Shown piece after piece: positions 1-64,000 of a DNA stretch of 64,000 nt (positions are counted from its first letter, which is position 1; every line of letters begins with the position of its first letter). A model generated the notes under the pieces. It did not search any database. It saw only the letters and a program-made list of their open reading frames with translations, and was not told the origin of the DNA. The stretch is from assembly GCA_011390935.1 (NCBI GenBank), contig JAABRL010000004.1:62001-126000 (forward strand), in the 5' to 3' direction. The translations under genes were made by a program, and so were the position numbers. This stretch comes from Gemmatimonas sp. (GTDB taxonomy: Bacteria; Gemmatimonadota; Gemmatimonadetes; Gemmatimonadales; Gemmatimonadaceae).

Positions 1-2
1 TC

Positions 3-221
3 TCGCTCGACATGAACGCCTGGAACAGCTGCTTCGACAATCGCACCCATCTGGGTACGATCGAGGCCAATCGCAATACGGGCATCAAGCTCGGGGTGAA
101 CAGTACGCCGAGCATTCAGGTGGGTGGCCAGATCTTCCCCGGTGGGATCACGGCCGATCAGGTGAAGCAGATCGTGGACTCGCTCGCGGCCTCCGGGATC
201 ACGCCGACCGCCGCACCCTGA
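3..221 (+). CDS. DsbA-like thioredoxin-fold protein, C-terminal fragment (5' end outside window)
   Basis: Frame is open from the window edge: SLDMNAWNSCFDN...GIKLGVNSTPSIQVGGQIFPGG, with the cis-Pro-like 'VNSTPSIQVGG' DsbA_4/thioredoxin_4 signature. Confidence 0.7.
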   Translation, partial: SLDMNAWNSCFDNRTHLGTIEANRNTGIKLGVNSTPSIQVGGQIFPGGITADQVKQIVDSLAASGITPTAAP

Positions 222-228
222 CGTGCCC

Positions 229-618
229 TCAGGCCAGACGACGCCGAGCAGCAACGGCGTCGTCGAGCCTGAGTCGTGGGCGTGCCGGGCCGTCTGGCAC
301 CAGCTCCACCGTGGGCGCGCCGGACAGCGCCACCGCGCGCTCCGGCATCACGCCGTCGCCAAGCGCCACCAGCGTACGCGTGAGCACGACCGCCGCCGCG
401 GGATCAGGGAGCCCCATTTCTCGCACATAAATGTCGAGCGCGCGCTCGAACGGGACATCCGGCGCCAGCGCGTCGACGAAGAGCAGGGCATTGTCCACGT
501 GCACCCGCACGATCGCTTCATCGGCGCGCGCCTGCGCCAAACGCAACCGCTGCTCCACCTCGGTGGAGAGTTTGCGCGGAAACAACGATTCAGGCAGCAG
601 GCTGCGGAACATGCTCAT
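229..618 (-). CDS. hypothetical protein
   Basis: ORF 229..657 (-) lies just downstream of acs on the same strand; MSMFRSLLPESLFPRKL start chosen; no family recognised. Confidence 0.45.
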   Translation of the reverse strand: MSMFRSLLPESLFPRKLSTEVEQRLRLAQARADEAIVRVHVDNALLFVDALAPDVPFERALDIYVREMGLPDPAAAVVLTRTLVALGDGVMPERAVALSGAPTVELVPDGPARPRLRLDDAVAARRRLA

Positions 619-653
619 ATGTACCGCGTCAGACGTCCGGATGATCCCCGGCG

Positions 654-2618
<1,965 letters not shown>

Positions 2619-2820
2619 GATCCGGATGGTAGGGGACAACGGGAACGCTGATCGAAGCTGCAAAGGTGGCGGCGCGGTGGCAACCGGTGGGACAGGTGTC
2701 GCGGCTCGGGGTGCACGTCGCGGCGCCGCGCCGAGGTCGCTAACCTTGAGGGATGTCCACGCTCGCCCCGTCGGGTCGCTCTCGCGCCGTGCGGTCACCC
2801 CGGTGACGGGGGCTGTTGCC

Positions 2821-3537
2821 GTGTCCGGTGCCCTGGTGGCGTCGGGAGTGTCGCGTCGGTTCGGCGCTCGCACCGTGGTGCGCGAGGTATCGCTCGCGCT
2901 CGAGGCCGGCGACTGCCTCGCGCTGTTCGGTCCCAACGGGGCCGGCAAGACCACGCTGCTCCGACTGCTCGGTGGGTTGCTGTCGCCGCATAGCGGCACG
3001 GTGGCGTTGCACGGGCATACGCTGCCCGGCGAGGCCGACACCCGGCGGCTGCTGGGCGTGATCTCGCACAAGAGCATGCTGTACGACGCGCTCACCGTGC
3101 GCGAGAACGTCACCTTCGCGGCCGAATGTCAGGGCGTGCGCGATGTGCGTGCCGCGGTTGACGCGGTGCTCGATCGGCTGCTGGTACGCGACCGGGAACA
3201 CCAGCCGGTGCGGGCGCTCAGTCGCGGCTTGCAGCAGCGCGTGTCGATCGCGCGGGCGCTGGTGCATGGGCCGCGTCTGGTGCTGCTCGATGAACCGTAC
3301 ACAGGGCTCGACGAGGTCGGTGCGCGTGCCCTTACGGAGGCGCTACGCGCGCTCAAGGCGAGCGGGGCGACGGTCGTACTCATCACGCACAACCTCGCCG
3401 AGGGGCTCGAGCTGGCCACCCACACCGCGATCATGCGTGAGGGGCAGTTCGTGCACGAGTCTGAGCGTCCGGCGCACGGCTTCGATGTCGCGATGTACGC
3501 GGCCATGTATCGTGAGCTTGTGGCGGGGGGCGAATGA
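2821..3537 (+). CDS. ccmA: heme exporter ATP-binding protein CcmA
   Basis: ABC ATPase with Walker [25 protein letters not shown] and [10 protein letters not shown]; followed by ccmB and ccmC; GTG start estimated. Confidence 0.85.
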
Positions 3538-4301
3538 CGGGGCCTGCCATCGAAACCGGTGCGCCGGTGCGCGCTCGTGCGACCGCCGAGGCGCTTCCTT
3601 CGGTCACGGTGCCGTCGCGCGCGCCGTCGTTTCTCGGCGACACCTGGCGCATCGCCCGCAAGGACCTGCTCATCGAGTTCCGCACGCGCAGCGGCTTTCT
3701 GAGTACGGCCGTATTTGCGCTGATCGCGCTGGCGATCTTCCGCTTTTCGTGGGACCCCACGGCCGTCAACACGCTCGACCTCGCGCCCGGGGTGCTGTGG
3801 GTGATCTTCACCTTTGCCGGGCTGCTCGGGCTCAATCGTTCGTTCGGGGTGGAACACGCCGACCGGGCGCTCGACGCGCTGCTGGCCTCGCCGGTGTCGC
3901 GCGAGGCGATCTTTGCGGGCAAGGCGCTCGGCAATCTGGTGTTTCTGCTGGGGGTGCAGGCGCTGGCGATCCCCACGCTGGGGCTCTTCTTCGGCTTGCC
4001 GCTGGGGCCGGAGTGGCTCATGGTGGCTGCGGTGGCGGTGCTGGCGGCGGTGGGGTTCGTGGCCGTGGGAACGCTCTTCGCGGCCGTGGCGTCGAATACT
4101 CGGCTGGCCGAGATGCTGCTGCCGATGCTCTCGCTGCCATTCTTCATGCCGGTGGTGATTCCGGCGGCGCAGGCGACGGCCCGGTTGCTGGGCGATCAGC
4201 CGCTGTCCGAAGCGGTCCCTGCGTTGAAGATCCTGGCGCTGTTCGACATTGTGTTCGTGGTGGCGTGCACGCTCGCCTTCCCGTTTACGCTCGAGGAATA
4301 A
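3534..4301 (+). CDS. ccmB: heme exporter permease CcmB
   Basis: RKDLLIEFRTRSGFLSTAVFALIAL and LDALLASPVSREAIFAGKALGN; 4-bp overlap with ccmA. Confidence 0.85.
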   Translation: MTGPAIETGAPVRARATAEALPSVTVPSRAPSFLGDTWRIARKDLLIEFRTRSGFLSTAVFALIALAIFRFSWDPTAVNTLDLAPGVLWVIFTFAGLLGLNRSFGVEHADRALDALLASPVSREAIFAGKALGNLVFLLGVQALAIPTLGLFFGLPLGPEWLMVAAVAVLAAVGFVAVGTLFAAVASNTRLAEMLLPMLSLPFFMPVVIPAAQATARLLGDQPLSEAVPALKILALFDIVFVVACTLAFPFTLEE

Positions 4302-4304
4302 GTC

Positions 4305-5018
4305 ATGACGTCGGTTTCTGCGATCGAGTCGCGCCCTGCGACGCGTCCGCTCCCCATGGTGGACTGGCTGCTGGTGCTGTCGCTCTTCGCGGTGGGCGGC
4401 GCGCTCACGCGGGCGCTCCTGTACACGCCGGCGGATGCGGCGCTCGGCGCGGTGCAGCGCATCTTCTACATTCATGTGCCGTCGGCCATTCTCGGCATGT
4501 ACGTGGCCTGCACGATCATGGCCATTGGTGGAGGATTGTATCTGTGGCTCAAGGACGATCGCCTCGACCGGATTGCCGAATCGGCCGCCGAGGTGGGGTT
4601 CGTCTTTCTCACCGTGGTGCTGGTGACCGGCGCGATCTGGGGCAAGTCGTCGTGGGGCACGGCGTGGGCGTGGGAGCCGCGGCTGATGTCGGCGCTGTTT
4701 TTGTGGTTCGTGGTGCTGTCGTACCTCGTGCTGCGTGATGCGCTCGAGAATCCCGAAGCACGGGCGCGGCTGTCGGCCGTCCTGGGCGTGCTGGCGCTGC
4801 TGCTGGTGCCGTTCATTCACATGACGGTGTACCTGTTCCGCGGACTGCATCCGGAACCGATCGTGCTGCAGCCGTCCAAGCCGGCGATGTCGTCCGAAAT
4901 GCTCGGCACGTTCGGGTACGCCGTGCTGGCGTTCACGCTGCTGTTCTTCGCCCTGGTTCGCGTGCGGTATCAGTGGGCCACCGCCCGCGACGCCCGTCTC
5001 GCCCTGGAGCAGGCGTGA
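4305..5018 (+). CDS. ccmC: heme exporter / cytochrome c biogenesis protein CcmC
   Basis: Tryptophan-rich WGKSSWGTAWAWEPRLMSALFLW motif, IHVPSAILGMYVACTIMA, six-TM character. Confidence 0.85.
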   Translation: MTSVSAIESRPATRPLPMVDWLLVLSLFAVGGALTRALLYTPADAALGAVQRIFYIHVPSAILGMYVACTIMAIGGGLYLWLKDDRLDRIAESAAEVGFVFLTVVLVTGAIWGKSSWGTAWAWEPRLMSALFLWFVVLSYLVLRDALENPEARARLSAVLGVLALLLVPFIHMTVYLFRGLHPEPIVLQPSKPAMSSEMLGTFGYAVLAFTLLFFALVRVRYQWATARDARLALEQA

Positions 5019-5257
5019 TCCTTCGCGTCGTGCAGGAAGCCACCGAGCTCACCCCTCCGTCGGCGATCATTACCAACGTGCAGGACAGCGCCCCCGCCAT
5101 CCCGGCTCCACAGGGCGCCACGAACATGCCGGCGCGGACTGGCCCACCCGACACGTCGTACTACATGAAGCTCGGGTACGTGGCCGCGATCGTGATCTTC
5201 GCGGCGTACATCGGGCTGCTGCTCAAGCGGGTGGCGGGCACGCGCCGCTCGCGGTGA
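5015..5257 (+). CDS. CcmD-like small membrane protein
   Basis: GTGA overlap with the ccmC stop; single TM (YYMKLGYVAAIVIFAAYIGLLLKRV) in the ccmD position. Confidence 0.6.
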   Translation: MILRVVQEATELTPPSAIITNVQDSAPAIPAPQGATNMPARTGPPDTSYYMKLGYVAAIVIFAAYIGLLLKRVAGTRRSR

Positions 5258-5314
5258 TGCGCAAGGCGTGAGCACCATGCCTCTCACACACGCGCGCCCG
5301 GTCGCCGGCCGCTG

Positions 5315-6076
5315 ATGTCCGGCCCTCTCCGTGTGGCCGTCACCCGCGCCGCCGGTCGCGTGGATACGCTCGCCACGCGCCTCACCGCCGCCGGCGTACA
5401 GGTGTACGAGGTGCCGCTCACGCGCATCGTGCGCCTCGATCCCGCGCCGCTGCACGACGCGCTGCGAGCGCTCGGTGACACGCGCTGGATGCTGCTCACG
5501 AGCGTGAACGCGGTGGAGGTGCTGGCCGATGCCGTTGCCGCCACAGGCACGGCTGATGCGGTGCAGGACTGCTGGTTCGCGGTGGTGGGCGAGGTGACCG
5601 CCCGCGCCGCCGAGGCACACGGCTGGCGTGCAGACGTGGTGCCGTCGCAGTACAAGGCCGAGGAGCTGCTCGATGCGCTCGCGACGCGCAGCGATGTGCG
5701 TGGCACGGGCGTGCTGTACCCCTGTGCGGCCGGTGCCCGCGATGTGCTACCCGATGGGCTGCGCACGCTCGGCGCGCGCGTGCACGTCATTCACACCTAC
5801 GAGAGCGTGCCCGACCCCGACGGACAACGCCTCCTGGCGCGTCTTCTGGCGGCCGGCGACCTCGATCTGGTGACGGTCGCCGCCCCCAGCGCAGTCGACG
5901 CGCTGGCCGAGGCGCTGCCCCCCGAACGGGCGGCGCAGGTAGCGCTGGCGAGTATTGGGCCCGTCACCAGCAAGGCCGCACGGCAGGCCGGATTCCGCGT
6001 GGTGCTCGAGGCCAGCCCGTTCACGGTGGAAGGGTTGGCGCGTTCTATCGTCGACTGGCGCGGAGCCGGTCGCTAG
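5315..6076 (+). CDS. hemD: uroporphyrinogen-III synthase
   Basis: LLTSVNAVEVLADAV, AVVGEVTARAAEAHGW, SIGPVTSKAARQAGF; next to hemC. Confidence 0.85.
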   Translation: MSGPLRVAVTRAAGRVDTLATRLTAAGVQVYEVPLTRIVRLDPAPLHDALRALGDTRWMLLTSVNAVEVLADAVAATGTADAVQDCWFAVVGEVTARAAEAHGWRADVVPSQYKAEELLDALATRSDVRGTGVLYPCAAGARDVLPDGLRTLGARVHVIHTYESVPDPDGQRLLARLLAAGDLDLVTVAAPSAVDALAEALPPERAAQVALASIGPVTSKAARQAGFRVVLEASPFTVEGLARSIVDWRGAGR

Positions 6077-6127
6077 TTTGCGGCGTGACGCTGTGTGTCA
6101 CGCCGACTGGACACCTTCCCCGACCGC

Positions 6128-7072
6128 ATGTCAGACGTCGTACGCATCGGAACCCGATCCTCCGCGCTGGCCATGGCGCAGGCGCACCAGGTCGCGGCCT
6201 TGCTCGCGGAGCTGGGCGCCACTTCGGCGCTCACCGAATACACCACCATCGGTGATCGCATTCTCGACAAGCCACTGTCGGCGATTGGCGAAAAGGGGCT
6301 GTTCACCGCCGAGCTCGAAGCCGATCTTCGTGCGTTTCGCACCGATTGTGCCGTGCATTCGCTCAAGGATCTGCCCACCGCCGATCCGGACGGGCTCACC
6401 GTGGTGGCGCTGCTTGAGCGCGAAGACCCGCGGGACGCCTTCGTGGTGACGGCCGGCAGCCCGGTGACGTCGCTGGCCGACCTGCCTGAGGGCGCGCGGG
6501 TAGGCACGTCGAGTTTGCGCCGCCGCGCGCAGCTGCTCGCGCTCCGCCCCGATCTCGATATTCAGGAGCTGCGCGGCAACGTGGGCACGCGGCTGCGCAA
6601 GATCGACGAAGGGCAGGTGGACGCGGCGCTGCTCGCGGCGGCCGGACTCAAGCGACTCGGGCTCGGCGATCGCATCGTCTCGCTGCTCGACCCGCCGCAG
6701 TGGTTGTCGGCACCGGGGCAGGGGGCGATTGCGGTGCAGGCGCGCGCCGATGACGAACCCATGCGTGCACTGCTGGCGCAGCTCGATCATGCGCCCACGC
6801 GTCGCGCGATCACGGCCGAACGGGCACTGCTCGCCGCGCTCGAAGGCGGCTGTCAGGTACCGATCGGTGCGGCGGTGGTGACGGAGGGTGACGAACTCGT
6901 CCTGCATGCGTGCATCGCCGATCTTTCGGGGCGCACGGTGCTGCGCGGCTCGCGCGTGGTGCACCCCGATGCGCCTGACGCCGCAGGTATTGCGCTCGCC
7001 GAGGAGCTGCTCGCGGCCGGCGCCACGGAGATTCTCGACCAGCTGCGCGCCACGGGCGGAGGCCACGGATGA
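6128..7072 (+). CDS. hemC: hydroxymethylbilane synthase
   Basis: [56 protein letters not shown]. Confidence 0.95.
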
Positions 7073-8082
7073 GCGACGTGTCCAACACGCCGGCACCACT
7101 CGGCGCCTTTCCTCGCGTACGGCCGCGTCGGCTGCGCAGCTCCGATGCGATGCGTCGTCTGGTGCGCGAGACGCGTCTCGATGCGTCACAGTTCATTCTG
7201 CCGCTGTTCGTGCGGCACGGCTCGGGGATTCGCACGCCCATCGGCTCGATGCCCGGCACGTTTCAAACGAGCGTGGACGAGTGCGTGCTCGACGCCGAAC
7301 GCGCGCTCGAAGCGGGCATTGGCGGCGTGCTGCTGTTCGGCCTTCCCGACACGAAAGACGCGAGCGGTTCGAGCGGGTGGCATGACCACGGCCCCGTGCA
7401 GGACGCGGTGCGCGCGATCAAGGCGGTGTGTCCCACGCTGCTGGTGATCACCGATGTGTGCATGTGCGAGTACACCGATCACGGCCACTGCGGACTGCTC
7501 ACGCCATCGGGCGACGTGGACAACGACGCCACGCTCGAGCTGCTGTGCCGCGAGGCGGTCTCGCACGCCGCGGCGGGTGCTGACATCATTGCGCCCAGCG
7601 ACATGATGGACGGGCGCGTGGGAGCGATTCGCGATGCACTCGACGCAGCCGGCTACAGCGGCGTGCCGATCATGAGCTACGCCGCCAAATATGCATCGGC
7701 CTTTTACGGGCCGTTTCGCGAAGCGGCCGAGAGTACGCCGAGCTTTGGTGATCGGCGCAGCTATCAGATGGATCCGGCGAACGGGTCCGAAGCGTTGAGG
7801 GAGGTGCGGCTCGACCTCGCCGAGGGTGCGGACATTCTCATGGTGAAGCCGGCCGGTGCGTATCTCGACATCATCCAGGCGGTGAAGCGCGAGACCGGGG
7901 TGCCGCTGTGCGCGTACCAGGTGAGCGGGGAGTTCGCCATGATCAAGGCGGCGGCCGAGCGCGGCTGGATTGATGGTGAGCGCGTGATGATGGAATCGTT
8001 GCTGGCAATCGTGCGTGCCGGCGCCGACATGGTGATCACCTACTTCGCACTCGACGCAGCGGCCGTGCTTCAGCGGCGCTGA
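7069..8082 (+). CDS. hemB: delta-aminolevulinic acid dehydratase
   Basis: [59 protein letters not shown]. Confidence 0.95.
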
Positions 8083-8137
8083 CGCGAGTGGCGTTGCCGC
8101 GATTCGCGCGGCGTCGTTTCTCTGTCCCTGCATTCGC

Positions 8138-8671
8138 ATGTCCAATCTCTGGCACGACATTCCCGCGGGTCCGCATCCGCCGGAGTCCGTCACGGCGGTG
8201 ATCGAGATTCCGTCGGGCAGCCGCAACAAGTACGAACTCGACAAGGTCACGGGGCTGCTCAAGCTCGACCGCGTGCTGTACTCGGCCGTGCAGTATCCGG
8301 GCGACTACGGGTTCATTCCGGGCACGCTCGCGGAAGACGGCGACCCGCTCGACGTGCTCGTGCTCATCAATGAGCCCACGTTTCCGGGGTGCCTGATCAC
8401 GGTACGCCCGGTGGGCGTGCTGCACATGAAGGATCGTGGTGATCCGGACGAGAAGATTCTCGCGGTGCCGAGCGAAGATCCGTACCATCAGGAGTACTTC
8501 GACATCGCCGATCTTCCGCAGCACTACCTCAAGGAAGTCGAGCACTTCTTCAGCGTCTACAAGGACCTCGAAGGCAAGCGTGTGGAAATGCTGGGCTGGG
8601 ACAAGAGCGTGGCAGCGATGAGCACGATCACCGACTGCATCGCGCGATACGAAGCCAAGTACCCGCGCTGA
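8138..8671 (+). CDS. ppa: inorganic pyrophosphatase
   Basis: IEIPSGSRNKYELDK, YPGDYGFIPGTLAEDGDPLDVLV. Confidence 0.95.
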   Translation: MSNLWHDIPAGPHPPESVTAVIEIPSGSRNKYELDKVTGLLKLDRVLYSAVQYPGDYGFIPGTLAEDGDPLDVLVLINEPTFPGCLITVRPVGVLHMKDRGDPDEKILAVPSEDPYHQEYFDIADLPQHYLKEVEHFFSVYKDLEGKRVEMLGWDKSVAAMSTITDCIARYEAKYPR

Positions 8672-8680
8672 TCGGGGCTC

Positions 8681-10051
8681 GTGCCCAACCTCGCGTTCTG
8701 GCGTCGCTACTCCCCGCCGCAACTCACGGCGGGGACGTTTCTTTTGGCCATCCTCGTCGGCACGGTCGGCCTGCATGCGGTGCCGGCGTTCTACGTGAAC
8801 GGGGTGCCGCTGGGCTGGGTGGACGCGATGTTCACCGCGACCAGCGCGATCTGCGTAACCGGGTTGATCGTGGTGGACACGGCAACGTACTTCACCCCGC
8901 TGGGGCAGGGCTTTCTACTGCTGCTGATCCAGCTGGGTGGATTGGGCATGATCACCATCACGTCGCTGGTGATTCTCGGGCTGGGTGGTCGTCTGTCGGT
9001 GCGCACGGAAGCGGTGACCAAGAGCATGGCCTCGTCGCTGCAGGGCGTCGATCCGCTGCAACTCACGCGCGACGTGGTCGTGTTCACACTGGCCATGGAG
9101 GCGATCGGCGCGCTGCTGCTGTTCGGCGCGTTCCGGCCGCACCATGAGGCGGGTGAAGCGCTGTGGCATGCGGTGTTTCACTCGGTGAGCGCGTTCTGCA
9201 ACGCCGGTTTTTCCACCTTCACCGACTCGCTCATCCCCTGGGCAACGAACGGGCCGGTGCTCGTGATCGTGATGCTCCTGGTGGTGGTGGGTGGCCTGGG
9301 GTTTCTCACGCTGGAGGAGCTGGCGGTCCGAGTTCGGGCGCGCCACGATCGCGGGCGACGTCGCCTCTCGTTGCACTCGCGCCTGGTGTTCGCCACTACG
9401 GCACTCGCGCTGCTGACCGGCTGGGTGCTGTTCAGCATCTTCGAATGGCGTGGCACGTTGCAGGAGATGACACCGGCCGCACGCGTGCTGAATGGATTGT
9501 TCATGAGTGTCACGGCGCGCACGGCCGGCTTCAATGCCATCGTGTACGGCGAGGCCAGCGACGCCACGAATTTTCTCACGATTCTGCTCATGACGGTGGG
9601 CGGCGCACCCGGTTCCACCGCGGGTGGACTCAAGATCACCACCATCGCCGTGATCGGTTTGTTGGCGTGGTCACGCGTGCGCGGTGAAGTCAGCGTGTCG
9701 GTATGGGCGCGCACCATTCCTGACGAAACGGTGCAGCGGGCGATCGGCATCGGAGTGTTCGCCTTTACCGTGGTTGGGCTCGCCATTTTTCTGTTTACGG
9801 CCTTCGAAGAGCAGGTTGCCCCCGGCGTGGGTTTCCTGCGGCTGGTGTTCGAGGCCGTGAGCGCGTTCAATACGGTGGGATTGTCACTGGGGGCCACCGG
9901 TGACTTGAGTACCGCGTCGCGCATTCTGGCCACGATTCTGATGTTCATTGGCCGCATCGGCCCGCTCTCGTTCGCGGCCGCCTTGGCGCTGCGCGCACGC
10001 GAGACGAGCAATCGCTATTCGTATGCGCGTGAAGATGTCACCATTGGTTGA
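8681..10051 (+). CDS. TrkH/KtrB-family potassium uptake membrane subunit
   Basis: TSAICVTGLIVVDTATYFTPLGQ, SAFCNAGFS, RTAGFN, GGAPGSTAGGLKITT; GTG start. Confidence 0.9.
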   Translation: MPNLAFWRRYSPPQLTAGTFLLAILVGTVGLHAVPAFYVNGVPLGWVDAMFTATSAICVTGLIVVDTATYFTPLGQGFLLLLIQLGGLGMITITSLVILGLGGRLSVRTEAVTKSMASSLQGVDPLQLTRDVVVFTLAMEAIGALLLFGAFRPHHEAGEALWHAVFHSVSAFCNAGFSTFTDSLIPWATNGPVLVIVMLLVVVGGLGFLTLEELAVRVRARHDRGRRRLSLHSRLVFATTALALLTGWVLFSIFEWRGTLQEMTPAARVLNGLFMSVTARTAGFNAIVYGEASDATNFLTILLMTVGGAPGSTAGGLKITTIAVIGLLAWSRVRGEVSVSVWARTIPDETVQRAIGIGVFAFTVVGLAIFLFTAFEEQVAPGVGFLRLVFEAVSAFNTVGLSLGATGDLSTASRILATILMFIGRIGPLSFAAALALRARETSNRYSYAREDVTIG

Positions 10052-10072
10052 TCCTCGTTCAGGGACAGCAAC

Positions 10073-10729
10073 ATGAAGCGCATCGTCGTCATCGGACTCG
10101 GCAACTTCGGCATGTCGGTGGCCGAAAGCCTCGCGAAGAAGGGAGTGGACGTGATCGCGGTGGACCGCCGCCAGGATCTGGTGGACCACATCGCCGAGTG
10201 GGCGGCGCGCTCCGTGGTGTGCGACGGTACCAACGCCTCGGTGCTCAAGGATGTCGGCGCCAAAGGGGCCGATGTCGGCATCGTCTCCACGGGAGACGAC
10301 ATCACGGCGTCGATCCTGGCCGTGCTGGCGCTCAAGGACGTTGGTGTGCGCGAGATTCACGTGAAGGTGATCTCGGATCAGCATGCGCGCGTGGTGGACA
10401 AGCTTGGCGTCGCGAGCACGGTGTTTCCCGAGCGCGATTCGGGGCGACGCCTGGCTGAGGCGGTCGTCAGCCAGGAAATCCTGAGCTTCTTCCCGCTGAG
10501 TGACGACTTCGCCATGCAGGAGATGGCGATTCCCGACAGCTGGCTCGGGCAGTCGCTCAAGGACCTCGACATTCGGCGCCGCTTCAATATCGGCGTCGTC
10601 GCGGTCAAGGACATGCTCACCAACTCCATCGCGGGCATCCCCGACCCCGAAGCGCCGCTGAAGGACTCGGACACGCTGTTCGTGTCGGGGGCGCCAACCG
10701 ATCTCGCGCGCGTGGCAACGATCAAGTAG
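10073..10729 (+). CDS. TrkA/KtrA-family potassium uptake NAD-binding regulator
   Basis: RCK_N: MKRIVVIGLGNFGMSVAESLAKKGVDVIAVD; TrkA_C-like C-terminus; follows TrkH/KtrB. Confidence 0.9.
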   Translation: MKRIVVIGLGNFGMSVAESLAKKGVDVIAVDRRQDLVDHIAEWAARSVVCDGTNASVLKDVGAKGADVGIVSTGDDITASILAVLALKDVGVREIHVKVISDQHARVVDKLGVASTVFPERDSGRRLAEAVVSQEILSFFPLSDDFAMQEMAIPDSWLGQSLKDLDIRRRFNIGVVAVKDMLTNSIAGIPDPEAPLKDSDTLFVSGAPTDLARVATIK

Positions 10730-10741
10730 CCACCCACGCAC

Positions 10742-10770
10742 GCGTCGTGGCCTGTGACGCGCCACGACGC
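10742..10770. terminator. candidate bidirectional hairpin terminator between converging ktrA-like and fabF-like genes
   Basis: GCGTCGTGGC...GCCACGACGC perfect 10-bp inverted repeat with a short loop; no long T-tract. Confidence 0.45.
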
Positions 10771-10788
10771 CGAACGATCACTCGGGTG

Positions 10789-12081
10789 CTACGCCCGCCG
10801 CATCACCAGACTGGCGTTGATGCCGCCAAAGCCGAACGAGTTGCTGAGCACCACCTCGGGCTGGCCGTCGCGGCCGTGCTGCGGCACGTAGTCGAGATCG
10901 CACGCCGAGTCGGGACGCTCGAGGTTGAGCGTGGGGGGAATCCACCCGTGATGAATGGTAAGCGCGCTGATCGCCGCTTCGATGGCGCCTGACGCACCGA
11001 GGGCGTGGCCGTAGTAGCCTTTGGTACTCGACACCGGCATGCGGTACGCGTGATCGCCGAACACGCGCTTGATGGCGAGCGTCTCGGTGGGATCGTTGAG
11101 GGGCGTCGCGCTGCCGTGCGCATTCACATACTGCACGTCGGTGGGCGCGGCGTCGGCATCGGCGAGCGCGAGTGACATGCAGCGCGCGGCCTGTGCACCA
11201 TCGGGACGCGGTGCGGTCATGTGATGCGCATCGTTGGTGGTGCCATACCCTGCAAGCTCGGAGTAGATGCGTGCGCCACGCGCGACCGCATGCTCCCACG
11301 ATTCGAGCACCAGCACCGCGGCCCCTTCACCCATCACGAAGCCGTCGCGATCGGCATCGAAGGGTCGAGAGGCGCGTTCCGGCTCGTCGTTGCGCGTACT
11401 CATGGCGCGAATGAGCGCGAACGCACCGAAGCAGAGCGTGGCCAGGGGGGCTTCGGCGCCGCCGGCAAGCATCACGTCCACCTCGCCGTCGCGCACGCGC
11501 CGGAACGCCTCGCCAATCGCGATCGTCCCCGACGCGCAACTCATGGCATTCGTGGAGTTGGGTCCCGTGATGCCGAACTCGATCGCGATGTTGCAGCTGG
11601 ACGCGCCGCCGAAGACGGCGAGCGCCAACGTGGCATCGACCTCGCGCAGTCCACCGTGCTGAAAGCGCGCGGCCTGCTCTTCGGCGTATGCCACGCCGCC
11701 AAGTGCGGTGCCCATCATCGTGCCCGCGCGATTGCGATCGATGGTGTCGAGATCGAGATCGGCGTCGCGCAATGCCAGCATGGACGACACGACGCTCAAC
11801 GCCCCGAACCGGTCGAGGCGCCGCACGCGCCGTTCGTCGAGGTAGGTGAGCGGGTCGAAGTCGGGCACCGCGGCATTGCAGCGACTGCGAAAGATCGACG
11901 AATCGAAGCGCGAAATGGCAGTCACGGCGCTTCGCTCAGCGCGCAGTCCGTTCCACATCGCCTCGGCGCCGGTGCCGATCGGCGTGACGCAGCCGATACC
12001 GGTGATTGCGACGCGTCGTGGAGACGGGCGGTGGTGCATGACACCGTTGCCCATGCGCGTATCCGGCGTGGGAGCGGTCAT
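10789..12081 (-). CDS. beta-ketoacyl-ACP synthase (FabF-like KS)
   Basis: Catalytic Cys (NAMSCASGTIAIGEAFR), His (YVNAHGSATPLNDPTE) and His (SSTKGYYGHALGASGAIE) motifs all present. Confidence 0.9.
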   Translation of the reverse strand: MTAPTPDTRMGNGVMHHRPSPRRVAITGIGCVTPIGTGAEAMWNGLRAERSAVTAISRFDSSIFRSRCNAAVPDFDPLTYLDERRVRRLDRFGALSVVSSMLALRDADLDLDTIDRNRAGTMMGTALGGVAYAEEQAARFQHGGLREVDATLALAVFGGASSCNIAIEFGITGPNSTNAMSCASGTIAIGEAFRRVRDGEVDVMLAGGAEAPLATLCFGAFALIRAMSTRNDEPERASRPFDADRDGFVMGEGAAVLVLESWEHAVARGARIYSELAGYGTTNDAHHMTAPRPDGAQAARCMSLALADADAAPTDVQYVNAHGSATPLNDPTETLAIKRVFGDHAYRMPVSSTKGYYGHALGASGAIEAAISALTIHHGWIPPTLNLERPDSACDLDYVPQHGRDGQPEVVLSNSFGFGGINASLVMRRA

Positions 12082-12692
12082 GCACCCGTCCCGGTCGTGC
12101 GCGACGGCGTGTGCACACGCGTCATGTCGGCGGCGGCCGCACCGCGTGCTGCCGGCAGATTGCCATCACCACGCTCGGCGACGCGCGCGAGTCCGGCCAG
12201 CGTGCGCGACGCGATGCCGTGCACGAACACCGGACCGATCACCGCCGTGGCGGCGAACGGCCCGATGAGCGGCCACCGCGGACCGTCCCACGTGTGCACG
12301 ATGCGCACCCGCGTGCCACCCTCCACCTCCGTGAACTCCCACGCCACGTCCATGCGTGTCGTGACGCCGCCCACGTGGCGAAAGCGGATGAGCGGCGTGT
12401 CGTGATCGACCGACATTTCCGACAGCCACCACGTGGGCCAGCCGACAGGACCGAACGGCCGATTGGCCGACATCTCCACGAGCCCCCCGCCATCACTCGC
12501 GCGCGCGCGAAACCGCACGAAGCGATAGTGCGGCAGATACACCGGCCAGTGCTCCACGAGTGCCGCGATTTCGAAGATGCGCGCCATGGGGGCGCGCACG
12601 ATCTGTTCATCGATCGTGACCAATCGACGCGCCATGGGCAGTGGCCCAAGCACGTAGGGAGCGCGCGTTGCGGGGGCAGGGGAGTCAGCCAT
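12078..12692 (-). CDS. SRPBCC-family (polyketide cyclase/aromatase-like) protein
   Basis: IVRAPMARIFEIAALVEHWPVYLPHYRFVRF ... VAWEFTEVEGGTRVRIVHTW; stop overlaps the KS start. Confidence 0.7.
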   Translation of the reverse strand: MADSPAPATRAPYVLGPLPMARRLVTIDEQIVRAPMARIFEIAALVEHWPVYLPHYRFVRFRARASDGGGLVEMSANRPFGPVGWPTWWLSEMSVDHDTPLIRFRHVGGVTTRMDVAWEFTEVEGGTRVRIVHTWDGPRWPLIGPFAATAVIGPVFVHGIASRTLAGLARVAERGDGNLPAARGAAAADMTRVHTPSRTTGTGA

Positions 12693-12695
12693 GAT

Positions 12696-13400
12696 TCAGG
12701 TCGGCGTGCGGGACCAGCGCGCCGTAACGCGCCAGCCCAGTCGGTGTTGCACGGCCGGTCTCACGCCAACGGCGTGATGCACGGCGTGAGCAAGTTCCGG
12801 TGCGGTAAATCCGCGCAGGATGGAGAGCATGCCGTCGTGGCGGCTCACCGGATGGAACCCTAGAGGGAACGATGCGATCCACAGCAGTCCCACCGCAATC
12901 CAGCTGCGTCGCAAATCGCTGACAATCACGCCCGCACGCGCCACGCGGGTCAGCTCGCGAAGCAGGGGAACCGCCTCCTGCGTATCAAAGTGATGTAATA
13001 CCTGCGAGCAGGTGATCACATCGACGCTCTGATCTGCAAACGGCAGCATTCGTGCATCGCCACACACACACTGCTCTGCACCGGGCATCGCGGCCAGTGA
13101 GAGCGGGGGGGAGATCTCGAGCCCGATGGTGTGCAGTTGCAGGCCATGCCGCACGGCCAGCGCGCGCGCAGCTCGCGGAATGTCGCCAAGTCCCGTGCCG
13201 ACGTCGAGCAACACCAACGATGTCTCGCCCCGTGCGCGAGCGGCGAGAAAATATCCGGCCAGCTCCGCGAGTACCGCGCGTCGTCCCCCAAACAACAAAT
13301 TGGCGCGCGCCACATCCTGCAGCGAGCGCGTGGCGATGGCCGAGTCGAGCGACGGGTCGTCGAGGTACTCTGTGCCGCGCCGACGCGCCGGTGTGAACAT
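12696..13400 (-). CDS. class I SAM-dependent methyltransferase
   Basis: LLDVGTGLGDIPRAAR ... LPFADQSVDVITCSQVLHHFD. Confidence 0.85.
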   Translation of the reverse strand: MFTPARRRGTEYLDDPSLDSAIATRSLQDVARANLLFGGRRAVLAELAGYFLAARARGETSLVLLDVGTGLGDIPRAARALAVRHGLQLHTIGLEISPPLSLAAMPGAEQCVCGDARMLPFADQSVDVITCSQVLHHFDTQEAVPLLRELTRVARAGVIVSDLRRSWIAVGLLWIASFPLGFHPVSRHDGMLSILRGFTAPELAHAVHHAVGVRPAVQHRLGWRVTARWSRTPT

Positions 13401-13895
13401 TCAGCGGCTCAATCGCGCGTAGGCACCGCGGCAATAGAGGAGCGGATCACCCTCAGCCAGCTGCACGTGCTCCACCGCGCCCACCACGATCGTGTGATCG
13501 CCGCCCTCATGCCGCGCCGTGATGCGACACTCGAGGGTGGTCAGCGTGTCGGGCAGCACGATCACCCCCGATTCGGTGCGCGTGTAGGGCACACCCACGA
13601 AGCGCCCCGCGCGCTCGCTGGCGAAGCGCCGCGAGTACTCCTCCTGCGCGTCACTCAGCACGTGCACTACAAAGTGCGACGAATCGCCAATGGCCGCGTG
13701 CCAGGACGCGGTCTGGTTGATGCAGACGAGCACGAGCGGTGGTGAGAGACTCAGCGACGAAAAGGCACTCACCGTCATGCCATAGTCGGTGCCGAGCGCA
13801 TCGCGCGACGTGACGACGGTGACGCCAGAGGCGAAACGACTGAGAGCCGCGCGGTACTCCGTCGCGGAAACGAGTGTGGATGATTCGGTGGTCAT
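13401..13895 (-). CDS. flavin reductase family protein
   Basis: FASGVTVVTSRDALGTDYGMTVSAFSSLSLSPPLVLVCIN. Confidence 0.85.
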   Translation of the reverse strand: MTTESSTLVSATEYRAALSRFASGVTVVTSRDALGTDYGMTVSAFSSLSLSPPLVLVCINQTASWHAAIGDSSHFVVHVLSDAQEEYSRRFASERAGRFVGVPYTRTESGVIVLPDTLTTLECRITARHEGGDHTIVVGAVEHVQLAEGDPLLYCRGAYARLSR

Positions 13896-15130
13896 GAGCG
13901 AGCAGGGGGAACAAGCATGCGCCACAGTACGCCGGGGCGCAGGACTTCGCGCGCGGGCACGAAGTCACCGGTGACGCCGATGAGCAGGTCGGCAAGGTCG
14001 GTCCGTCGCGACAGCACGCGAGCGGCGTGATTCATGAGCGCAGGAAACGAGACGGCGAGTCCGATGAGCTTCTCCACGCGCCATTTGCCGGCGAACGTGC
14101 GCACCCGCTCACGATCGTAGGCGCGCAGCGCGTGCGCGGACGCTTTTGCCGTAGGTGCACGCAGCGCCTCGAGCACATACGGTGCGACCATTTCGCCGCC
14201 GCGCAGCGCCGCGTAAATCCCCTCGCCGGTGAACGGATCGAAGAAATCGGCCGCGTCGCCCACGAGCGCGGCGTCGGGCGCCCACGCGCGCGTGGCGTGT
14301 GAGGCGAACGGCCCCGTCGCGCGTACCGGCGACATCCGCTCGGCATGTTCGAAACGCGCCGCGAGGTGCGGATACCGCGCGAGCCAGTCGCGCACGTAGC
14401 CGTCCGCATTGCCGGCCGCCCCTTTCGCGAGTCGCGCCGGCACCACGAGGGCGACATTGGTGAGGCCGCCCCCCACATCGGCCAGGCCGAGATAGCCATC
14501 GCGCTGCACGTGCATCTCACCCCGCGCGCCAATGCCCGCCACGCCGCGCCAGTGCGCCACCAGCGCGAGGCGCCGAGGCCACCGTGAACGGCGCGCCACG
14601 CCAAGCGCACGCGCCACGCGGGACCGCAATCCATCGGCGCCGATGACGAGGTCCGCGTGCAGGTCATGTTCGACGCCATCGTGTCGAAGGCGAACAGCAT
14701 AGCCGCGCGGCTCCGCGTCGAGTGCCTCGAGCGTCACCCCTTCGTGCACCGTGGCGCCTGCGGCGCGAGCTCGATCGAGCAGCAGGCCGTCGAGGATTTC
14801 GCGTCGCAGGGCCAGGCCGCGGTCGCGAAAGCCGCGAAAGCCGTGCTCGGCCGCAAACGCCCCCTCGATTTCGAAGCCGTTGGGCGCCCGCACACGCATG
14901 CCGGTGAGCTGGGCGGCGCCCGCATCTTCCACCGCCTGCAGCGCGCCCATCGCGTGCAGCACCCGCGACGCTTCCGGGCTGAGGTACTCCGCGCACGGCT
15001 TGGAGCGCGGAAAGTGCGCCCGGTCAATGACCATCACGTCTACGCCGGCCTGCGCAAGAAACGTTGCCGAAGACGACCCCGCGGGGCCGCCTCCGACGAT
15101 CAGGACCTGCGTGCGCTGGGGGAGGGACAT
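13892..15130 (-). CDS. FAD-dependent oxidoreductase, geranylgeranyl reductase family
   Basis: GGGPAGSSSATFLAQAGVDVMVIDRAHFPRSKPCAEYLSPEA; VIGADGLRSRVARALG; internal start at 15130. Confidence 0.8.
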   Translation of the reverse strand: MSLPQRTQVLIVGGGPAGSSSATFLAQAGVDVMVIDRAHFPRSKPCAEYLSPEASRVLHAMGALQAVEDAGAAQLTGMRVRAPNGFEIEGAFAAEHGFRGFRDRGLALRREILDGLLLDRARAAGATVHEGVTLEALDAEPRGYAVRLRHDGVEHDLHADLVIGADGLRSRVARALGVARRSRWPRRLALVAHWRGVAGIGARGEMHVQRDGYLGLADVGGGLTNVALVVPARLAKGAAGNADGYVRDWLARYPHLAARFEHAERMSPVRATGPFASHATRAWAPDAALVGDAADFFDPFTGEGIYAALRGGEMVAPYVLEALRAPTAKASAHALRAYDRERVRTFAGKWRVEKLIGLAVSFPALMNHAARVLSRRTDLADLLIGVTGDFVPAREVLRPGVLWRMLVPPARS

Positions 15131-15232
15131 GAAGGGCCGAATGAGAGCAATCGCTCGCGCATCCGAGTGCACGAACAGACAAGGAATAAGTGGGAGTTTC
15201 GCGCTCGGGTTCCCGCCCCGCAACCACGCCGT

Positions 15233-16033
15233 CTACCGAAGCAGCACCGCCGCAACAGCCGCGCCGACCGCCGTGGAGAGCAGGTTGACCAGATCGTTGT
15301 CGAGCCATGAGGCGCCCCCGATCTGTCGCGTCGGGTGGCCGCACTCGTGTTGGAGCTGCTCGGTGTCGGTGCCGCAGTGGTCGCACCGTCGCCGCTGCTG
15401 TGCGACGGCGCCGAGCAGGGTGTCCGCCGATGCGCCTGCTACCCCGCCAATGGCCACGGCGTGCCAGACACCCACCGGGACGACGCCATACAACACCGCT
15501 GCCCACGACCATATCAGCGCACCCGCCACCATGGCCATTGTCCCTGGGGCTGAGACGGCCCCCGACGTACCGGCCGGCACCCACCGCCATGTACGAAGGG
15601 ACCACGCTCGCGCACTCGCCCACGTGCCGCCCTCCGTCGCCCAGGTGTCGGCACCAGCCGCCGCCAGCGAGGCAGCCGCGGCAACGGACACCACCGTCAA
15701 TGGCGGACCAACGAGCGCCCATGTGAGCAGCGCGGCGAGCGCGAACAGCCCGCCGTTGGCCAACACCTGCAGCGCGTCACGCGTCCCACCCTTGGCCACG
15801 ATGCCGTGTACGTGCCGCGCCTTTCGTGCACGGCCCAGTCGCGAAAGTGCGGCCGTGACCACGAACCACGTGACAAGGTAGGCACCCCATCCGGGACCGG
15901 TGCTGAGTACGAGGGTACCGACGAGGACTGCGGCGACACCGCCGCTGCGACTGAGCGATCCCGCGCGCCAGGCAAGGAGCGCGATGCCGGCGGATGCGGC
16001 GACGGCGAGGGCGAGACCGTACAGACTCGGCAC
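15233..16033 (-). CDS. DUF92 domain integral membrane protein (VTE6-like)
   Basis: GTLVLSTGPGWGAYLVTWFVVTAALSRLGRARK, AGADTWATEGG, GASADTLLGAVAQ. Confidence 0.8.
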   Translation of the reverse strand: MPSLYGLALAVAASAGIALLAWRAGSLSRSGGVAAVLVGTLVLSTGPGWGAYLVTWFVVTAALSRLGRARKARHVHGIVAKGGTRDALQVLANGGLFALAALLTWALVGPPLTVVSVAAAASLAAAGADTWATEGGTWASARAWSLRTWRWVPAGTSGAVSAPGTMAMVAGALIWSWAAVLYGVVPVGVWHAVAIGGVAGASADTLLGAVAQQRRRCDHCGTDTEQLQHECGHPTRQIGGASWLDNDLVNLLSTAVGAAVAAVLLR

Positions 16034-16054
16034 GGGACGCCGCGCCGAGGTGGG

Positions 16055-16396
16055 TCAGGACCGATCGACGTGCGTGACGCGAGCGTCGGCGTCGCGAGCC
16101 TCGCTCGACACGCGCTGCTCCTGATCGGCAAACAGCTGCGTCACGCGAAGCTGCAGTCGGCGCGACGCCAACACCGGCACGTGCGCTCGCTGGATCGCCG
16201 CGATGAGATGCCGGAGACCCAACTCGGCGTGCTGGCAAGCCGAGCAACGACTCACGTGTGCGAGTACCTCGGCCGCTTCCTCGGGTGAGGCTTCACCATC
16301 GACAAAGGCGCTCAGGCAGGCGCGAACGTGCCGACACTCCGCCGACGTATCGTCGGAGGGCGCGCTGTTGGGTGAGCGGGACGCGATGGAGGGCAT
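16055..16396 (-). CDS. zinc-finger (zf-HC2/ZAS) anti-sigma-factor-like protein
   Basis: CRHVRACLSAFVDGEASPEEAAEVLAHVSRCSACQHAE (HxxxCxxC). Confidence 0.65.
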   Translation of the reverse strand: MPSIASRSPNSAPSDDTSAECRHVRACLSAFVDGEASPEEAAEVLAHVSRCSACQHAELGLRHLIAAIQRAHVPVLASRRLQLRVTQLFADQEQRVSSEARDADARVTHVDRS

Positions 16397-16585
16397 GACA
16401 GGTCCGGGGAGGGACGGGAGCTGGCAGTGGGAGCGCAACACACGCTGCGAGTTGGTGATATAGATCCGCCGTCGCATGCTGCCTACTTAACACAACGACT
16501 GGCGACGCGGGAGGTTCCAGTCCGGACCGATCAGGTGGACCGATATCCGCTGTTACGTGCCGAGTCGATGCGCTAGGTTGGGCGG

Positions 16586-17269
16586 GTGACGCACATGTAC
16601 CCGGATCTCTCACCTCGCCTGACACCCGCCGCCGGTGTCGCTCTGCTGCCGCTCGCCGGATCGCCGGTGGACGCGCTGGTCCCGCTGGCGTTGCTCGAAT
16701 CCGTACGCGCCCTGGATCTGCCGGCCGCCGACCTCGACACGGAGCTTGTGCACGAGTTGCGCAACAAGCGCTTCGGTCTCAGTGATACGGTGTACATGCA
16801 GATCAAACGGTACGGCGAAGCGGTGCGACGCCAGCAGCGTGTCCCGTTCGACGAAGTACTCGCGCTGTCACGCCTCATCGGGCGCCGCCCGGATGCCGAT
16901 CTCGTGTTTCGCGAAGCAGGCCGTCGCGTGGCGCGCGCTTCACTCGCCACCGTCTCGTCCACCACGCGTCGCGCCGGTCGTTCACTCCCGGGTCCGCTTG
17001 GCCGGCCGATTGCGCTCCGGAGTTTGCGCGCGATCTGCCGCCGGTATCTCGATGGTCGACTGGAGCGACAGGGCTCGACGTTGCTGCTCGAGGTGTTGTC
17101 GCCGGTGACCGCCGATGCGGCCCCCGATTGCGGTGGGTGTGGATTCCAGGAGGCGGCGCTGCGCGAACTCCTGCTCGGCCTTACCGGCGTTGACCACGCG
17201 ATTCAGGCGGTGGCCTGTCTCTCGCGTGGCGACCGTACCTGTCAGTGGCGCACCGACTGGCGTCGCTGA
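16586..17269 (+). CDS. hypothetical protein with V4R-like C-terminus
   Basis: C-terminus CGGCGFQEAALRELLLGLTGVDHAIQAVACLSRGDRTCQWRTDW resembles 4-vinyl-reductase/XylR_N-type domains. Confidence 0.5.
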   Translation: MTHMYPDLSPRLTPAAGVALLPLAGSPVDALVPLALLESVRALDLPAADLDTELVHELRNKRFGLSDTVYMQIKRYGEAVRRQQRVPFDEVLALSRLIGRRPDADLVFREAGRRVARASLATVSSTTRRAGRSLPGPLGRPIALRSLRAICRRYLDGRLERQGSTLLLEVLSPVTADAAPDCGGCGFQEAALRELLLGLTGVDHAIQAVACLSRGDRTCQWRTDWRR

Positions 17270-17287
17270 CCTTCGCGAAGACTGCCC

Positions 17288-18466
17288 ATGCTCACGCCCG
17301 CGATGCTACCGTCGCTGCAGCAACGGATCGCCGATCTCGAACTGGACGGTTGGCTGCTTTACGACTTCCGCGGTACGAATGCGATTGCGTCCGGCCTGCT
17401 CGGTTTTGGAGGCCTGGTGTCGCGACGCGTCTTTGCCTGGATTCCGCGTGAGGGGACGCCAATCGGCGTGCAGCACGCCATCGAACCGGGACCGTGGGCG
17501 CGCTGGCCGCACGAGTGGCCGCGCGTCACGTATAGCGGATGGCGAGCGCTGGAAGCAGAGCTGGCGACGCTGGTGAACGGCAAGCGGGTGGCCATGGAGT
17601 ATTCGCCGGGCGATGCGATCCCGTATCTCGATCGCATTCCCGCCGGCGTGCTCGAGATGGTGCGCGCCGCCGGTGCCACGGTGGTCAGTTCGGGAGAGCT
17701 GGTGAGCGCGGTGTACGCCACGTGGACGCCCGCGAATCGCGCGTCGCATGAGCGGGCCGCCGAGGCGATTCGCCGGATTGCGCACGAAGCGTTTGCCATC
17801 GCCGGCGAGCGCGCACGCACGGCGTCACCCGCGGCCGAACATGAGCTGCAGCAGTTCATCCTCGACGCGTTTGCTCGCGCGGGACTCTCCACGGATCACG
17901 GGCCCGATGTGGCCGCCAGCGAAAATGCTGCCAACCCGCACTATGAACCGAGTGCCAGCGCACCGCGACTCGTGCGCGAGGGAGACGTGCTGTTGATCGA
18001 CCTGTGGGCGCGCGAAGCCGATGGCGTCTACGCCGACCAGACGTGGATGGCCTCGATCGGCGCGCCATCGCGTCGTGTGATCACGGTGTGGGAGGCGGTG
18101 CGCGATGCCCGCGATGCCGCGCTCTCACTGCTGCACGCGCGACTCGGCGCTGGGGAGCTCGTGCGCGGTGCCGAAGCCGACGATGCCGCGCGCGCCGTGA
18201 TCGAAGCGCGCGGCTTCGGGCCGTACTTCACGCATCGCACGGGTCACTCCATCGATTCGCGCGAGCTGCATGGCTCCGGACCGCAGATCGACAATCTCGA
18301 GTCGCGGGATGAGCGACTGCTCGTGTCCGGTGTCGGGTTTTCGATCGAACCGGGGATCTATCTGCCCGGAGAGCTCGGCGTGCGCAGTGAAGTGAACGCG
18401 CTCGTGACGGACGATGGGCTGCTGGTGACGCCTGGGGTGATCCAGCGCGACCTGCTCGTGCTGTAG
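17288..18466 (+). CDS. M24 family metallopeptidase (Xaa-Pro peptidase-like)
   Basis: ALEAELATLVNGKRVAMEYS; LLIDLWAREADGVYADQTW; HRTGHSIDSRELHGSGPQIDNLESRDERLLVSGVGFSIEPGIYLPGELGVRSE. Confidence 0.85.
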   Translation: MLTPAMLPSLQQRIADLELDGWLLYDFRGTNAIASGLLGFGGLVSRRVFAWIPREGTPIGVQHAIEPGPWARWPHEWPRVTYSGWRALEAELATLVNGKRVAMEYSPGDAIPYLDRIPAGVLEMVRAAGATVVSSGELVSAVYATWTPANRASHERAAEAIRRIAHEAFAIAGERARTASPAAEHELQQFILDAFARAGLSTDHGPDVAASENAANPHYEPSASAPRLVREGDVLLIDLWAREADGVYADQTWMASIGAPSRRVITVWEAVRDARDAALSLLHARLGAGELVRGAEADDAARAVIEARGFGPYFTHRTGHSIDSRELHGSGPQIDNLESRDERLLVSGVGFSIEPGIYLPGELGVRSEVNALVTDDGLLVTPGVIQRDLLVL

Positions 18467-19386
18467 TGCACGAGTGCTCGCGCCCTGCGCGCCGCTCGAA
18501 TGCGGCGCGAGTGGCCGGGATGGCGCTGCTGGCGCTGTGCGGGTTTGCCTGTGGTGGAAGCGACGCCGAGGTTGCCCCCGAGACACGCGCACCGGATCCG
18601 CTGCTCAGCGCGCCGCGCATTGTGCACATGCAATCGCTCGCGATGGCCAGTGGTGCCTTGCCCTATGTGGTCGATACGACCATCACCGCCGAGCAGACGG
18701 GCCGCATCAGCGCTGTTGTAACGGCCGATGATGACCTGCCGCCGGACTCGCTCGTGCGCATCACCCACGATGCCCCCACGTGTGCGGCCGTGCCCGACGC
18801 TCCGTTCGTGGGTACGCGCAGCGGGGTGGGTGATGCGGTGGCGTGGCTCGTTGGCGTGCGACGCGGACCAGCCGATCCGGCAGCGCGACGCATGACGATC
18901 GCGTTGGCGCAGTGTCAGATTCAGCCGCGCATTTCGCGGGCGCCACTGGGCGCGACGTTGCTGGTGCGCAGTGCGGACAACATCGATGCGCGACTGCGCT
19001 TCCTCGATGTGATGGACGAGCTGCCGACGCGTACCAGTGGCGATACGACGCCAGCCGCACGCGTCGTCACACCGGTGGCGCCGCGCGCGCTGGTGCCATT
19101 GTTCAGCGCCGGCGCCGTCGTGCCGCTGACCGCGGTGACGGACGCCCCAGGGCTCGTGGAGATTCGCGACGATCGGCACCCGTGGGTCCACGGCTGGATT
19201 GCAGTGGCACCACACCCGTTCGTGGCGATCAGCGATGCGTCGGGTCGGATCACCTTCGATCACGTGCCGACTGGTCGCTACGTGCTGGTCACCTGGCACG
19301 AGCGACTTGGCACCGTCGCGACCGATGTGCGCGTGGAACGTGGCGTGGAGACGCGCGTGACGGTCACACTCCCCGTCACGCCGTAA
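18466..19386 (+). CDS. secreted/lipoprotein with cupredoxin-like plus carboxypeptidase-regulatory-like architecture
   Basis: Signal-like ALLALCGFACGG; HPWVHGWIAVAPHPFVAISDASGRITFDHVPTGRYVLVTWHERLG. Confidence 0.55.
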   Translation: MHECSRPARRSNAARVAGMALLALCGFACGGSDAEVAPETRAPDPLLSAPRIVHMQSLAMASGALPYVVDTTITAEQTGRISAVVTADDDLPPDSLVRITHDAPTCAAVPDAPFVGTRSGVGDAVAWLVGVRRGPADPAARRMTIALAQCQIQPRISRAPLGATLLVRSADNIDARLRFLDVMDELPTRTSGDTTPAARVVTPVAPRALVPLFSAGAVVPLTAVTDAPGLVEIRDDRHPWVHGWIAVAPHPFVAISDASGRITFDHVPTGRYVLVTWHERLGTVATDVRVERGVETRVTVTLPVTP

Positions 19387-19409
19387 GTCTCGGCTCGAAG
19401 CGCGCGTCG

Positions 19410-21209
19410 CTACTCGACGAGGGTGTCGGCAAGCCCCGCGAACTGGCGGGCGTGCAGTGCGTGGTACAGTCCGCCAAGCGCGACGAGTGTCTCGTGCGTG
19501 CCCTCTTCCACAATGCGCCCCTGATCGAGCACCACCACGCGATCGGCGCGACGCACCGTGCTCAGCCGGTGCGCAATGATGATGGTCGTGCGGCCGTGCA
19601 GCAGTTCACCGAGCGCGGCTTCCACCAGATGTTCGCTTTCGCTGTCGAGACTCGACGTGGCCTCGTCAAGAATCACCACGGCAGGGTTCTTGAGAAACAC
19701 GCGGGCGATGGCGATGCGCTGACGTTGGCCACCGGAGAGCTTCACGCCGCGCTCGCCGACACGCGTGTCCAGCCCTTCAGGCAACCGGGTGATGAACTCC
19801 CACGCATGCGCCGCCCGGGCCGCTCCCTCCACATCGGCATCGCTCGCATCGGGACGCGCATACGCGATGTTGTCGCGCACGGTGCCACTGAACAGCGTGG
19901 GTTCCTGCGGTACGATGCCAATGGCGCCGCGCAGGTCGTGCAGGGCGAGCGTGCGCAGGTCGTGGCCGTCGAGCGTGATCCGGCCGCCGGTCACGTCCCA
20001 GAAGCGGGGGACCAGCGAGGCCATCGTGGTCTTGCCGGCACCGCTGCGTCCCACAAGCGCCACGATCTCGCCCGGGGCGAAGCGCAGTGACACGTTCCGC
20101 AACACCGGCCCCGCCTCGTCGCTGTAGGCGAAGGTCACGTCGTCGAGCGAGACCGCGCCACGCACGGGGCGCTCGAGCGTCACCGGCGCTGCCGGATCTG
20201 CGACCGTGGGCGGTGTGTCCAACAGCTCGAACACGCGCAGTGTGGCGCCAACCGCTTCCTGGAAGTTGCCAAAGAGCGACGCGAGTGCACCAACCGCTGC
20301 CGCCACCGTGAGCGCGTAGAACAGAAACGCCACGAGCGCACCGGCGGTAAGGCGTCCGGCCAGCACCTGCGCACCGCCTTGCCAGAGCACCGCCACCACG
20401 GAGGCGAACGCCACGAACCCCACCACGCCGAAAAATCCGGCGCGCAGCTTCGCGCGATGGACGGCCACGGTCACCACACCCTCGAGCAGCGAGCGAAAGC
20501 GCGCCGTCTCAACGGGTTCGCGTGTGAAGCTCTGTACGGTGCGGATCGAGCCGAACGCTTCATCGGCCGTGCCCATGGCGTCGGCGATGCGATCCTGCAC
20601 ACCCGTGGTGGCTTTGCGCAGCGCACGGCCGAACACGATCGCTGCACCGACGACGAGCGGCACGACCGCGAGCGTGGTGAGTGTGAGCCCCGGATTGGTG
20701 ATGGTGAGCATGATGATGCCGCCCACCAGAAACAGAATCTGACGCGACAGCTCCGAAATCCACGTGCCCAGCAAGGACTGCAGCAGCGCGAGGTCCGACG
20801 ACAGACGACTCGTGAGCTCACCCGTGCGCCGATCGGTGAAAAACGCCGGGCTGAGGCGAATGAGATGCGCGAACGTATCTTCGCGCAACGTGGCGACGAC
20901 CCGCTCGGTGGTGGAGCTCAGCAGGTACACCTGCACGAAGTTCGCGATCGCCTGGACGGCGAAGATGCCGAGCAACGCAAGCGCGATGCGATCGAGCGCC
21001 CCACGATCCTTGAGTTCGAAGGCGGCGTCGAGCAGGTAGCCGATCACGAGCGGGAACACGAGTCCCGCCGCCGCCGCAATCACCAGGCACACGAACGCCG
21101 TGAGCAGTCGCGCGCGATAGGGCGCGACACGTGGCAGCAGCCGACCGAGTGGTTTTGGGGAGGGCAGTCCGCGGGGGCGAGCTTCCGCCGTGCTGCCGGA
21201 CGCAGCCAT
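19410..21209 (-). CDS. ABC transporter, fused permease/ATPase (MsbA/MdlB-like exporter)
   Basis: ABC_membrane region plus GRSGAGKTTMASLVPRFWD, LSGGQRQRIAIARVFLKNPAVVILDEATSSLD; internal start at 21209. Confidence 0.9.
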   Translation of the reverse strand: MAASGSTAEARPRGLPSPKPLGRLLPRVAPYRARLLTAFVCLVIAAAAGLVFPLVIGYLLDAAFELKDRGALDRIALALLGIFAVQAIANFVQVYLLSSTTERVVATLREDTFAHLIRLSPAFFTDRRTGELTSRLSSDLALLQSLLGTWISELSRQILFLVGGIIMLTITNPGLTLTTLAVVPLVVGAAIVFGRALRKATTGVQDRIADAMGTADEAFGSIRTVQSFTREPVETARFRSLLEGVVTVAVHRAKLRAGFFGVVGFVAFASVVAVLWQGGAQVLAGRLTAGALVAFLFYALTVAAAVGALASLFGNFQEAVGATLRVFELLDTPPTVADPAAPVTLERPVRGAVSLDDVTFAYSDEAGPVLRNVSLRFAPGEIVALVGRSGAGKTTMASLVPRFWDVTGGRITLDGHDLRTLALHDLRGAIGIVPQEPTLFSGTVRDNIAYARPDASDADVEGAARAAHAWEFITRLPEGLDTRVGERGVKLSGGQRQRIAIARVFLKNPAVVILDEATSSLDSESEHLVEAALGELLHGRTTIIIAHRLSTVRRADRVVVLDQGRIVEEGTHETLVALGGLYHALHARQFAGLADTLVE

Positions 21210-21226
21210 GCTCGGCGTCCGGCGAC

Positions 21227-22174
21227 TCACCGTGCCAGCGCCCGATCCACACCCATCGCCACGAAGAGCAGCGCGAGGTAGAGCAGGGAATACTTGTACA
21301 CCCACCACGCGGGCCCACTCCACGGCGTACCGGCACGCGCGGCGCGAATCATCTGCACGATGCCGCCGAGCAGGAGGCCGCCGAGCACGAGCGCACTGGC
21401 GAGATACAGCAGGCCGAAGGCACCAACCCACCACGGCAGCACGGTGAGCCACAGCAGGATGATCGTGTACCAGAACATCTGGTACATCGTTTCCCGCTCG
21501 CCCCACACCAGCGGCGCCATGGGCACGCCCGCGCGCCCGTAGTCCACCTGCTTCATGAGCGCGAGCGCCCAGAAGTGTGGCGGTGTCCAGTAGAACACGA
21601 TGAGAAACAGTGTGATCGCCACAATGTCGAGCGAGCCCGTCACGGCCGCCCATCCCACGAGCGGCGGAAACGCACCCGCCGCGCCGCCGATCACGATGTT
21701 CTGCGGCGACGACCGCTTGAGCCACCGCGTATAGATGAACACGTAGAAGTAGAACCCCGCGAGCGCGAGCGCCGCGGTGAGCACATTCACGAAGTACGCG
21801 AGCAGCCAGGTCGCGGCGACGGCACACGCCACACCGAAGGCGAGCACCTGCTGCGGTCGCATGCGTCCACTCGGGATCGGACGCAGTCGCGTGCGCGCCA
21901 TGACGTCGTCGATATCGCGATCGAGATACATGTTGACCGCGTTCGCGCCGCCCGCCATGAGGTAGCCGCCGAGCATCACGAGCATCACCAGACCGATGGA
22001 TGGTGAGCCCGCCGCGTACATGGGCGCGGCCGTGGTCACCAGCAGCAGCGAAATGATGCGTGGCTTGGTGAGCGCGATGAGGTCACGACCCAGCGAGGTC
22101 TTCTTCGCGGCCGGCTTGCCCTCACGCGGCGAGGGGGCCGTCACCGCCGTTTCGTCCAACGGGATGCCGGTCAT
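21227..22174 (-). CDS. ctaB: protoheme IX farnesyltransferase
   Basis: UbiA family: LTKPRIISLLLVTTAAPMYAAGSPS, GANAVNMYLDRDIDDVMARTRLRPIPSGRM. Confidence 0.9.
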   Translation of the reverse strand: MTGIPLDETAVTAPSPREGKPAAKKTSLGRDLIALTKPRIISLLLVTTAAPMYAAGSPSIGLVMLVMLGGYLMAGGANAVNMYLDRDIDDVMARTRLRPIPSGRMRPQQVLAFGVACAVAATWLLAYFVNVLTAALALAGFYFYVFIYTRWLKRSSPQNIVIGGAAGAFPPLVGWAAVTGSLDIVAITLFLIVFYWTPPHFWALALMKQVDYGRAGVPMAPLVWGERETMYQMFWYTIILLWLTVLPWWVGAFGLLYLASALVLGGLLLGGIVQMIRAARAGTPWSGPAWWVYKYSLLYLALLFVAMGVDRALAR

Positions 22175-22461
22175 AGCGGCACCGTGAAGGACCGAATCAC
22201 CGGGGAGGTGAGCGACGGATGCTGCAGCTGCCACGCCCACACGAAGAGCAACGCAAGCCCGACCGCGGGCAGCACCGCCCACGCAATCTCGAGCGGGCGC
22301 GACGGACGGCGTAGGCGACCCGCGGCGCGTCCGGCCTCAGCCGGTGACCCCACGGGTGCCGGTGCTTCCGGAGCGAAGACCGCGCGCAAGATGAAAAACT
22401 GCGCCACCGCACACGCGGCCACGGCGATCCAGAACAGGGCGTCGAGAACTGCTGTATTCAT
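22171..22461 (-). CDS. small membrane protein resembling the cytochrome c oxidase subunit II transmembrane hairpin
   Basis: Two TM helices with RRPSRPLEIAWAVLPAVGLALLFVWAW, like the COX2_TM 'EIxWxxxP' motif; 4-bp overlap with ctaB. Confidence 0.5.
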   Translation of the reverse strand: MNTAVLDALFWIAVAACAVAQFFILRAVFAPEAPAPVGSPAEAGRAAGRLRRPSRPLEIAWAVLPAVGLALLFVWAWQLQHPSLTSPVIRSFTVPL

Positions 22462-22563
22462 ATCATGAGGGCGCCGTGCGCCGCCTCGGGAGCAAGTATG
22501 TCGGGATTGAAGAAACTTCACCCACGTGCGGACGAGCGGCAAGCGCAGTACCTTCGGCTGCTT

Positions 22564-23958
22564 ATGCCCACTCCTTCCGCTCCGCCGCCAGGTGCGCCTG
22601 CGGTGTCCTCGACTTCCTCGTCCAGGACGCCCACCGAACTCCCCCGCCAGCTCGGTCTCTTCTCCGCGATCGCGGTGCTGGTGGGCTCCACCATTGGTTC
22701 CGGGATCTTCCGGTCCCCCGCCGGTATCGCGGACAAGTTGCCCGGACCCGCGCCCATGCTCATCGTGTGGTCGGTGGGCGGGCTATTTGCGCTGTGCGGT
22801 GCGCTCACGTTGGCCGAGTTGGCGGGGGCGCTGCCGCAGACGGGGGGCATGTACGCGTACATCCGCGAAGGGTGGGGGCGGCTGCCGGCGTTTCTGTTCG
22901 GGTGGACGGAGCTCCTGCTGATTCGTGCGGCGGCGCTTGGTGCGATCTCGATCACCTTCGCCGAGTACGCCGTGCGGGGGCTGGGGTTCGAGCCGGCGCT
23001 GGAGCCATATGCCACGTACGCCCGCTTCTTGGCGGCGGGCACGCTCGCGCTCATGGCGACCATCAACATCGTCGGGCTGCGCTACGGCTCCATGGTGCAG
23101 AACGTCACCACGATCGCAAAGTACGGTGGCTTGATGGTGATCATTCTGCTGGCCTTCGCGCTCGGCTTGCCGAAGACGGGGGGACACTTTACGCCGGCGG
23201 TGCCACCGGGAAGCTTCTCGATCGGCGCATTCGGGTTGGCGCTGGTGTCGGTGTTGTGGGCGTTCGACGGGTGGGCGGATCTGTCCAAGGTGGGCGGCGA
23301 AGTGAAAGATCCGCGGCGCAACCTCCCACGCGGCATCGTCTTTGGTACGTTGGCCGTGATTGCGATCTACCTGCTGGCGAACCTGGCCTACCTGTCGGTG
23401 CTGCCGATCGAGGAGATCCGCACCGCGCGCCTGGTGGCCGCCGATGTCGCGCAGCGGCTGGTGGGTCCGATGGGCGTCACGATCGTCTCGCTGACGGTGC
23501 TGGTGAGCACGTTCGGCTCGATCAATGGCTCGATGCTGACGGGTCCGCGCATCTTCTTCGCGCTGTCGGACGACAAGCTGTTCTTCCCGCAGGTCGCCGC
23601 GGTGCACCCGAAGTACAAGACGCCCTACGTCGCGATCCTGCTGGCGGCCACGCTCGGCATCGGCTTCGTGCTGCTGCGGTCGTTCGAGCAGCTGGCCGAT
23701 ATCTTCGTCACCGCGTCGCTCGTGTTCTATATCCTTGGCGTCTCGGCGATCTTCCCGCTGCGTCGACGCGTCGGCTGGGACCCGTCCGTGCGGGTGCCCT
23801 TCTATCCGGTGGTGCCGCTGCTGTTCATCGCGGCCACGCTGTTTCTGATCGTGAACGCGGTCATGGACCCGGGGGCGCGTTGGGGCACGCTGGCGGTGCT
23901 CGGCGTGATTGCGCTGGGCATTCCGGTGTTCTACGCGACGGTCGGACGAAAGCGCTGA
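22564..23958 (+). CDS. APC-family amino acid permease
   Basis: LGLFSAIAVLVGSTIGSGIFRSPAGIADKLPGPAPMLIVWSVGGLFALCGALTLAELAGALPQTGGMYAYIREGWG. Confidence 0.9.
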   Translation: MPTPSAPPPGAPAVSSTSSSRTPTELPRQLGLFSAIAVLVGSTIGSGIFRSPAGIADKLPGPAPMLIVWSVGGLFALCGALTLAELAGALPQTGGMYAYIREGWGRLPAFLFGWTELLLIRAAALGAISITFAEYAVRGLGFEPALEPYATYARFLAAGTLALMATINIVGLRYGSMVQNVTTIAKYGGLMVIILLAFALGLPKTGGHFTPAVPPGSFSIGAFGLALVSVLWAFDGWADLSKVGGEVKDPRRNLPRGIVFGTLAVIAIYLLANLAYLSVLPIEEIRTARLVAADVAQRLVGPMGVTIVSLTVLVSTFGSINGSMLTGPRIFFALSDDKLFFPQVAAVHPKYKTPYVAILLAATLGIGFVLLRSFEQLADIFVTASLVFYILGVSAIFPLRRRVGWDPSVRVPFYPVVPLLFIAATLFLIVNAVMDPGARWGTLAVLGVIALGIPVFYATVGRKR

Positions 23959-23996
23959 CGGCTAAATGGTCAGGGGATAGGTGTCAAGCCACACTT

Positions 23997-24015
23997 CGGT
24001 CACAGGACGTGACCG
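23997..24015. promoter_or_regulatory. candidate palindromic operator CGGTCACaggacGTGACCG upstream of a TonB-dependent receptor
   Basis: Perfect 7-bp inverted repeat with a 5-nt spacer in the intergenic region 23959-24143. Confidence 0.3.
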
Positions 24016-24143
24016 GGCGGTTACACAAGTTGGTTGCCCGTGTTCCCTGGGTCCCCTAGCTTCCCCCCGGTCCGCCGATCGGGGCAAGGGCGGCATTTCC
24101 TGTCAGGATGTTCTCAAATCAGCTTCACGGAGCGTTGATTTCC

Positions 24144-27100
24144 ATGCGAATGCATCGTTGGCTCGGGCTCGCGCTCGCTGCCGTTGGACTGGCGTTTGCG
24201 CCGGTCAATCGGGTAGCGGCCCAGGGTACCACCACGGGTGCCGTGACCGGCACGGTCACGAAGACGAATGGCGAGCCGGTGATCGGGGCTCGCGTCGAAG
24301 TGCTCAATGCGTCAACAGGTGCCCGGACTGCCGCGCTCGTGCGCGACAACGGGCGCTTTTTCATTCAGAACCTTGAAGTCGGTCGATACACCGTCACGGC
24401 GCGTTCGATCGGCTACAAGGCCGAAGAGCGCCTGGACGTCGTGGTGTCGCTGACGCAGGCGACGCGTGTCGACTTCGTGCTCGACGAGTCGGCGGTGGAC
24501 CTCGCCGCGGTGACGACGACCGCCTCGGCGCGTACAGTGGAATTCGGCCCGACGCGTCAGGGTGCGCAGACGATCGTCAGCGACACGCTCGTCCGTCGCC
24601 TGCCCACGCTGAACCGCGACGTGCAGGACCTGATTCGCCTTACGCCGCAGATCAGCGAAGCGTCGAACGGCCGACTGTCAGCCGCTGGACAGAACAACCG
24701 CTTTACCAACATTCAGGTTGACGGTGTGTCGTTGGCCAATCGCTTCGGCCTCGGCGGCTCGCCCACGGTGGGTGCGCAGGTGGGTGGCCGTGCGCTGCCC
24801 CTCGAAGCCATCAAGGAATTCCAGGTGCTGCTGTCGCCCTACGACGTTCGGCAGGGCAACTTCACGGGCGCGTTGGTGAATGCCGTGACGCAGAGCGGCA
24901 CGAACGAGCTCAAGGGCTCGGCGTTTCTCTACTACCGCGACACGGAGCTCGCGCGAGACACCGCGTTCCTTCGCAACAGTCCGTTCACGCAGCGCCAGCT
25001 CGGTTTCTCGCTGGGTGGTCCGATCATCAAGGACAAGCTGCGCTTCTTCGCGACGGTGGAAACCAGCCAGAACTCGGCGCCGGCTACCGGGCCGTACTTC
25101 GACCCGACGGCGCCCAACGGTCTCGTGAACTCACCGAACACCACGGCGCGTATCCTGCCGGCGCAGGTTGATTCGTTCACCAATCGCTTGGCAGGGCTCG
25201 GCATTGACGCCGGTTCACCTGGCCTGGTGTCCGCGGACAACCCGCTCCTCAACACCTTTCTCCGCCTCGATTACCAGATCAGCGACAAGCACCGGTTGGT
25301 GGTGCGCAACATCTATAACGACCAGGAGGCGTTCAGCTTCGGACGCTCGCTGGGCACGTTCAACTTCACGTCGAACGGATTCCGTCGCACCGAGCTGTCG
25401 AACCAGATCGTGACGCAGCTGTTCTCGAACTTCGAGAACGGCTTCTCCAACGAGTTCGTGTTCGGTGTCACCAACACGCGCTTCAAGCGCAACCCCGGCA
25501 CGATCGCTCCGCAGGTGCTGGTGCAGAACATCGGTGGCCAGAACTCGGGGTTGGGATTCCGTGCGGGCACCGAGAACAGCTCGCAGGGCAACGAGCTGCG
25601 TGAAGACCTGATCGAGTTGCAGAACAACTTCACGATGCCCTTTGGTCGTCATGTCGTCTCGGTTGGCACGCGCAACGAGATCTACACGGTCTTCAACTCG
25701 TTCCTCCAGAACTCGTTCGGCAACTATACGTTCAACAGTCTTGAGGACTTCGTCTCCGGTGCGCGTCCGGCCACGTTCTCCGGCTCCGGTTCGCTCGGCG
25801 GCGCGGTGGTCGCAGACTTCACCGCCGCGCAGCTCGGCGCGTACATCCAGGATCAGTGGTCGGCCACCGATCGCCTTACGATCACGGCCGGCCTTCGTAT
25901 TGATGTACCGGTGTTCTTCGACAAGCCGTCGTTCTCGCAGCCGGTGCTCGACGACTTCGGCCGCAACACCAATAGCGACTTCCCGTCCGGCAACCTGCAG
26001 TACTCGCCGCGTCTCGGATTCAACTGGGACATCACGGGCGATCGCACCAACCAGCTCCGTGGCGGTATCGGTCTGTTCCAGGGTGTGCCGGCGTTCGTGT
26101 GGATGTCCAACCAGTACCAGAACACGGGCGTGGGCCTGGGCCAGATCACCTGCGGTGGTGGTGCCTCCGCCGCCAACGGCGTGGCACCGAACTTCGATCC
26201 GAACCCGGTCGCTCCGCGCGGCTGCGGGCCGCGTACCAACGGACAGCCTGGTCGCAATCTCGACGACGGCTCGTTCCTTGGCACGGTGAACCTGGCCGAC
26301 CAGAACCTGCGCTACCCGCAGCTCATGCGTGCCACGATCGGCTACGATCGCCCGCTGCCGTACGGCTTCATCGGTACGTTCGAAGGTCTGTACTCGCGCA
26401 GTGTGAACAGCTTCTTCTACGAGAATATCAACATCCCGACGGCATCGCGCATCGATGCGCAGGGTCGCACGGTGTTCAGCACGATCGGTGCCACGGGCCA
26501 GCCGGCCATCTCACCGGTGGTGCCGCGCTACGGCACCAACGTGATCGAGATCTCCAATCAGAGCCGCGATTACGCCTACAGCCTCACCGGCCAGCTGCGT
26601 CGTCGCTTCGGCACCGCGTTCGAGGGCAACCTCGCCTACACGTACGGCCGCAGCTACTCGGTCACCGACCTCACTTCCTCGGTGGCGCTTTCGAACTGGC
26701 AGTTCGGTCGCGTGTACTCGGGCGCGCAGTCGGATCAGACGCTCGACCCGTCGATCTTCGACCAGCCGCATCGCCTGCTGTTCAACGGCACGTATACCGC
26801 GCCGTGGAAGCGCAATCAAACGAGCATCACCACGTTCTTCAGCCGTCAGTCCGGCACGCCGTTCGCCTATGTCTACACGGGCAATGCGGGCCGTGGTGAC
26901 CGGAACGGTGATGGATCCGGCTCGAACGACCCGATCTACATCCCCACGGGTGTCGGCGATCCGAAGCAGCGCTTCGTGAACGCCACGATCTCGGGTCAGG
27001 CCTTCACGGCTTCTCAGCAGGACGAGGCGTTCAACGCCTTCATTGACGGCGACGAGTGCCTGTCGAGTCAGCGCGGCCAGATCATGACGCGCAACAGCTG

Positions 27101-27410
27101 CCGCAACCCGTGGTTCGATCGCTTCGACGTCACGATCGAGCAGCAGCTGCCGCGCATTCGCGGTGAGGCCGTGACGCTGCGTGTCGACATCTTCAACTTC
27201 GCGAACCTGCTCAACAAGGACTGGGGCCAGATTCGTTCGGCCACGGGCAACGCCAATCTCGGCCTGCTGCAGGTGCAGTCGATGACGAGCGCCGAGCCGG
27301 CCACGCAGGTGCCGAACGTGACGTTCAACCCTGGCGTCGTTCGCTTCCCGTCGCTGCTGAACGCCGGTCAGTTCTACCAGATTCAGACGTCGCTGCGCAT
27401 CTCGTTCTAA
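24144..27410 (+). CDS. Oar-like TonB-dependent receptor with N-terminal carboxypeptidase-regulatory-like domain
   Basis: Signal peptide MRMHRWLGLALAAVGLAFAPVNRVAAQ; GAVTGTVTKTNGEPVIGARVEV; plug-like YDVRQGNFTGALVNAVTQSGTNELKGSAF; C-terminal beta strand QTSLRISF. Confidence 0.85.
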   Translation: MRMHRWLGLALAAVGLAFAPVNRVAAQGTTTGAVTGTVTKTNGEPVIGARVEVLNASTGARTAALVRDNGRFFIQNLEVGRYTVTARSIGYKAEERLDVVVSLTQATRVDFVLDESAVDLAAVTTTASARTVEFGPTRQGAQTIVSDTLVRRLPTLNRDVQDLIRLTPQISEASNGRLSAAGQNNRFTNIQVDGVSLANRFGLGGSPTVGAQVGGRALPLEAIKEFQVLLSPYDVRQGNFTGALVNAVTQSGTNELKGSAFLYYRDTELARDTAFLRNSPFTQRQLGFSLGGPIIKDKLRFFATVETSQNSAPATGPYFDPTAPNGLVNSPNTTARILPAQVDSFTNRLAGLGIDAGSPGLVSADNPLLNTFLRLDYQISDKHRLVVRNIYNDQEAFSFGRSLGTFNFTSNGFRRTELSNQIVTQLFSNFENGFSNEFVFGVTNTRFKRNPGTIAPQVLVQNIGGQNSGLGFRAGTENSSQGNELREDLIELQNNFTMPFGRHVVSVGTRNEIYTVFNSFLQNSFGNYTFNSLEDFVSGARPATFSGSGSLGGAVVADFTAAQLGAYIQDQWSATDRLTITAGLRIDVPVFFDKPSFSQPVLDDFGRNTNSDFPSGNLQYSPRLGFNWDITGDRTNQLRGGIGLFQGVPAFVWMSNQYQNTGVGLGQITCGGGASAANGVAPNFDPNPVAPRGCGPRTNGQPGRNLDDGSFLGTVNLADQNLRYPQLMRATIGYDRPLPYGFIGTFEGLYSRSVNSFFYENINIPTASRIDAQGRTVFSTIGATGQPAISPVVPRYGTNVIEISNQSRDYAYSLTGQLRRRFGTAFEGNLAYTYGRSYSVTDLTSSVALSNWQFGRVYSGAQSDQTLDPSIFDQPHRLLFNGTYTAPWKRNQTSITTFFSRQSGTPFAYVYTGNAGRGDRNGDGSGSNDPIYIPTGVGDPKQRFVNATISGQAFTASQQDEAFNAFIDGDECLSSQRGQIMTRNSCRNPWFDRFDVTIEQQLPRIRGEAVTLRVDIFNFANLLNKDWGQIRSATGNANLGLLQVQSMTSAEPATQVPNVTFNPGVVRFPSLLNAGQFYQIQTSLRISF

Positions 27411-27478
27411 GCGACCGCACACCCGGTGGGATTGGCGCGACCACGTCGATGAGACGCGCCGCGCCACGGAAGACGGAC

Positions 27479-27520
27479 AACACAACCGCCCCCCATCTTC
27501 GGATGGGGGGCGGTTGTGTT
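27479..27520 (+). terminator. Rho-independent-type terminator hairpin with UUCG-class tetraloop
   Basis: AACACAACCGCCCCCCATC-TTCG-GATGGGGGGCGGTTGTGTT, long perfect stem directly after the receptor gene. Confidence 0.85.
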
Positions 27521-27654
27521 TGCGAGCCACCGATCCTCCCGTTACCGTTCCGTGACGCGCATCCCAAACCGGTACGCGGTGCGCACGCGTTGATTGCGTC
27601 TGACCTTGGTGACCGACCCGTTTGATCGGCGCCCCCGTCTCTTCCCGCCATCGC

Positions 27655-29565
27655 ATGACCTTGCTCACCGCACAGTCCGCGGCGAAGGCTGTGGCCAGCC
27701 GACCGCACTTCGTGCGCGTCGCGTCGGCCGCGTTCGCCCTCGCTCTCCTCGCCGCCTGCGACGAGGCCGTCGCCCCTCCGGGCCAATCCGCCGACGTGGC
27801 CGTTCGCGTGTACCTCGACCGCGACGCCTCCGGTTCGTTCACTCCGGCCGACTCCGGCCTGGCCGGCGTCGCCCTCGGCCTTGTCACCAATGACGGGGCT
27901 GGGGACTTGCGCACGGCCACGAGTGACGCACAAGGTGTGGCCACCTTCGCTGACGTACCGCCCGGCGCTTACTCGATCACCCTGCCGTCCGCTGCGCCAG
28001 CTGGGACGGAACTGACCACCTCCAGTTCGCCACGCGTGGTGGTGAGTTCGATCGGCGCGGTCCAATCCGCCGAGATTCGCTACGCCTGGCGTCCCGCCGG
28101 CGTGGACGGGGTGATCTACCGTGATGAGGATGGGGACGGCGTCTTCTCCGACGGGGATACACCCGGTGCCGGCCTGTACGCGGTCCTGCTGCGCGGCGCC
28201 GCCGTGGTGGATTCGGTGACTGCCGATTCCGACGGGCGCTTTGCGTTCTCGTATCTCATGCCCGGCGCATACACGGTGCGCCTCGAGAACCCGGGGACGA
28301 TCGAGTTCCCGGACGGCGCGACGCGCACCGTCACGCTGGCGGCGGGAGAACGCACGACCGTCAACGGGATCTTTACCGGCGCCCTCGTCATCCCCATCGC
28401 CGAGGCGCGTGCCCGAGCGATCGGCGCGGCCGTGGCCGTGATCGGCAACCTCGTGGTGCGCCCCGGCCGCTTCACGTCGGGTTCCGGTGGCGTCAACTCG
28501 GAGATCTGGGTGCAGGACAACACCGGGGGCATTGCCGCCTTCTCCGTACGGACGGCAGACAGCGCCCAGTACCAGCTTGGCGATCGCCTGGAAATCGGTG
28601 GTGTGCGCGCCGCGTTCTCGCAGCAGGCGCAGATCACCGTCGCCCGCGTGCGCAATCTCGGTGCGGGGACGCCGGTGCAGGCGGTCTCGCAGAGCGTGGC
28701 GCAGGCTCGTGCCCTCACGCGAGAGGGGCAACTGGTGCGTCTGCCCAATGTCACCGTCGTGTCCGTTCCGGGCGGCACGGGCCCGGCGTTCACCGTGCGC
28801 GTGGCCGACGCTGCCGACGATACCCTCGACGTGCGCATCGCGGCTGCGGGCACCGGCCTGACGCGCGCCGATTTCGTCGTGGGACAACGGTACACCATGA
28901 GCGGGTTGCTGACGCGCTTCAATGCCTCGCCGCAGCTCAAGATTCGCGATGGTGGCGACCTCGTGCCCGGCACGCCGGTCACCCCGATCGCCACCCTGCG
29001 CCAGACGGGTACCAATGGCACGAGCTACACGATCACTGGTCGACTCACGGTGCCGCCCGGCACGTTCACGAGCGGCTCCGGCAACGTGAACTCCGAGCTG
29101 TGGGTGCAGGACAACAGCGGCGGCATCGCCGTGTTCTCCGTTCCCACGGCCGATAGCACCCAGTTGGCGCTCAGCGATCTGGTGGAGGTCTCCGGCGCGC
29201 GTGGCGGCTTCAACGGCCAGCTGCAGCTCGGTGCGCCGACGCTCGTGCGCATCGGGGCGGGGACGGCGGTCACCCCGGTGTCCGTCACGGCCGCCGAGGT
29301 GGCTGCGCGCGGCGACCTCGAAGGGCGGCTCGTGACGCTGTCCGGATTCACGGTCACGACCATTGGCGGTGGCACGGGTCCCGCGTTCACGGTCACCGGC
29401 TCGGTTGGTGGACAGACGGTGCAGGTGCGTGTGGGCGGCGCGCTGCGCGGGCTCTCGCGGGCCTCGTTCACCGTGGGCAGCAGCTACACCGTGACCGGCA
29501 TTCTCACCCAGTTCAACGGCACCTCGCAGATCAAGGTGCGCTTCGCGAGTGATGTGACCCCATGA
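27655..29565 (+). CDS. lipoprotein: SdrD-B-like repeats followed by two OB-fold-like (YhcR/DUF5689-type) domains
   Basis: Lipobox-like ALALLAAC; DVAVRVYLDRDASGSFTPADSGLAGV and IYRDEDGDGVFSDGDTPGAG; two copies of RP/PPG(R/T)FTSGSG(G/N)VNSE(I/L)WVQDN(T/S)GGIA(A/V)FSV. Confidence 0.65.
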   Translation: MTLLTAQSAAKAVASRPHFVRVASAAFALALLAACDEAVAPPGQSADVAVRVYLDRDASGSFTPADSGLAGVALGLVTNDGAGDLRTATSDAQGVATFADVPPGAYSITLPSAAPAGTELTTSSSPRVVVSSIGAVQSAEIRYAWRPAGVDGVIYRDEDGDGVFSDGDTPGAGLYAVLLRGAAVVDSVTADSDGRFAFSYLMPGAYTVRLENPGTIEFPDGATRTVTLAAGERTTVNGIFTGALVIPIAEARARAIGAAVAVIGNLVVRPGRFTSGSGGVNSEIWVQDNTGGIAAFSVRTADSAQYQLGDRLEIGGVRAAFSQQAQITVARVRNLGAGTPVQAVSQSVAQARALTREGQLVRLPNVTVVSVPGGTGPAFTVRVADAADDTLDVRIAAAGTGLTRADFVVGQRYTMSGLLTRFNASPQLKIRDGGDLVPGTPVTPIATLRQTGTNGTSYTITGRLTVPPGTFTSGSGNVNSELWVQDNSGGIAVFSVPTADSTQLALSDLVEVSGARGGFNGQLQLGAPTLVRIGAGTAVTPVSVTAAEVAARGDLEGRLVTLSGFTVTTIGGGTGPAFTVTGSVGGQTVQVRVGGALRGLSRASFTVGSSYTVTGILTQFNGTSQIKVRFASDVTP

Positions 29566-30572
29566 TGATGACCGCCTCTCGACGTTCCGCGCTTCGCGTC
29601 GGCCTCGCGCTGCTCGCCAGCGCTGTCGTCACGACCTCCTGCATCGACGATCCGCAGCCCGTCACCGCGCTCGAGGAGCGCGGTCGTGTGGCCGGCATCC
29701 TGTTCTTCGACCGCGACAACAACGACACGTACACACCAACCGCCGGTGATTCGCTGCTTCCTGGCGTCACGGTGCGCCTGCTCGATCGCGGCACCACCAC
29801 GGTGCTTGCGAGCGCCGAATCGGGCGCTGACGGACGCTACTCGATCGAGGCGCCCGTCGGCACGCACGATCTCGAGGTGGTGCGCAGTTCGGCGATCATC
29901 GGTGCGAACTTCGTGTGGTGCGGTGCCCGTCCCAGCGTGTATCGCAACGAAGAAACGTTCGTCCCCACGCCGCTCAAGTTCGGCTGTGTGATTCGCATCA
30001 ACATCGCCAAGCAGCAGGCGATCGGTGCGTCGGTGACGATCGCCGGCGTGGTGACCGCGCAGCCCGGTCGGTACCGGTCGGCGAACGACAACCTGTACCT
30101 GCAGGACGCGACCGGCGGCATTCAGGTGTTCGGTGTGCCCGCCAGCCTCGGTCTCCTCGAAGGCGACAGCATCGAGGTGACCGGATCGCTTGGGGCCTTC
30201 AGCACGCAGCTGCAGATCACGTCGCCGCGGATCGCGCCGAACATCCGGCGTGGTGCGACGCTGCCGGAGCCGGTGACGCTCACCACCGCGCAGCTCGCGG
30301 CCACGACCAATCAGCTCTCACCCACCGTCGGGCGCTTGGCGCGCGTCCGCGCCGTCACGGTCGGCGCGTTCGCCAGCGGCAACGCGGACATCAATGATGG
30401 GTCGGGGGTGGCGCGTGTGCGCCTCGACGGCAACGCCAACACGACCATCGGGACGGGTCGATTCACAGCCGGCACCTGCTACGACATCACCGGTATCGTG
30501 GGCTTCTTCAACAACGGGACGCAGCTGCAGCCGCGTGGCCCATTCGACGTGACGGAGGTTACGTGCTCCTGA
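29562..30572 (+). CDS. lipoprotein: SdrD-B-like plus one OB-fold-like domain, paralog of the upstream gene
   Basis: ALLASAVVTTSC lipobox; GILFFDRDNNDTYTPTAGDSLLPGVTVRLLD; PGRYRSANDNLYLQDATGGIQVFGVPA...GDSIEVTGSLGAFSTQLQI; overlaps neighbours at both ends. Confidence 0.65.
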   Translation: MMMTASRRSALRVGLALLASAVVTTSCIDDPQPVTALEERGRVAGILFFDRDNNDTYTPTAGDSLLPGVTVRLLDRGTTTVLASAESGADGRYSIEAPVGTHDLEVVRSSAIIGANFVWCGARPSVYRNEETFVPTPLKFGCVIRINIAKQQAIGASVTIAGVVTAQPGRYRSANDNLYLQDATGGIQVFGVPASLGLLEGDSIEVTGSLGAFSTQLQITSPRIAPNIRRGATLPEPVTLTTAQLAATTNQLSPTVGRLARVRAVTVGAFASGNADINDGSGVARVRLDGNANTTIGTGRFTAGTCYDITGIVGFFNNGTQLQPRGPFDVTEVTCS

Positions 30573-33500
30573 GTACCCTCATCGGCCGCGGGCGCGCACT
30601 GCCCGTCCTGGCCGCCTTCGCCGTGGTCGCGGTGGCGCCCGCGATCGCGCCCGTCGTGTTTTCGTCGGCGCGTCTCGCGGCACAGGAGACGACCGGGTCG
30701 ATCCGCGGCGTCGTGCTCGGTGGCGATCGTGCGCCGCTTTCGGGCGCCGTGGTCACCGCGACCAACACCGAGACCGGCCTCCTGCGCAATGCGACGGTTG
30801 GCGACGACGGCGGCTACGTGCTGCGCCTGTTGCCCTCCGGCACCTATCGGGTCACGGTTCGCCGCATCGGCAGCCAGCAGCAGGAGCGCACCGGCATCCG
30901 CGTGGTCGTGGGTTCCACGACGCCGCTCAACTTCACCCTCGCCGACGCGGCGCTGCAGCTCGGGGCGGTGTCGGTGAGTGCCGCGCCGCGCATCGATGTG
31001 GCCGACGGCGGCGTACGGCAGAACGTGTCGCAGGAGGAAATCCAGAACCTGCCCACGCTGGGCCGTGACTTCACCGATTTCATCGCCCTCTCCGGTCTGG
31101 TCAGTCCCACGCCGGAGGCCACGACGGGCGGACAGTTCTCGATCGCCGGTGCGCGTCCTTCGCAGACGAACGTGCAGCTCGACGGTGTGGACGCCAACAA
31201 CACCTTCTTCGGCGAGAATCGGGGAGGCAGCCGCATCCCGTTCAACTTCTCCATCGAGTCGGTGAAGGAGTTTCAGATCATCACGAACGGCTTCGATGTC
31301 GAATACGGCAACTACGCCGGCGGCATCATCAACATCATCTCCAAGGGCGGTACCAATCGTCGGCGCGGCACCGCCTACGCCAACTACCGTGGCGACGCGC
31401 TCACCTCGGAGAACTTCAACGGCACGCCGGTCAACAACTTTCAGGTCCAGCAGTTCGCCCTGCAGGCCGAGGGGCCGCTGATCCAGGACAAGCTGTTCTG
31501 GCTGGTCTCCGTGGATGGGCAGCGCCGTCGTGAGCCGTTCGTGCCGAACGGGCCGTCGGCGCTGCGCGTGCAGGCCGCCGACTTCGAGCGGCGCGCCAAC
31601 GCCGCCGATCCCTCGGAGGCCGGCGCCCTGCGCGCGCAGGCCGCGCGTGCACTCGCCACCGCCGACTCGCTGGGGCGGTTCTTCGACATCCTGTCGAACA
31701 ACTACGGCGTCGGCAACCCGGCCGCGGCGTACGACGAGTTTGCCACGCGCAATGACGTGCTCACGCTGTTCGCCCGCCTCGATTGGAACATCAACGAGCG
31801 GCACCGCTTCTCTCTGCGCAACAACTGGTCCGACTACGACAACGGCAACGAGACGTTCGGCGGCAGCGCGATCGGTGGCCTCTCGCAGACGGAGTCCTTC
31901 ACCAATCGCACCAACTCGCTCGTGGGTGAACTCACGAGCGCCCTCGGCACGCGGGTGTCGAACGTGTTCCGCTTCCAGTACTCGGCCGAAGACCGGCCGC
32001 GTGTGGGGGCCGACCTCAAGCCGCAGCTGCGCGTCAACAACGTGAACGGCGGTACGGCTTACGCATGGGGCGGTAACAGCCTCGCGTTCCGCAACCGGCT
32101 GATCGAAGACAAGGTGCAGCTCGTGAACAACACCACGATCGAGCTGGGGACGCACACGCTGAAGCTCGGCACCAACAACATCTTCTCGCACTACGAGAAC
32201 GACTTCTGGAACCAGGGCTCGGGGTTCTACACGTTCGACAACCTCGAGGCGCTGTCGGAGTTCCGGCCGCTGCAGTACACGCGCAATGTGCGCTCGGACG
32301 GCGGTGTGCCGCGTGCCGTGTTCGATGTGCAGGAGTACTCGGTGTACGCGCAGGATCAGTGGCGCGTGACGCCGCGACTGCTCGCCACGCTCGGCCTGCG
32401 CTACGACTACTCCCGATTCGGTGATGCGCCCGGCCGCGTGGTCGATGCCGAACGCGCGTTTGGCATCGAGACCGGGCTCGCGCCCATCGACAAGAACAAC
32501 ATCTCGCCGCGTGTGGCGCTGGCGTGGGATCGCAAGGGCGACGCCAGCGAGGTGTGGCGCGCCGGCTTCGGCCTCTTCTACGGACGCCTGCCGGCGGTGC
32601 TCGGGTCGAACGTGGGCATCACGGATGTGCCGCTGCAGAACCTGGCGTGCACGGGCAGCGCCGCCGACGGTGACGACAACGCCCCGCCATCGGTACAGAA
32701 CTACCGCGACTGGGCGGCTGACGGCAGCGACAACCCGTTCAACTGCGCCGGCGCGGCAGGCATCGGAGGCATTCCCGAGTTCTCGTTCTGGACGCGCGGG
32801 TTCGAGATTCCGGAGACCTACCGCGGGAACATCGGCTACGAGCGTGAGCTCGGCAGCCGCACGCGGTTCTCGGCCGACTACCTGTACGCGTTCTCGAGCA
32901 ACCTGTACACGGTGCGCAACGTGAACCTGCGCCAGCCGCTCTTCTCGCTCGCCAACGAGGGCGGACGGCAGGTCTTCCAGCCGGTCGCCGACTTCCGTCC
33001 CAATGCGGCCGGCGGCAACCAGCGCCTGCTCAACACCGACTTCGGCAACGTCTTCCAGAACTTCTACGACGGTCGCGCGCGCTCACAGGCGCTCACGTTC
33101 AATCTCGATCATCGGCTCGGTGCCGAGTCGTCGGTGCGCGCCTCGTACACGTGGACGTCGGCGGAGGACAACAGCTCCTTCTCCTGCTGCACCTCGTTTG
33201 CGGGCTGGAGCGATACACGTGTGGGCGCGAGCGGGCCGAATGACATCGGCGGCATCGGGGACACCGATCGCGCCTGGGGGCCGTCAGGGTTCGTGCGCAA
33301 CCACACGTTCATCGTGTCCGGCTTCGCGCGCCTGCCGCTGGGCTTCCGCTTGAGCGGCATCTGGCGGCTGCAGAGCGGCACGCCATGGAGCCCGGAGCAG
33401 GGCGGTGACCTCAACGGCGACGGGCTGAACTTCAACGACCGCCCGTTCATCTTCGCACCGGAGGACTTGCCGGTGAGTGTGCCGACGAACATCTCCGGTG

Positions 33501-33913
33501 AGGCGGCGCAGGCGACGTTCATCGCCGAGCAGCGCGAGGTGTATCGCGGCTATCTCGAGGCGAACCCGTGTGTCGGCGACTTCGTGGGACAGATCATTCC
33601 GCGCAACACCTGCCGGCAGCCGTGGTTCAATCGCCTCGACCTGTCGCTGCGCAATCGGATTCCCACGCGGGCCGGTCAGAACGTCGAGATTTCGCTCGAC
33701 TTCTTCAACGTGCTCAACGGCCTGAATCGCAGCTGGGGACGCTACGAGTCGGTATCGGCCGCGCGTCGCAACCTGATGGTGCCGGTTTCGTACGATGAGG
33801 CCAACGAGACGATCCGCTACAGCCTGACGGATCTGTTCGGCGACCGAACGCCGCTTGGTGCGAACCTCCTGCTGCAGTTCAGCGCGCAGCTCGGAATCCG
33901 CTATTCGTTCTGA
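30563..33913 (+). CDS. Oar-like TonB-dependent receptor with N-terminal carboxypeptidase-regulatory-like domain
   Basis: TGSIRGVVLGGDRAPLSGAVVTATNTETG; GFDVEYGNYAGGIINIISKGGTNRRRGTAYANYRG; terminal GIRYSF; start overlaps the preceding stop. Confidence 0.85.
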   Translation: MLLSTLIGRGRALPVLAAFAVVAVAPAIAPVVFSSARLAAQETTGSIRGVVLGGDRAPLSGAVVTATNTETGLLRNATVGDDGGYVLRLLPSGTYRVTVRRIGSQQQERTGIRVVVGSTTPLNFTLADAALQLGAVSVSAAPRIDVADGGVRQNVSQEEIQNLPTLGRDFTDFIALSGLVSPTPEATTGGQFSIAGARPSQTNVQLDGVDANNTFFGENRGGSRIPFNFSIESVKEFQIITNGFDVEYGNYAGGIINIISKGGTNRRRGTAYANYRGDALTSENFNGTPVNNFQVQQFALQAEGPLIQDKLFWLVSVDGQRRREPFVPNGPSALRVQAADFERRANAADPSEAGALRAQAARALATADSLGRFFDILSNNYGVGNPAAAYDEFATRNDVLTLFARLDWNINERHRFSLRNNWSDYDNGNETFGGSAIGGLSQTESFTNRTNSLVGELTSALGTRVSNVFRFQYSAEDRPRVGADLKPQLRVNNVNGGTAYAWGGNSLAFRNRLIEDKVQLVNNTTIELGTHTLKLGTNNIFSHYENDFWNQGSGFYTFDNLEALSEFRPLQYTRNVRSDGGVPRAVFDVQEYSVYAQDQWRVTPRLLATLGLRYDYSRFGDAPGRVVDAERAFGIETGLAPIDKNNISPRVALAWDRKGDASEVWRAGFGLFYGRLPAVLGSNVGITDVPLQNLACTGSAADGDDNAPPSVQNYRDWAADGSDNPFNCAGAAGIGGIPEFSFWTRGFEIPETYRGNIGYERELGSRTRFSADYLYAFSSNLYTVRNVNLRQPLFSLANEGGRQVFQPVADFRPNAAGGNQRLLNTDFGNVFQNFYDGRARSQALTFNLDHRLGAESSVRASYTWTSAEDNSSFSCCTSFAGWSDTRVGASGPNDIGGIGDTDRAWGPSGFVRNHTFIVSGFARLPLGFRLSGIWRLQSGTPWSPEQGGDLNGDGLNFNDRPFIFAPEDLPVSVPTNISGEAAQATFIAEQREVYRGYLEANPCVGDFVGQIIPRNTCRQPWFNRLDLSLRNRIPTRAGQNVEISLDFFNVLNGLNRSWGRYESVSAARRNLMVPVSYDEANETIRYSLTDLFGDRTPLGANLLLQFSAQLGIRYSF

Positions 33914-33934
33914 TCCGACACCTCCCGTACCATG

Positions 33935-33976
33935 GACGACGCCCCCGCCGCGCAGCTGCGCGGCGGGGGCGTCGTC
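33935..33976. terminator. strong bidirectional hairpin terminator between convergent genes
   Basis: GACGACGCCCCCGCCGCGC-AGCT-GCGCGGCGGGGGCGTCGTC, perfect 19-bp stem. Confidence 0.8.
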
Positions 33977-33989
33977 GTTCGGTACCGGG

Positions 33990-34841
33990 TCAGTTGAGGG
34001 CGGGGGCGGGCAGAAGATCGAGCAACGCCGGCCAGTCGATGAACGGATTCCGATTGCCCTGCGCGCGCTGCACCCCGTCATTGCGCGCGCGCTCCCACGC
34101 ATCGGGCGGATCTTCCCGCGCCCACGCCAGCAGCAGGTCGCGTTCGAAGGAGAAGTTCGCGACGCTGTATCCCGACGGGCGGTCCGTGTGGTAGCGCAGG
34201 TGGAAGTAGAGCAACGCGCGCGCGATGTCGCCGCGGACGCTGGGACGCGGCTCGAAGACGATCGGGCCGCTATTGCCGTTGGCGTAACCCAACCGACTCA
34301 CGTCACCGGGGCTGCGTGGGTTCGGGCTCGTCCAGAGCACGGTGCCGCGCACCAGGCCGAACGGAAAGTTCGAGCGCTGGGAGTTGGCGGTCTCATCCGA
34401 CGAGAAGAGATGATGGAGATCGCTGAGCGCCGGGTCCACCTCGGCACCGCGACTGCGCGGCCAGAGATGTTCGGTATTGATGCTGGCGGCCGCCGCCGTG
34501 GCCCGCGTATTGACGCCAACCGCCTCGCGGCCCGTATACGCGTCGATGATCCACGGGCGATCGCCGCGATCGATGAACGCGTACAGTGAATCACGGGCGG
34601 CGGTGTACCCGAGCAGGCGCTGGCCACGCACGAGCTGCTGCAACGTGGTGAGCAGCGCCGGGCCGCATCGGTTTCGGGCCGGCGCGTAGTAGGTGGCCTG
34701 CGAGGCGGGTGGCGTGGTCGTGCACGCGTTCGTTGGCGGTGGGGTTGGGCTGGTTGCGCCGCCCCCGCCATCGCCACCGCAGGCCACCATCGCGGCCAGC
34801 AGCAGGACCAACGCTTGCCGTTCTATGCGAACCCCCCGCAT
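33990..34841 (-). CDS. secreted endonuclease I family nuclease
   Basis: INTEHLWPRSRGAEVDPALSDLHHLFSSDETANSQRSNFPFG (EndA/endonuclease I active-site region); lipoprotein-like N-terminus LVLLLAAMVACGG. Confidence 0.85.
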   Translation of the reverse strand: MRGVRIERQALVLLLAAMVACGGDGGGGATSPTPPPTNACTTTPPASQATYYAPARNRCGPALLTTLQQLVRGQRLLGYTAARDSLYAFIDRGDRPWIIDAYTGREAVGVNTRATAAAASINTEHLWPRSRGAEVDPALSDLHHLFSSDETANSQRSNFPFGLVRGTVLWTSPNPRSPGDVSRLGYANGNSGPIVFEPRPSVRGDIARALLYFHLRYHTDRPSGYSVANFSFERDLLLAWAREDPPDAWERARNDGVQRAQGNRNPFIDWPALLDLLPAPALN

Positions 34842-35722
34842 CAGAACACCCGCAGATTGATATAGCGCCGCGGATTGGCTTTCACATCGATCGCCAGCGA
34901 ATCGAGTCGCATGAGCAGCGAGTCCAGCCGCGCGTACACCGTCGGATCGTTGAGCAGCTTGCCCGCCGTGCCGGTGCCGTTGTCGAGCTTGGTGAGCATC
35001 GACCGCACCTGCCCCTGCGCGTGCTGCAGCTCCTCCGTGATCGCGGCCACGTTGGCCGTGCTCGTGCGAATCGATCGCATGGTGGAGTCCACCACCGCGG
35101 AGTCGACGGCGGCCAGCGTGGCGCGCAGCTTCTGCTGCGTGATGGTGAGCTCGCGTGACTGCGCCGACGCGATCTGCCCGAGTTCGGCCACCAGCGCGGC
35201 CATCTCGCCCGTCACCTTGCGCAGGTCGGCGATGCCGCCGCCAGACACGAACTCGTCGCGCACCGCAGCGGTGATGCTCTCCACATCGAGCGCGATCGAA
35301 TCGGCTTTGGAGAGCAGGTCACCCGTGGTGGGCGTGCCCTTGCCGACCGGAATGGTGTCTCCCTTCGCCATGAACGTGGTGACCGACCTCGTCGGCGTGA
35401 GGGCGATCAGCTGATCGCCGAAGATGCCATTGGGCTCCACGGCTGCGGTCGTCTGAGAAGGCACCTGATACTCGTTGTTGATGGCCAACGTGACCACCAG
35501 CGTGCCATTCGGATCGAGCTTCACGCCCTTCACGAAGCCGATGTTCACGCCCGCCAGCAGCACCGGCTGTCCGTTCTTGAGGCCGGCACCCCATGGGAAG
35601 CGTGCGTACATGTCATAGCCGCTCGACAGGCCGCCGCGTGCGAGCCACACGGTACCGGCCACGCCCACGGCCACCGATACAATCAGCAGCAGGCCCACGA
35701 GCACTTCGTCACGTCGTTTCAT
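34841..35722 (-). CDS. mlaD: MCE/MlaD-family protein
   Basis: EVLVGLLLIVSVAVGVAGTVWLARGGL; GAGLKNGQPVLLAGVNIGFVKGVKLDPNGTLVVTLAI. Confidence 0.85.
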   Translation of the reverse strand: MKRRDEVLVGLLLIVSVAVGVAGTVWLARGGLSSGYDMYARFPWGAGLKNGQPVLLAGVNIGFVKGVKLDPNGTLVVTLAINNEYQVPSQTTAAVEPNGIFGDQLIALTPTRSVTTFMAKGDTIPVGKGTPTTGDLLSKADSIALDVESITAAVRDEFVSGGGIADLRKVTGEMAALVAELGQIASAQSRELTITQQKLRATLAAVDSAVVDSTMRSIRTSTANVAAITEELQHAQGQVRSMLTKLDNGTGTAGKLLNDPTVYARLDSLLMRLDSLAIDVKANPRRYINLRVF

Positions 35723-35794
35723 GCATCCGGTCCGTTGAAGTCACAGAAGGTGGTGCCGCACGGGCTTGCGCGCCGCGCCGAAAAACAGGGCCGA

Positions 35795-36586
35795 TCAGGC
35801 CTGCACGAAGGGGGCGAACACCGCCGCCACGATCGCGTCGAGCGTCAGAATCGCCACCGAGGTGATCACGACCGCGCGCGCCGTCGCCTTGCCGACGCCC
35901 TCGGCGCCTGCCTGGGCGATGTACCCCTGATACGAGCACACGAACGCGATTGCCGCGCCGAAACAGGTGGCCTTGATCAGACTGTAGATCACCTGAAAGG
36001 GAATGAATGAAATGCGCAGCCCTTCCACGAAATCCACCGTGCGCACATCGGTCGCCAGCACCAGCGTGAGCCAGGCACTCACGAGCGCCGCGACATTGGC
36101 GAGCATCACGAGCGCCGGCAACATGATCACGGCCGCGAGCACGCGCGGTAGCGACAGAAACGCCACCGGATCATAGGCCAGCGTTTCGAGGGCGTCGATC
36201 TGCTCGGTCACGCGCATGGTGCCGATCTCCGCCGTCATGCGCGCACCAACGCGGCCTGTGAGCACCAGCGCCGTGAGCAGCGGCCCCAGCTCGAGGACGA
36301 TGCTCTGTCGGGCGATCAGTCCCACCGCCGAGAGCTGCACGCCGGGAAAAAGCTGAAATCGCGTCTGAAACGCGGTCACGCCGCCAAGAAATCCGGCCAC
36401 GATGATCGTGAGCAGTACCGATTCCACGCCGATCACGCGCATCTGGCGGATCGTTTCGCGAGGCCACGTATCGGTCTCACGCGCAGATCGCACGATGTCA
36501 CGCAAGTAGTACCCGTGCTCGCCGAACTCGCGCAGCACGGCACTCGCACCCTTGTGGAGGGTCCGCCAGGTGGCGGCAATGGGCAT
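35795..36586 (-). CDS. mlaE: MlaE-family ABC permease
   Basis: FLGGVTAFQTRFQL, LELGPLLTALVLTGRVGARMTAEIGTMRVTEQIDALETLAYDPVAFL. Confidence 0.9.
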   Translation of the reverse strand: MPIAATWRTLHKGASAVLREFGEHGYYLRDIVRSARETDTWPRETIRQMRVIGVESVLLTIIVAGFLGGVTAFQTRFQLFPGVQLSAVGLIARQSIVLELGPLLTALVLTGRVGARMTAEIGTMRVTEQIDALETLAYDPVAFLSLPRVLAAVIMLPALVMLANVAALVSAWLTLVLATDVRTVDFVEGLRISFIPFQVIYSLIKATCFGAAIAFVCSYQGYIAQAGAEGVGKATARAVVITSVAILTLDAIVAAVFAPFVQA

Positions 36587-36590
36587 CAGG

Positions 36591-37739
36591 TCACGTCCGG
36601 ACGCGCGCGAGCAGCACCAGCGCGGCGGTCCCCACGAGCAGGTTGGGGAACCAGGCCGCGAGCTCAGGCGTGACCACGCCCGACTTGCCGATCGCCTTGG
36701 TGAGTTGGATGAGCAGGAGGATGATCACGGTGGTGCCAAGGCTGATGCCGATACCGTACGCGGCGCCACCGCGCTGGGTGCTCGTGGCCAGCGGCGCCCC
36801 GAACATGGCGATCAAGATACACGTCACGGGAATGGCCACCTTGAGCATGAGCTCCACGCGCAACCCGCGCACATCGGCGCCGGCGCGTTCGAGCGTGCGA
36901 ATGAACTGCGCCAGCTGCCCGTACGTCATCGCGTCCGAGGTCTTGTCGGAGGCGCGCAGCTCGGTTGGCGTCTCCACCATGCGTCGATCAATCAGCGAAT
37001 CGAAGGCCATCACGATGTTCTGTGACGCGTCGGGCAGCACGTGGATATGCCCCGAGCGCAGCATCCACCCGCTGTCCGGTGTCCATGAACCGCCCTCGGC
37101 CGCCACGAGCACCGAGGGCGTGACCGAATCGCCACGCACTTCGGTCTCCACGGCCTGCAGTCGCCCTTCGACCACATTCAGATACGTTGCACGCACTACG
37201 CGTCCACCTTCACCACCGAAGACGAAGTTGTAGCGCGTGATCGTGGATTCGTTACAGATGGCCATGCCACCCGATGGGGCGGTGCGGGTCTGGCACGACT
37301 CGCGCAACAGTTCGAGGCGGGTGGAGTTCGACGGCGGGGACAGTTCGCCGATCACCATCGCCAGCAGCGCGGCAAAGATGGAGAGGACGAAGATCGGGCG
37401 CACCACCCGATGAAAGCTCATGCCGGACGCTTTCGCCGCGGTGAGCTCCGCATTGCGCGTCAGACTGCCCACGGTGAAGACGGTGGCAAACAGCACCGCG
37501 GCGGGCAGCACCTTGTACATCGTGTCGGGCAGGAAGTACCAATAGCTGAGCGCGATGTCCGCGGCGGGCACCTGGCGGTCGGTGTACTTGCGCAGGTTGT
37601 CCACCAGATCCACCACGAACACCAGCAGAGGGAAACCGATGCTGGTGACGATGAAGATGCGCAGGAACTCCAGTGCGACGTATCGATCGAGCGGACGAAC
37701 GAGGCGTCGTTTGCGCGACGGTGAAGCGGACGCACTCAT
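36591..37739 (-). CDS. LptF/LptG-family permease (LptG-like)
   Basis: LDRYVALEFLRIFIVTSIGFPLLVFVVDLVDNLRK, AELTAAKASGMSFHRVVRPI; ATGA overlap with the upstream gene. Confidence 0.85.
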   Translation of the reverse strand: MSASASPSRKRRLVRPLDRYVALEFLRIFIVTSIGFPLLVFVVDLVDNLRKYTDRQVPAADIALSYWYFLPDTMYKVLPAAVLFATVFTVGSLTRNAELTAAKASGMSFHRVVRPIFVLSIFAALLAMVIGELSPPSNSTRLELLRESCQTRTAPSGGMAICNESTITRYNFVFGGEGGRVVRATYLNVVEGRLQAVETEVRGDSVTPSVLVAAEGGSWTPDSGWMLRSGHIHVLPDASQNIVMAFDSLIDRRMVETPTELRASDKTSDAMTYGQLAQFIRTLERAGADVRGLRVELMLKVAIPVTCILIAMFGAPLATSTQRGGAAYGIGISLGTTVIILLLIQLTKAIGKSGVVTPELAAWFPNLLVGTAALVLLARVRT

Positions 37740-39571
37740 GTGGTCACTTCCGACACCGCGACACGACGACGCATCGCCTTGCGGGTCTGTCGGTCGCTCC
37801 ACCAGTCGCGCAGACCGCCGCCGCGTGATCCATCGGTGGTGCGTTCCACGCGCAGGAACATCACGAGGCCGGCGATCGCGAAGAGCACATTGGCGCCCCA
37901 CATCGCGACGATCGGGTCGAGGCGCCCTTTGTCCGCCAGCGTTTCGCCCGCCATGAGGCACACGTAGTACGCGCCAAAGACGGCCAGCGAGATGCCCAGC
38001 GTCATGCCGAGTCCGCCGCGCGGGAAGCGCAGCGCGATCGGCGGCCCGAACAGCACGAATACGAAACAGGCAATCGAGAGGGCGAACTTCTTCTGCACCT
38101 CCACAGCGTAGGAGTTCATCTGGTAGAGACCTTCAGCAAGTGACTCCGGTGTCACGGCGAAGATCGCCGGGGGCGGCAGGTTGGCCTCCTCGGCGGCCAG
38201 TCGACGCGCCGCGGCGGCGGCAATACTGTCGCGCGTGGCCTGATCGGTTGGGAGGGGCTGTCCATCGGCGCCCATGGTGGGTACTGGGAGCCCGTCTGGC
38301 CCCACGTTGGGCAGCGGCAAGCCATCGGGGCCCGTGGTGGGCAGTGGCAGGCCATCGGGGCCGACCGTCGGGAGTGGCATGCCACCCGCGGCCGGCGGCT
38401 GCGGCATGATCGAGGTGGGCGGCTGAGGCGGCGTTGCCGCGGCACCCGCGCTATCCTGCGCTCGACGCACGCTGTCCTGTCGTACGGAATCGCGGCGGAG
38501 GCTGTCACGGCGCACACTGTCCTGCACCACCGGGTCCTGCTCCTGCAGCGCGTCCCACGTGACCACTGCGGGCGCGGGCGCGGCTTCGGCCGTCTTGGGC
38601 TTGAAGAGGTTCGGGATGGTGGTGCAGTACAACGTGGCCAGCCCGCCGTGCGCCGGCCGAGGACGAGGCACCACCAGCAGGCTGTCGCCTGACCCCGACT
38701 CCGCCGCCTCGGCGCGCAGCTGCGAAATCCAGCGCTGCCGACGCGATTCGTATTCCACCGCGCGCAGCTCGTACTCCCGCTGCAGCTCGCAAATGCTCTG
38801 CTCACGCTCGCCCTTGTACTGCCCCTGCGCGCCGGTCGCGCTGAAGCCCCGCGCCACGCCCTTTACGCGCAGCACCTGCTCGCGGAAGGCGGTGCGCTGC
38901 AGCTGCCGCGAGTCCCCCTTGGGGAACTGGAACTGCTCGCCGTCGTAGAGCACGAGCTGCAGGTCGACGCTGTCCGGGGAGAGCGTGAAGGTGCCGCTGT
39001 CGGCGTACACCGACTTGCGCTCCTCGCTGTTCTGCAGGTCGTAGATCTCGACCTCGCGCATGCGGTTCGACTTGTCGTCGATCCACCCCACCCGCATGTA
39101 GAACGTCTCGCTCACGGGCTTGAGCACCTGCTGCTCCAGCCCCACCGTGGGGCGCACGCTCACGATATCGCCGAGCAGGATCGCGAGGCGATGATTCGCG
39201 CGCGGCAGCACCTGATCGTTGAAGCCGATCATGAGCAGCGACAGCACGGCCGCCGCCATCAACACGGGGGCCATGAGCGACCGGACGCCGATGCCGCTGG
39301 CCTTGAAGGCCGTGACCTCGTGTTCGGCGCTCAGCCGGCCGAACGCCTGCAGGGTGGACATGAGCAGCGCCATGGGGAGCGTCATGGCCACCGTGAAGGG
39401 CAGCGAGAGTACCAGAAACTCGCCGATGACGCTCCAGGGCAGCCCCTTGCCCACCAGCTTGTCGAGCTGGCGTGCGACGTACTGGAGCAACAGGAGCGAC
39501 GTCAGCGCGGTGAGCCAGAACAGCAGATGGCTCACGTGTTCGCGCAGGATGTAGCGGGCGATGATCCTCAC
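37736..39571 (-). CDS. LptF/LptG-family permease with large Pro/Gly-rich periplasmic insertion
   Basis: RYILREHVSHLLFWLTALTSLLLLQYVARQLD, EHEVTAFKASGIGVRSLMAPVL; C-terminal TM block; inserted repeats in the middle. Confidence 0.85.
   Translation of the reverse strand: MRIIARYILREHVSHLLFWLTALTSLLLLQYVARQLDKLVGKGLPWSVIGEFLVLSLPFTVAMTLPMALLMSTLQAFGRLSAEHEVTAFKASGIGVRSLMAPVLMAAAVLSLLMIGFNDQVLPRANHRLAILLGDIVSVRPTVGLEQQVLKPVSETFYMRVGWIDDKSNRMREVEIYDLQNSEERKSVYADSGTFTLSPDSVDLQLVLYDGEQFQFPKGDSRQLQRTAFREQVLRVKGVARGFSATGAQGQYKGEREQSICELQREYELRAVEYESRRQRWISQLRAEAAESGSGDSLLVVPRPRPAHGGLATLYCTTIPNLFKPKTAEAAPAPAVVTWDALQEQDPVVQDSVRRDSLRRDSVRQDSVRRAQDSAGAAATPPQPPTSIMPQPPAAGGMPLPTVGPDGLPLPTTGPDGLPLPNVGPDGLPVPTMGADGQPLPTDQATRDSIAAAAARRLAAEEANLPPPAIFAVTPESLAEGLYQMNSYAVEVQKKFALSIACFVFVLFGPPIALRFPRGGLGMTLGISLAVFGAYYVCLMAGETLADKGRLDPIVAMWGANVLFAIAGLVMFLRVERTTDGSRGGGLRDWWSDRQTRKAMRRRVAVSEVTT
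38246..38380 (-). repeat. 30-bp in-frame tandem repeat encoding (MPLPTVGPDG)-type decapeptides, about 4.5 copies
   Basis: MPLPTVGPDG-LPLPTTGPDG-LPLPNVGPDG-LPVPTMGADG-QPLPT. Confidence 0.9.
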
Positions 39572-39809
39572 GGCATGGGGTCAGGCGTCAGCAAGGCAGG
39601 GCAGCCGGACGACCCGCCGTCGTCGACAACCACTCGATAGGGCACCCGATGGCTTGAGCCTCAGGGCGCGTCCCGTTCTATTCAGTTCTAAATTCCCCCG
39701 GTATCCACTGCTTAAGCAAGGGATCAGGCCCGTCGTCCTTCCCGCCGTCACCCCGGAGCACGCCGTTTCGGCCTCGATCTCTCCGCTCGTACCCCACGAA
39801 CGACGACTC

Positions 39810-42800
39810 GTGCGCCTGTTCCGGAACGGGCGTCGGCGTCGGTCGCCGGGTCGTGGCGTTGCGACTCCCCACGGGAGACTGGCCAGCTGGGGCGCGGGGC
39901 TGTTGCTGGCCTTCGGCGCAGCCGCGCCGGCGCACGCGCAGGGCGGCGATCCGCTCCCCGGACCGCGACGCCCCGAGCTGGGGGACCTCAAGATCGACCT
40001 CAACGCCCGGCTCGAGAGCAAGGTCGTGCGGTCGCGCAACGAGATCTGCACGGCCGCGCAGCGCGTGACCTTCGGCTCCAACTGCTTCGCCAACTGGCTG
40101 CCGGGGTTCGATTTCCAGGTCAACCTCGCCTCCAAGGGCAACGTGGCCGACCGCGTGTTCGTGGATGTGCAGTACGACTCGCAGAACCAGTTCGACGCCT
40201 CCAACAACATCTCGCTCTTCTACACCGGCAAGCCCAACGAGCTGCTGCAGCGCGTGGAGGTGGGCAACGTGAGCTTTCGTGCGCCCACCTCCCGCTTCCT
40301 CACGGCCGGCATTCCGTCCAACAACTACGGCCTGCAGGCCAGCGGACAGGTCGGCCCGATGTTCTTCGAGACGATCGTGGCGCAGCAGCGCGGCAACGTG
40401 TCGCGCAACAATGTGTTCACGGTGGGGGAAACCGCGGTGCAGCAGGTCGAGCGCGTGATCGAAGACATTCAGATCGAGTCGCGTCGCTTCTTCTTCACCG
40501 TGGACCCGCGGCAGCTCACGGGCTTCCCCAACGTCGACATTCTCAATCGGCAGCAGATGCAGCGTGCCGCCGCGGCGCTCCCCGATTCGGTGCGGCCCCT
40601 GCGTGTCTATGTGTATCGCCAGCTCATTGGCGCGCAGAATCAGAATCCGCTCGGCCCGCAGTTCTCCGTGCGTGGCGCGCGCAATCCGTCGCGCCAGATT
40701 TATGAAGTGCTGCGCGAGAATGTGGACTACTACCTCGACCCGTCGCAGCTGTGGATCTCGCTGGTGCGCCCGCTCGGCCAGAACAACGAGCGTCTCGTGG
40801 TGGCGTACGATGTGTCGGTGAATGGGCAGCCCGGTCGCAATCCGAACACCGGCGGCACCCCCGATCTGCAGTTCACGCCGGAGCCGCAGTTCGCCAACCT
40901 GCTGTGGGAGCCCGAGCTGCAGCCGAGCGATTCGGCGTACTTTTTGCGCGAGATCAAGTCGGTGTATCGCCTCGGTGGCGAGGAGCTACGCCGCGAGACC
41001 GTTGATGTGCGCATCGTGACCAACACGAGCGGCGATCAGGAGCAGCCCCCGGATCCGTCGCGCGGCCTCACGTATCTGCAGCTGTTCGGCCTCGCGCAGG
41101 CCACCAACGGCGCGCAGTTCGATGTCGAGAATCGCCTCTGGCCGCGCCCCAACGATCCGAACCGCTCGGCTGCTGGCACCGCGGGCCAGCCGCTCATTCG
41201 CGACTACTTCGTGGTGTTCCCGTCGCTGCAGCCATTTGCGCGCGCCGGGTTGGCGCAACCGCTCGCCAACCCGGCCAATGACACCCTGTACTCGTTCCCC
41301 AACGAGTACCTGTACTCGGCGCAGCGCCCGCAGTCGATCTTCACGATGCGCGCGACGTACGAATCACGATCCGACGGCGCCACGGGCGGGATCACGCTCG
41401 GCACCACGCAGCTGCGCCCCGGCTCGGAGCGCGTGGAGTTGGATGGTGCACTGCTCGTGCGCGATCGCGACTACACGGTGACGTACGAAACGGGGCGCAT
41501 CGCGTTCAATCGTCCCGACACGCTCTTTCTGCGTCCGCGCACGGTGAACGTGCGCTACGAAGAAAACCCGCTCTTTGCATCAGCGGCGACGCCCACCACG
41601 ATCCTCGGGCTCACCACGCGCTTTCCGGTGGAAGCGGGGCAGTTCACCATCACGGCGATCTCACAGGAGCAGCGCTCCGTCTCCAACCGGCCCACGCTCG
41701 GCTACGAACAGGTGGGGTCGCTGGTGGCGGGGCTCACGAGTGATCTCGCGTGGGACGCGCCGCAACTCAACCGACTCGTTTCACGCTTGGGCGTTGCGGC
41801 GGCGCAGACGCCGTCGCGTGTCGCGCTGCAAGGCGAGTTTGCGATGAGCCGGCCCCGTCCCAACGCGGCGGGGCAGGCGTATCTCGAGTCATTCGAAGGG
41901 GACGCCGGCGCGCAGGTGCTGCTCACCGAGGCGGCGTGGTACTTCGGCAGCCGGCCGCAGCGCGGCGACCGCGTGAACGGTCTGGGCAGCAACCCGTTTG
42001 CGCTCACACGCGCTTCCACGCTCGCGTGGCAGAACACCGGTCAAACGCGCAATCGGCAAACGATCGCGTATACCATTGATCAGATCGATCCGTCGGCGCG
42101 CTTCACCACCGGCGGATTGCAGCCGCCGGAGCAGGTGCTGTTCCTCACGCTCTATCCGCAACGCGCGGGTGGCGGGCTATCGATCGATCAGGCATCCGGC
42201 GCGCCGCAGCTGCAGTGGAACATCGGTGGCGCGGCGGCGCAACCCGGCCGACGCTGGCGCTCCATTCGCACCGTGCTCAATCCGAGCGGCTCCGATCTGT
42301 CGCGCGTGGAGAATCTCGAGTTCTACGCGCTCGTGTATACGGATCCCGGTCGCGAAGCGCGCAACCCGACGATGGTGTTCGACTTCGGTGAACTGAGTGA
42401 GAACAGTGTGGCCTTCGCGCCGGACACGCTGGTGCTGCGACCGAACCCCACCATTCCCGGGCGCGTCGATTCGCTGTTCACGGGCAAGCGGCTGGTCGGC
42501 TTCGATCGACTGGACAGTGAACGCGATCCGCTCACGCGCGCCTTCAATGCGATCGTGAATGATGTCGGACTGCCGGGCAGCCTGGCCGACTCCATCATCG
42601 TGATCGACTCCACGAGCGCCACGCCTACGCCCGTGTTGCAGACCAACGTGGCGCTGTGCAACGGCACCTCGCAGGTACAGCTGCTGCTGGGCGATAGTCG
42701 CGCCAACTGCACCACGCGCAACAATCGGCTCGATGAAGAAGACATCGATCTCGACGGGCAGCTCAACATGACGGATGCCGTAGCCGCAGAACAGGAGCGA

Positions 42801-45800
42801 TTCAAGCGTTTCGTGGTGGACCTGTCCGATCGCCGCACCTGGAATCGAATCGGTCGGTGCCAGCGCAACGCGCCCATCGACGCGCCCGCCGATTCCGCCG
42901 AACAGTGCTGGGTGCAGGTGCGGCTCAACTGGCGCACGCCAACGGATTCCGTGGGTGCGCAGAATGATCGCCGCGTGCGTGCGCTCCGCTTGTCACTGGT
43001 GTCCAACGGCAACGCGCCCGACAGTGCGTTCATCGGCACGGCGCTGGCGCGGCTGCGCCTCGTCGGTGCGCCGTGGCTCAAGCGCACCGAACGCCCCATC
43101 AGCGGCGTGGCCGGCGATTCCCTTGGGTCGCTCACGGGCGGCTACGTGATCGCGTCCGTCATCGGTTCCATCGACTCGAGTGCCTCGGTGCCGTACCAGC
43201 CGCCGCCAGGCGTGCTGGAGGTGCCCGAAGATCGCCAGACCGGGCTCGAAGCGAGTCGGGTGCAGGTGAACGAACGCGCGCTGCGACTGCTCGCCGGTGG
43301 CGCACCGGGACAGGTGTTCCGCGCCTTCGATCGCGCCGAAGCATATCTGCGTTTCCCGGAGGGCGTGAAGAGCTTCATGGGGTATCGCACGTTGCGGCTG
43401 TGGATGCGTGGGCGCGGCAACGGCTGGGGGCCGGATGGTGAGCTCAATGGTTTCGTGAAGCTCGGCCGCGACGAACACAACTTCTATGCGTATCGCACTC
43501 CGGTGAACACCGGGGCCTCGCAGAACGCCTGGGAGCCCGAAGTGCGCGTGGATCTGCAGCGGTTCCAGACGCTGCGTGCTCGGCTCGAGAATCTGTTCCT
43601 GCAGGGCAGCGCCGATTCCATCGCGTGCAGCGGTACCGATCTCGAACTCATTCGCCGGTCCGGGTTGCCCACCACGAGCACCGTACGCCGCTTCGCCGTG
43701 TGCGAAGACGGTTACATCGTGTACACCACCGATCCCACCGTCACGCCGCCCAACCTCGCCGGTGTGCAGGAGCTCGCGGTGGGCTTTGTGCGCGTGGACT
43801 CCGTGCCGCGTGGTGCGATGGCGCTCATGCCCAACGACACGCTTGAACTGTGGATCAACGACATTCGGCTCACGGATGTGGTGAACGATATGGGGCTGGC
43901 GGGTGAGCTGGGCCTCACCTTCAACGCCGGTGACTTCATGGACGTGCGCGCGGCCGTCCGTCGGCGCGATCCGAACTTCCGGCAGCTGGGTGAAGCACCA
44001 AGCTTTCTCACGGAGAACGGCTACTCCATTGGCACCACGTTGCATCTCGAGCATGTGCTGCCCAAACGACTGGGGCTCGTGGCGCCGCTCTCCATCGACT
44101 ACAGCGGCAGCGATGTCGAGCAGCTGTTCGTGAATCGCACGGACATTCGCGCCGACAACATCACCGGCTTGCGCAATCCGAAGGCTGGTCGCGTGAACTA
44201 CGCCATGAGTGTGCGTCGCGCGGAACCGCTCGAGGGACGGTGGTACGCGCCGCTCGCCAACGGTCTGGTGCTCAACGCGGCGTGGGGCAGTGGAGCGACG
44301 CAGAGTGCCTTTCAGGAGGGACGATCGTCCACGTATCTCGTGAATGCGATTCTGGACCTGTCGGGCGGCACACGACGCTCGCCATTGCCTTCGTGGACGC
44401 TCAAACCATTCGCGCTGTTGCCGCCCGCCATGCAGCAGTCGCGCGCGCTGCGTGCGTTGCGCGAGACCCCGTTGCAGTGGAGTCCGTCGCAGCTTCGCTT
44501 TTCGAGTGGCCTGTCGCGCCAGGCGGCGCAGACCACGTCGTACCTCAAGCCCGCGTTGTCACTCGTGGACACGGGGCAGGTGGCCACGGCCGAGCAGCAC
44601 GTGTGGCAGAACACCGGCGTGCTGGAGTTCCGCCCGACGGCGGGGCTGAGTGCGCGTGTGGACGCGCGTCAGGTGCTCGACTTGCGCGACTACTCCGATG
44701 TGGTCCTGTTCGCTGACAGCACCGACCGTCGCGTGGCGAACGAGGCCGAGCGACTGCGTGTGCTGGGCGCCGATGTGGGGCTCGAGCGGGAACGGTCGCT
44801 CACCAGCGCCTTCCGCATTGAACCGACGTTCTGGCCGTGGTTGCGTCCACGCGCTGAACTGGTGACCGGTTTCTCGCTCGTGAAGGACCCCAATGCGCGA
44901 GTGCTGCTGCGCTCCGATGACACCACCGGTGCGTTTCGGCTCCCCCGCCGACTCGGCGCCACGCAGAACGTCAGTGGTGGCTTCACCTTCGACCTGCGTC
45001 GGCTGGTGAATGGTCGGGTATCGCCCACCGGCATCGCCGCCTGGTGGTCACGTGCGCTCCAGCCGTTCGATGTGTCGTGGTTTCGCACGCTCGACTCCAA
45101 CTACGACAACACGGCCATCATGCCGGGTGGCGGCTACCAGTTCGGCTTTGGAGGCATCGACCTGTTCCGCGGGATCGACGGGCAGTTGGCCACCGCCGCC
45201 GGCCGATCGCGCCGCCTGATTGCATCGAGCGGTCTCACCTTACCGCTGTCGTTCGCCATCACCACGCGCGCCGAGGTGGGGCGTACGGAGACGTGGACGC
45301 GTCGCACGCGGGACGGCTTTCAGGCGCTCATCCTCAACGAGCAGGATGTGTATCCCGATGTCACCGTGCGTTGGAACTGGCGTCCCGGTCGTCCGATCGG
45401 CATCTTCGCCGGCATCGGCGCGACAGCCGGCTATGCGGTGAACGCGCAGCGCACGAATGCCCCCAACGAACTGGGTGGCTTTGCCGATCAGTCGCGCGCC
45501 TACGCAGAGCGCGTGCCGATTTCGGCCAGTGTGACGTGGAATATCTTCGGGCCGCTCACCACCTCCGTGTCGTGGAGTCGCACCGCGCGAGACGACGAGC
45601 GTCCGGGCGCGCTCACGGAGAGCCGTGCCGACGATCTGTCGCTTGGGCTCGCGCGCACCTTTGCGCTCCCCGCTGAATGGAAGCAGCGCAGCGGTTTGCG
45701 CACGCAGCTCACGTGGCAGCGGCAGGGGGCGCAGAGCGTGGTCAGCAATGCGGTGGGGGGGCTCGGGTTTACCAGCGGCGAGCTGTTCCGGTCCGTCCTC

Positions 45801-45980
45801 GCGGATAACGGGCGCGAGGCGATCAACCTGAATGCCGACACCGACCTCTCCGAGACGATGACATTTTCGCTTGCGGCGTCGCGTGTGGTCACGTTCGATC
45901 GCACCTTCAATCGACGCTTTTCGCAGACCACCTTCAGCGCCGTTCTGCAACTCTACTTCTTTGGTGGGTTGGCGCCGTAG
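39810..45980 (+). CDS. sprA: SprA-like giant outer-membrane protein (type IX secretion translocon family)
   Basis: About 2,050 aa with signal peptide LASWGAGLLLAFGAAAPAHAQ; FVDVQYDSQNQFDASNNISLFYTGKPNELLQRVEVGN; AYLESFEGDAGAQVLLTEAAWYFGS (cf. SprA 'YIDDFEG'); beta-rich C-terminus. GTG start estimated. Confidence 0.75.
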   Translation: MRLFRNGRRRRSPGRGVATPHGRLASWGAGLLLAFGAAAPAHAQGGDPLPGPRRPELGDLKIDLNARLESKVVRSRNEICTAAQRVTFGSNCFANWLPGFDFQVNLASKGNVADRVFVDVQYDSQNQFDASNNISLFYTGKPNELLQRVEVGNVSFRAPTSRFLTAGIPSNNYGLQASGQVGPMFFETIVAQQRGNVSRNNVFTVGETAVQQVERVIEDIQIESRRFFFTVDPRQLTGFPNVDILNRQQMQRAAAALPDSVRPLRVYVYRQLIGAQNQNPLGPQFSVRGARNPSRQIYEVLRENVDYYLDPSQLWISLVRPLGQNNERLVVAYDVSVNGQPGRNPNTGGTPDLQFTPEPQFANLLWEPELQPSDSAYFLREIKSVYRLGGEELRRETVDVRIVTNTSGDQEQPPDPSRGLTYLQLFGLAQATNGAQFDVENRLWPRPNDPNRSAAGTAGQPLIRDYFVVFPSLQPFARAGLAQPLANPANDTLYSFPNEYLYSAQRPQSIFTMRATYESRSDGATGGITLGTTQLRPGSERVELDGALLVRDRDYTVTYETGRIAFNRPDTLFLRPRTVNVRYEENPLFASAATPTTILGLTTRFPVEAGQFTITAISQEQRSVSNRPTLGYEQVGSLVAGLTSDLAWDAPQLNRLVSRLGVAAAQTPSRVALQGEFAMSRPRPNAAGQAYLESFEGDAGAQVLLTEAAWYFGSRPQRGDRVNGLGSNPFALTRASTLAWQNTGQTRNRQTIAYTIDQIDPSARFTTGGLQPPEQVLFLTLYPQRAGGGLSIDQASGAPQLQWNIGGAAAQPGRRWRSIRTVLNPSGSDLSRVENLEFYALVYTDPGREARNPTMVFDFGELSENSVAFAPDTLVLRPNPTIPGRVDSLFTGKRLVGFDRLDSERDPLTRAFNAIVNDVGLPGSLADSIIVIDSTSATPTPVLQTNVALCNGTSQVQLLLGDSRANCTTRNNRLDEEDIDLDGQLNMTDAVAAEQERFKRFVVDLSDRRTWNRIGRCQRNAPIDAPADSAEQCWVQVRLNWRTPTDSVGAQNDRRVRALRLSLVSNGNAPDSAFIGTALARLRLVGAPWLKRTERPISGVAGDSLGSLTGGYVIASVIGSIDSSASVPYQPPPGVLEVPEDRQTGLEASRVQVNERALRLLAGGAPGQVFRAFDRAEAYLRFPEGVKSFMGYRTLRLWMRGRGNGWGPDGELNGFVKLGRDEHNFYAYRTPVNTGASQNAWEPEVRVDLQRFQTLRARLENLFLQGSADSIACSGTDLELIRRSGLPTTSTVRRFAVCEDGYIVYTTDPTVTPPNLAGVQELAVGFVRVDSVPRGAMALMPNDTLELWINDIRLTDVVNDMGLAGELGLTFNAGDFMDVRAAVRRRDPNFRQLGEAPSFLTENGYSIGTTLHLEHVLPKRLGLVAPLSIDYSGSDVEQLFVNRTDIRADNITGLRNPKAGRVNYAMSVRRAEPLEGRWYAPLANGLVLNAAWGSGATQSAFQEGRSSTYLVNAILDLSGGTRRSPLPSWTLKPFALLPPAMQQSRALRALRETPLQWSPSQLRFSSGLSRQAAQTTSYLKPALSLVDTGQVATAEQHVWQNTGVLEFRPTAGLSARVDARQVLDLRDYSDVVLFADSTDRRVANEAERLRVLGADVGLERERSLTSAFRIEPTFWPWLRPRAELVTGFSLVKDPNARVLLRSDDTTGAFRLPRRLGATQNVSGGFTFDLRRLVNGRVSPTGIAAWWSRALQPFDVSWFRTLDSNYDNTAIMPGGGYQFGFGGIDLFRGIDGQLATAAGRSRRLIASSGLTLPLSFAITTRAEVGRTETWTRRTRDGFQALILNEQDVYPDVTVRWNWRPGRPIGIFAGIGATAGYAVNAQRTNAPNELGGFADQSRAYAERVPISASVTWNIFGPLTTSVSWSRTARDDERPGALTESRADDLSLGLARTFALPAEWKQRSGLRTQLTWQRQGAQSVVSNAVGGLGFTSGELFRSVLADNGREAINLNADTDLSETMTFSLAASRVVTFDRTFNRRFSQTTFSAVLQLYFFGGLAP

Positions 45981-46061
45981 GCACGCTGCGTCTGCAAGGA
46001 ATTGCACCAGCGCGACAGGAAACGGTGATGTGATTGCCGCCTCTGGAGGCCATCCTCCGGC

Positions 46062-46526
46062 ATGCCCACCGCTGCCGAACGTCAGGCCGTCGCGTTTCTC
46101 GCCACCGTCGCGCTGCTTGGCGGCGGCGTGCGGCTGTTGCAGGCGGTCACGTTCGAGCGCGCGCTGGCTGCCGCGGAGGCACCGGCGGCCGAAGACGCCA
46201 TCTCGGCCCAGCTCGAGGCCGTGGACAGCGCCCGTCGGACCAAGGCCAGCAGCCGCACGCGTACCGCGTCCGCGGCGCTCGCCGCACCGATCGATCCGGA
46301 CGTCGCGACGGAACAGGAACTCGACCAGCTGCCGCGCGTGGGGCCCGCGCTGGCGCGGCGCATTGTCGCGAATCGGGACTCGTTCGGGCCCTTCGGATCG
46401 CTGGAGGAGCTGCAACGCGTCCGAGGGATCGGCCCCGCTCTTGCGGCCGGATTGGCCCCGCACGTGACGTTTTCCAGCGGGTTCCGTCCATTACACGGCG
46501 AGTCCAGACAGCGCCGCGCTCCCTGA
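46062..46526 (+). CDS. ComEA-like helix-hairpin-helix DNA-binding protein
   Basis: ATEQELDQLPRVGPALARRIVANRDSFGPFGSLEELQRVRGIGPALAAGL. Confidence 0.8.
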   Translation: MPTAAERQAVAFLATVALLGGGVRLLQAVTFERALAAAEAPAAEDAISAQLEAVDSARRTKASSRTRTASAALAAPIDPDVATEQELDQLPRVGPALARRIVANRDSFGPFGSLEELQRVRGIGPALAAGLAPHVTFSSGFRPLHGESRQRRAP

Positions 46527-46596
46527 TCGTCTCCGAGAGCGCGTCGCCGCTGGCGTCCTTTCGACTGTCACTTTTCCGTCCTGCCCGCTCCAGCCC

Positions 46597-48432
46597 ATGG
46601 CCGCACCTGCCGTCCAGAAACCGGTGATCGCCGCCGACCGACTTGGGGAGCTCCTCGTTCGCGAGGGGCTGCTCACGAATGAGCAACTCTCCAAAGTGCT
46701 GCAGGAGCAGGTCGCCAATGGGACGCGCCTTGGCCTGACGGTGGTCAAGATGGGCCTCGTGCCCGAGACCACGGTCGTGAAGCTGCTCGCACGCCAGCAT
46801 CGCATGCCGGCCGTGGACCTCTCCCGTTTCGAGGTCGATCCGCGGCTGCTCAAGCTGATTCCGGCCGATGTCGCGTCGCGCCATACGGTGCTGCCGCTCA
46901 AGCGCGATGGACGGCAGCTCACGGTCGCGATCGCCGATCCGACGAACCTGGGCGTGGTGGACGATCTCAAGTTCATCACCCGCTACGATATCGTGCCGGT
47001 GCTGGCGGGCGAGTACTCAATGCGCGCCGCCATCGAGAAGCACTACGAAGGCAGCGAAATCCAGATGCAGTCGCTGCTGCAGGACATCACGGGCGACGAC
47101 GATGTCGAGCTGCTCGAGTCGCAGGAGCAGGAGGCCGATGTCAGCGTACTGGCCGCCGCCGTGGAAGAGGCGCCAGTCGTCAAGCTCATCAACGCCATCC
47201 TCATCGATGCCGTGCAGAAGGGGGCCTCCGACATTCACTTCGAGTCGTTCGAGCACGAGCTGCGCGTGCGCTACCGCATTGACGGAGCGCTGCAGGAGAT
47301 CATGAAGCCGCCCCTCAAGATGAAGGCGGCCCTCATCTCCCGCTTCAAGATCATGTCGTCGCTCAACATCGCCGAGCGACGTGTGCCGCAGGACGGGCGC
47401 ATCAAGCTGAAGGTGGGCAAGAAGGTCATCGACTTCCGCGTGAGCACGCTGCCCACGCTGTTCGGTGAGAAAGTCGTGTTGCGAATTCTCGACAAGGGCA
47501 ACCTCACACTCGACCTCGAAACGTTCGGCATCGAGCCGCGTGCCGAAGAAGAGTTCATGGAAGCGATCTCGAACCCGTACGGCATGGTGCTCGTCACCGG
47601 GCCCACCGGATCGGGCAAGACGACCACCTTGTACTCGGCGCTGTCGAAGATCAACACGATCGACACGAACATCATGACGGCCGAGGACCCCGTCGAATAC
47701 AATCTGTTCGGCATCAATCAGGTGCAGGTGCGGACGGAAATCGGCATGTCCTTCGCGGCCGCGCTGAAAGCGTTCCTGCGTCAGGACCCCAATATCATCA
47801 TGCTCGGTGAAATCCGTGACCTCGAGACCGGCGCCATCGCCGTGAAGGCCGCGCTCACGGGGCATCTGGTGATGAGCACGCTGCACACCAACTCGGCCCC
47901 CGAGACGCTCACGCGACTGCTGGACATGGGGCTCGAACCGTTCAACGTGGCCTCCGCGCTCAACGTGATTCTGGCGCAGCGCCTCGTGCGCCGCATCTGC
48001 TCCAAGTGCAAGATCAAGTACGAGCCCGAGGACGCCGAGCTGGCCGGTGCCAAGGTCACGCGCGACAGCACCATGCGCGACCTGCGCTTCACGCCGCGCG
48101 CACTGTCCGACGCCAAGCTGAAGGCCTCGAAGGAGGCGGCACCGTTCCTCGAGAACCTCTCGCTCGACACGCGCGTGGGTGACCTGCCGTTCTTCAAGGG
48201 CCACGGCTGCGATGCCTGCAACGGCAGCGGGCTGCGCGGCCGTCAGGGTCTGTACGAAGTGATGTTCATGACCAACCACCTCAAGAAGCTCGTGGTGCAG
48301 AACGCCGACTCGCAGGTGCTTCGCGATGAAGCCATCAACGAGGGGATGCTCACGCTGCGCATGGACGGCTGGCTCAAGGTCCTCAAGGGGCTCACCACGA
48401 TGGACCAGGTCATTCGCGAAACCAGTGCCTGA
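46597..48432 (+). CDS. pilB: type IV pilus assembly ATPase PilB (GspE family)
   Basis: MshEN-like N-terminus, VTGPTGSGKTTTLYSAL, DPNIIMLGEIRDLETGAIAVKAALTGHLVMSTLHTNSA, tetracysteine CSKC...CDAC. Confidence 0.9.
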   Translation: MAAPAVQKPVIAADRLGELLVREGLLTNEQLSKVLQEQVANGTRLGLTVVKMGLVPETTVVKLLARQHRMPAVDLSRFEVDPRLLKLIPADVASRHTVLPLKRDGRQLTVAIADPTNLGVVDDLKFITRYDIVPVLAGEYSMRAAIEKHYEGSEIQMQSLLQDITGDDDVELLESQEQEADVSVLAAAVEEAPVVKLINAILIDAVQKGASDIHFESFEHELRVRYRIDGALQEIMKPPLKMKAALISRFKIMSSLNIAERRVPQDGRIKLKVGKKVIDFRVSTLPTLFGEKVVLRILDKGNLTLDLETFGIEPRAEEEFMEAISNPYGMVLVTGPTGSGKTTTLYSALSKINTIDTNIMTAEDPVEYNLFGINQVQVRTEIGMSFAAALKAFLRQDPNIIMLGEIRDLETGAIAVKAALTGHLVMSTLHTNSAPETLTRLLDMGLEPFNVASALNVILAQRLVRRICSKCKIKYEPEDAELAGAKVTRDSTMRDLRFTPRALSDAKLKASKEAAPFLENLSLDTRVGDLPFFKGHGCDACNGSGLRGRQGLYEVMFMTNHLKKLVVQNADSQVLRDEAINEGMLTLRMDGWLKVLKGLTTMDQVIRETSA

Positions 48433-48588
48433 TGTTCGCGACGCGCCCGCGTGACGCCTCGGCGTCACGCAGGCGGTCGCACCTGTCACACCGACTGCCG
48501 AAACGGTCCTCGCGCCGTTTCCCCATCTGCGGCAGCTCGTCCTTGCCTCGTATCCCTGCGAGGGTCCCCTCGCCGTTCCCAGACGCAC

Positions 48589-49752
48589 ATGACTGCAACT
48601 TCGACTGCCCCCGCGGTATCGCTCCGGACCCTGCTCGACGAAATGATCGAGCGTGACGCATCCGACCTGCACATCACGGCCGGGGATCGTCCGAAACTGC
48701 GTATCGATGGCGACATCGTGAATGCGTCGAGCGAGCACGTGCTCCAGCCGCGCGACACGCTGCAGCTGGCCTATTCCGTGCTTACGGAGAACCAGAAGAA
48801 GCGCTTCGAAATGGAGGACGAGCTCGACTTCTCGTTCGGCATTCAGAACCTGTCACGCTTTCGTGGCAACGTGTTCCGGCAGCGCGGCTGTGTGAGCATG
48901 GTGATTCGTCAGATCCCGTTCCAGATCAAGACGTTCGACGAGCTGCAGCTGCCGGGCGTGATCGCCGGCATGGCGGACAAGCCGCGCGGCATGGTGCTGG
49001 TCACCGGCCCGACGGGCTCGGGCAAGTCGACCACGCTGGCGGCCATGATCGACAAGATCAATACGGAGCGGCGCGGCCACATCATCACCGTCGAAGATCC
49101 CATCGAGTTCATTCATCGGCATCGCTCGTGCATCATCAATCAGCGCGAGGTTGGTGCCGATACGAAGAGTTTCGCCACGGCGCTCAAGTACGCGCTGCGT
49201 GAAGACCCCGACGTGATCCTCATTGGCGAAATGCGCGACCTGGAGACCATCCAGGCCGCGCTCACCATCGCCGAAACCGGTCACCTCGTGTTCGCCACGC
49301 TGCACACCAACAGTGCGGCCGAGGCGATCAACCGCATCATCGACGTGTTCCCCAGCCATCAGCAGAGCCAGGTGCGCGCTCAGCTCGCCTTCGTGCTCGA
49401 GGGGATCGTGACGCAGACGCTGCTGCCCAAGATGTCGGGGCGCGGTCGCGCGATGGCCGCCGAGATTCTGGTGGTCACGCCGGCCATCCGCGCGCTCATT
49501 CGCGACGACAAGGTGCACCAGATCTACTCGCTCATGCAGTCGGGCAAGAAGTTCGGCATGCAGACGCTCAACGACTCGCTGTATCAACTGTATGTGTCGC
49601 GGCAGGTGAGCGCCGATGAGTGCGTGCGCGCGTCGAGCGATCCGAACGAGTTCCTCCGCATGATCGGCAAGTCGCCGACCGATGATCTTTCCCCGGCGCC
49701 GGCCCGTCCGGCGGTCGGGGCCGCCATGGCCGGCGCAGCCGGTCGCCGCTGA
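48589..49752 (+). CDS. pilT: type IV pilus retraction ATPase PilT
   Basis: RDASDLHITAGDRPKLRIDG, VTGPTGSGKSTTLAAMID, EDPDVILIGEMRDLETIQAALTIAETGHLVFATLHTNSA. Confidence 0.95.
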   Translation: MTATSTAPAVSLRTLLDEMIERDASDLHITAGDRPKLRIDGDIVNASSEHVLQPRDTLQLAYSVLTENQKKRFEMEDELDFSFGIQNLSRFRGNVFRQRGCVSMVIRQIPFQIKTFDELQLPGVIAGMADKPRGMVLVTGPTGSGKSTTLAAMIDKINTERRGHIITVEDPIEFIHRHRSCIINQREVGADTKSFATALKYALREDPDVILIGEMRDLETIQAALTIAETGHLVFATLHTNSAAEAINRIIDVFPSHQQSQVRAQLAFVLEGIVTQTLLPKMSGRGRAMAAEILVVTPAIRALIRDDKVHQIYSLMQSGKKFGMQTLNDSLYQLYVSRQVSADECVRASSDPNEFLRMIGKSPTDDLSPAPARPAVGAAMAGAAGRR

Positions 49753-49772
49753 CCTTTTCCAGGTAGTCTCGT

Positions 49773-50963
49773 ATGCCAACGTTCTCATACACGGCGCGCA
49801 CCAGTGGTGGTGAGCTCAAGCAGTCCACCATCGATGCCTCCTCACGCGATGAGGCCGTCAATCAGCTGCGTCGTCAGCGGCTGACGATCGTGAAGGTGGA
49901 CGAGAACCGGCCCACGAAGGCGCGCGGCAGCATCGGCATGCGCGACATCGTGATCTTCACGCGCCAGTTCTCCACCATGATCAACGCCGGTCTGCCGCTG
50001 GTGCAGGCGCTCGACATCCTCGCGAAGCAGAGCGAGAACAAGGCGTTGGCGCAGACGGTTCGTGAGGTCGTGTTCGAGGTGGAGAGCGGGCATACGGTGG
50101 CCGACGCCATGCGCAAGCATCCCAAGGCGTTCAGCGACCTGTACACGAACATGGTAGACGCCGGCGAAAAGGGCGGTATCCTGGACACCATTCTGGGCCG
50201 CCTCGCGGTGTTCCTCGAAAAGAACGACGCCCTGGTGCGCAAGGTGAAGGGCGCGATGATCTACCCCGCCGTCATCATGGGCGTGGCCGTCATCGCCATC
50301 GTGGTGCTGCTCTGGAAGGTGATTCCCGTGTTCCAGAACATGTTCGCCAGTGTGAGCATGGAGCTGCCGGCACCCACCAAGTTCGTGATCGGCATGTCGT
50401 CGTTCCTGAACAACTACTGGTGGGCCCTCATCGCCGGCGCGGTGGGCGCGGTGTTCGGCATCAAGCAGGCGTACGCCACCTCGGGTGGTCGCCTCATGAT
50501 CGACAAGTTCATGCTCAGGGTGCCGGTGCTGGGCGACGTGCTGCGCAAGTCGGCCGTGTCGCGCTTCACGCGCACGCTCGGCACGCTGATCTCGTCGGGC
50601 GTGAGCATTCTCGACGGCCTCGAGATCACGGCCAAGACGTCGGGCAACCGCGTGATTCAGGACGCGATCATGGAATCGCGCGCCAGCATCGCGGGTGGTG
50701 AGAGCATCTCCGCGCCACTGCAGAAGTCGCAGGTGTTCCCGCCCATGGTGATCAGCATGATCTCGGTGGGTGAACAGACCGGCGGCCTGGACGAGATGCT
50801 CACCAAGATCGCCGACTTCTACGATGACGAAGTGGACGCGGCCGTGAGCGGCCTGCTCAGCCTCCTGGAGCCGATCATGATCGTCTTCCTCGGCGTGGTG
50901 GTTGGCGGCATGATCGTGGCCATGTACCTGCCGATCTTCGACATGGTGAACGCGGTGCAGTAA
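49773..50963 (+). CDS. pilC: type IV pilus inner-membrane platform protein PilC (T2SF family)
   Basis: FTRQFSTMINAGLPLVQALDIL, TLGTLISSGVSILDGLEITAKTSGN, MISVGEQTGGLDEMLTKIADFYDDEVD. Confidence 0.95.
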   Translation: MPTFSYTARTSGGELKQSTIDASSRDEAVNQLRRQRLTIVKVDENRPTKARGSIGMRDIVIFTRQFSTMINAGLPLVQALDILAKQSENKALAQTVREVVFEVESGHTVADAMRKHPKAFSDLYTNMVDAGEKGGILDTILGRLAVFLEKNDALVRKVKGAMIYPAVIMGVAVIAIVVLLWKVIPVFQNMFASVSMELPAPTKFVIGMSSFLNNYWWALIAGAVGAVFGIKQAYATSGGRLMIDKFMLRVPVLGDVLRKSAVSRFTRTLGTLISSGVSILDGLEITAKTSGNRVIQDAIMESRASIAGGESISAPLQKSQVFPPMVISMISVGEQTGGLDEMLTKIADFYDDEVDAAVSGLLSLLEPIMIVFLGVVVGGMIVAMYLPIFDMVNAVQ

Positions 50964-51043
50964 GGGGGGACTGGAGTTGTTGGGCATCTCCCCTGCTGCC
51001 TGGCAACTGACGTGCCGTCGCCGTCGTCGAACGGAACAGTGAG

Positions 51044-51075
51044 AAGGCCCCGGATCTCTCCGGGGCCTTTTCGTT
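51044..51075 (+). terminator. Rho-independent terminator downstream of pilC
   Basis: AAGGCCCCGG-ATCTCT-CCGGGGCCTTTTCGTTT: GC stem plus T-rich tail. Confidence 0.85.
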
Positions 51076-51129
51076 TGGGCGCGGTCGACCCGACGGACCT
51101 CCGTTGCGGTCGGCGTCGGCCGTACGCGC

Positions 51130-52077
51130 TTGCCCGCCGGTTCCCGTATGGCGCGGACAATCGCGCCCGGGTTGGAGTACTCCGCGCTGGACGTGCATGA
51201 GCCGCGACCGGGCCGCCAACGCTCACTCGCTTACCCACGAGCTTGCCCACTAGCTTACCGCTGGAGCGACGATGGGAAGTGGTTCGAGGATCGCGGTCGC
51301 GTTGGTGGTGGTCCCGCCGAGTTTCGCTGGCCGGCGAGCGTGCTGGTGCACCGTGGCGGATTGTTCGTCTACGATCCGCAGAACTCGCTTGCACTGCGCT
51401 TCGATCTCGCCTCGGACACCGACACTGCCTATGCGAACACATCGCGCCTCACCGGCGATCCGATGCTGGTGCGACTGTTCGACAACACAGACGGTCCGCT
51501 GCTGATCGACGTGATTCGCGAAACCCGTCAGCGCACGTTCACACGGGTGACCGGCTTCGACAGCCTGCACGCACCCACTCCCGTCAGCCGACCGAGCGAC
51601 GTGAAGCCGTGTTCGCTCGGCGATGTGCTACGCATCTTTCCGTCGCCGTTCTCCCCGATACCGCTCACGGCACCCGTGGGCGACGGCGTGGTGCAGAGCG
51701 CCGCCGACGGTCGCTATCGACTGCTGTGGCACGACGCGCAGGGACAGCTGCGTCGCATCACAGCGCGTGCTGCCGCACGTACGCCAGTTACCGACGACGC
51801 GTTTCTGGCCGCCAACGCCGACTGGCAGCGCTTCAGTCATTCCATGCGCTCACCCGGCTGCGAGGGCGAGATCGTGCGCTATGCGGAAAAACCGAGCATT
51901 CGCGCGCGGCTCCCCGATCCCGACGGGAGACTGTGCGTGGAGCAGGAGCGCCCCGACGGCGTGTTCTACGAGGTCTGGTCCGGCGATTCGCTCGTGGCGC
52001 AGCTGCCCGCACCGGCGCGCGTGGCGACGCTTCCGTCCGCCATGCTCGGCGATCGACTGGCGGTCATTGGGGAGCTC
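51130..52077 (+). pseudogene. probable truncated 6-bladed beta-propeller-like protein remnant
   Basis: GRVGGGPAEFRWPASVLVHRGGLFVYDPQNSLALRFDLASD resembles NHL/6-bladed-propeller lipoproteins; no signal peptide; the ORF runs into the antisense of the next gene. Confidence 0.45.
51229..51262 (+). repeat. 12-nt short tandem repeat, about 2.8 units (gcttacccacga / gcttgcccacta / gcttaccgct)
   Basis: Direct reading of the sequence. Confidence 0.6.
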
Positions 52078-53295
52078 CTACCGCTGCACCATCTGCACCG
52101 CCCGCGCCAGCTTCTGCAACAACGGTCGAATCTCTCGCTCGTGCTCGTGCACCTCCTTCACGATCGCGCGCGCGTCCGCCTCGCTCACATGTTCGCCGCG
52201 CGTGCGCAGCGCATCCACCAGCTTGCGGGCGTCGGTCTCCACCCGAATGCCCTTGAGGGCATCGGGCGTCCCAGCGATCGTCACGGTGACCAGCAGCTCG
52301 ATCGCCGTACGGAACGACAGGTACCGCCCCGGCTTCTGGCTCAGCACACAGCCCAAGATCTCGCCGGCCAACTGCGACTTGCGTAGCGGCTTCATTGCGA
52401 CCGCGTCGGAATCGTAGTTGAGCAGATCGGACGGTCGAAAGAGCAGCGCCTCCACGATCACCCGCCACAGCGTCGGCGTGCGATGCTTGAGCACGGAGCG
52501 CACCTCGAGCGCGACCGACAACAGGTTGAGCACGGCGTGCACCAGCGCCTGGTTGTCCACGTACACCTTGAGCAGGCTCACGCCCTTGAACACGAGCTTC
52601 CCCGGCCCGATCATGGACGCCAGGCCCATGAGCACGGCCGCTTCATGCTCGGCGAGCAGCACCATGCCGCGGGCGCCCTTCGCGGCCTCGATATAGCCTG
52701 AGAAGCGCACCGTCTCCCGGAAACCGGTGCGTGTCTGTGCGAAGAACGCGTTGCGACGCGGTCCTTCAAGCTGCAGGTACACCACGGCCTGCGCCATGAC
52801 TTCGTAAATCAGCCGCACATCGTCACGGCCGAGTGACCACTGTTGCCCCGCGAGAACCGGCTCGTTCGCGCTGTTCGCGTCAACGCCCCACTGGTTGCGT
52901 GTGCCGAACTGAATGAGGTGGTACTCGTTGGGCGGAACTTCGCGTGGTTCGTGCGGAGAGCCGCGCTGCTCGGGGGGCAGTTCACCCGTCACCGGAGGTG
53001 CGGCGGGCGCCGTGGGCACCACAACGGGAGATGGCGTGGTTGGCAGTGACGAGGCCAACGCGTCGCGCAACTTGCCGCGCGTGATGTCGCCCACGATCCC
53101 ATCGGAGGTGACACGGGCGCGCGTCTGGAACCCGCGCACCGCCTCGGCGGTCAGGGGCCCGAACGAGCCATCCGCCGCGAGTCGTGGCATCGATGGCGTG
53201 CGCCACGCCGCTGGCAGCGCGTTCAATTGGGTCTGGAGTTCCGTCACCGCCGAACCGCGAGAGCCTCGGCGGAGCAGGGGCAGGGTGGTAGCCAT
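52078..53295 (-). CDS. peptidoglycan-binding (PG_binding_1) domain protein with unassigned C-terminal region
   Basis: LLRRGSRGSAVTELQTQLNAL...LAADGSFGPLTAEAVRGFQTRARVTSDGIVGDITRGKL; then a Pro-rich linker and a roughly 280-aa unassigned region. Confidence 0.75.
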   Translation of the reverse strand: MATTLPLLRRGSRGSAVTELQTQLNALPAAWRTPSMPRLAADGSFGPLTAEAVRGFQTRARVTSDGIVGDITRGKLRDALASSLPTTPSPVVVPTAPAAPPVTGELPPEQRGSPHEPREVPPNEYHLIQFGTRNQWGVDANSANEPVLAGQQWSLGRDDVRLIYEVMAQAVVYLQLEGPRRNAFFAQTRTGFRETVRFSGYIEAAKGARGMVLLAEHEAAVLMGLASMIGPGKLVFKGVSLLKVYVDNQALVHAVLNLLSVALEVRSVLKHRTPTLWRVIVEALLFRPSDLLNYDSDAVAMKPLRKSQLAGEILGCVLSQKPGRYLSFRTAIELLVTVTIAGTPDALKGIRVETDARKLVDALRTRGEHVSEADARAIVKEVHEHEREIRPLLQKLARAVQMVQR

Positions 53296-53501
53296 GAGGA
53301 TGCCGGTGAAAGCGTGAGAACGGTAGCCGCAGCACGGAGCGACCTGCAGGGACAGGCGGGCAAACCGCCCTCGCTCCGCCATCGACGTGCTGCGCGTGGA
53401 CTCGAATCACGCCTTGCCTCCTCAACGAGCGGCCCCCTATCGTGCGTTCTTCGGCGGACGTTGCGTGTACCGCCCTCTCTACCTCCCTCCCGGCTCCCCG
53501 A

Positions 53502-54857
53502 ATGGCTCCTCGCTTGCTTCTGCCGGCCCTGCTCGCCCTGGCCGCTCCCCTTGCGGCGCAGCAGCCCGCTCCGCTCCCGTCGCAGGAATCCCCCGCCATC
53601 CACGATCTCGTCGCGGCCGCCTCGCCCGCGCGCATCGAGGCCGACATTCGTACGCTCGTGGGCTTTGGCACGCGCCACACGCTCTCCGACACGCTGTCCG
53701 CCACGCGCGGCATCGGCGCCGCGCGACGGTGGATCTTCGCCGAGTTCCAGCGCATCTCGCAGGCCTGCGGCGGCTGCCTCGAGGTGCGCTATGTCTCCGA
53801 GGTGAAGAAAGCCGAGCCCACCGGGCGCATTCCGGTGGACGTGGAGATCGTGAATGTGGTGGCCGTGTTGCGCGGCCGAGTGGAGCCCGATCGCTACGTG
53901 CTGCTGGCCGGCGACATCGATTCGCGCGTGACCAACGTACTGAACGCGAAGGACAGCTCTCCCGGCGCGAATGACAACGCCAGCGGCATCGCGGCGCTGC
54001 TCGAAGCGGCGCGGCTGCTCAGCAAGCACACGCCGAATGCGAGCATTGCCTTTGCCGCGCTTTCGGCGGAAGAGCAGGGGCTCTTCGGTGGCGAGATCCT
54101 CGCGCGCCACGCGAAAGCCAACAACTGGCGCATCGATGCAATCATCAACAACGACATGGTCGGCAACATCGCCGGCATCGATGGCGTGATCGAAAACACC
54201 AAGGCGCGCGTGTTCGCGCCCGGGTTGCCGGCCGACACGCCGGCGTCGGAGCTGCGTCGCATTCTCACCAATGGGGGTGAACTCGACACGCCCTCGCGGC
54301 AGCTCGCGCGCTACATCGATCACACCGCCGATCGCTACTTCCCGAATCTCGACGTGGAAATTATCTACCGTCTCGATCGGTATGGACGCGGCGGTCACCA
54401 CACGCCGTTCTTCAACGCGGGTTTCCCCTCTGCGGTGCGGCTCATGGAGTCGCACGAGGACTACAACAAGCAGCATCAGGACATTCGCGTCGAAAACGGC
54501 ATCGCGTATGGCGACGTGATCGAGGGCGTGAACTTCCCCTATGCGGCGAGCATCTCGGCGCTCGATGCGGCCACGCTGCTGTCGCTCGCGTGGGCCCCGG
54601 CCGCGCCGGACTCGGTGCAGATTCGCGGTGCCGTGCGTCCGTCGCCGACCTTCCGCTGGAAGCGTTCCCCGTCGCCCGACGTGCTCGGCTATCGCATCTA
54701 CTGGCGCAAGCCGAGTGAGGTGAACTGGACGCAGAGTCGCTTCGTAGGTGATGTGACGGAGTACACGCTGCCGAATGTGATCATCGACAACTACTTTTTT
54801 GGCGTGGCGGCGGTGGGGCGGAACGGACAGGAGAGTCTGGTCGCGTTCCCGCGCTGA
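53502..54857 (+). CDS. secreted M28-family Zn peptidase with C-terminal FN3-like domain
   Basis: Signal peptide MAPRLLLPALLALAAPLAAQ; GANDNASGIAALLEAARLL, FAALSAEEQGLFGG, YGRGGHHTPFFNAGFPSAVRLMES. Confidence 0.85.
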   Translation: MAPRLLLPALLALAAPLAAQQPAPLPSQESPAIHDLVAAASPARIEADIRTLVGFGTRHTLSDTLSATRGIGAARRWIFAEFQRISQACGGCLEVRYVSEVKKAEPTGRIPVDVEIVNVVAVLRGRVEPDRYVLLAGDIDSRVTNVLNAKDSSPGANDNASGIAALLEAARLLSKHTPNASIAFAALSAEEQGLFGGEILARHAKANNWRIDAIINNDMVGNIAGIDGVIENTKARVFAPGLPADTPASELRRILTNGGELDTPSRQLARYIDHTADRYFPNLDVEIIYRLDRYGRGGHHTPFFNAGFPSAVRLMESHEDYNKQHQDIRVENGIAYGDVIEGVNFPYAASISALDAATLLSLAWAPAAPDSVQIRGAVRPSPTFRWKRSPSPDVLGYRIYWRKPSEVNWTQSRFVGDVTEYTLPNVIIDNYFFGVAAVGRNGQESLVAFPR

Positions 54858-54867
54858 CGTGCATGGT

Positions 54868-55398
54868 ATGCGCAGGGTGCGTGTTGCCGTCATCGCGTGC
54901 GTCGTGTCCCTCGGCTGTGATTTGCGCGACACGACCGCACACGCCGACGGTACACGACCGAGCGAAGCGCGTGACATCGGGGCGGTGCAGACCGCGGCGC
55001 TCACCGAGCTGTTTACCGTGCGTGAGCAAGCGACTGCGCTGCTGCTCTGGCGCGATTCGTTGCACACGGGACCCGTGTTCGACTCGCTCGGGCTCAGAGC
55101 CGCCCTCGATATCGCGACGCCAGCGTCACTTGTCGTCTCTCGTGTATCGCTCGCCGAGCTGGAGGCTCTGTTTGCGCAGCACCCCGATGGGTGGGCGGCG
55201 GTGTATGCCACGTATCCCGGCATTCCGGGGCTGGTGGAGGTCGGGCCGGTCACATTCGCCCCGGACGCACGCTCGGCGCAGATTGTCGTGGGTCGATCGT
55301 GCGGGGAGAACTGTCGCATGGCGTGGCGGATCACGCTCGACCGAGAAGACAGCCTCGAGTGGCGCGTGCGCGACGTTGGCGCGGTCGCCACGCGCTGA
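54868..55398 (+). CDS. hypothetical lipoprotein
   Basis: MRRVRVAVIACVVSLGCDLRD lipobox-like; no domain recognised. Confidence 0.5.
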   Translation: MRRVRVAVIACVVSLGCDLRDTTAHADGTRPSEARDIGAVQTAALTELFTVREQATALLLWRDSLHTGPVFDSLGLRAALDIATPASLVVSRVSLAELEALFAQHPDGWAAVYATYPGIPGLVEVGPVTFAPDARSAQIVVGRSCGENCRMAWRITLDREDSLEWRVRDVGAVATR

Positions 55399-55446
55399 CC
55401 GTTCGGTTTCGCCCGTCACTTTCGCGTCCTCCACCGCGTCGCTGAC

Positions 55447-56313
55447 ATGACCAGTACACTTCCCGAGTCCACACACATCGGCGCCGTGGCGCTGCAGGTC
55501 GCCGATCTGGCGCGTTCGATCGCGTGGTATCGCGATGTGATCGGTGCGCGCGTGCTCACTCGTGACGGTACCCGAGCCACGCTCGGCGCGCATGATGACG
55601 ATGCGACGCTGCTGGAGTTGCATGAACGCGCGGGCGCCGCGCCCATGCCCACACGTGGCCGGCTGGGGTTGTTTCACGTGGCGTGGCTGCTGCCGGATCG
55701 CGCCGCACTCGGCCGCTTCCTCGTGCACGCACGCACAACAGGCGAGCCGTTGGGCAGCGCCGATCACCTGGTGAGCGAAGCGTTCTACCTGCAGGACCCC
55801 GACGGGCTCGGTGTGGAGGTGTACGCCGACCGGCCGCGCGCCGCGTGGCGCGTGCAGGGACAGGAGGTGGAGATGGCCTCATTGCCAATCGATGCGGCGG
55901 GGCTGCAGGCGGCTTCCGCCAGCGAGCCGTGGACGGGGCTGCCCCCTCGCACGCGCATCGGGCATGTGCACCTGCACGTGGGGGATCTGGGGCGGAGCAC
56001 GACGTTCTATCGTGATGTGCTCGGGCTGGACGTCACGAACGCGCGATACCCCGGGGCGGTGTTCCTGGCGGCCGGGGGGTACCACCATCATCTGGGGACC
56101 AACCTCTGGGCGGGCCCGCATGCCGTGGCGGTGTCCGAGCAGGATGCGCGCCTGATGTGGTGGGAGCTGGTGGTGCCCGATGCGACGACACTGAGCGCGG
56201 TGGCGTTCCGCGCGGACGCGGCCGGCGCGCTGGCGCACCGCGAGTCGTCAGCGCGGCTGGTGCTGGCGGACCCGTGGGGCACTCGTCTGCACGTGGTGGT
56301 CTCGGGCGGCTGA
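55447..56313 (+). CDS. VOC (glyoxalase/dioxygenase-like) family protein, two VOC domains (CatE-like)
   Basis: IGAVALQVADLARSIAWYRDVIG ... LFHVAWLLPDRAALGRFL; IGHVHLHVGDLGRSTTFYRDVLGLD ... YHHHLGTNLWAG. Confidence 0.85.
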   Translation: MTSTLPESTHIGAVALQVADLARSIAWYRDVIGARVLTRDGTRATLGAHDDDATLLELHERAGAAPMPTRGRLGLFHVAWLLPDRAALGRFLVHARTTGEPLGSADHLVSEAFYLQDPDGLGVEVYADRPRAAWRVQGQEVEMASLPIDAAGLQAASASEPWTGLPPRTRIGHVHLHVGDLGRSTTFYRDVLGLDVTNARYPGAVFLAAGGYHHHLGTNLWAGPHAVAVSEQDARLMWWELVVPDATTLSAVAFRADAAGALAHRESSARLVLADPWGTRLHVVVSGG

Positions 56314-56474
56314 GCTCGGTGGGCTGTGTCCGGTCCGAATGAAACAATTCGCCTCATCTCACCGTGGAGAACGGGCGCGTACATTGCACCGCGTTGTTCT
56401 GCGCTCTAACATCCCGGGGTACCGGGTGCCCGTAGGGTACCGCGCTGCCCCTCGCCCTCCCAGGAGGCTGCACC

Positions 56475-57506
56475 ATGCCGTTCGGTTCGTTCCTCAAGAA
56501 GCAGTTCATCGACGTCATCCACTGGACCGAGGAAGGCCCCGGTGTCCTGATGGAGCGGTTCCCCATGGCGGACATGGAGATCCAGAACGGCGCCTCGCTC
56601 ACCGTGCGCGAGTCGCAGATGGCGCTCTTCGTGAACGAAGGGAAGGCCGCGGACGCGTTCAACCCCGGGCTGTACAAGCTCACCACGAACACGCTGCCGC
56701 TGCTCACGAACCTCAAGAACTGGGACAAGCTGTTCCAGTCGCCGTTCAAGAGCGACCTGTACTTCTTCTCCACGCGCCTGCAGACGAATCAGCGCTGGGG
56801 CACGCAGCAGCCGATCACGATTCGTGACAAGGAGTTCGGGGCCGTGCGTCTGCGCGGCTTCGGCGTGTACAGCTATCGCCTCACGAACCCGCTCGCGTTC
56901 CACCAGAACGTGGCCGGCACGCAGGCGCAGTACAGCGTGCCCGAACTCGAGCCGCAGCTGCGGAACGCGGTGATCACGTCGTTCACCACGGCGTTCGCCA
57001 ACTCGCAGGTGCCGTTCCTCGACATGGCCGCCAATCAGGGCGAGCTGGCCAAGCTCATCGCCAAGGAGCTCGCGCCGCAGTTCGAGCAGTATGGGCTCGA
57101 GCTTGCGAGCTTCACGGTGGAGAATCTGTCGCTGCCCGACGAGCTGCAGAAGCGTCTCGACGAGCGCATCAGCATGAACATGGTGGGTGATCTGCGGCAG
57201 TACGCGCAGTATCAGGCCGCACAGGCGATCCCCATCGCCGCGGCGAACGAAGGCGGTATGGCCGGCATGGGCGTCGGACTCGGTGCGGGCATGGGCATGG
57301 GCGGCATGATGGCCGATGCGATGCGTGGAGCGATGGCGCCTTCGGCACCGGCAGCTCCGGCTGCGCCTGCGGCTCCCGCGACGCCAACCGACGCGGCCGC
57401 GGGCGCCGCAGCGGTGACCGGGGCGACGAAGTTCTGCATTCACTGCGGCAAGTCGGTGGCGGCCGTGGCGAAGTTCTGCTCGGAATGTGGCGGCGCGCAG
57501 GGTTGA
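56475..57506 (+). CDS. SPFH-domain protein with C-terminal double zinc ribbon
   Basis: Virion-core/SPFH-type N-terminus (FLKKQFIDVIHWTEEGPGVLMERFPMADMEIQNGASLTVRESQMALFVNEGK); C-terminus FCIHCGKSVAAVAKFCSECGG. Confidence 0.85.
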   Translation: MPFGSFLKKQFIDVIHWTEEGPGVLMERFPMADMEIQNGASLTVRESQMALFVNEGKAADAFNPGLYKLTTNTLPLLTNLKNWDKLFQSPFKSDLYFFSTRLQTNQRWGTQQPITIRDKEFGAVRLRGFGVYSYRLTNPLAFHQNVAGTQAQYSVPELEPQLRNAVITSFTTAFANSQVPFLDMAANQGELAKLIAKELAPQFEQYGLELASFTVENLSLPDELQKRLDERISMNMVGDLRQYAQYQAAQAIPIAAANEGGMAGMGVGLGAGMGMGGMMADAMRGAMAPSAPAAPAAPAAPATPTDAAAGAAAVTGATKFCIHCGKSVAAVAKFCSECGGAQG

Positions 57507-57551
57507 GGTGAGCGCGCGCATCGCCACATCGTCGTGAATCACAGGCACGAG

Positions 57552-57971
57552 ATGAACGCGTCAGTCACGGGACGCGAATGGGTGGTGGAGGCGTTCGGCT
57601 GCGATGCCGAGCGCCTCACCAGCGTTGACGCCTTGCAACGCCTCTTCAATGCGGCGGTGCAGGAGCTCGCGTTGCATCCGGTTGGTGCGGCCGTGTGGCA
57701 TCAGTTTCCCACGCCCGGTGGCATCACCGGGATGTGGCTGCTCGCCGAGTCCCACCTCACGGTGCACACGTTTCCCGAGTTTGGCTCGGCGTGCATCAAC
57801 CTGTTCTGCTGCACGCCACGACGCGCGTGGGAATGGCAGACGCGGCTCGCGGAGCTGCTGGGTGCCACGGACGTGCGCGTGCGCAGCGTGCCGCGTGCGT
57901 ACGGGGCCGCAGACACGCCGGCGTCGCCGGAGGACGCGGCCGTCGTCGGCACATCCGAGGTGCTCGCGTGA
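57552..57971 (+). CDS. speD: S-adenosylmethionine decarboxylase proenzyme (SpeD/SpeH-like)
   Basis: LLAESHLTVHTFPEFGSACINLFCC contains the Ser cleavage/pyruvoyl-forming motif ESHLTxHTxPE. Confidence 0.85.
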   Translation: MNASVTGREWVVEAFGCDAERLTSVDALQRLFNAAVQELALHPVGAAVWHQFPTPGGITGMWLLAESHLTVHTFPEFGSACINLFCCTPRRAWEWQTRLAELLGATDVRVRSVPRAYGAADTPASPEDAAVVGTSEVLA

Positions 57972-58612
57972 CCGCACCAGCGGGTCAGCGCCATGCCTGC
58001 CCGAGCTGCGGCGCGTCGATCGTGTTCCTGTGGGCGCAGGCGGTGCAGACCACCTGCGAGTTCTGCAAGTCGGTGCTCGTGCGCACCGGCCTCGACCTCG
58101 AAAAGGTGGGCCAGCAGGCCGACTTCCCGGCCACGGCCTCGCCCGTGCAGATCGGTATGATGGGGCGCTGGGGGCAGCGCACCTTCACCGTGGTGGGGCG
58201 GCTCACCTACGAGTGGGCGCGCGGTCGCTGGAACGAATGGTATCTGCGACTGGGTGACGGCAATGGCGCCTGGCTCAGCGACGCGCAGTTGGAGTACGCG
58301 CTCACCACGGAAGTCGCACCGGGCAAGCCGCTCCCCGATCCGATGTCGCTCTCCGTGGGGGACACGGTCGCCACCGATCGCTATCGCTTCGTGGTCACCA
58401 ACATCACGCTCGCCGAGTACGTGGGCACGGAAGGCGAACTGCCGTTCGCGACCGGTGGTCGCGCGCTCAGCACCTTCGTGGACCTGATCACACAGAATGG
58501 AATCTTCGCCACGCTGGACGGCAGCGAGACGCCGCCGCTGCTCTTCATGGGCGACTACGTGAGCTGGGACGACATGGCGCCGCAGGGCGCCCGCGAGTTC
58601 GAGGGATGGTGA
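57968..58612 (+). CDS. DUF4178 domain protein with N-terminal zinc ribbon
   Basis: CPSCGAS...CEFCKS; VVGRLTYEWARGRWNEWYLRLGDGNGAWLSDAQ; GTGA overlap with speD. Confidence 0.8.
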   Translation: MTAPAGQRHACPSCGASIVFLWAQAVQTTCEFCKSVLVRTGLDLEKVGQQADFPATASPVQIGMMGRWGQRTFTVVGRLTYEWARGRWNEWYLRLGDGNGAWLSDAQLEYALTTEVAPGKPLPDPMSLSVGDTVATDRYRFVVTNITLAEYVGTEGELPFATGGRALSTFVDLITQNGIFATLDGSETPPLLFMGDYVSWDDMAPQGAREFEGW

Positions 58613-58646
58613 CCGGACGCAACGCTCATCTCCCGGAGCGCGGTGC

Positions 58647-59939
58647 ATGAAGCCGGTCACCGCGTTCTCCTGCCCCAACTGCGGGGCATCGATCACGATG
58701 CAGGCGCAAGGCTGGTCGGTCACGGTCGCGTGCGGCACCTGCGGCTCGGTGCTCGATGCCCTGCACCCCACGTTGCGCGTGCTGCAGCGCCATGCGGAGC
58801 GGCTCACGTTCACGCCGAAGATTCCGCTCGGCACGCGCGGCACGATCAACGGTCGCCAATATGTGGTGATCGGCTGTCAGCGGGTCACGATCACGGTGGA
58901 GGGGGTGGACTACTCGTGGACTGAGTACGTGTGCTTCAATCCGTATCACGGCTTCGTGTACCTGTCGGAGTATCAGGGACACTGGAATGTGATCGAGAAG
59001 CTGCGCACGCGCCCCGAGGAGCACGGGGGCACCGCGGTGCTGCACGACGGTCGCACATTCCGGCATTTTCAGAGTGCCAACGCGCGCACGACCTTCGCCC
59101 TTGGTGAGTTTCCCTGGGAGTTGCGTGTCGGCGACGAGGTGCGCGCGCGCGATTTCGTGTCGCCGCCGTATCTGCTCTCGGCCGAAGGCACCGCGCTCGA
59201 GACGACGTGGTCGATGGGGCGCTATACGCCACCGGCGGAGATCGCACGCATGTTCGGCATCAAGGCGCTCGATACGCGTGCAACCGGCGTGTTCGCGAAT
59301 CAGCCCAATCCGCACCTGAGCAGCGCGCGCCGTGTGCGGCGCGTGTGGGGGTGGCTGACGGTGGCGTGGGCGGCGATGCTGGTGGCGGCGCTGCTGCTGA
59401 CCGCCAAGCAGGAGGTGCTCGTGGAGCGGGGGGAGTTTGCGCGCGCCAACGGCGAGGCGAACGCCGTGGTGCTCGGTCCGTTCGAACTCACGGGACGTTC
59501 GTCGAATGTGCGCGTGAATGTGCGCTCCGACGTGTCCAACGACTGGGTGTGGTTCGGGCTCGCGCTCATTGATGACGAGACCGGACAGGCGCGCGACTTC
59601 AGCGCCCAGACCAGCTACTACTATGGTCGCGACAGCGATGGCAACTGGTCGGAAGGGTCGCAGAAGGATGATGTGACGGTCGCCGAGGTGCCCTCTGGTC
59701 GATACCTGTTGCGCGTCGCTCCCGAAGGTGATCCGATCGGGGCGCGCGTGGTGAACTACGAAGTGCGCGTGGTGCGCGATGTGCCGTCGATGCTGCTGTT
59801 CGGCCTCGCGTTCGGCGCGCTGCTGCTGCCGATGGCCTTTGCCTGGTGGCCCACCATCGGCTTCGAAAGCCGTCGCTGGAACGAGAGCGATCACGAGGGC
59901 GTGGTGCTGTCCTTCCCGCCAGAGGAGGCGCGCACATGA
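58647..59939 (+). CDS. DUF4178 domain protein with N-terminal zinc ribbon and C-terminal transmembrane segments
   Basis: CPNCGAS...CGTCGS; YVVIGCQRVTITVEGVDYSWTEYVCFNPYHGFVYLSEYQGHWNVI; TM at WLTVAWAAMLVAALLLT and MLLFGLAFGALLLPMAFAWW. Confidence 0.75.
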   Translation: MKPVTAFSCPNCGASITMQAQGWSVTVACGTCGSVLDALHPTLRVLQRHAERLTFTPKIPLGTRGTINGRQYVVIGCQRVTITVEGVDYSWTEYVCFNPYHGFVYLSEYQGHWNVIEKLRTRPEEHGGTAVLHDGRTFRHFQSANARTTFALGEFPWELRVGDEVRARDFVSPPYLLSAEGTALETTWSMGRYTPPAEIARMFGIKALDTRATGVFANQPNPHLSSARRVRRVWGWLTVAWAAMLVAALLLTAKQEVLVERGEFARANGEANAVVLGPFELTGRSSNVRVNVRSDVSNDWVWFGLALIDDETGQARDFSAQTSYYYGRDSDGNWSEGSQKDDVTVAEVPSGRYLLRVAPEGDPIGARVVNYEVRVVRDVPSMLLFGLAFGALLLPMAFAWWPTIGFESRRWNESDHEGVVLSFPPEEART

Positions 59940-60124
59940 TTCGCACGGTGCTGTATGCGGTGTATGGCGTGGCGGTGCTGGGGCTGCTCGGCACGGCGCA
60001 GTATCGCGGCTGGAGCTTCACGCGCGGCGAATCGGCCGTGGTCGACCCGAAATCGGTGCGCGCCAATCCCGGCGCGTACCGATCCCCGTACTTCATTCCG
60101 GGGCGCACGCTCCGTGGCAAGTAA
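59936..60124 (+). CDS. small single-TM protein of the SPFH/SpeD/DUF4178 cluster
   Basis: MIRTVLYAVYGVAVLGLLGTAQYRGWSFTRGESAVVDPKSVRANPGAYRSPYFIPGRTLRGK; ATGA overlap with the previous gene. Confidence 0.65.
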   Translation: MIRTVLYAVYGVAVLGLLGTAQYRGWSFTRGESAVVDPKSVRANPGAYRSPYFIPGRTLRGK

Positions 60125-60136
60125 AGGAGAATCGCC

Positions 60137-60349
60137 GTGGAATACACGCTGATGCAGAATGTGACGTCGGCCGCCCTCTTTGCCGGCCTGGGCGTGGTGT
60201 TGTTCGTGATCGCGTTCATCATTCTGGATCTGCTCACGCCCGGCAAGCTGTGGCATGAGATCAGCGAGAAGAAGAACACGGCCGCTGCCATTCTGATGGG
60301 TTCGGCGGCGCTCGCGCTCGGCATCATCGTCGCGGCTGCCATTCATTGA
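60137..60349 (+). CDS. DUF350-family small membrane protein
   Basis: ALFAGLGVVLFVIAFIILDLLTPGKLWHEISEKKNTAAAILMGSAALALGIIVAAAI. Confidence 0.75.
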   Translation: MEYTLMQNVTSAALFAGLGVVLFVIAFIILDLLTPGKLWHEISEKKNTAAAILMGSAALALGIIVAAAIH

Positions 60350-61842
60350 ACGCGGCCCTCTTCGCCACCGTCTGTCTCATCGCGGCGTGCGGGCTCATCT
60401 ACGAGCTCGTCGCCGGCGCGCTGGCGTCGTATGTGCTGGGCGACAGCATCACGCAGTTCTCCACCGTGATCGGGACGTACCTGTTCGCGATGGGCATCGG
60501 CAGCTGGCTCTCGCGCTTCATCGTGCGCGGTGTCGTGAGCCGGTTCGTGATGATCGAACTGATTGTGGGTGTCGTGGGCGGCTTTTCGGCACTGCTGCTG
60601 TTTCTCGTGTTCACGTGGACCAGTGCGTTCCGTCCCGTGTTGTACGGCGTGGTGAGTCTGATCGGCATTCTGGTGGGCCTCGAGATTCCGCTCCTCATGC
60701 GCATTCTCAAGGACCGGTTTTCCTTCAAGGATGTGGTCGCGAACGTGCTCACGTTCGACTACGTCGGCGCGCTTGGTGCCTCGCTGCTGTTCCCGCTCTT
60801 TCTCGTGCCGCGGCTGGGGTTGGTGCGCTCGGCGCTGGCCTTCGGCCTGGTGAACGTGCTGGTCGCGCTCTGGAGCACGTATCTGTTCCGCGACGAGCTG
60901 CCGCAACGGCGGGGGCTGCAGTTTGCCTCGCTCTTCGCCGCGCTGCTGCTCGGTGCCGGCCTCTGGAAAGGGCAGACCATCACGACGCTCGCCGAAGAGG
61001 GGCTGTACGCCGATCCGGTGATTCTCGCGCGTGACACGCGCTATCAGCGCATCGTGCTCACCAGCTGGAAGGACGACCTGCGGCTCTATCTCAACGGGCA
61101 CCTGCAGTTCGCGTCGCGCGACGAGTATCGCTACCACGAAGCGCTCGTGCATCCCGGGCTTGCGGCGTTGCCGAAAGCCGCCAAGGTGCTCGTGCTGGGA
61201 GGCGGTGACGGACTGGCCGTGCGCGAGATCCTCAAGCATCCCGGCGTGGAGGACATCACGCTGGTGGATCTCGATGAAGGCATGACCGAGCTGTTCACGT
61301 CACACGCGCGCCTCACGCCGCTCAACGACGGTGCGCTCAGTGACCCACGGGTGCGCGTGATCAACGCCGACGCCTTCGTGTGGCTCGACCAGCACACCGG
61401 CACGTTCGATTTCATCGTGATCGACTTTCCCGATCCGAGCAACTATCACGTGGGCAAGCTGTACACGAGTGCGTTCTATCGACTCGTGCGTCAGCATCTG
61501 GCCAGCGATGGGTTCATTGCCGTGCAGTCCACGTCTCCGCTGTTCGCGCGACAGTCGTTCTGGAGCATCGTGGCCACGCTGCAAGGCGCCGGGTTGCGCA
61601 CGTATCCGTACCACGTGTATGTGCCGAGCTTCGGCGAGTGGGGGTTCGTGATCGCGGGCACCGTGCCGTACCAGCCGCCGCATACGCTGCCTGACGGCCT
61701 GCGCTATCTCACCGTGGCAGGCGTGCCCGCGCTGTTCGATTTTCCCGCCGATATGCAGCCCGTGCCCGCTGAGCCGAACCGCCTGAACAATCAGGTACTC
61801 GTGCGCTACTACGAGCGGGAATGGGCCGCGATCAATCGGTGA
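60346..61842 (+). CDS. membrane-embedded polyamine aminopropyltransferase (spermine/spermidine synthase family)
   Basis: Multi-TM N-terminus (CGLIYELVAGALASYVLGDSITQFSTVIGTYLFAMGIGSWLS) plus YHEALVHPGLAALPKAAKVLVLGGGDGLAVREILKHPGVEDITLVDLDEGM; TTG start overlapping the DUF350 stop. Confidence 0.9.
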   Translation: MNAALFATVCLIAACGLIYELVAGALASYVLGDSITQFSTVIGTYLFAMGIGSWLSRFIVRGVVSRFVMIELIVGVVGGFSALLLFLVFTWTSAFRPVLYGVVSLIGILVGLEIPLLMRILKDRFSFKDVVANVLTFDYVGALGASLLFPLFLVPRLGLVRSALAFGLVNVLVALWSTYLFRDELPQRRGLQFASLFAALLLGAGLWKGQTITTLAEEGLYADPVILARDTRYQRIVLTSWKDDLRLYLNGHLQFASRDEYRYHEALVHPGLAALPKAAKVLVLGGGDGLAVREILKHPGVEDITLVDLDEGMTELFTSHARLTPLNDGALSDPRVRVINADAFVWLDQHTGTFDFIVIDFPDPSNYHVGKLYTSAFYRLVRQHLASDGFIAVQSTSPLFARQSFWSIVATLQGAGLRTYPYHVYVPSFGEWGFVIAGTVPYQPPHTLPDGLRYLTVAGVPALFDFPADMQPVPAEPNRLNNQVLVRYYEREWAAINR

Positions 61843-61885
61843 GCGCGCACGGTGTGACGGTGCGCCGGCGTCGGAGAGGCCCGAG

Positions 61886-63481
61886 GTGACCGGCGGATCG
61901 CGTCGCGAGTTTCTGCGGCAGCTCATGGCCGCTGCTGCGATGGCGATGCCGCTGCGCGGTGCGTCGGCGGTGCCGGGCGCGCCGGCACTGCACGGACTCA
62001 CGCCCAAGGGACGCGTGATCACGGGCGGGTTTGCCGATCCCGACATGGCGGTGGGACACGCGCTTCGCGATGCGACGCTGCCACGAGCCGGCCGTGCACC
62101 GCGCCGGCGAACACGCGTGGCGATCGTGGGGGGCGGCGTGAGTGGCCTCTCGGCTGGTTGGCATCTCGATGCGTTGGGAGAACGCGACTGGTTGCTGCTT
62201 GAACTGTCGGCCGAACCCGGGGGCAACTCGCGCGCTGGGGAAAATGCGATCACCCGCTATCCATGGGGCGCGCACTACCTGCCGCTCCCCGCGCCCGATG
62301 CGGTGCACGTCCGGCAGCTGCTGCGTGAAGTCGGGGTGCTGCATGCGGATGGCTCGTTCGATGAGCGCACGCTCTGTCACACGCCGCAGGAACGCTTATG
62401 GCAGCACGGGCAGTGGCACGAGGGGCTCGAGCCGCTCGACGCGGCACCGGCCTGGGAGCGGGCGGAGTGGGAGCGATTTGACGCGCAGGTGGCCGCGTGG
62501 CGTGAGACCGGTGCCTTTCGCGTGCCGATGGCCGGCGCGCCGTTCGACACGCCCACCGCGCTCAACGCCACGCGTGCGCTGGATGGCATCACGGGGGAGG
62601 CCTGGCTCTCCGCCAACGGGTATCGGTCGCCCACACTGCGCTGGTGGCTGGAGTACGGCACGCGCGATGACTACGGGGCCTCGCTGTCGCAGGTGAGTGC
62701 GTGGGCTGCCGCGCACTACTTCGCGGGGCGGCCGGCTGACGAGGACGGACCGCTCACGTGGCCCGAGGGCAATGCCTTCCTGGTGCAGCATCTCGCGCGG
62801 AAGGCCGGCGATCGTGTGATCACATCGGCACCAACCGTCGCGATCGAGGCCAGCGGCTCGCGCTGGCTCGTGCACACGCCGCGGGCAGTTGTGGAGTGTG
62901 ATGTGGTGATCTGGGCCGCCCCACTGTTTGTGTTGCCGCGCGTGCTGTCCGGCGCGACGCCGCCGGTCACCACGGAATACGCACCGTGGGTGGTCGCGAA
63001 CGTCACGCTCGATCGACGCCCGCGGGAGAGGGGCGCCGTGCTGGCGTGGGACAACGTGATCTATGGCAGCCGCTCCCTTGGCTACGTGTCGGCCACGCAC
63101 CAATCACTCGCGCAACCACGCGACGAAACCGTGTGGACGTGGTATCACGCGGTGGTGGACCGACCGGCGCTCGAGGCACGGCGCTGGCTCGAGCTGCGAC
63201 CGTGGACGGAATGGCGCGACGAGATTCTGGCCGACCTGCATCGCGCGCATCCCGACATCGCCGAGTGTGTGTCGCGCGTGGATGTGTGGCGCTGGGGGCA
63301 CGCCATGGCGCGTCCGGTGCCCGGATTGCTGCGACGCACGCAGGCGCTTTCCGAGTGGCGGCCGGCGCCACGCGTCGTGCTCGCGCACGCGGATCTGAGT
63401 GGCCTGTCGATCTTCGAGGAAGCGCAGTGGCAGGGTGTCCGCGCAGCGACCGATGCGGCACGGCTGCTCGGCGGCGCATGA
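61886..63481 (+). CDS. Tat-type FAD-dependent amine oxidase-like oxidoreductase
   Basis: Twin-Arg SRREFLRQLMAAAAMAMP; Rossmann RVAIVGGGVSGLSAGWHLDALGERDWLLLELSAEPGGNSRAG; C-terminal ADLSGLSIFEEAQWQGVRAA. Confidence 0.85.
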   Translation: MTGGSRREFLRQLMAAAAMAMPLRGASAVPGAPALHGLTPKGRVITGGFADPDMAVGHALRDATLPRAGRAPRRRTRVAIVGGGVSGLSAGWHLDALGERDWLLLELSAEPGGNSRAGENAITRYPWGAHYLPLPAPDAVHVRQLLREVGVLHADGSFDERTLCHTPQERLWQHGQWHEGLEPLDAAPAWERAEWERFDAQVAAWRETGAFRVPMAGAPFDTPTALNATRALDGITGEAWLSANGYRSPTLRWWLEYGTRDDYGASLSQVSAWAAAHYFAGRPADEDGPLTWPEGNAFLVQHLARKAGDRVITSAPTVAIEASGSRWLVHTPRAVVECDVVIWAAPLFVLPRVLSGATPPVTTEYAPWVVANVTLDRRPRERGAVLAWDNVIYGSRSLGYVSATHQSLAQPRDETVWTWYHAVVDRPALEARRWLELRPWTEWRDEILADLHRAHPDIAECVSRVDVWRWGHAMARPVPGLLRRTQALSEWRPAPRVVLAHADLSGLSIFEEAQWQGVRAATDAARLLGGA

Positions 63482-63485
63482 ACAA

Positions 63486-63517
63486 CGCCGCGCGCCCCGG
63501 AACCGGAACGCGCGGCG
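63486..63517. terminator. candidate hairpin between convergent genes
   Basis: CGCCGCGCG...CGCGCGGCG 9-bp inverted repeat in the intergenic region before argJ (minus strand). Confidence 0.4.
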
Positions 63518-63542
63518 TGGCTGAGGCAGCGACGAACGTACG

Positions 63543-64000
63543 TCAGGACGAGTAGTAGGCGGCGTTTTCGTCGATGTAGCCCTTGGTGAGGTCACAGCCG
63601 AACGCCGTCGCGCGCCCGGTACCCATGCCCAGCTCGACCTCGAGCTCCACGAGTTCGTGACTGAGCGCTGCCCGCACGGTGCCATCGTCGAATGGCAGAC
63701 GCAAACCACCACGCACGACGGGAAACCGGTTGATCCACGCGTCCGTGCTCGCCGGATCGATCGTGCAGTCGAAACACTTGCCAACGGCCATCAGCAGTCG
63801 GCCCACGTTCGGATCGGCGCCGTGCACCATCGTCTTCACCAGCGGCGAGTTCACGATGCTCTTGGCCACCACGCGTGCCTCCGCGTTGTTGAGCGCGCCC
63901 CGCACGTGGACCTTGAGCAGATGTTTGGCGCCCTCGCCATCACGCGCGAGGATTTCGGTCATGCGTACGCACCCGGCGAGCAGTGCGGCACGGAACGCGG
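63543..64000 (-). CDS. argJ: glutamate N-acetyltransferase/amino-acid acetyltransferase ArgJ, C-terminal part (continues beyond window)
   Basis: LKVHVRGALNNAEARVVAKSIVNSPLVKTMVHGADPNVGRLLMAVGK ... TAFGCDLTKGYIDENAAYYSS; frame open to window edge. Confidence 0.95.
   Translation of the reverse strand, partial: AFRAALLAGCVRMTEILARDGEGAKHLLKVHVRGALNNAEARVVAKSIVNSPLVKTMVHGADPNVGRLLMAVGKCFDCTIDPASTDAWINRFPVVRGGLRLPFDDGTVRAALSHELVELEVELGMGTGRATAFGCDLTKGYIDENAAYYSS

Follow-up and report, generated by a model that had tools for sequence, protein, structure and literature searches.

The window (the whole 64-kb stretch of DNA that was analysed) contains a cluster of eight genes, all on the + strand between positions 56475 and 63481. 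The first gene (56475..57506) encodes an SPFH/Band-7 protein of 343 aa with a C-terminal zinc ribbon (Band_7_1, 3.9e-74) and is followed by the gene for SpeD, an AdoMet decarboxylase proenzyme of 145 aa (57534..57971; AdoMet_dc, 6e-25). Next come two genes for proteins combining a zinc ribbon with DUF4178; the first has a GTG start and a soluble product (57968..58612; PF13785, 5.2e-15), and in the second (58647..59939; PF13785, 7.6e-22) DUF4178 is followed by two hydrophobic segments around what, from the sequence, is probably a beta-rich extracytoplasmic part. The fifth gene (59936..60124) encodes a protein of only 62 aa with a single transmembrane (TM) segment, no family match and the tail PKSVRANPGAYRSPYFIPGRTLRGK; its last residue is a lysine, specified by an AAG codon at 60119..60121 that is followed by the stop codon TAA (60122-60124). 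The remaining genes encode a half-length DUF350 membrane protein of 70 aa (60137..60349; PF03994, 3.9e-15), a membrane aminopropyltransferase of 498 aa with seven hydrophobic helices and an aminopropyltransferase domain, of the PRK03612/COG4262 type (TM-APT; 60346..61842; NF002956), and a Tat-exported flavin amine oxidase of 531 aa with a MAO/putrescine-oxidase fold and the twin-arginine signal SRREFL (61886..63481; NAD_binding_8, 6.7e-9). The first-pass annotation had described eight same-strand genes with 4-bp start/stop overlaps at 57968/57971, 59936/59939 and 60346/60349; all of the genes were found, and all three overlaps are in the sequence (GTGA 57968-57971, ATGA 59936-59939 and TTGA 60346-60349). 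An anti-phage defence system was rejected, as PADLOC gave no substantial match, only an incidental mad2 match to the spermidine synthase domain (8.6e-19).

The cluster core was present in 25 of the 26 TM-APT-carrying genomes of the window's phylum (251 genomes searched), and similar TM-APT neighbourhoods occur in many other phyla, a recurrence of gene content and synteny that is far beyond chance. The annotation had taken the genes for one unit and had reasoned that families not conserved together would speak against this; the survey revealed very strong co-occurrence instead. In most relatives the SPFH gene is the first of the unit, and SpeD is present in 66 of 78 sufficiently long TM-APT neighbourhoods; phylum-wide SpeD counts, being confounded by other AdoMet_dc paralogues, were left out of the co-occurrence test. 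De novo clustering of the neighbour genes gave no further universal gene. PspA, YjfJ and YjfI were without a match in 112 loci, there is no PspA within the window, and the single PspA of the host genome lies on another contig (C68) with no adjoining cluster gene. The absence from the 112 loci ruled out PspA as a hidden partner of the cluster and bore out the earlier suggestion that an SPFH protein stands in its place, and a kinship with PspA-type envelope loci was supported. Clusters with an AdoMet decarboxylase, a 7TM-spermidine-synthase fusion, DUF350 and DUF4178 are already known (Li 2019; Ravi 2024, PMC11237479), and the membrane aminopropyltransferase fusion and AdoMet decarboxylase occur together in very many bacteria.

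Both enzymes needed for aminopropyl transfer retain their decarboxylated-AdoMet and catalytic motifs. SpeD has the pyruvoyl serine and catalytic histidine and cysteine of a class 1 AdoMet decarboxylase (ESHLTVHT and the Cys are kept) and aligns to the Thermotoga maritima enzyme 1vr7 (3.1e-16). TM-APT matches NF002956 over residues 2-495 with 689.7 bits (curated cut-off 472), placing it in the PRK03612 (COG4262 type) family, and its AF2 model (pLDDT 89) has a Foldseek match to 1uir (1.4e-17). The residues expected of an aminopropyltransferase, namely D288 (the Asp of the GxG(D/E)G glycine motif), Y263-H264-E265, D360 and D363, together with the D-x-P-D-P motif, are invariant in 37 homologues. 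A fungal N-terminal histidine methyltransferase (NHMT; PMC10349129) shares the architecture of seven TM helices and a spermidine-synthase-like domain, and acts, as is proposed below for TM-APT, on the terminus of an exported protein, so that TM-APT might be imagined as an AdoMet-using methyltransferase with SpeD serving some other purpose. However, the fungal enzyme transfers methyl from AdoMet to an N-terminus and has lost the acidic residue of GxG(D/E)G, whereas the Asp of GGGDG is invariant in the 37 homologues. TM-APT can therefore be told apart from the fungal enzyme, and with SpeD encoded in 66 of the 78 neighbourhoods counted above, we consider a methyltransferase very improbable.

Whether TM-APT could simply be the enzyme with which the host makes spermidine or aminopropylagmatine, its membrane anchor being accidental, was weighed against its family relationships. 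NF002956 is named polyamine aminopropyltransferase, the only Spermine_synth domain in the host genome is that of TM-APT, and SpeD is encoded nearby; the genome also carries an arginine decarboxylase homologue, so that agmatine may be available to the host enzyme as a soluble acceptor. On the other hand, TM-APT scores only 133.4 bits against canonical SpeE (TIGR00417), under the equivalog cut-off of 249.55, and bacterial homologues of the fusion are described as experimentally uninvolved in spermidine or spermine synthesis at the point where PMC12803844 cites Li 2019. Since free polyamine synthesis would also leave seven partners and the lysine rule described below unexplained, it appears improbable. 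The first-pass annotation had favoured membrane-associated polyamine chemistry over bulk spermidine, which is supported, and had named as a counter-argument a genome with no other speD or speE that needs these genes only for ordinary spermidine. The first half of that argument applies, in that the cluster holds the sole SpeE-type enzyme of the genome and its sole AdoMet decarboxylase with catalytic residues (a second AdoMet_dc match is degenerate); the second half conflicts with what PMC12803844 reports of the homologues.

The feature that says most about the cluster lies in the small TM protein, which the annotation had mentioned only in passing, correctly noting the gene but missing the C-terminal lysine and calling the substrate unknown. 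The conservation of this lysine in an overlooked 62-aa membrane protein is the new observation of this work. All 74 relatives found with a profile end in lysine, the profile having been trained on Lys-ended sequences. Loci that the profile missed were listed irrespective of the final residue, and the small ORF between DUF4178 and DUF350/TM-APT ended in lysine in 14/14; the same was true of DUF4178 proteins that had absorbed the tail (5/5) and of an annotated small ORF in Novosphingobium (1/1), giving a final lysine in 20/20 loci judged without regard to the last residue beyond the profile set. Overall, 106/106 acceptor candidates have a C-terminal lysine, 9 of them having been chosen because they were Lys-ended. 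Other proteins of the same loci end in lysine in only 3 of 430 cases, which rules out a general C-terminal lysine bias. The final codon among the 106 is AAA in 56 and AAG in 50, and all three stop codons are used; thus the rule acts on protein and not RNA, and with varied downstream sequence as well, an RNA-level cause such as a gene overlap or ribosome-binding site was ruled out. Within the phylum the small-protein profile found exactly the 25 cluster genomes of the 251, plus one spurious match. When exceptions were sought, seven TM-APT loci lacked an acceptor protein: three were split clusters with a Lys-ended protein elsewhere in the genome, where it remains next to DUF4178, three lay on contigs that begin at the gene, and for one (Nitrospinota) the partner contig ends inside DUF4178. 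Every complete cluster that was open to checking encodes a membrane-anchored protein with lysine at its end. There are also relatives in which a DUF4178 protein or a lipoprotein bears the putative acceptor tail.

These results make the final lysine of the small protein the best candidate for the target of TM-APT. It could instead serve recognition or anchoring, for example as a binding handle that docks the tail in the TM-APT active site (as pseudosubstrate or sensor) or in a PDZ-like or SPFH pocket, with TM-APT modifying something else. Invariant termini are often used for recognition, the next-to-last position admits few residues as well (G 68, H 37, V 1 in the 106 candidates), and the standalone small protein has a conserved upstream tail, P-x-S-V/I-R-x-N-P-G-x-Y-R. 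However, this upstream motif has been lost in many lineages (with tails such as QYHK and GGGHK) and the final lysine never has, and a free amine ending a flexible Gly/Ser tail suits what an aminopropyltransferase needs; a binding handle is accordingly possible but on the unlikely side. Another conceivable target is an amine of the envelope, in a membrane lipid (for example the phosphatidylethanolamine head group) or elsewhere; the small protein would then be a regulatory subunit. Although the enzyme is multi-TM, its neighbours are of envelope type and aminopropylation of other substrates was suggested by Ravi 2024 (PMC11237479), no lipid-related gene is conserved in TM-APT neighbourhoods and the invariant lysine would be left unexplained. 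We regard a lipid target as unlikely, and the lipid version of the earlier proposal of an aminopropylated membrane component found no support.

The conservation of the C-terminal lysine is observed directly; the chemistry that we infer from it would make the cluster a builder of protein-borne polyamine at the membrane, with TM-APT aminopropylating the lysine and the oxidase acting on the product, a reading to which we give about an even chance. SpeD would decarboxylate AdoMet, and TM-APT would take the aminopropyl group of decarboxylated AdoMet and attach it not to putrescine but to the amine of the lysine side chain, which would act as a tethered putrescine mimic. The product would be a spermidine-like N6-(3-aminopropyl)lysine tail, whose added group the flavin amine oxidase may then oxidise or remove. 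The oxidase has a MAO/PAO fold (Foldseek 8p84, 1.6e-22; spermidine dehydrogenase 7d9j, 5.8e-20); its Amino_oxidase signature comes via homologues, PF01593 being found in 27 of 31 but absent from the window member itself. The twin-arginine motif is present in 69 of 72 oxidase homologues. The Ensifer, Tritonibacter and Alteromonas loci yielded no oxidase. The SPFH and DUF4178 proteins would scaffold the assembly, with DUF350 as a membrane partner, and a role in envelope charge or stress seems plausible.

The number of helices and the positive-inside rule suggest that TM-APT has its catalytic domain on the periplasmic side, where the Tat-exported oxidase and the lipoprotein acceptors would also be; periplasmic catalysis would require export of decarboxylated AdoMet. 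However, the AF2 model draws TM5-TM6 as one helix (127-180), so that six crossings and a cytoplasmic TM-APT domain may apply, and the positive net charge of the small-protein tail (+4.6) mildly favours a cytoplasmic tail. The strict conservation of the last lysine in one short protein narrows the question of the TM-APT target to one mass-spectrometry experiment. If the proposal is true, the modification would be akin to hypusine, but C-terminal and at the membrane.

Clusters of an AdoMet decarboxylase, an MFS/7TM-spermidine synthase fusion and DUF350 were reportedly described by Li et al. 2019 (Biochem J 476:2579), the acceptor being left unnamed. The window cluster contains this trio, with the same SpeD, the same family of fusion enzyme (reported not to make spermidine) and a DUF350 neighbour; it differs in that a specific acceptor is proposed here, namely the lysine that ends the small TM protein, and in that SPFH, two DUF4178 proteins and the Tat amine oxidase are regular parts. 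The group 2 PspA operons of Ravi 2024 combine CesT/Tir-PspA with a 7TM-spermidine synthase, DUF350, DUF4178 and the Ctha_1186 lipoprotein (PMC11237479). The cluster shares TM-APT, DUF350, DUF4178 and an extra membrane or lipoprotein component with them, but has an SPFH protein and neither PspA (YjfJ) nor the CesT/Tir partner, and a small TM protein replaces the lipoprotein; it also has SpeD and an amine oxidase, which PMC11237479 reports for other variants, of the glutathionylspermidine-synthetase type. Loci of the Bacillus subtilis ydjFGHL type likewise encode an SPFH protein with a C-terminal zinc ribbon, but no polyamine enzymes are named there (PMC11237479).

The Escherichia coli yjfIJKLMC and ygiBC loci resemble the cluster in having DUF350 (yjfL), a PspA-type partner and a polyamine enzyme adjoining a membrane protein or lipoprotein whose tail is rich in Gly/Ser and whose C-terminus is fixed. 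YjfC/YgiC-type ligases are named peptide-spermidine ligases in RefSeq and, for E. coli, in the title of Pederick 2023 as given in PMC12568646; the DUF1190 proteins next to them end in glycine in 7 of 8 cases, those of E. coli in Gly-Gly. Profile searches found no ATP-grasp ligase domain of the glutathionylspermidine synthetase family in the eight window proteins. The E. coli systems pair ATP-grasp amide ligation with a Gly-Gly end and the cluster would pair aminopropyl transfer with a Lys end; in both the protein end fits the chemistry. We tentatively propose, at slightly less than an even chance, a bacterial modification new to science in which a membrane-embedded spermidine-synthase homologue aminopropylates a membrane protein at its C-terminal lysine to give a periplasmic protein-tethered spermidine, edited by an exported amine oxidase, with the Lys-end and Gly-Gly-end DUF350-linked systems as two chemical routes to polyamine-tipped membrane proteins. 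If so, this suggests that such proteins are commonly present, and have been overlooked, in envelope stress systems that range from the yjf and ygi loci of E. coli to those of soil bacteria.

Re-calling of the genes in the window bore out the eight-gene cluster of the first-pass annotation (positions 56475-63481, + strand), together with the three 4-bp overlaps that had been claimed between its genes. The named family of each cluster protein was backed by Pfam and NCBIfam, except for a 62-aa protein with a single transmembrane segment and a C-terminal lysine (59936-60124; the small protein), for which neither gave a match. The genome around the window (4.4 Mb, 91.9% complete) contains a single Spermine_synth domain and two AdoMet_dc matches, the cluster SpeD and a second protein encoded on the - strand about 3 kb before the window (59011-59331 of its contig, G000:C56; 17008-17331 of compared locus L005), in which the pyruvoyl serine is replaced by glycine and the catalytic cysteine is lost. 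Among genomes of the phylum without the membrane aminopropyltransferase of the cluster (TM-APT, 60346-61842), many have weaker AdoMet_dc matches. PspA is present in one copy, on another contig with no cluster genes adjoining. Homologues of arginine decarboxylase and arginase, identified by reading the sequence and not by family model, are also present and therefore the genome has amines to work with.

When TM-APT was counted as present at scores above the cut-off of its family model (NF002956), it was found in 26 of 251 Gemmatimonadota genomes, and the cluster core surrounds it in 25 of these; the co-occurrence that the first-pass annotation had proposed surveying is strong. The usual order in the phylum is SPFH, SpeD, DUF4178, DUF4178, small protein, DUF350, TM-APT and flavin oxidase; four class-level relatives had no detectable SPFH or first DUF4178 gene, and a few clusters are incomplete because contigs end within them. 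A wider scan with the TM-APT alignment against one genome per species gave at least 584 relatives, and the 80 loci among the matches listed come from Gemmatimonadota, Acidobacteriota, Pseudomonadota, Elusimicrobia, Bacteroidota, Verrucomicrobia, Nitrospirae, Vampirovibrio, Leptospiraceae and others. In the 78 neighbourhoods with enough flank for gene-presence counts, the second-type DUF4178 was found in 73, the oxidase in 70, DUF350 in 69, SpeD in 66, SPFH in 61 and the small protein, by HMM, in 59. PspA, YjfJ and YjfI were found in none of 112 loci, in agreement with the earlier observation of SPFH instead of PspA. Two TM-APT loci, the most divergent, have a TelA (toxic anion resistance) protein in the SPFH/PspA place (L152:9527-10633 and L062:6274-7485). 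In 10 loci, spread over several phyla, the cluster also has a member of a multi-TM protein family (375 aa) beside it, mostly directly after the oxidase (e.g. L132:11478-12647). The genes flanking the window cluster, a VOC-family gene (55447-56313) and ArgJ (63543-63962), keep their position only within the genus (L039, L040, L051) and mark the limits of the unit.

The last residue of the small protein was lysine in 75/75 sequences aligned across loci, including that of the window. The profile had been trained on lysine-ended sequences, and loci without a match were therefore inspected separately: small hydrophobic ORFs at the same place, listed regardless of their last residue, ended in lysine in 14/14 cases. 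Five betaproteobacterial loci have no small gene (L123, L137, L139, L141 and L143); there a TM segment and a Gly/Ser tail with HK at its end have become part of the DUF4178 protein, and these natural fusions imply that the tail protein and DUF4178 function together as a unit. An annotated 48-aa Novosphingobium protein also ends in lysine. Nine more cases, which include lipoproteins from Alteromonas and from a divergent Gemmatimonadota genome, were chosen for their lysine end and are consistent with the rule but not independent support for it; with these nine, lysine is terminal in 106/106 acceptor candidates. Its codon is AAA or AAG, followed by any stop codon, and the preceding residue is G or H in all but one. 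As a control, lysine ends were counted in the other families of the loci (SPFH 0/73, SpeD 2/81, oxidase 1/82, DUF350 0/89, TM-APT 0/105). The TM-APTs form 35 groups at 70% identity, and thus the rule does not come from one close clade. Where clusters are split, in three genomes, the lysine-ended protein remains with DUF4178, and a search of the 251 phylum genomes with the small-protein profile matched the 25 cluster genomes plus a single spurious site, which contains an in-frame stop. The C-terminal lysine is almost certainly indispensable for function. The DUF4178 proteins also have conserved ends: those of the second type (window 58647-59939) end in E or D in 84/98 cases, and those of the first type mostly in Trp (46/65).

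Sequence comparison (7xif, 2.6e-34) and the predicted fold (1uir, 1.4e-17) both identify the C-terminal part of TM-APT as an aminopropyltransferase. Its GGGDG Asp, YHE and the two Asp residues of D-x-P-D-P are invariant, and the acceptor-side segment is VPSFGEWG. A fungal 7TM N-terminal histidine methyltransferase has lost the acidic residue of the glycine motif (PMC10349129), whereas TM-APT keeps it; given this difference, TM-APT should, judging by its motifs, use decarboxylated AdoMet as cosubstrate. TM-APT has seven hydrophobic helices, the number also counted by Ravi 2024 (PMC11237479); this count, together with K/R in loops 2-3, 4-5 and 6-7, indicates that the N-terminus is inside and that the catalytic domain is outside. 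This topology evidence is moderate because the AF2 model merges helices 5 and 6 into a single helix, and we lean slightly towards periplasmic catalysis; acceptors that are lipoproteins would likewise be periplasmic. The main hint against that side is the positive charge of the small-protein tail. The oxidase (61886-63481) has a twin-arginine signal in 69/72 relatives and an MAO/putrescine-oxidase fold, and so is probably exported folded; that it acts on a modified lysine is a tentative suggestion.

The cluster is of an already known kind, with an SPFH-type layout. Li 2019 reportedly proposed the acceptor of the fusion enzyme as unknown. The pairing of 'C-terminal lysine' and 'aminopropyltransferase' was not found in the literature searched, which from a limited search is weak evidence of novelty; as far as that literature shows, the lysine rule is undescribed. 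It gives the first concrete, easily tested acceptor candidate for aminopropyl transfer, and we give the C-terminal lysine an even chance of being that acceptor. Bacterial membrane-APT homologues are reported to have proved uninvolved in spermidine or spermine synthesis when tested by experiment (PMC12803844, citing Li 2019). E. coli yjfIJKLMC has been grouped with TM-APT loci (PMC11237479), and YjfC and YgiC are peptide-spermidine ligases by RefSeq name, after Pederick 2023 (by its title, as cited in PMC12568646). The DUF1190 partners of these ligases ended in Gly in seven of the eight checked (L145, L147, L153, L155-L158 and L162), six of the seven in Gly-Gly, which suggests the C-terminal Gly as ligation site. 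There the carboxyl end of Gly suits an amide ligase, whereas in the TM-APT cluster the lysine amine suits an aminopropyltransferase; in both, a polyamine enzyme adjoins a membrane protein or lipoprotein with a chemically fitting free end. It is mainly because the chemistry of the protein end matches the enzyme in both systems that we read the lysine as an acceptor, and not as a mere handle.
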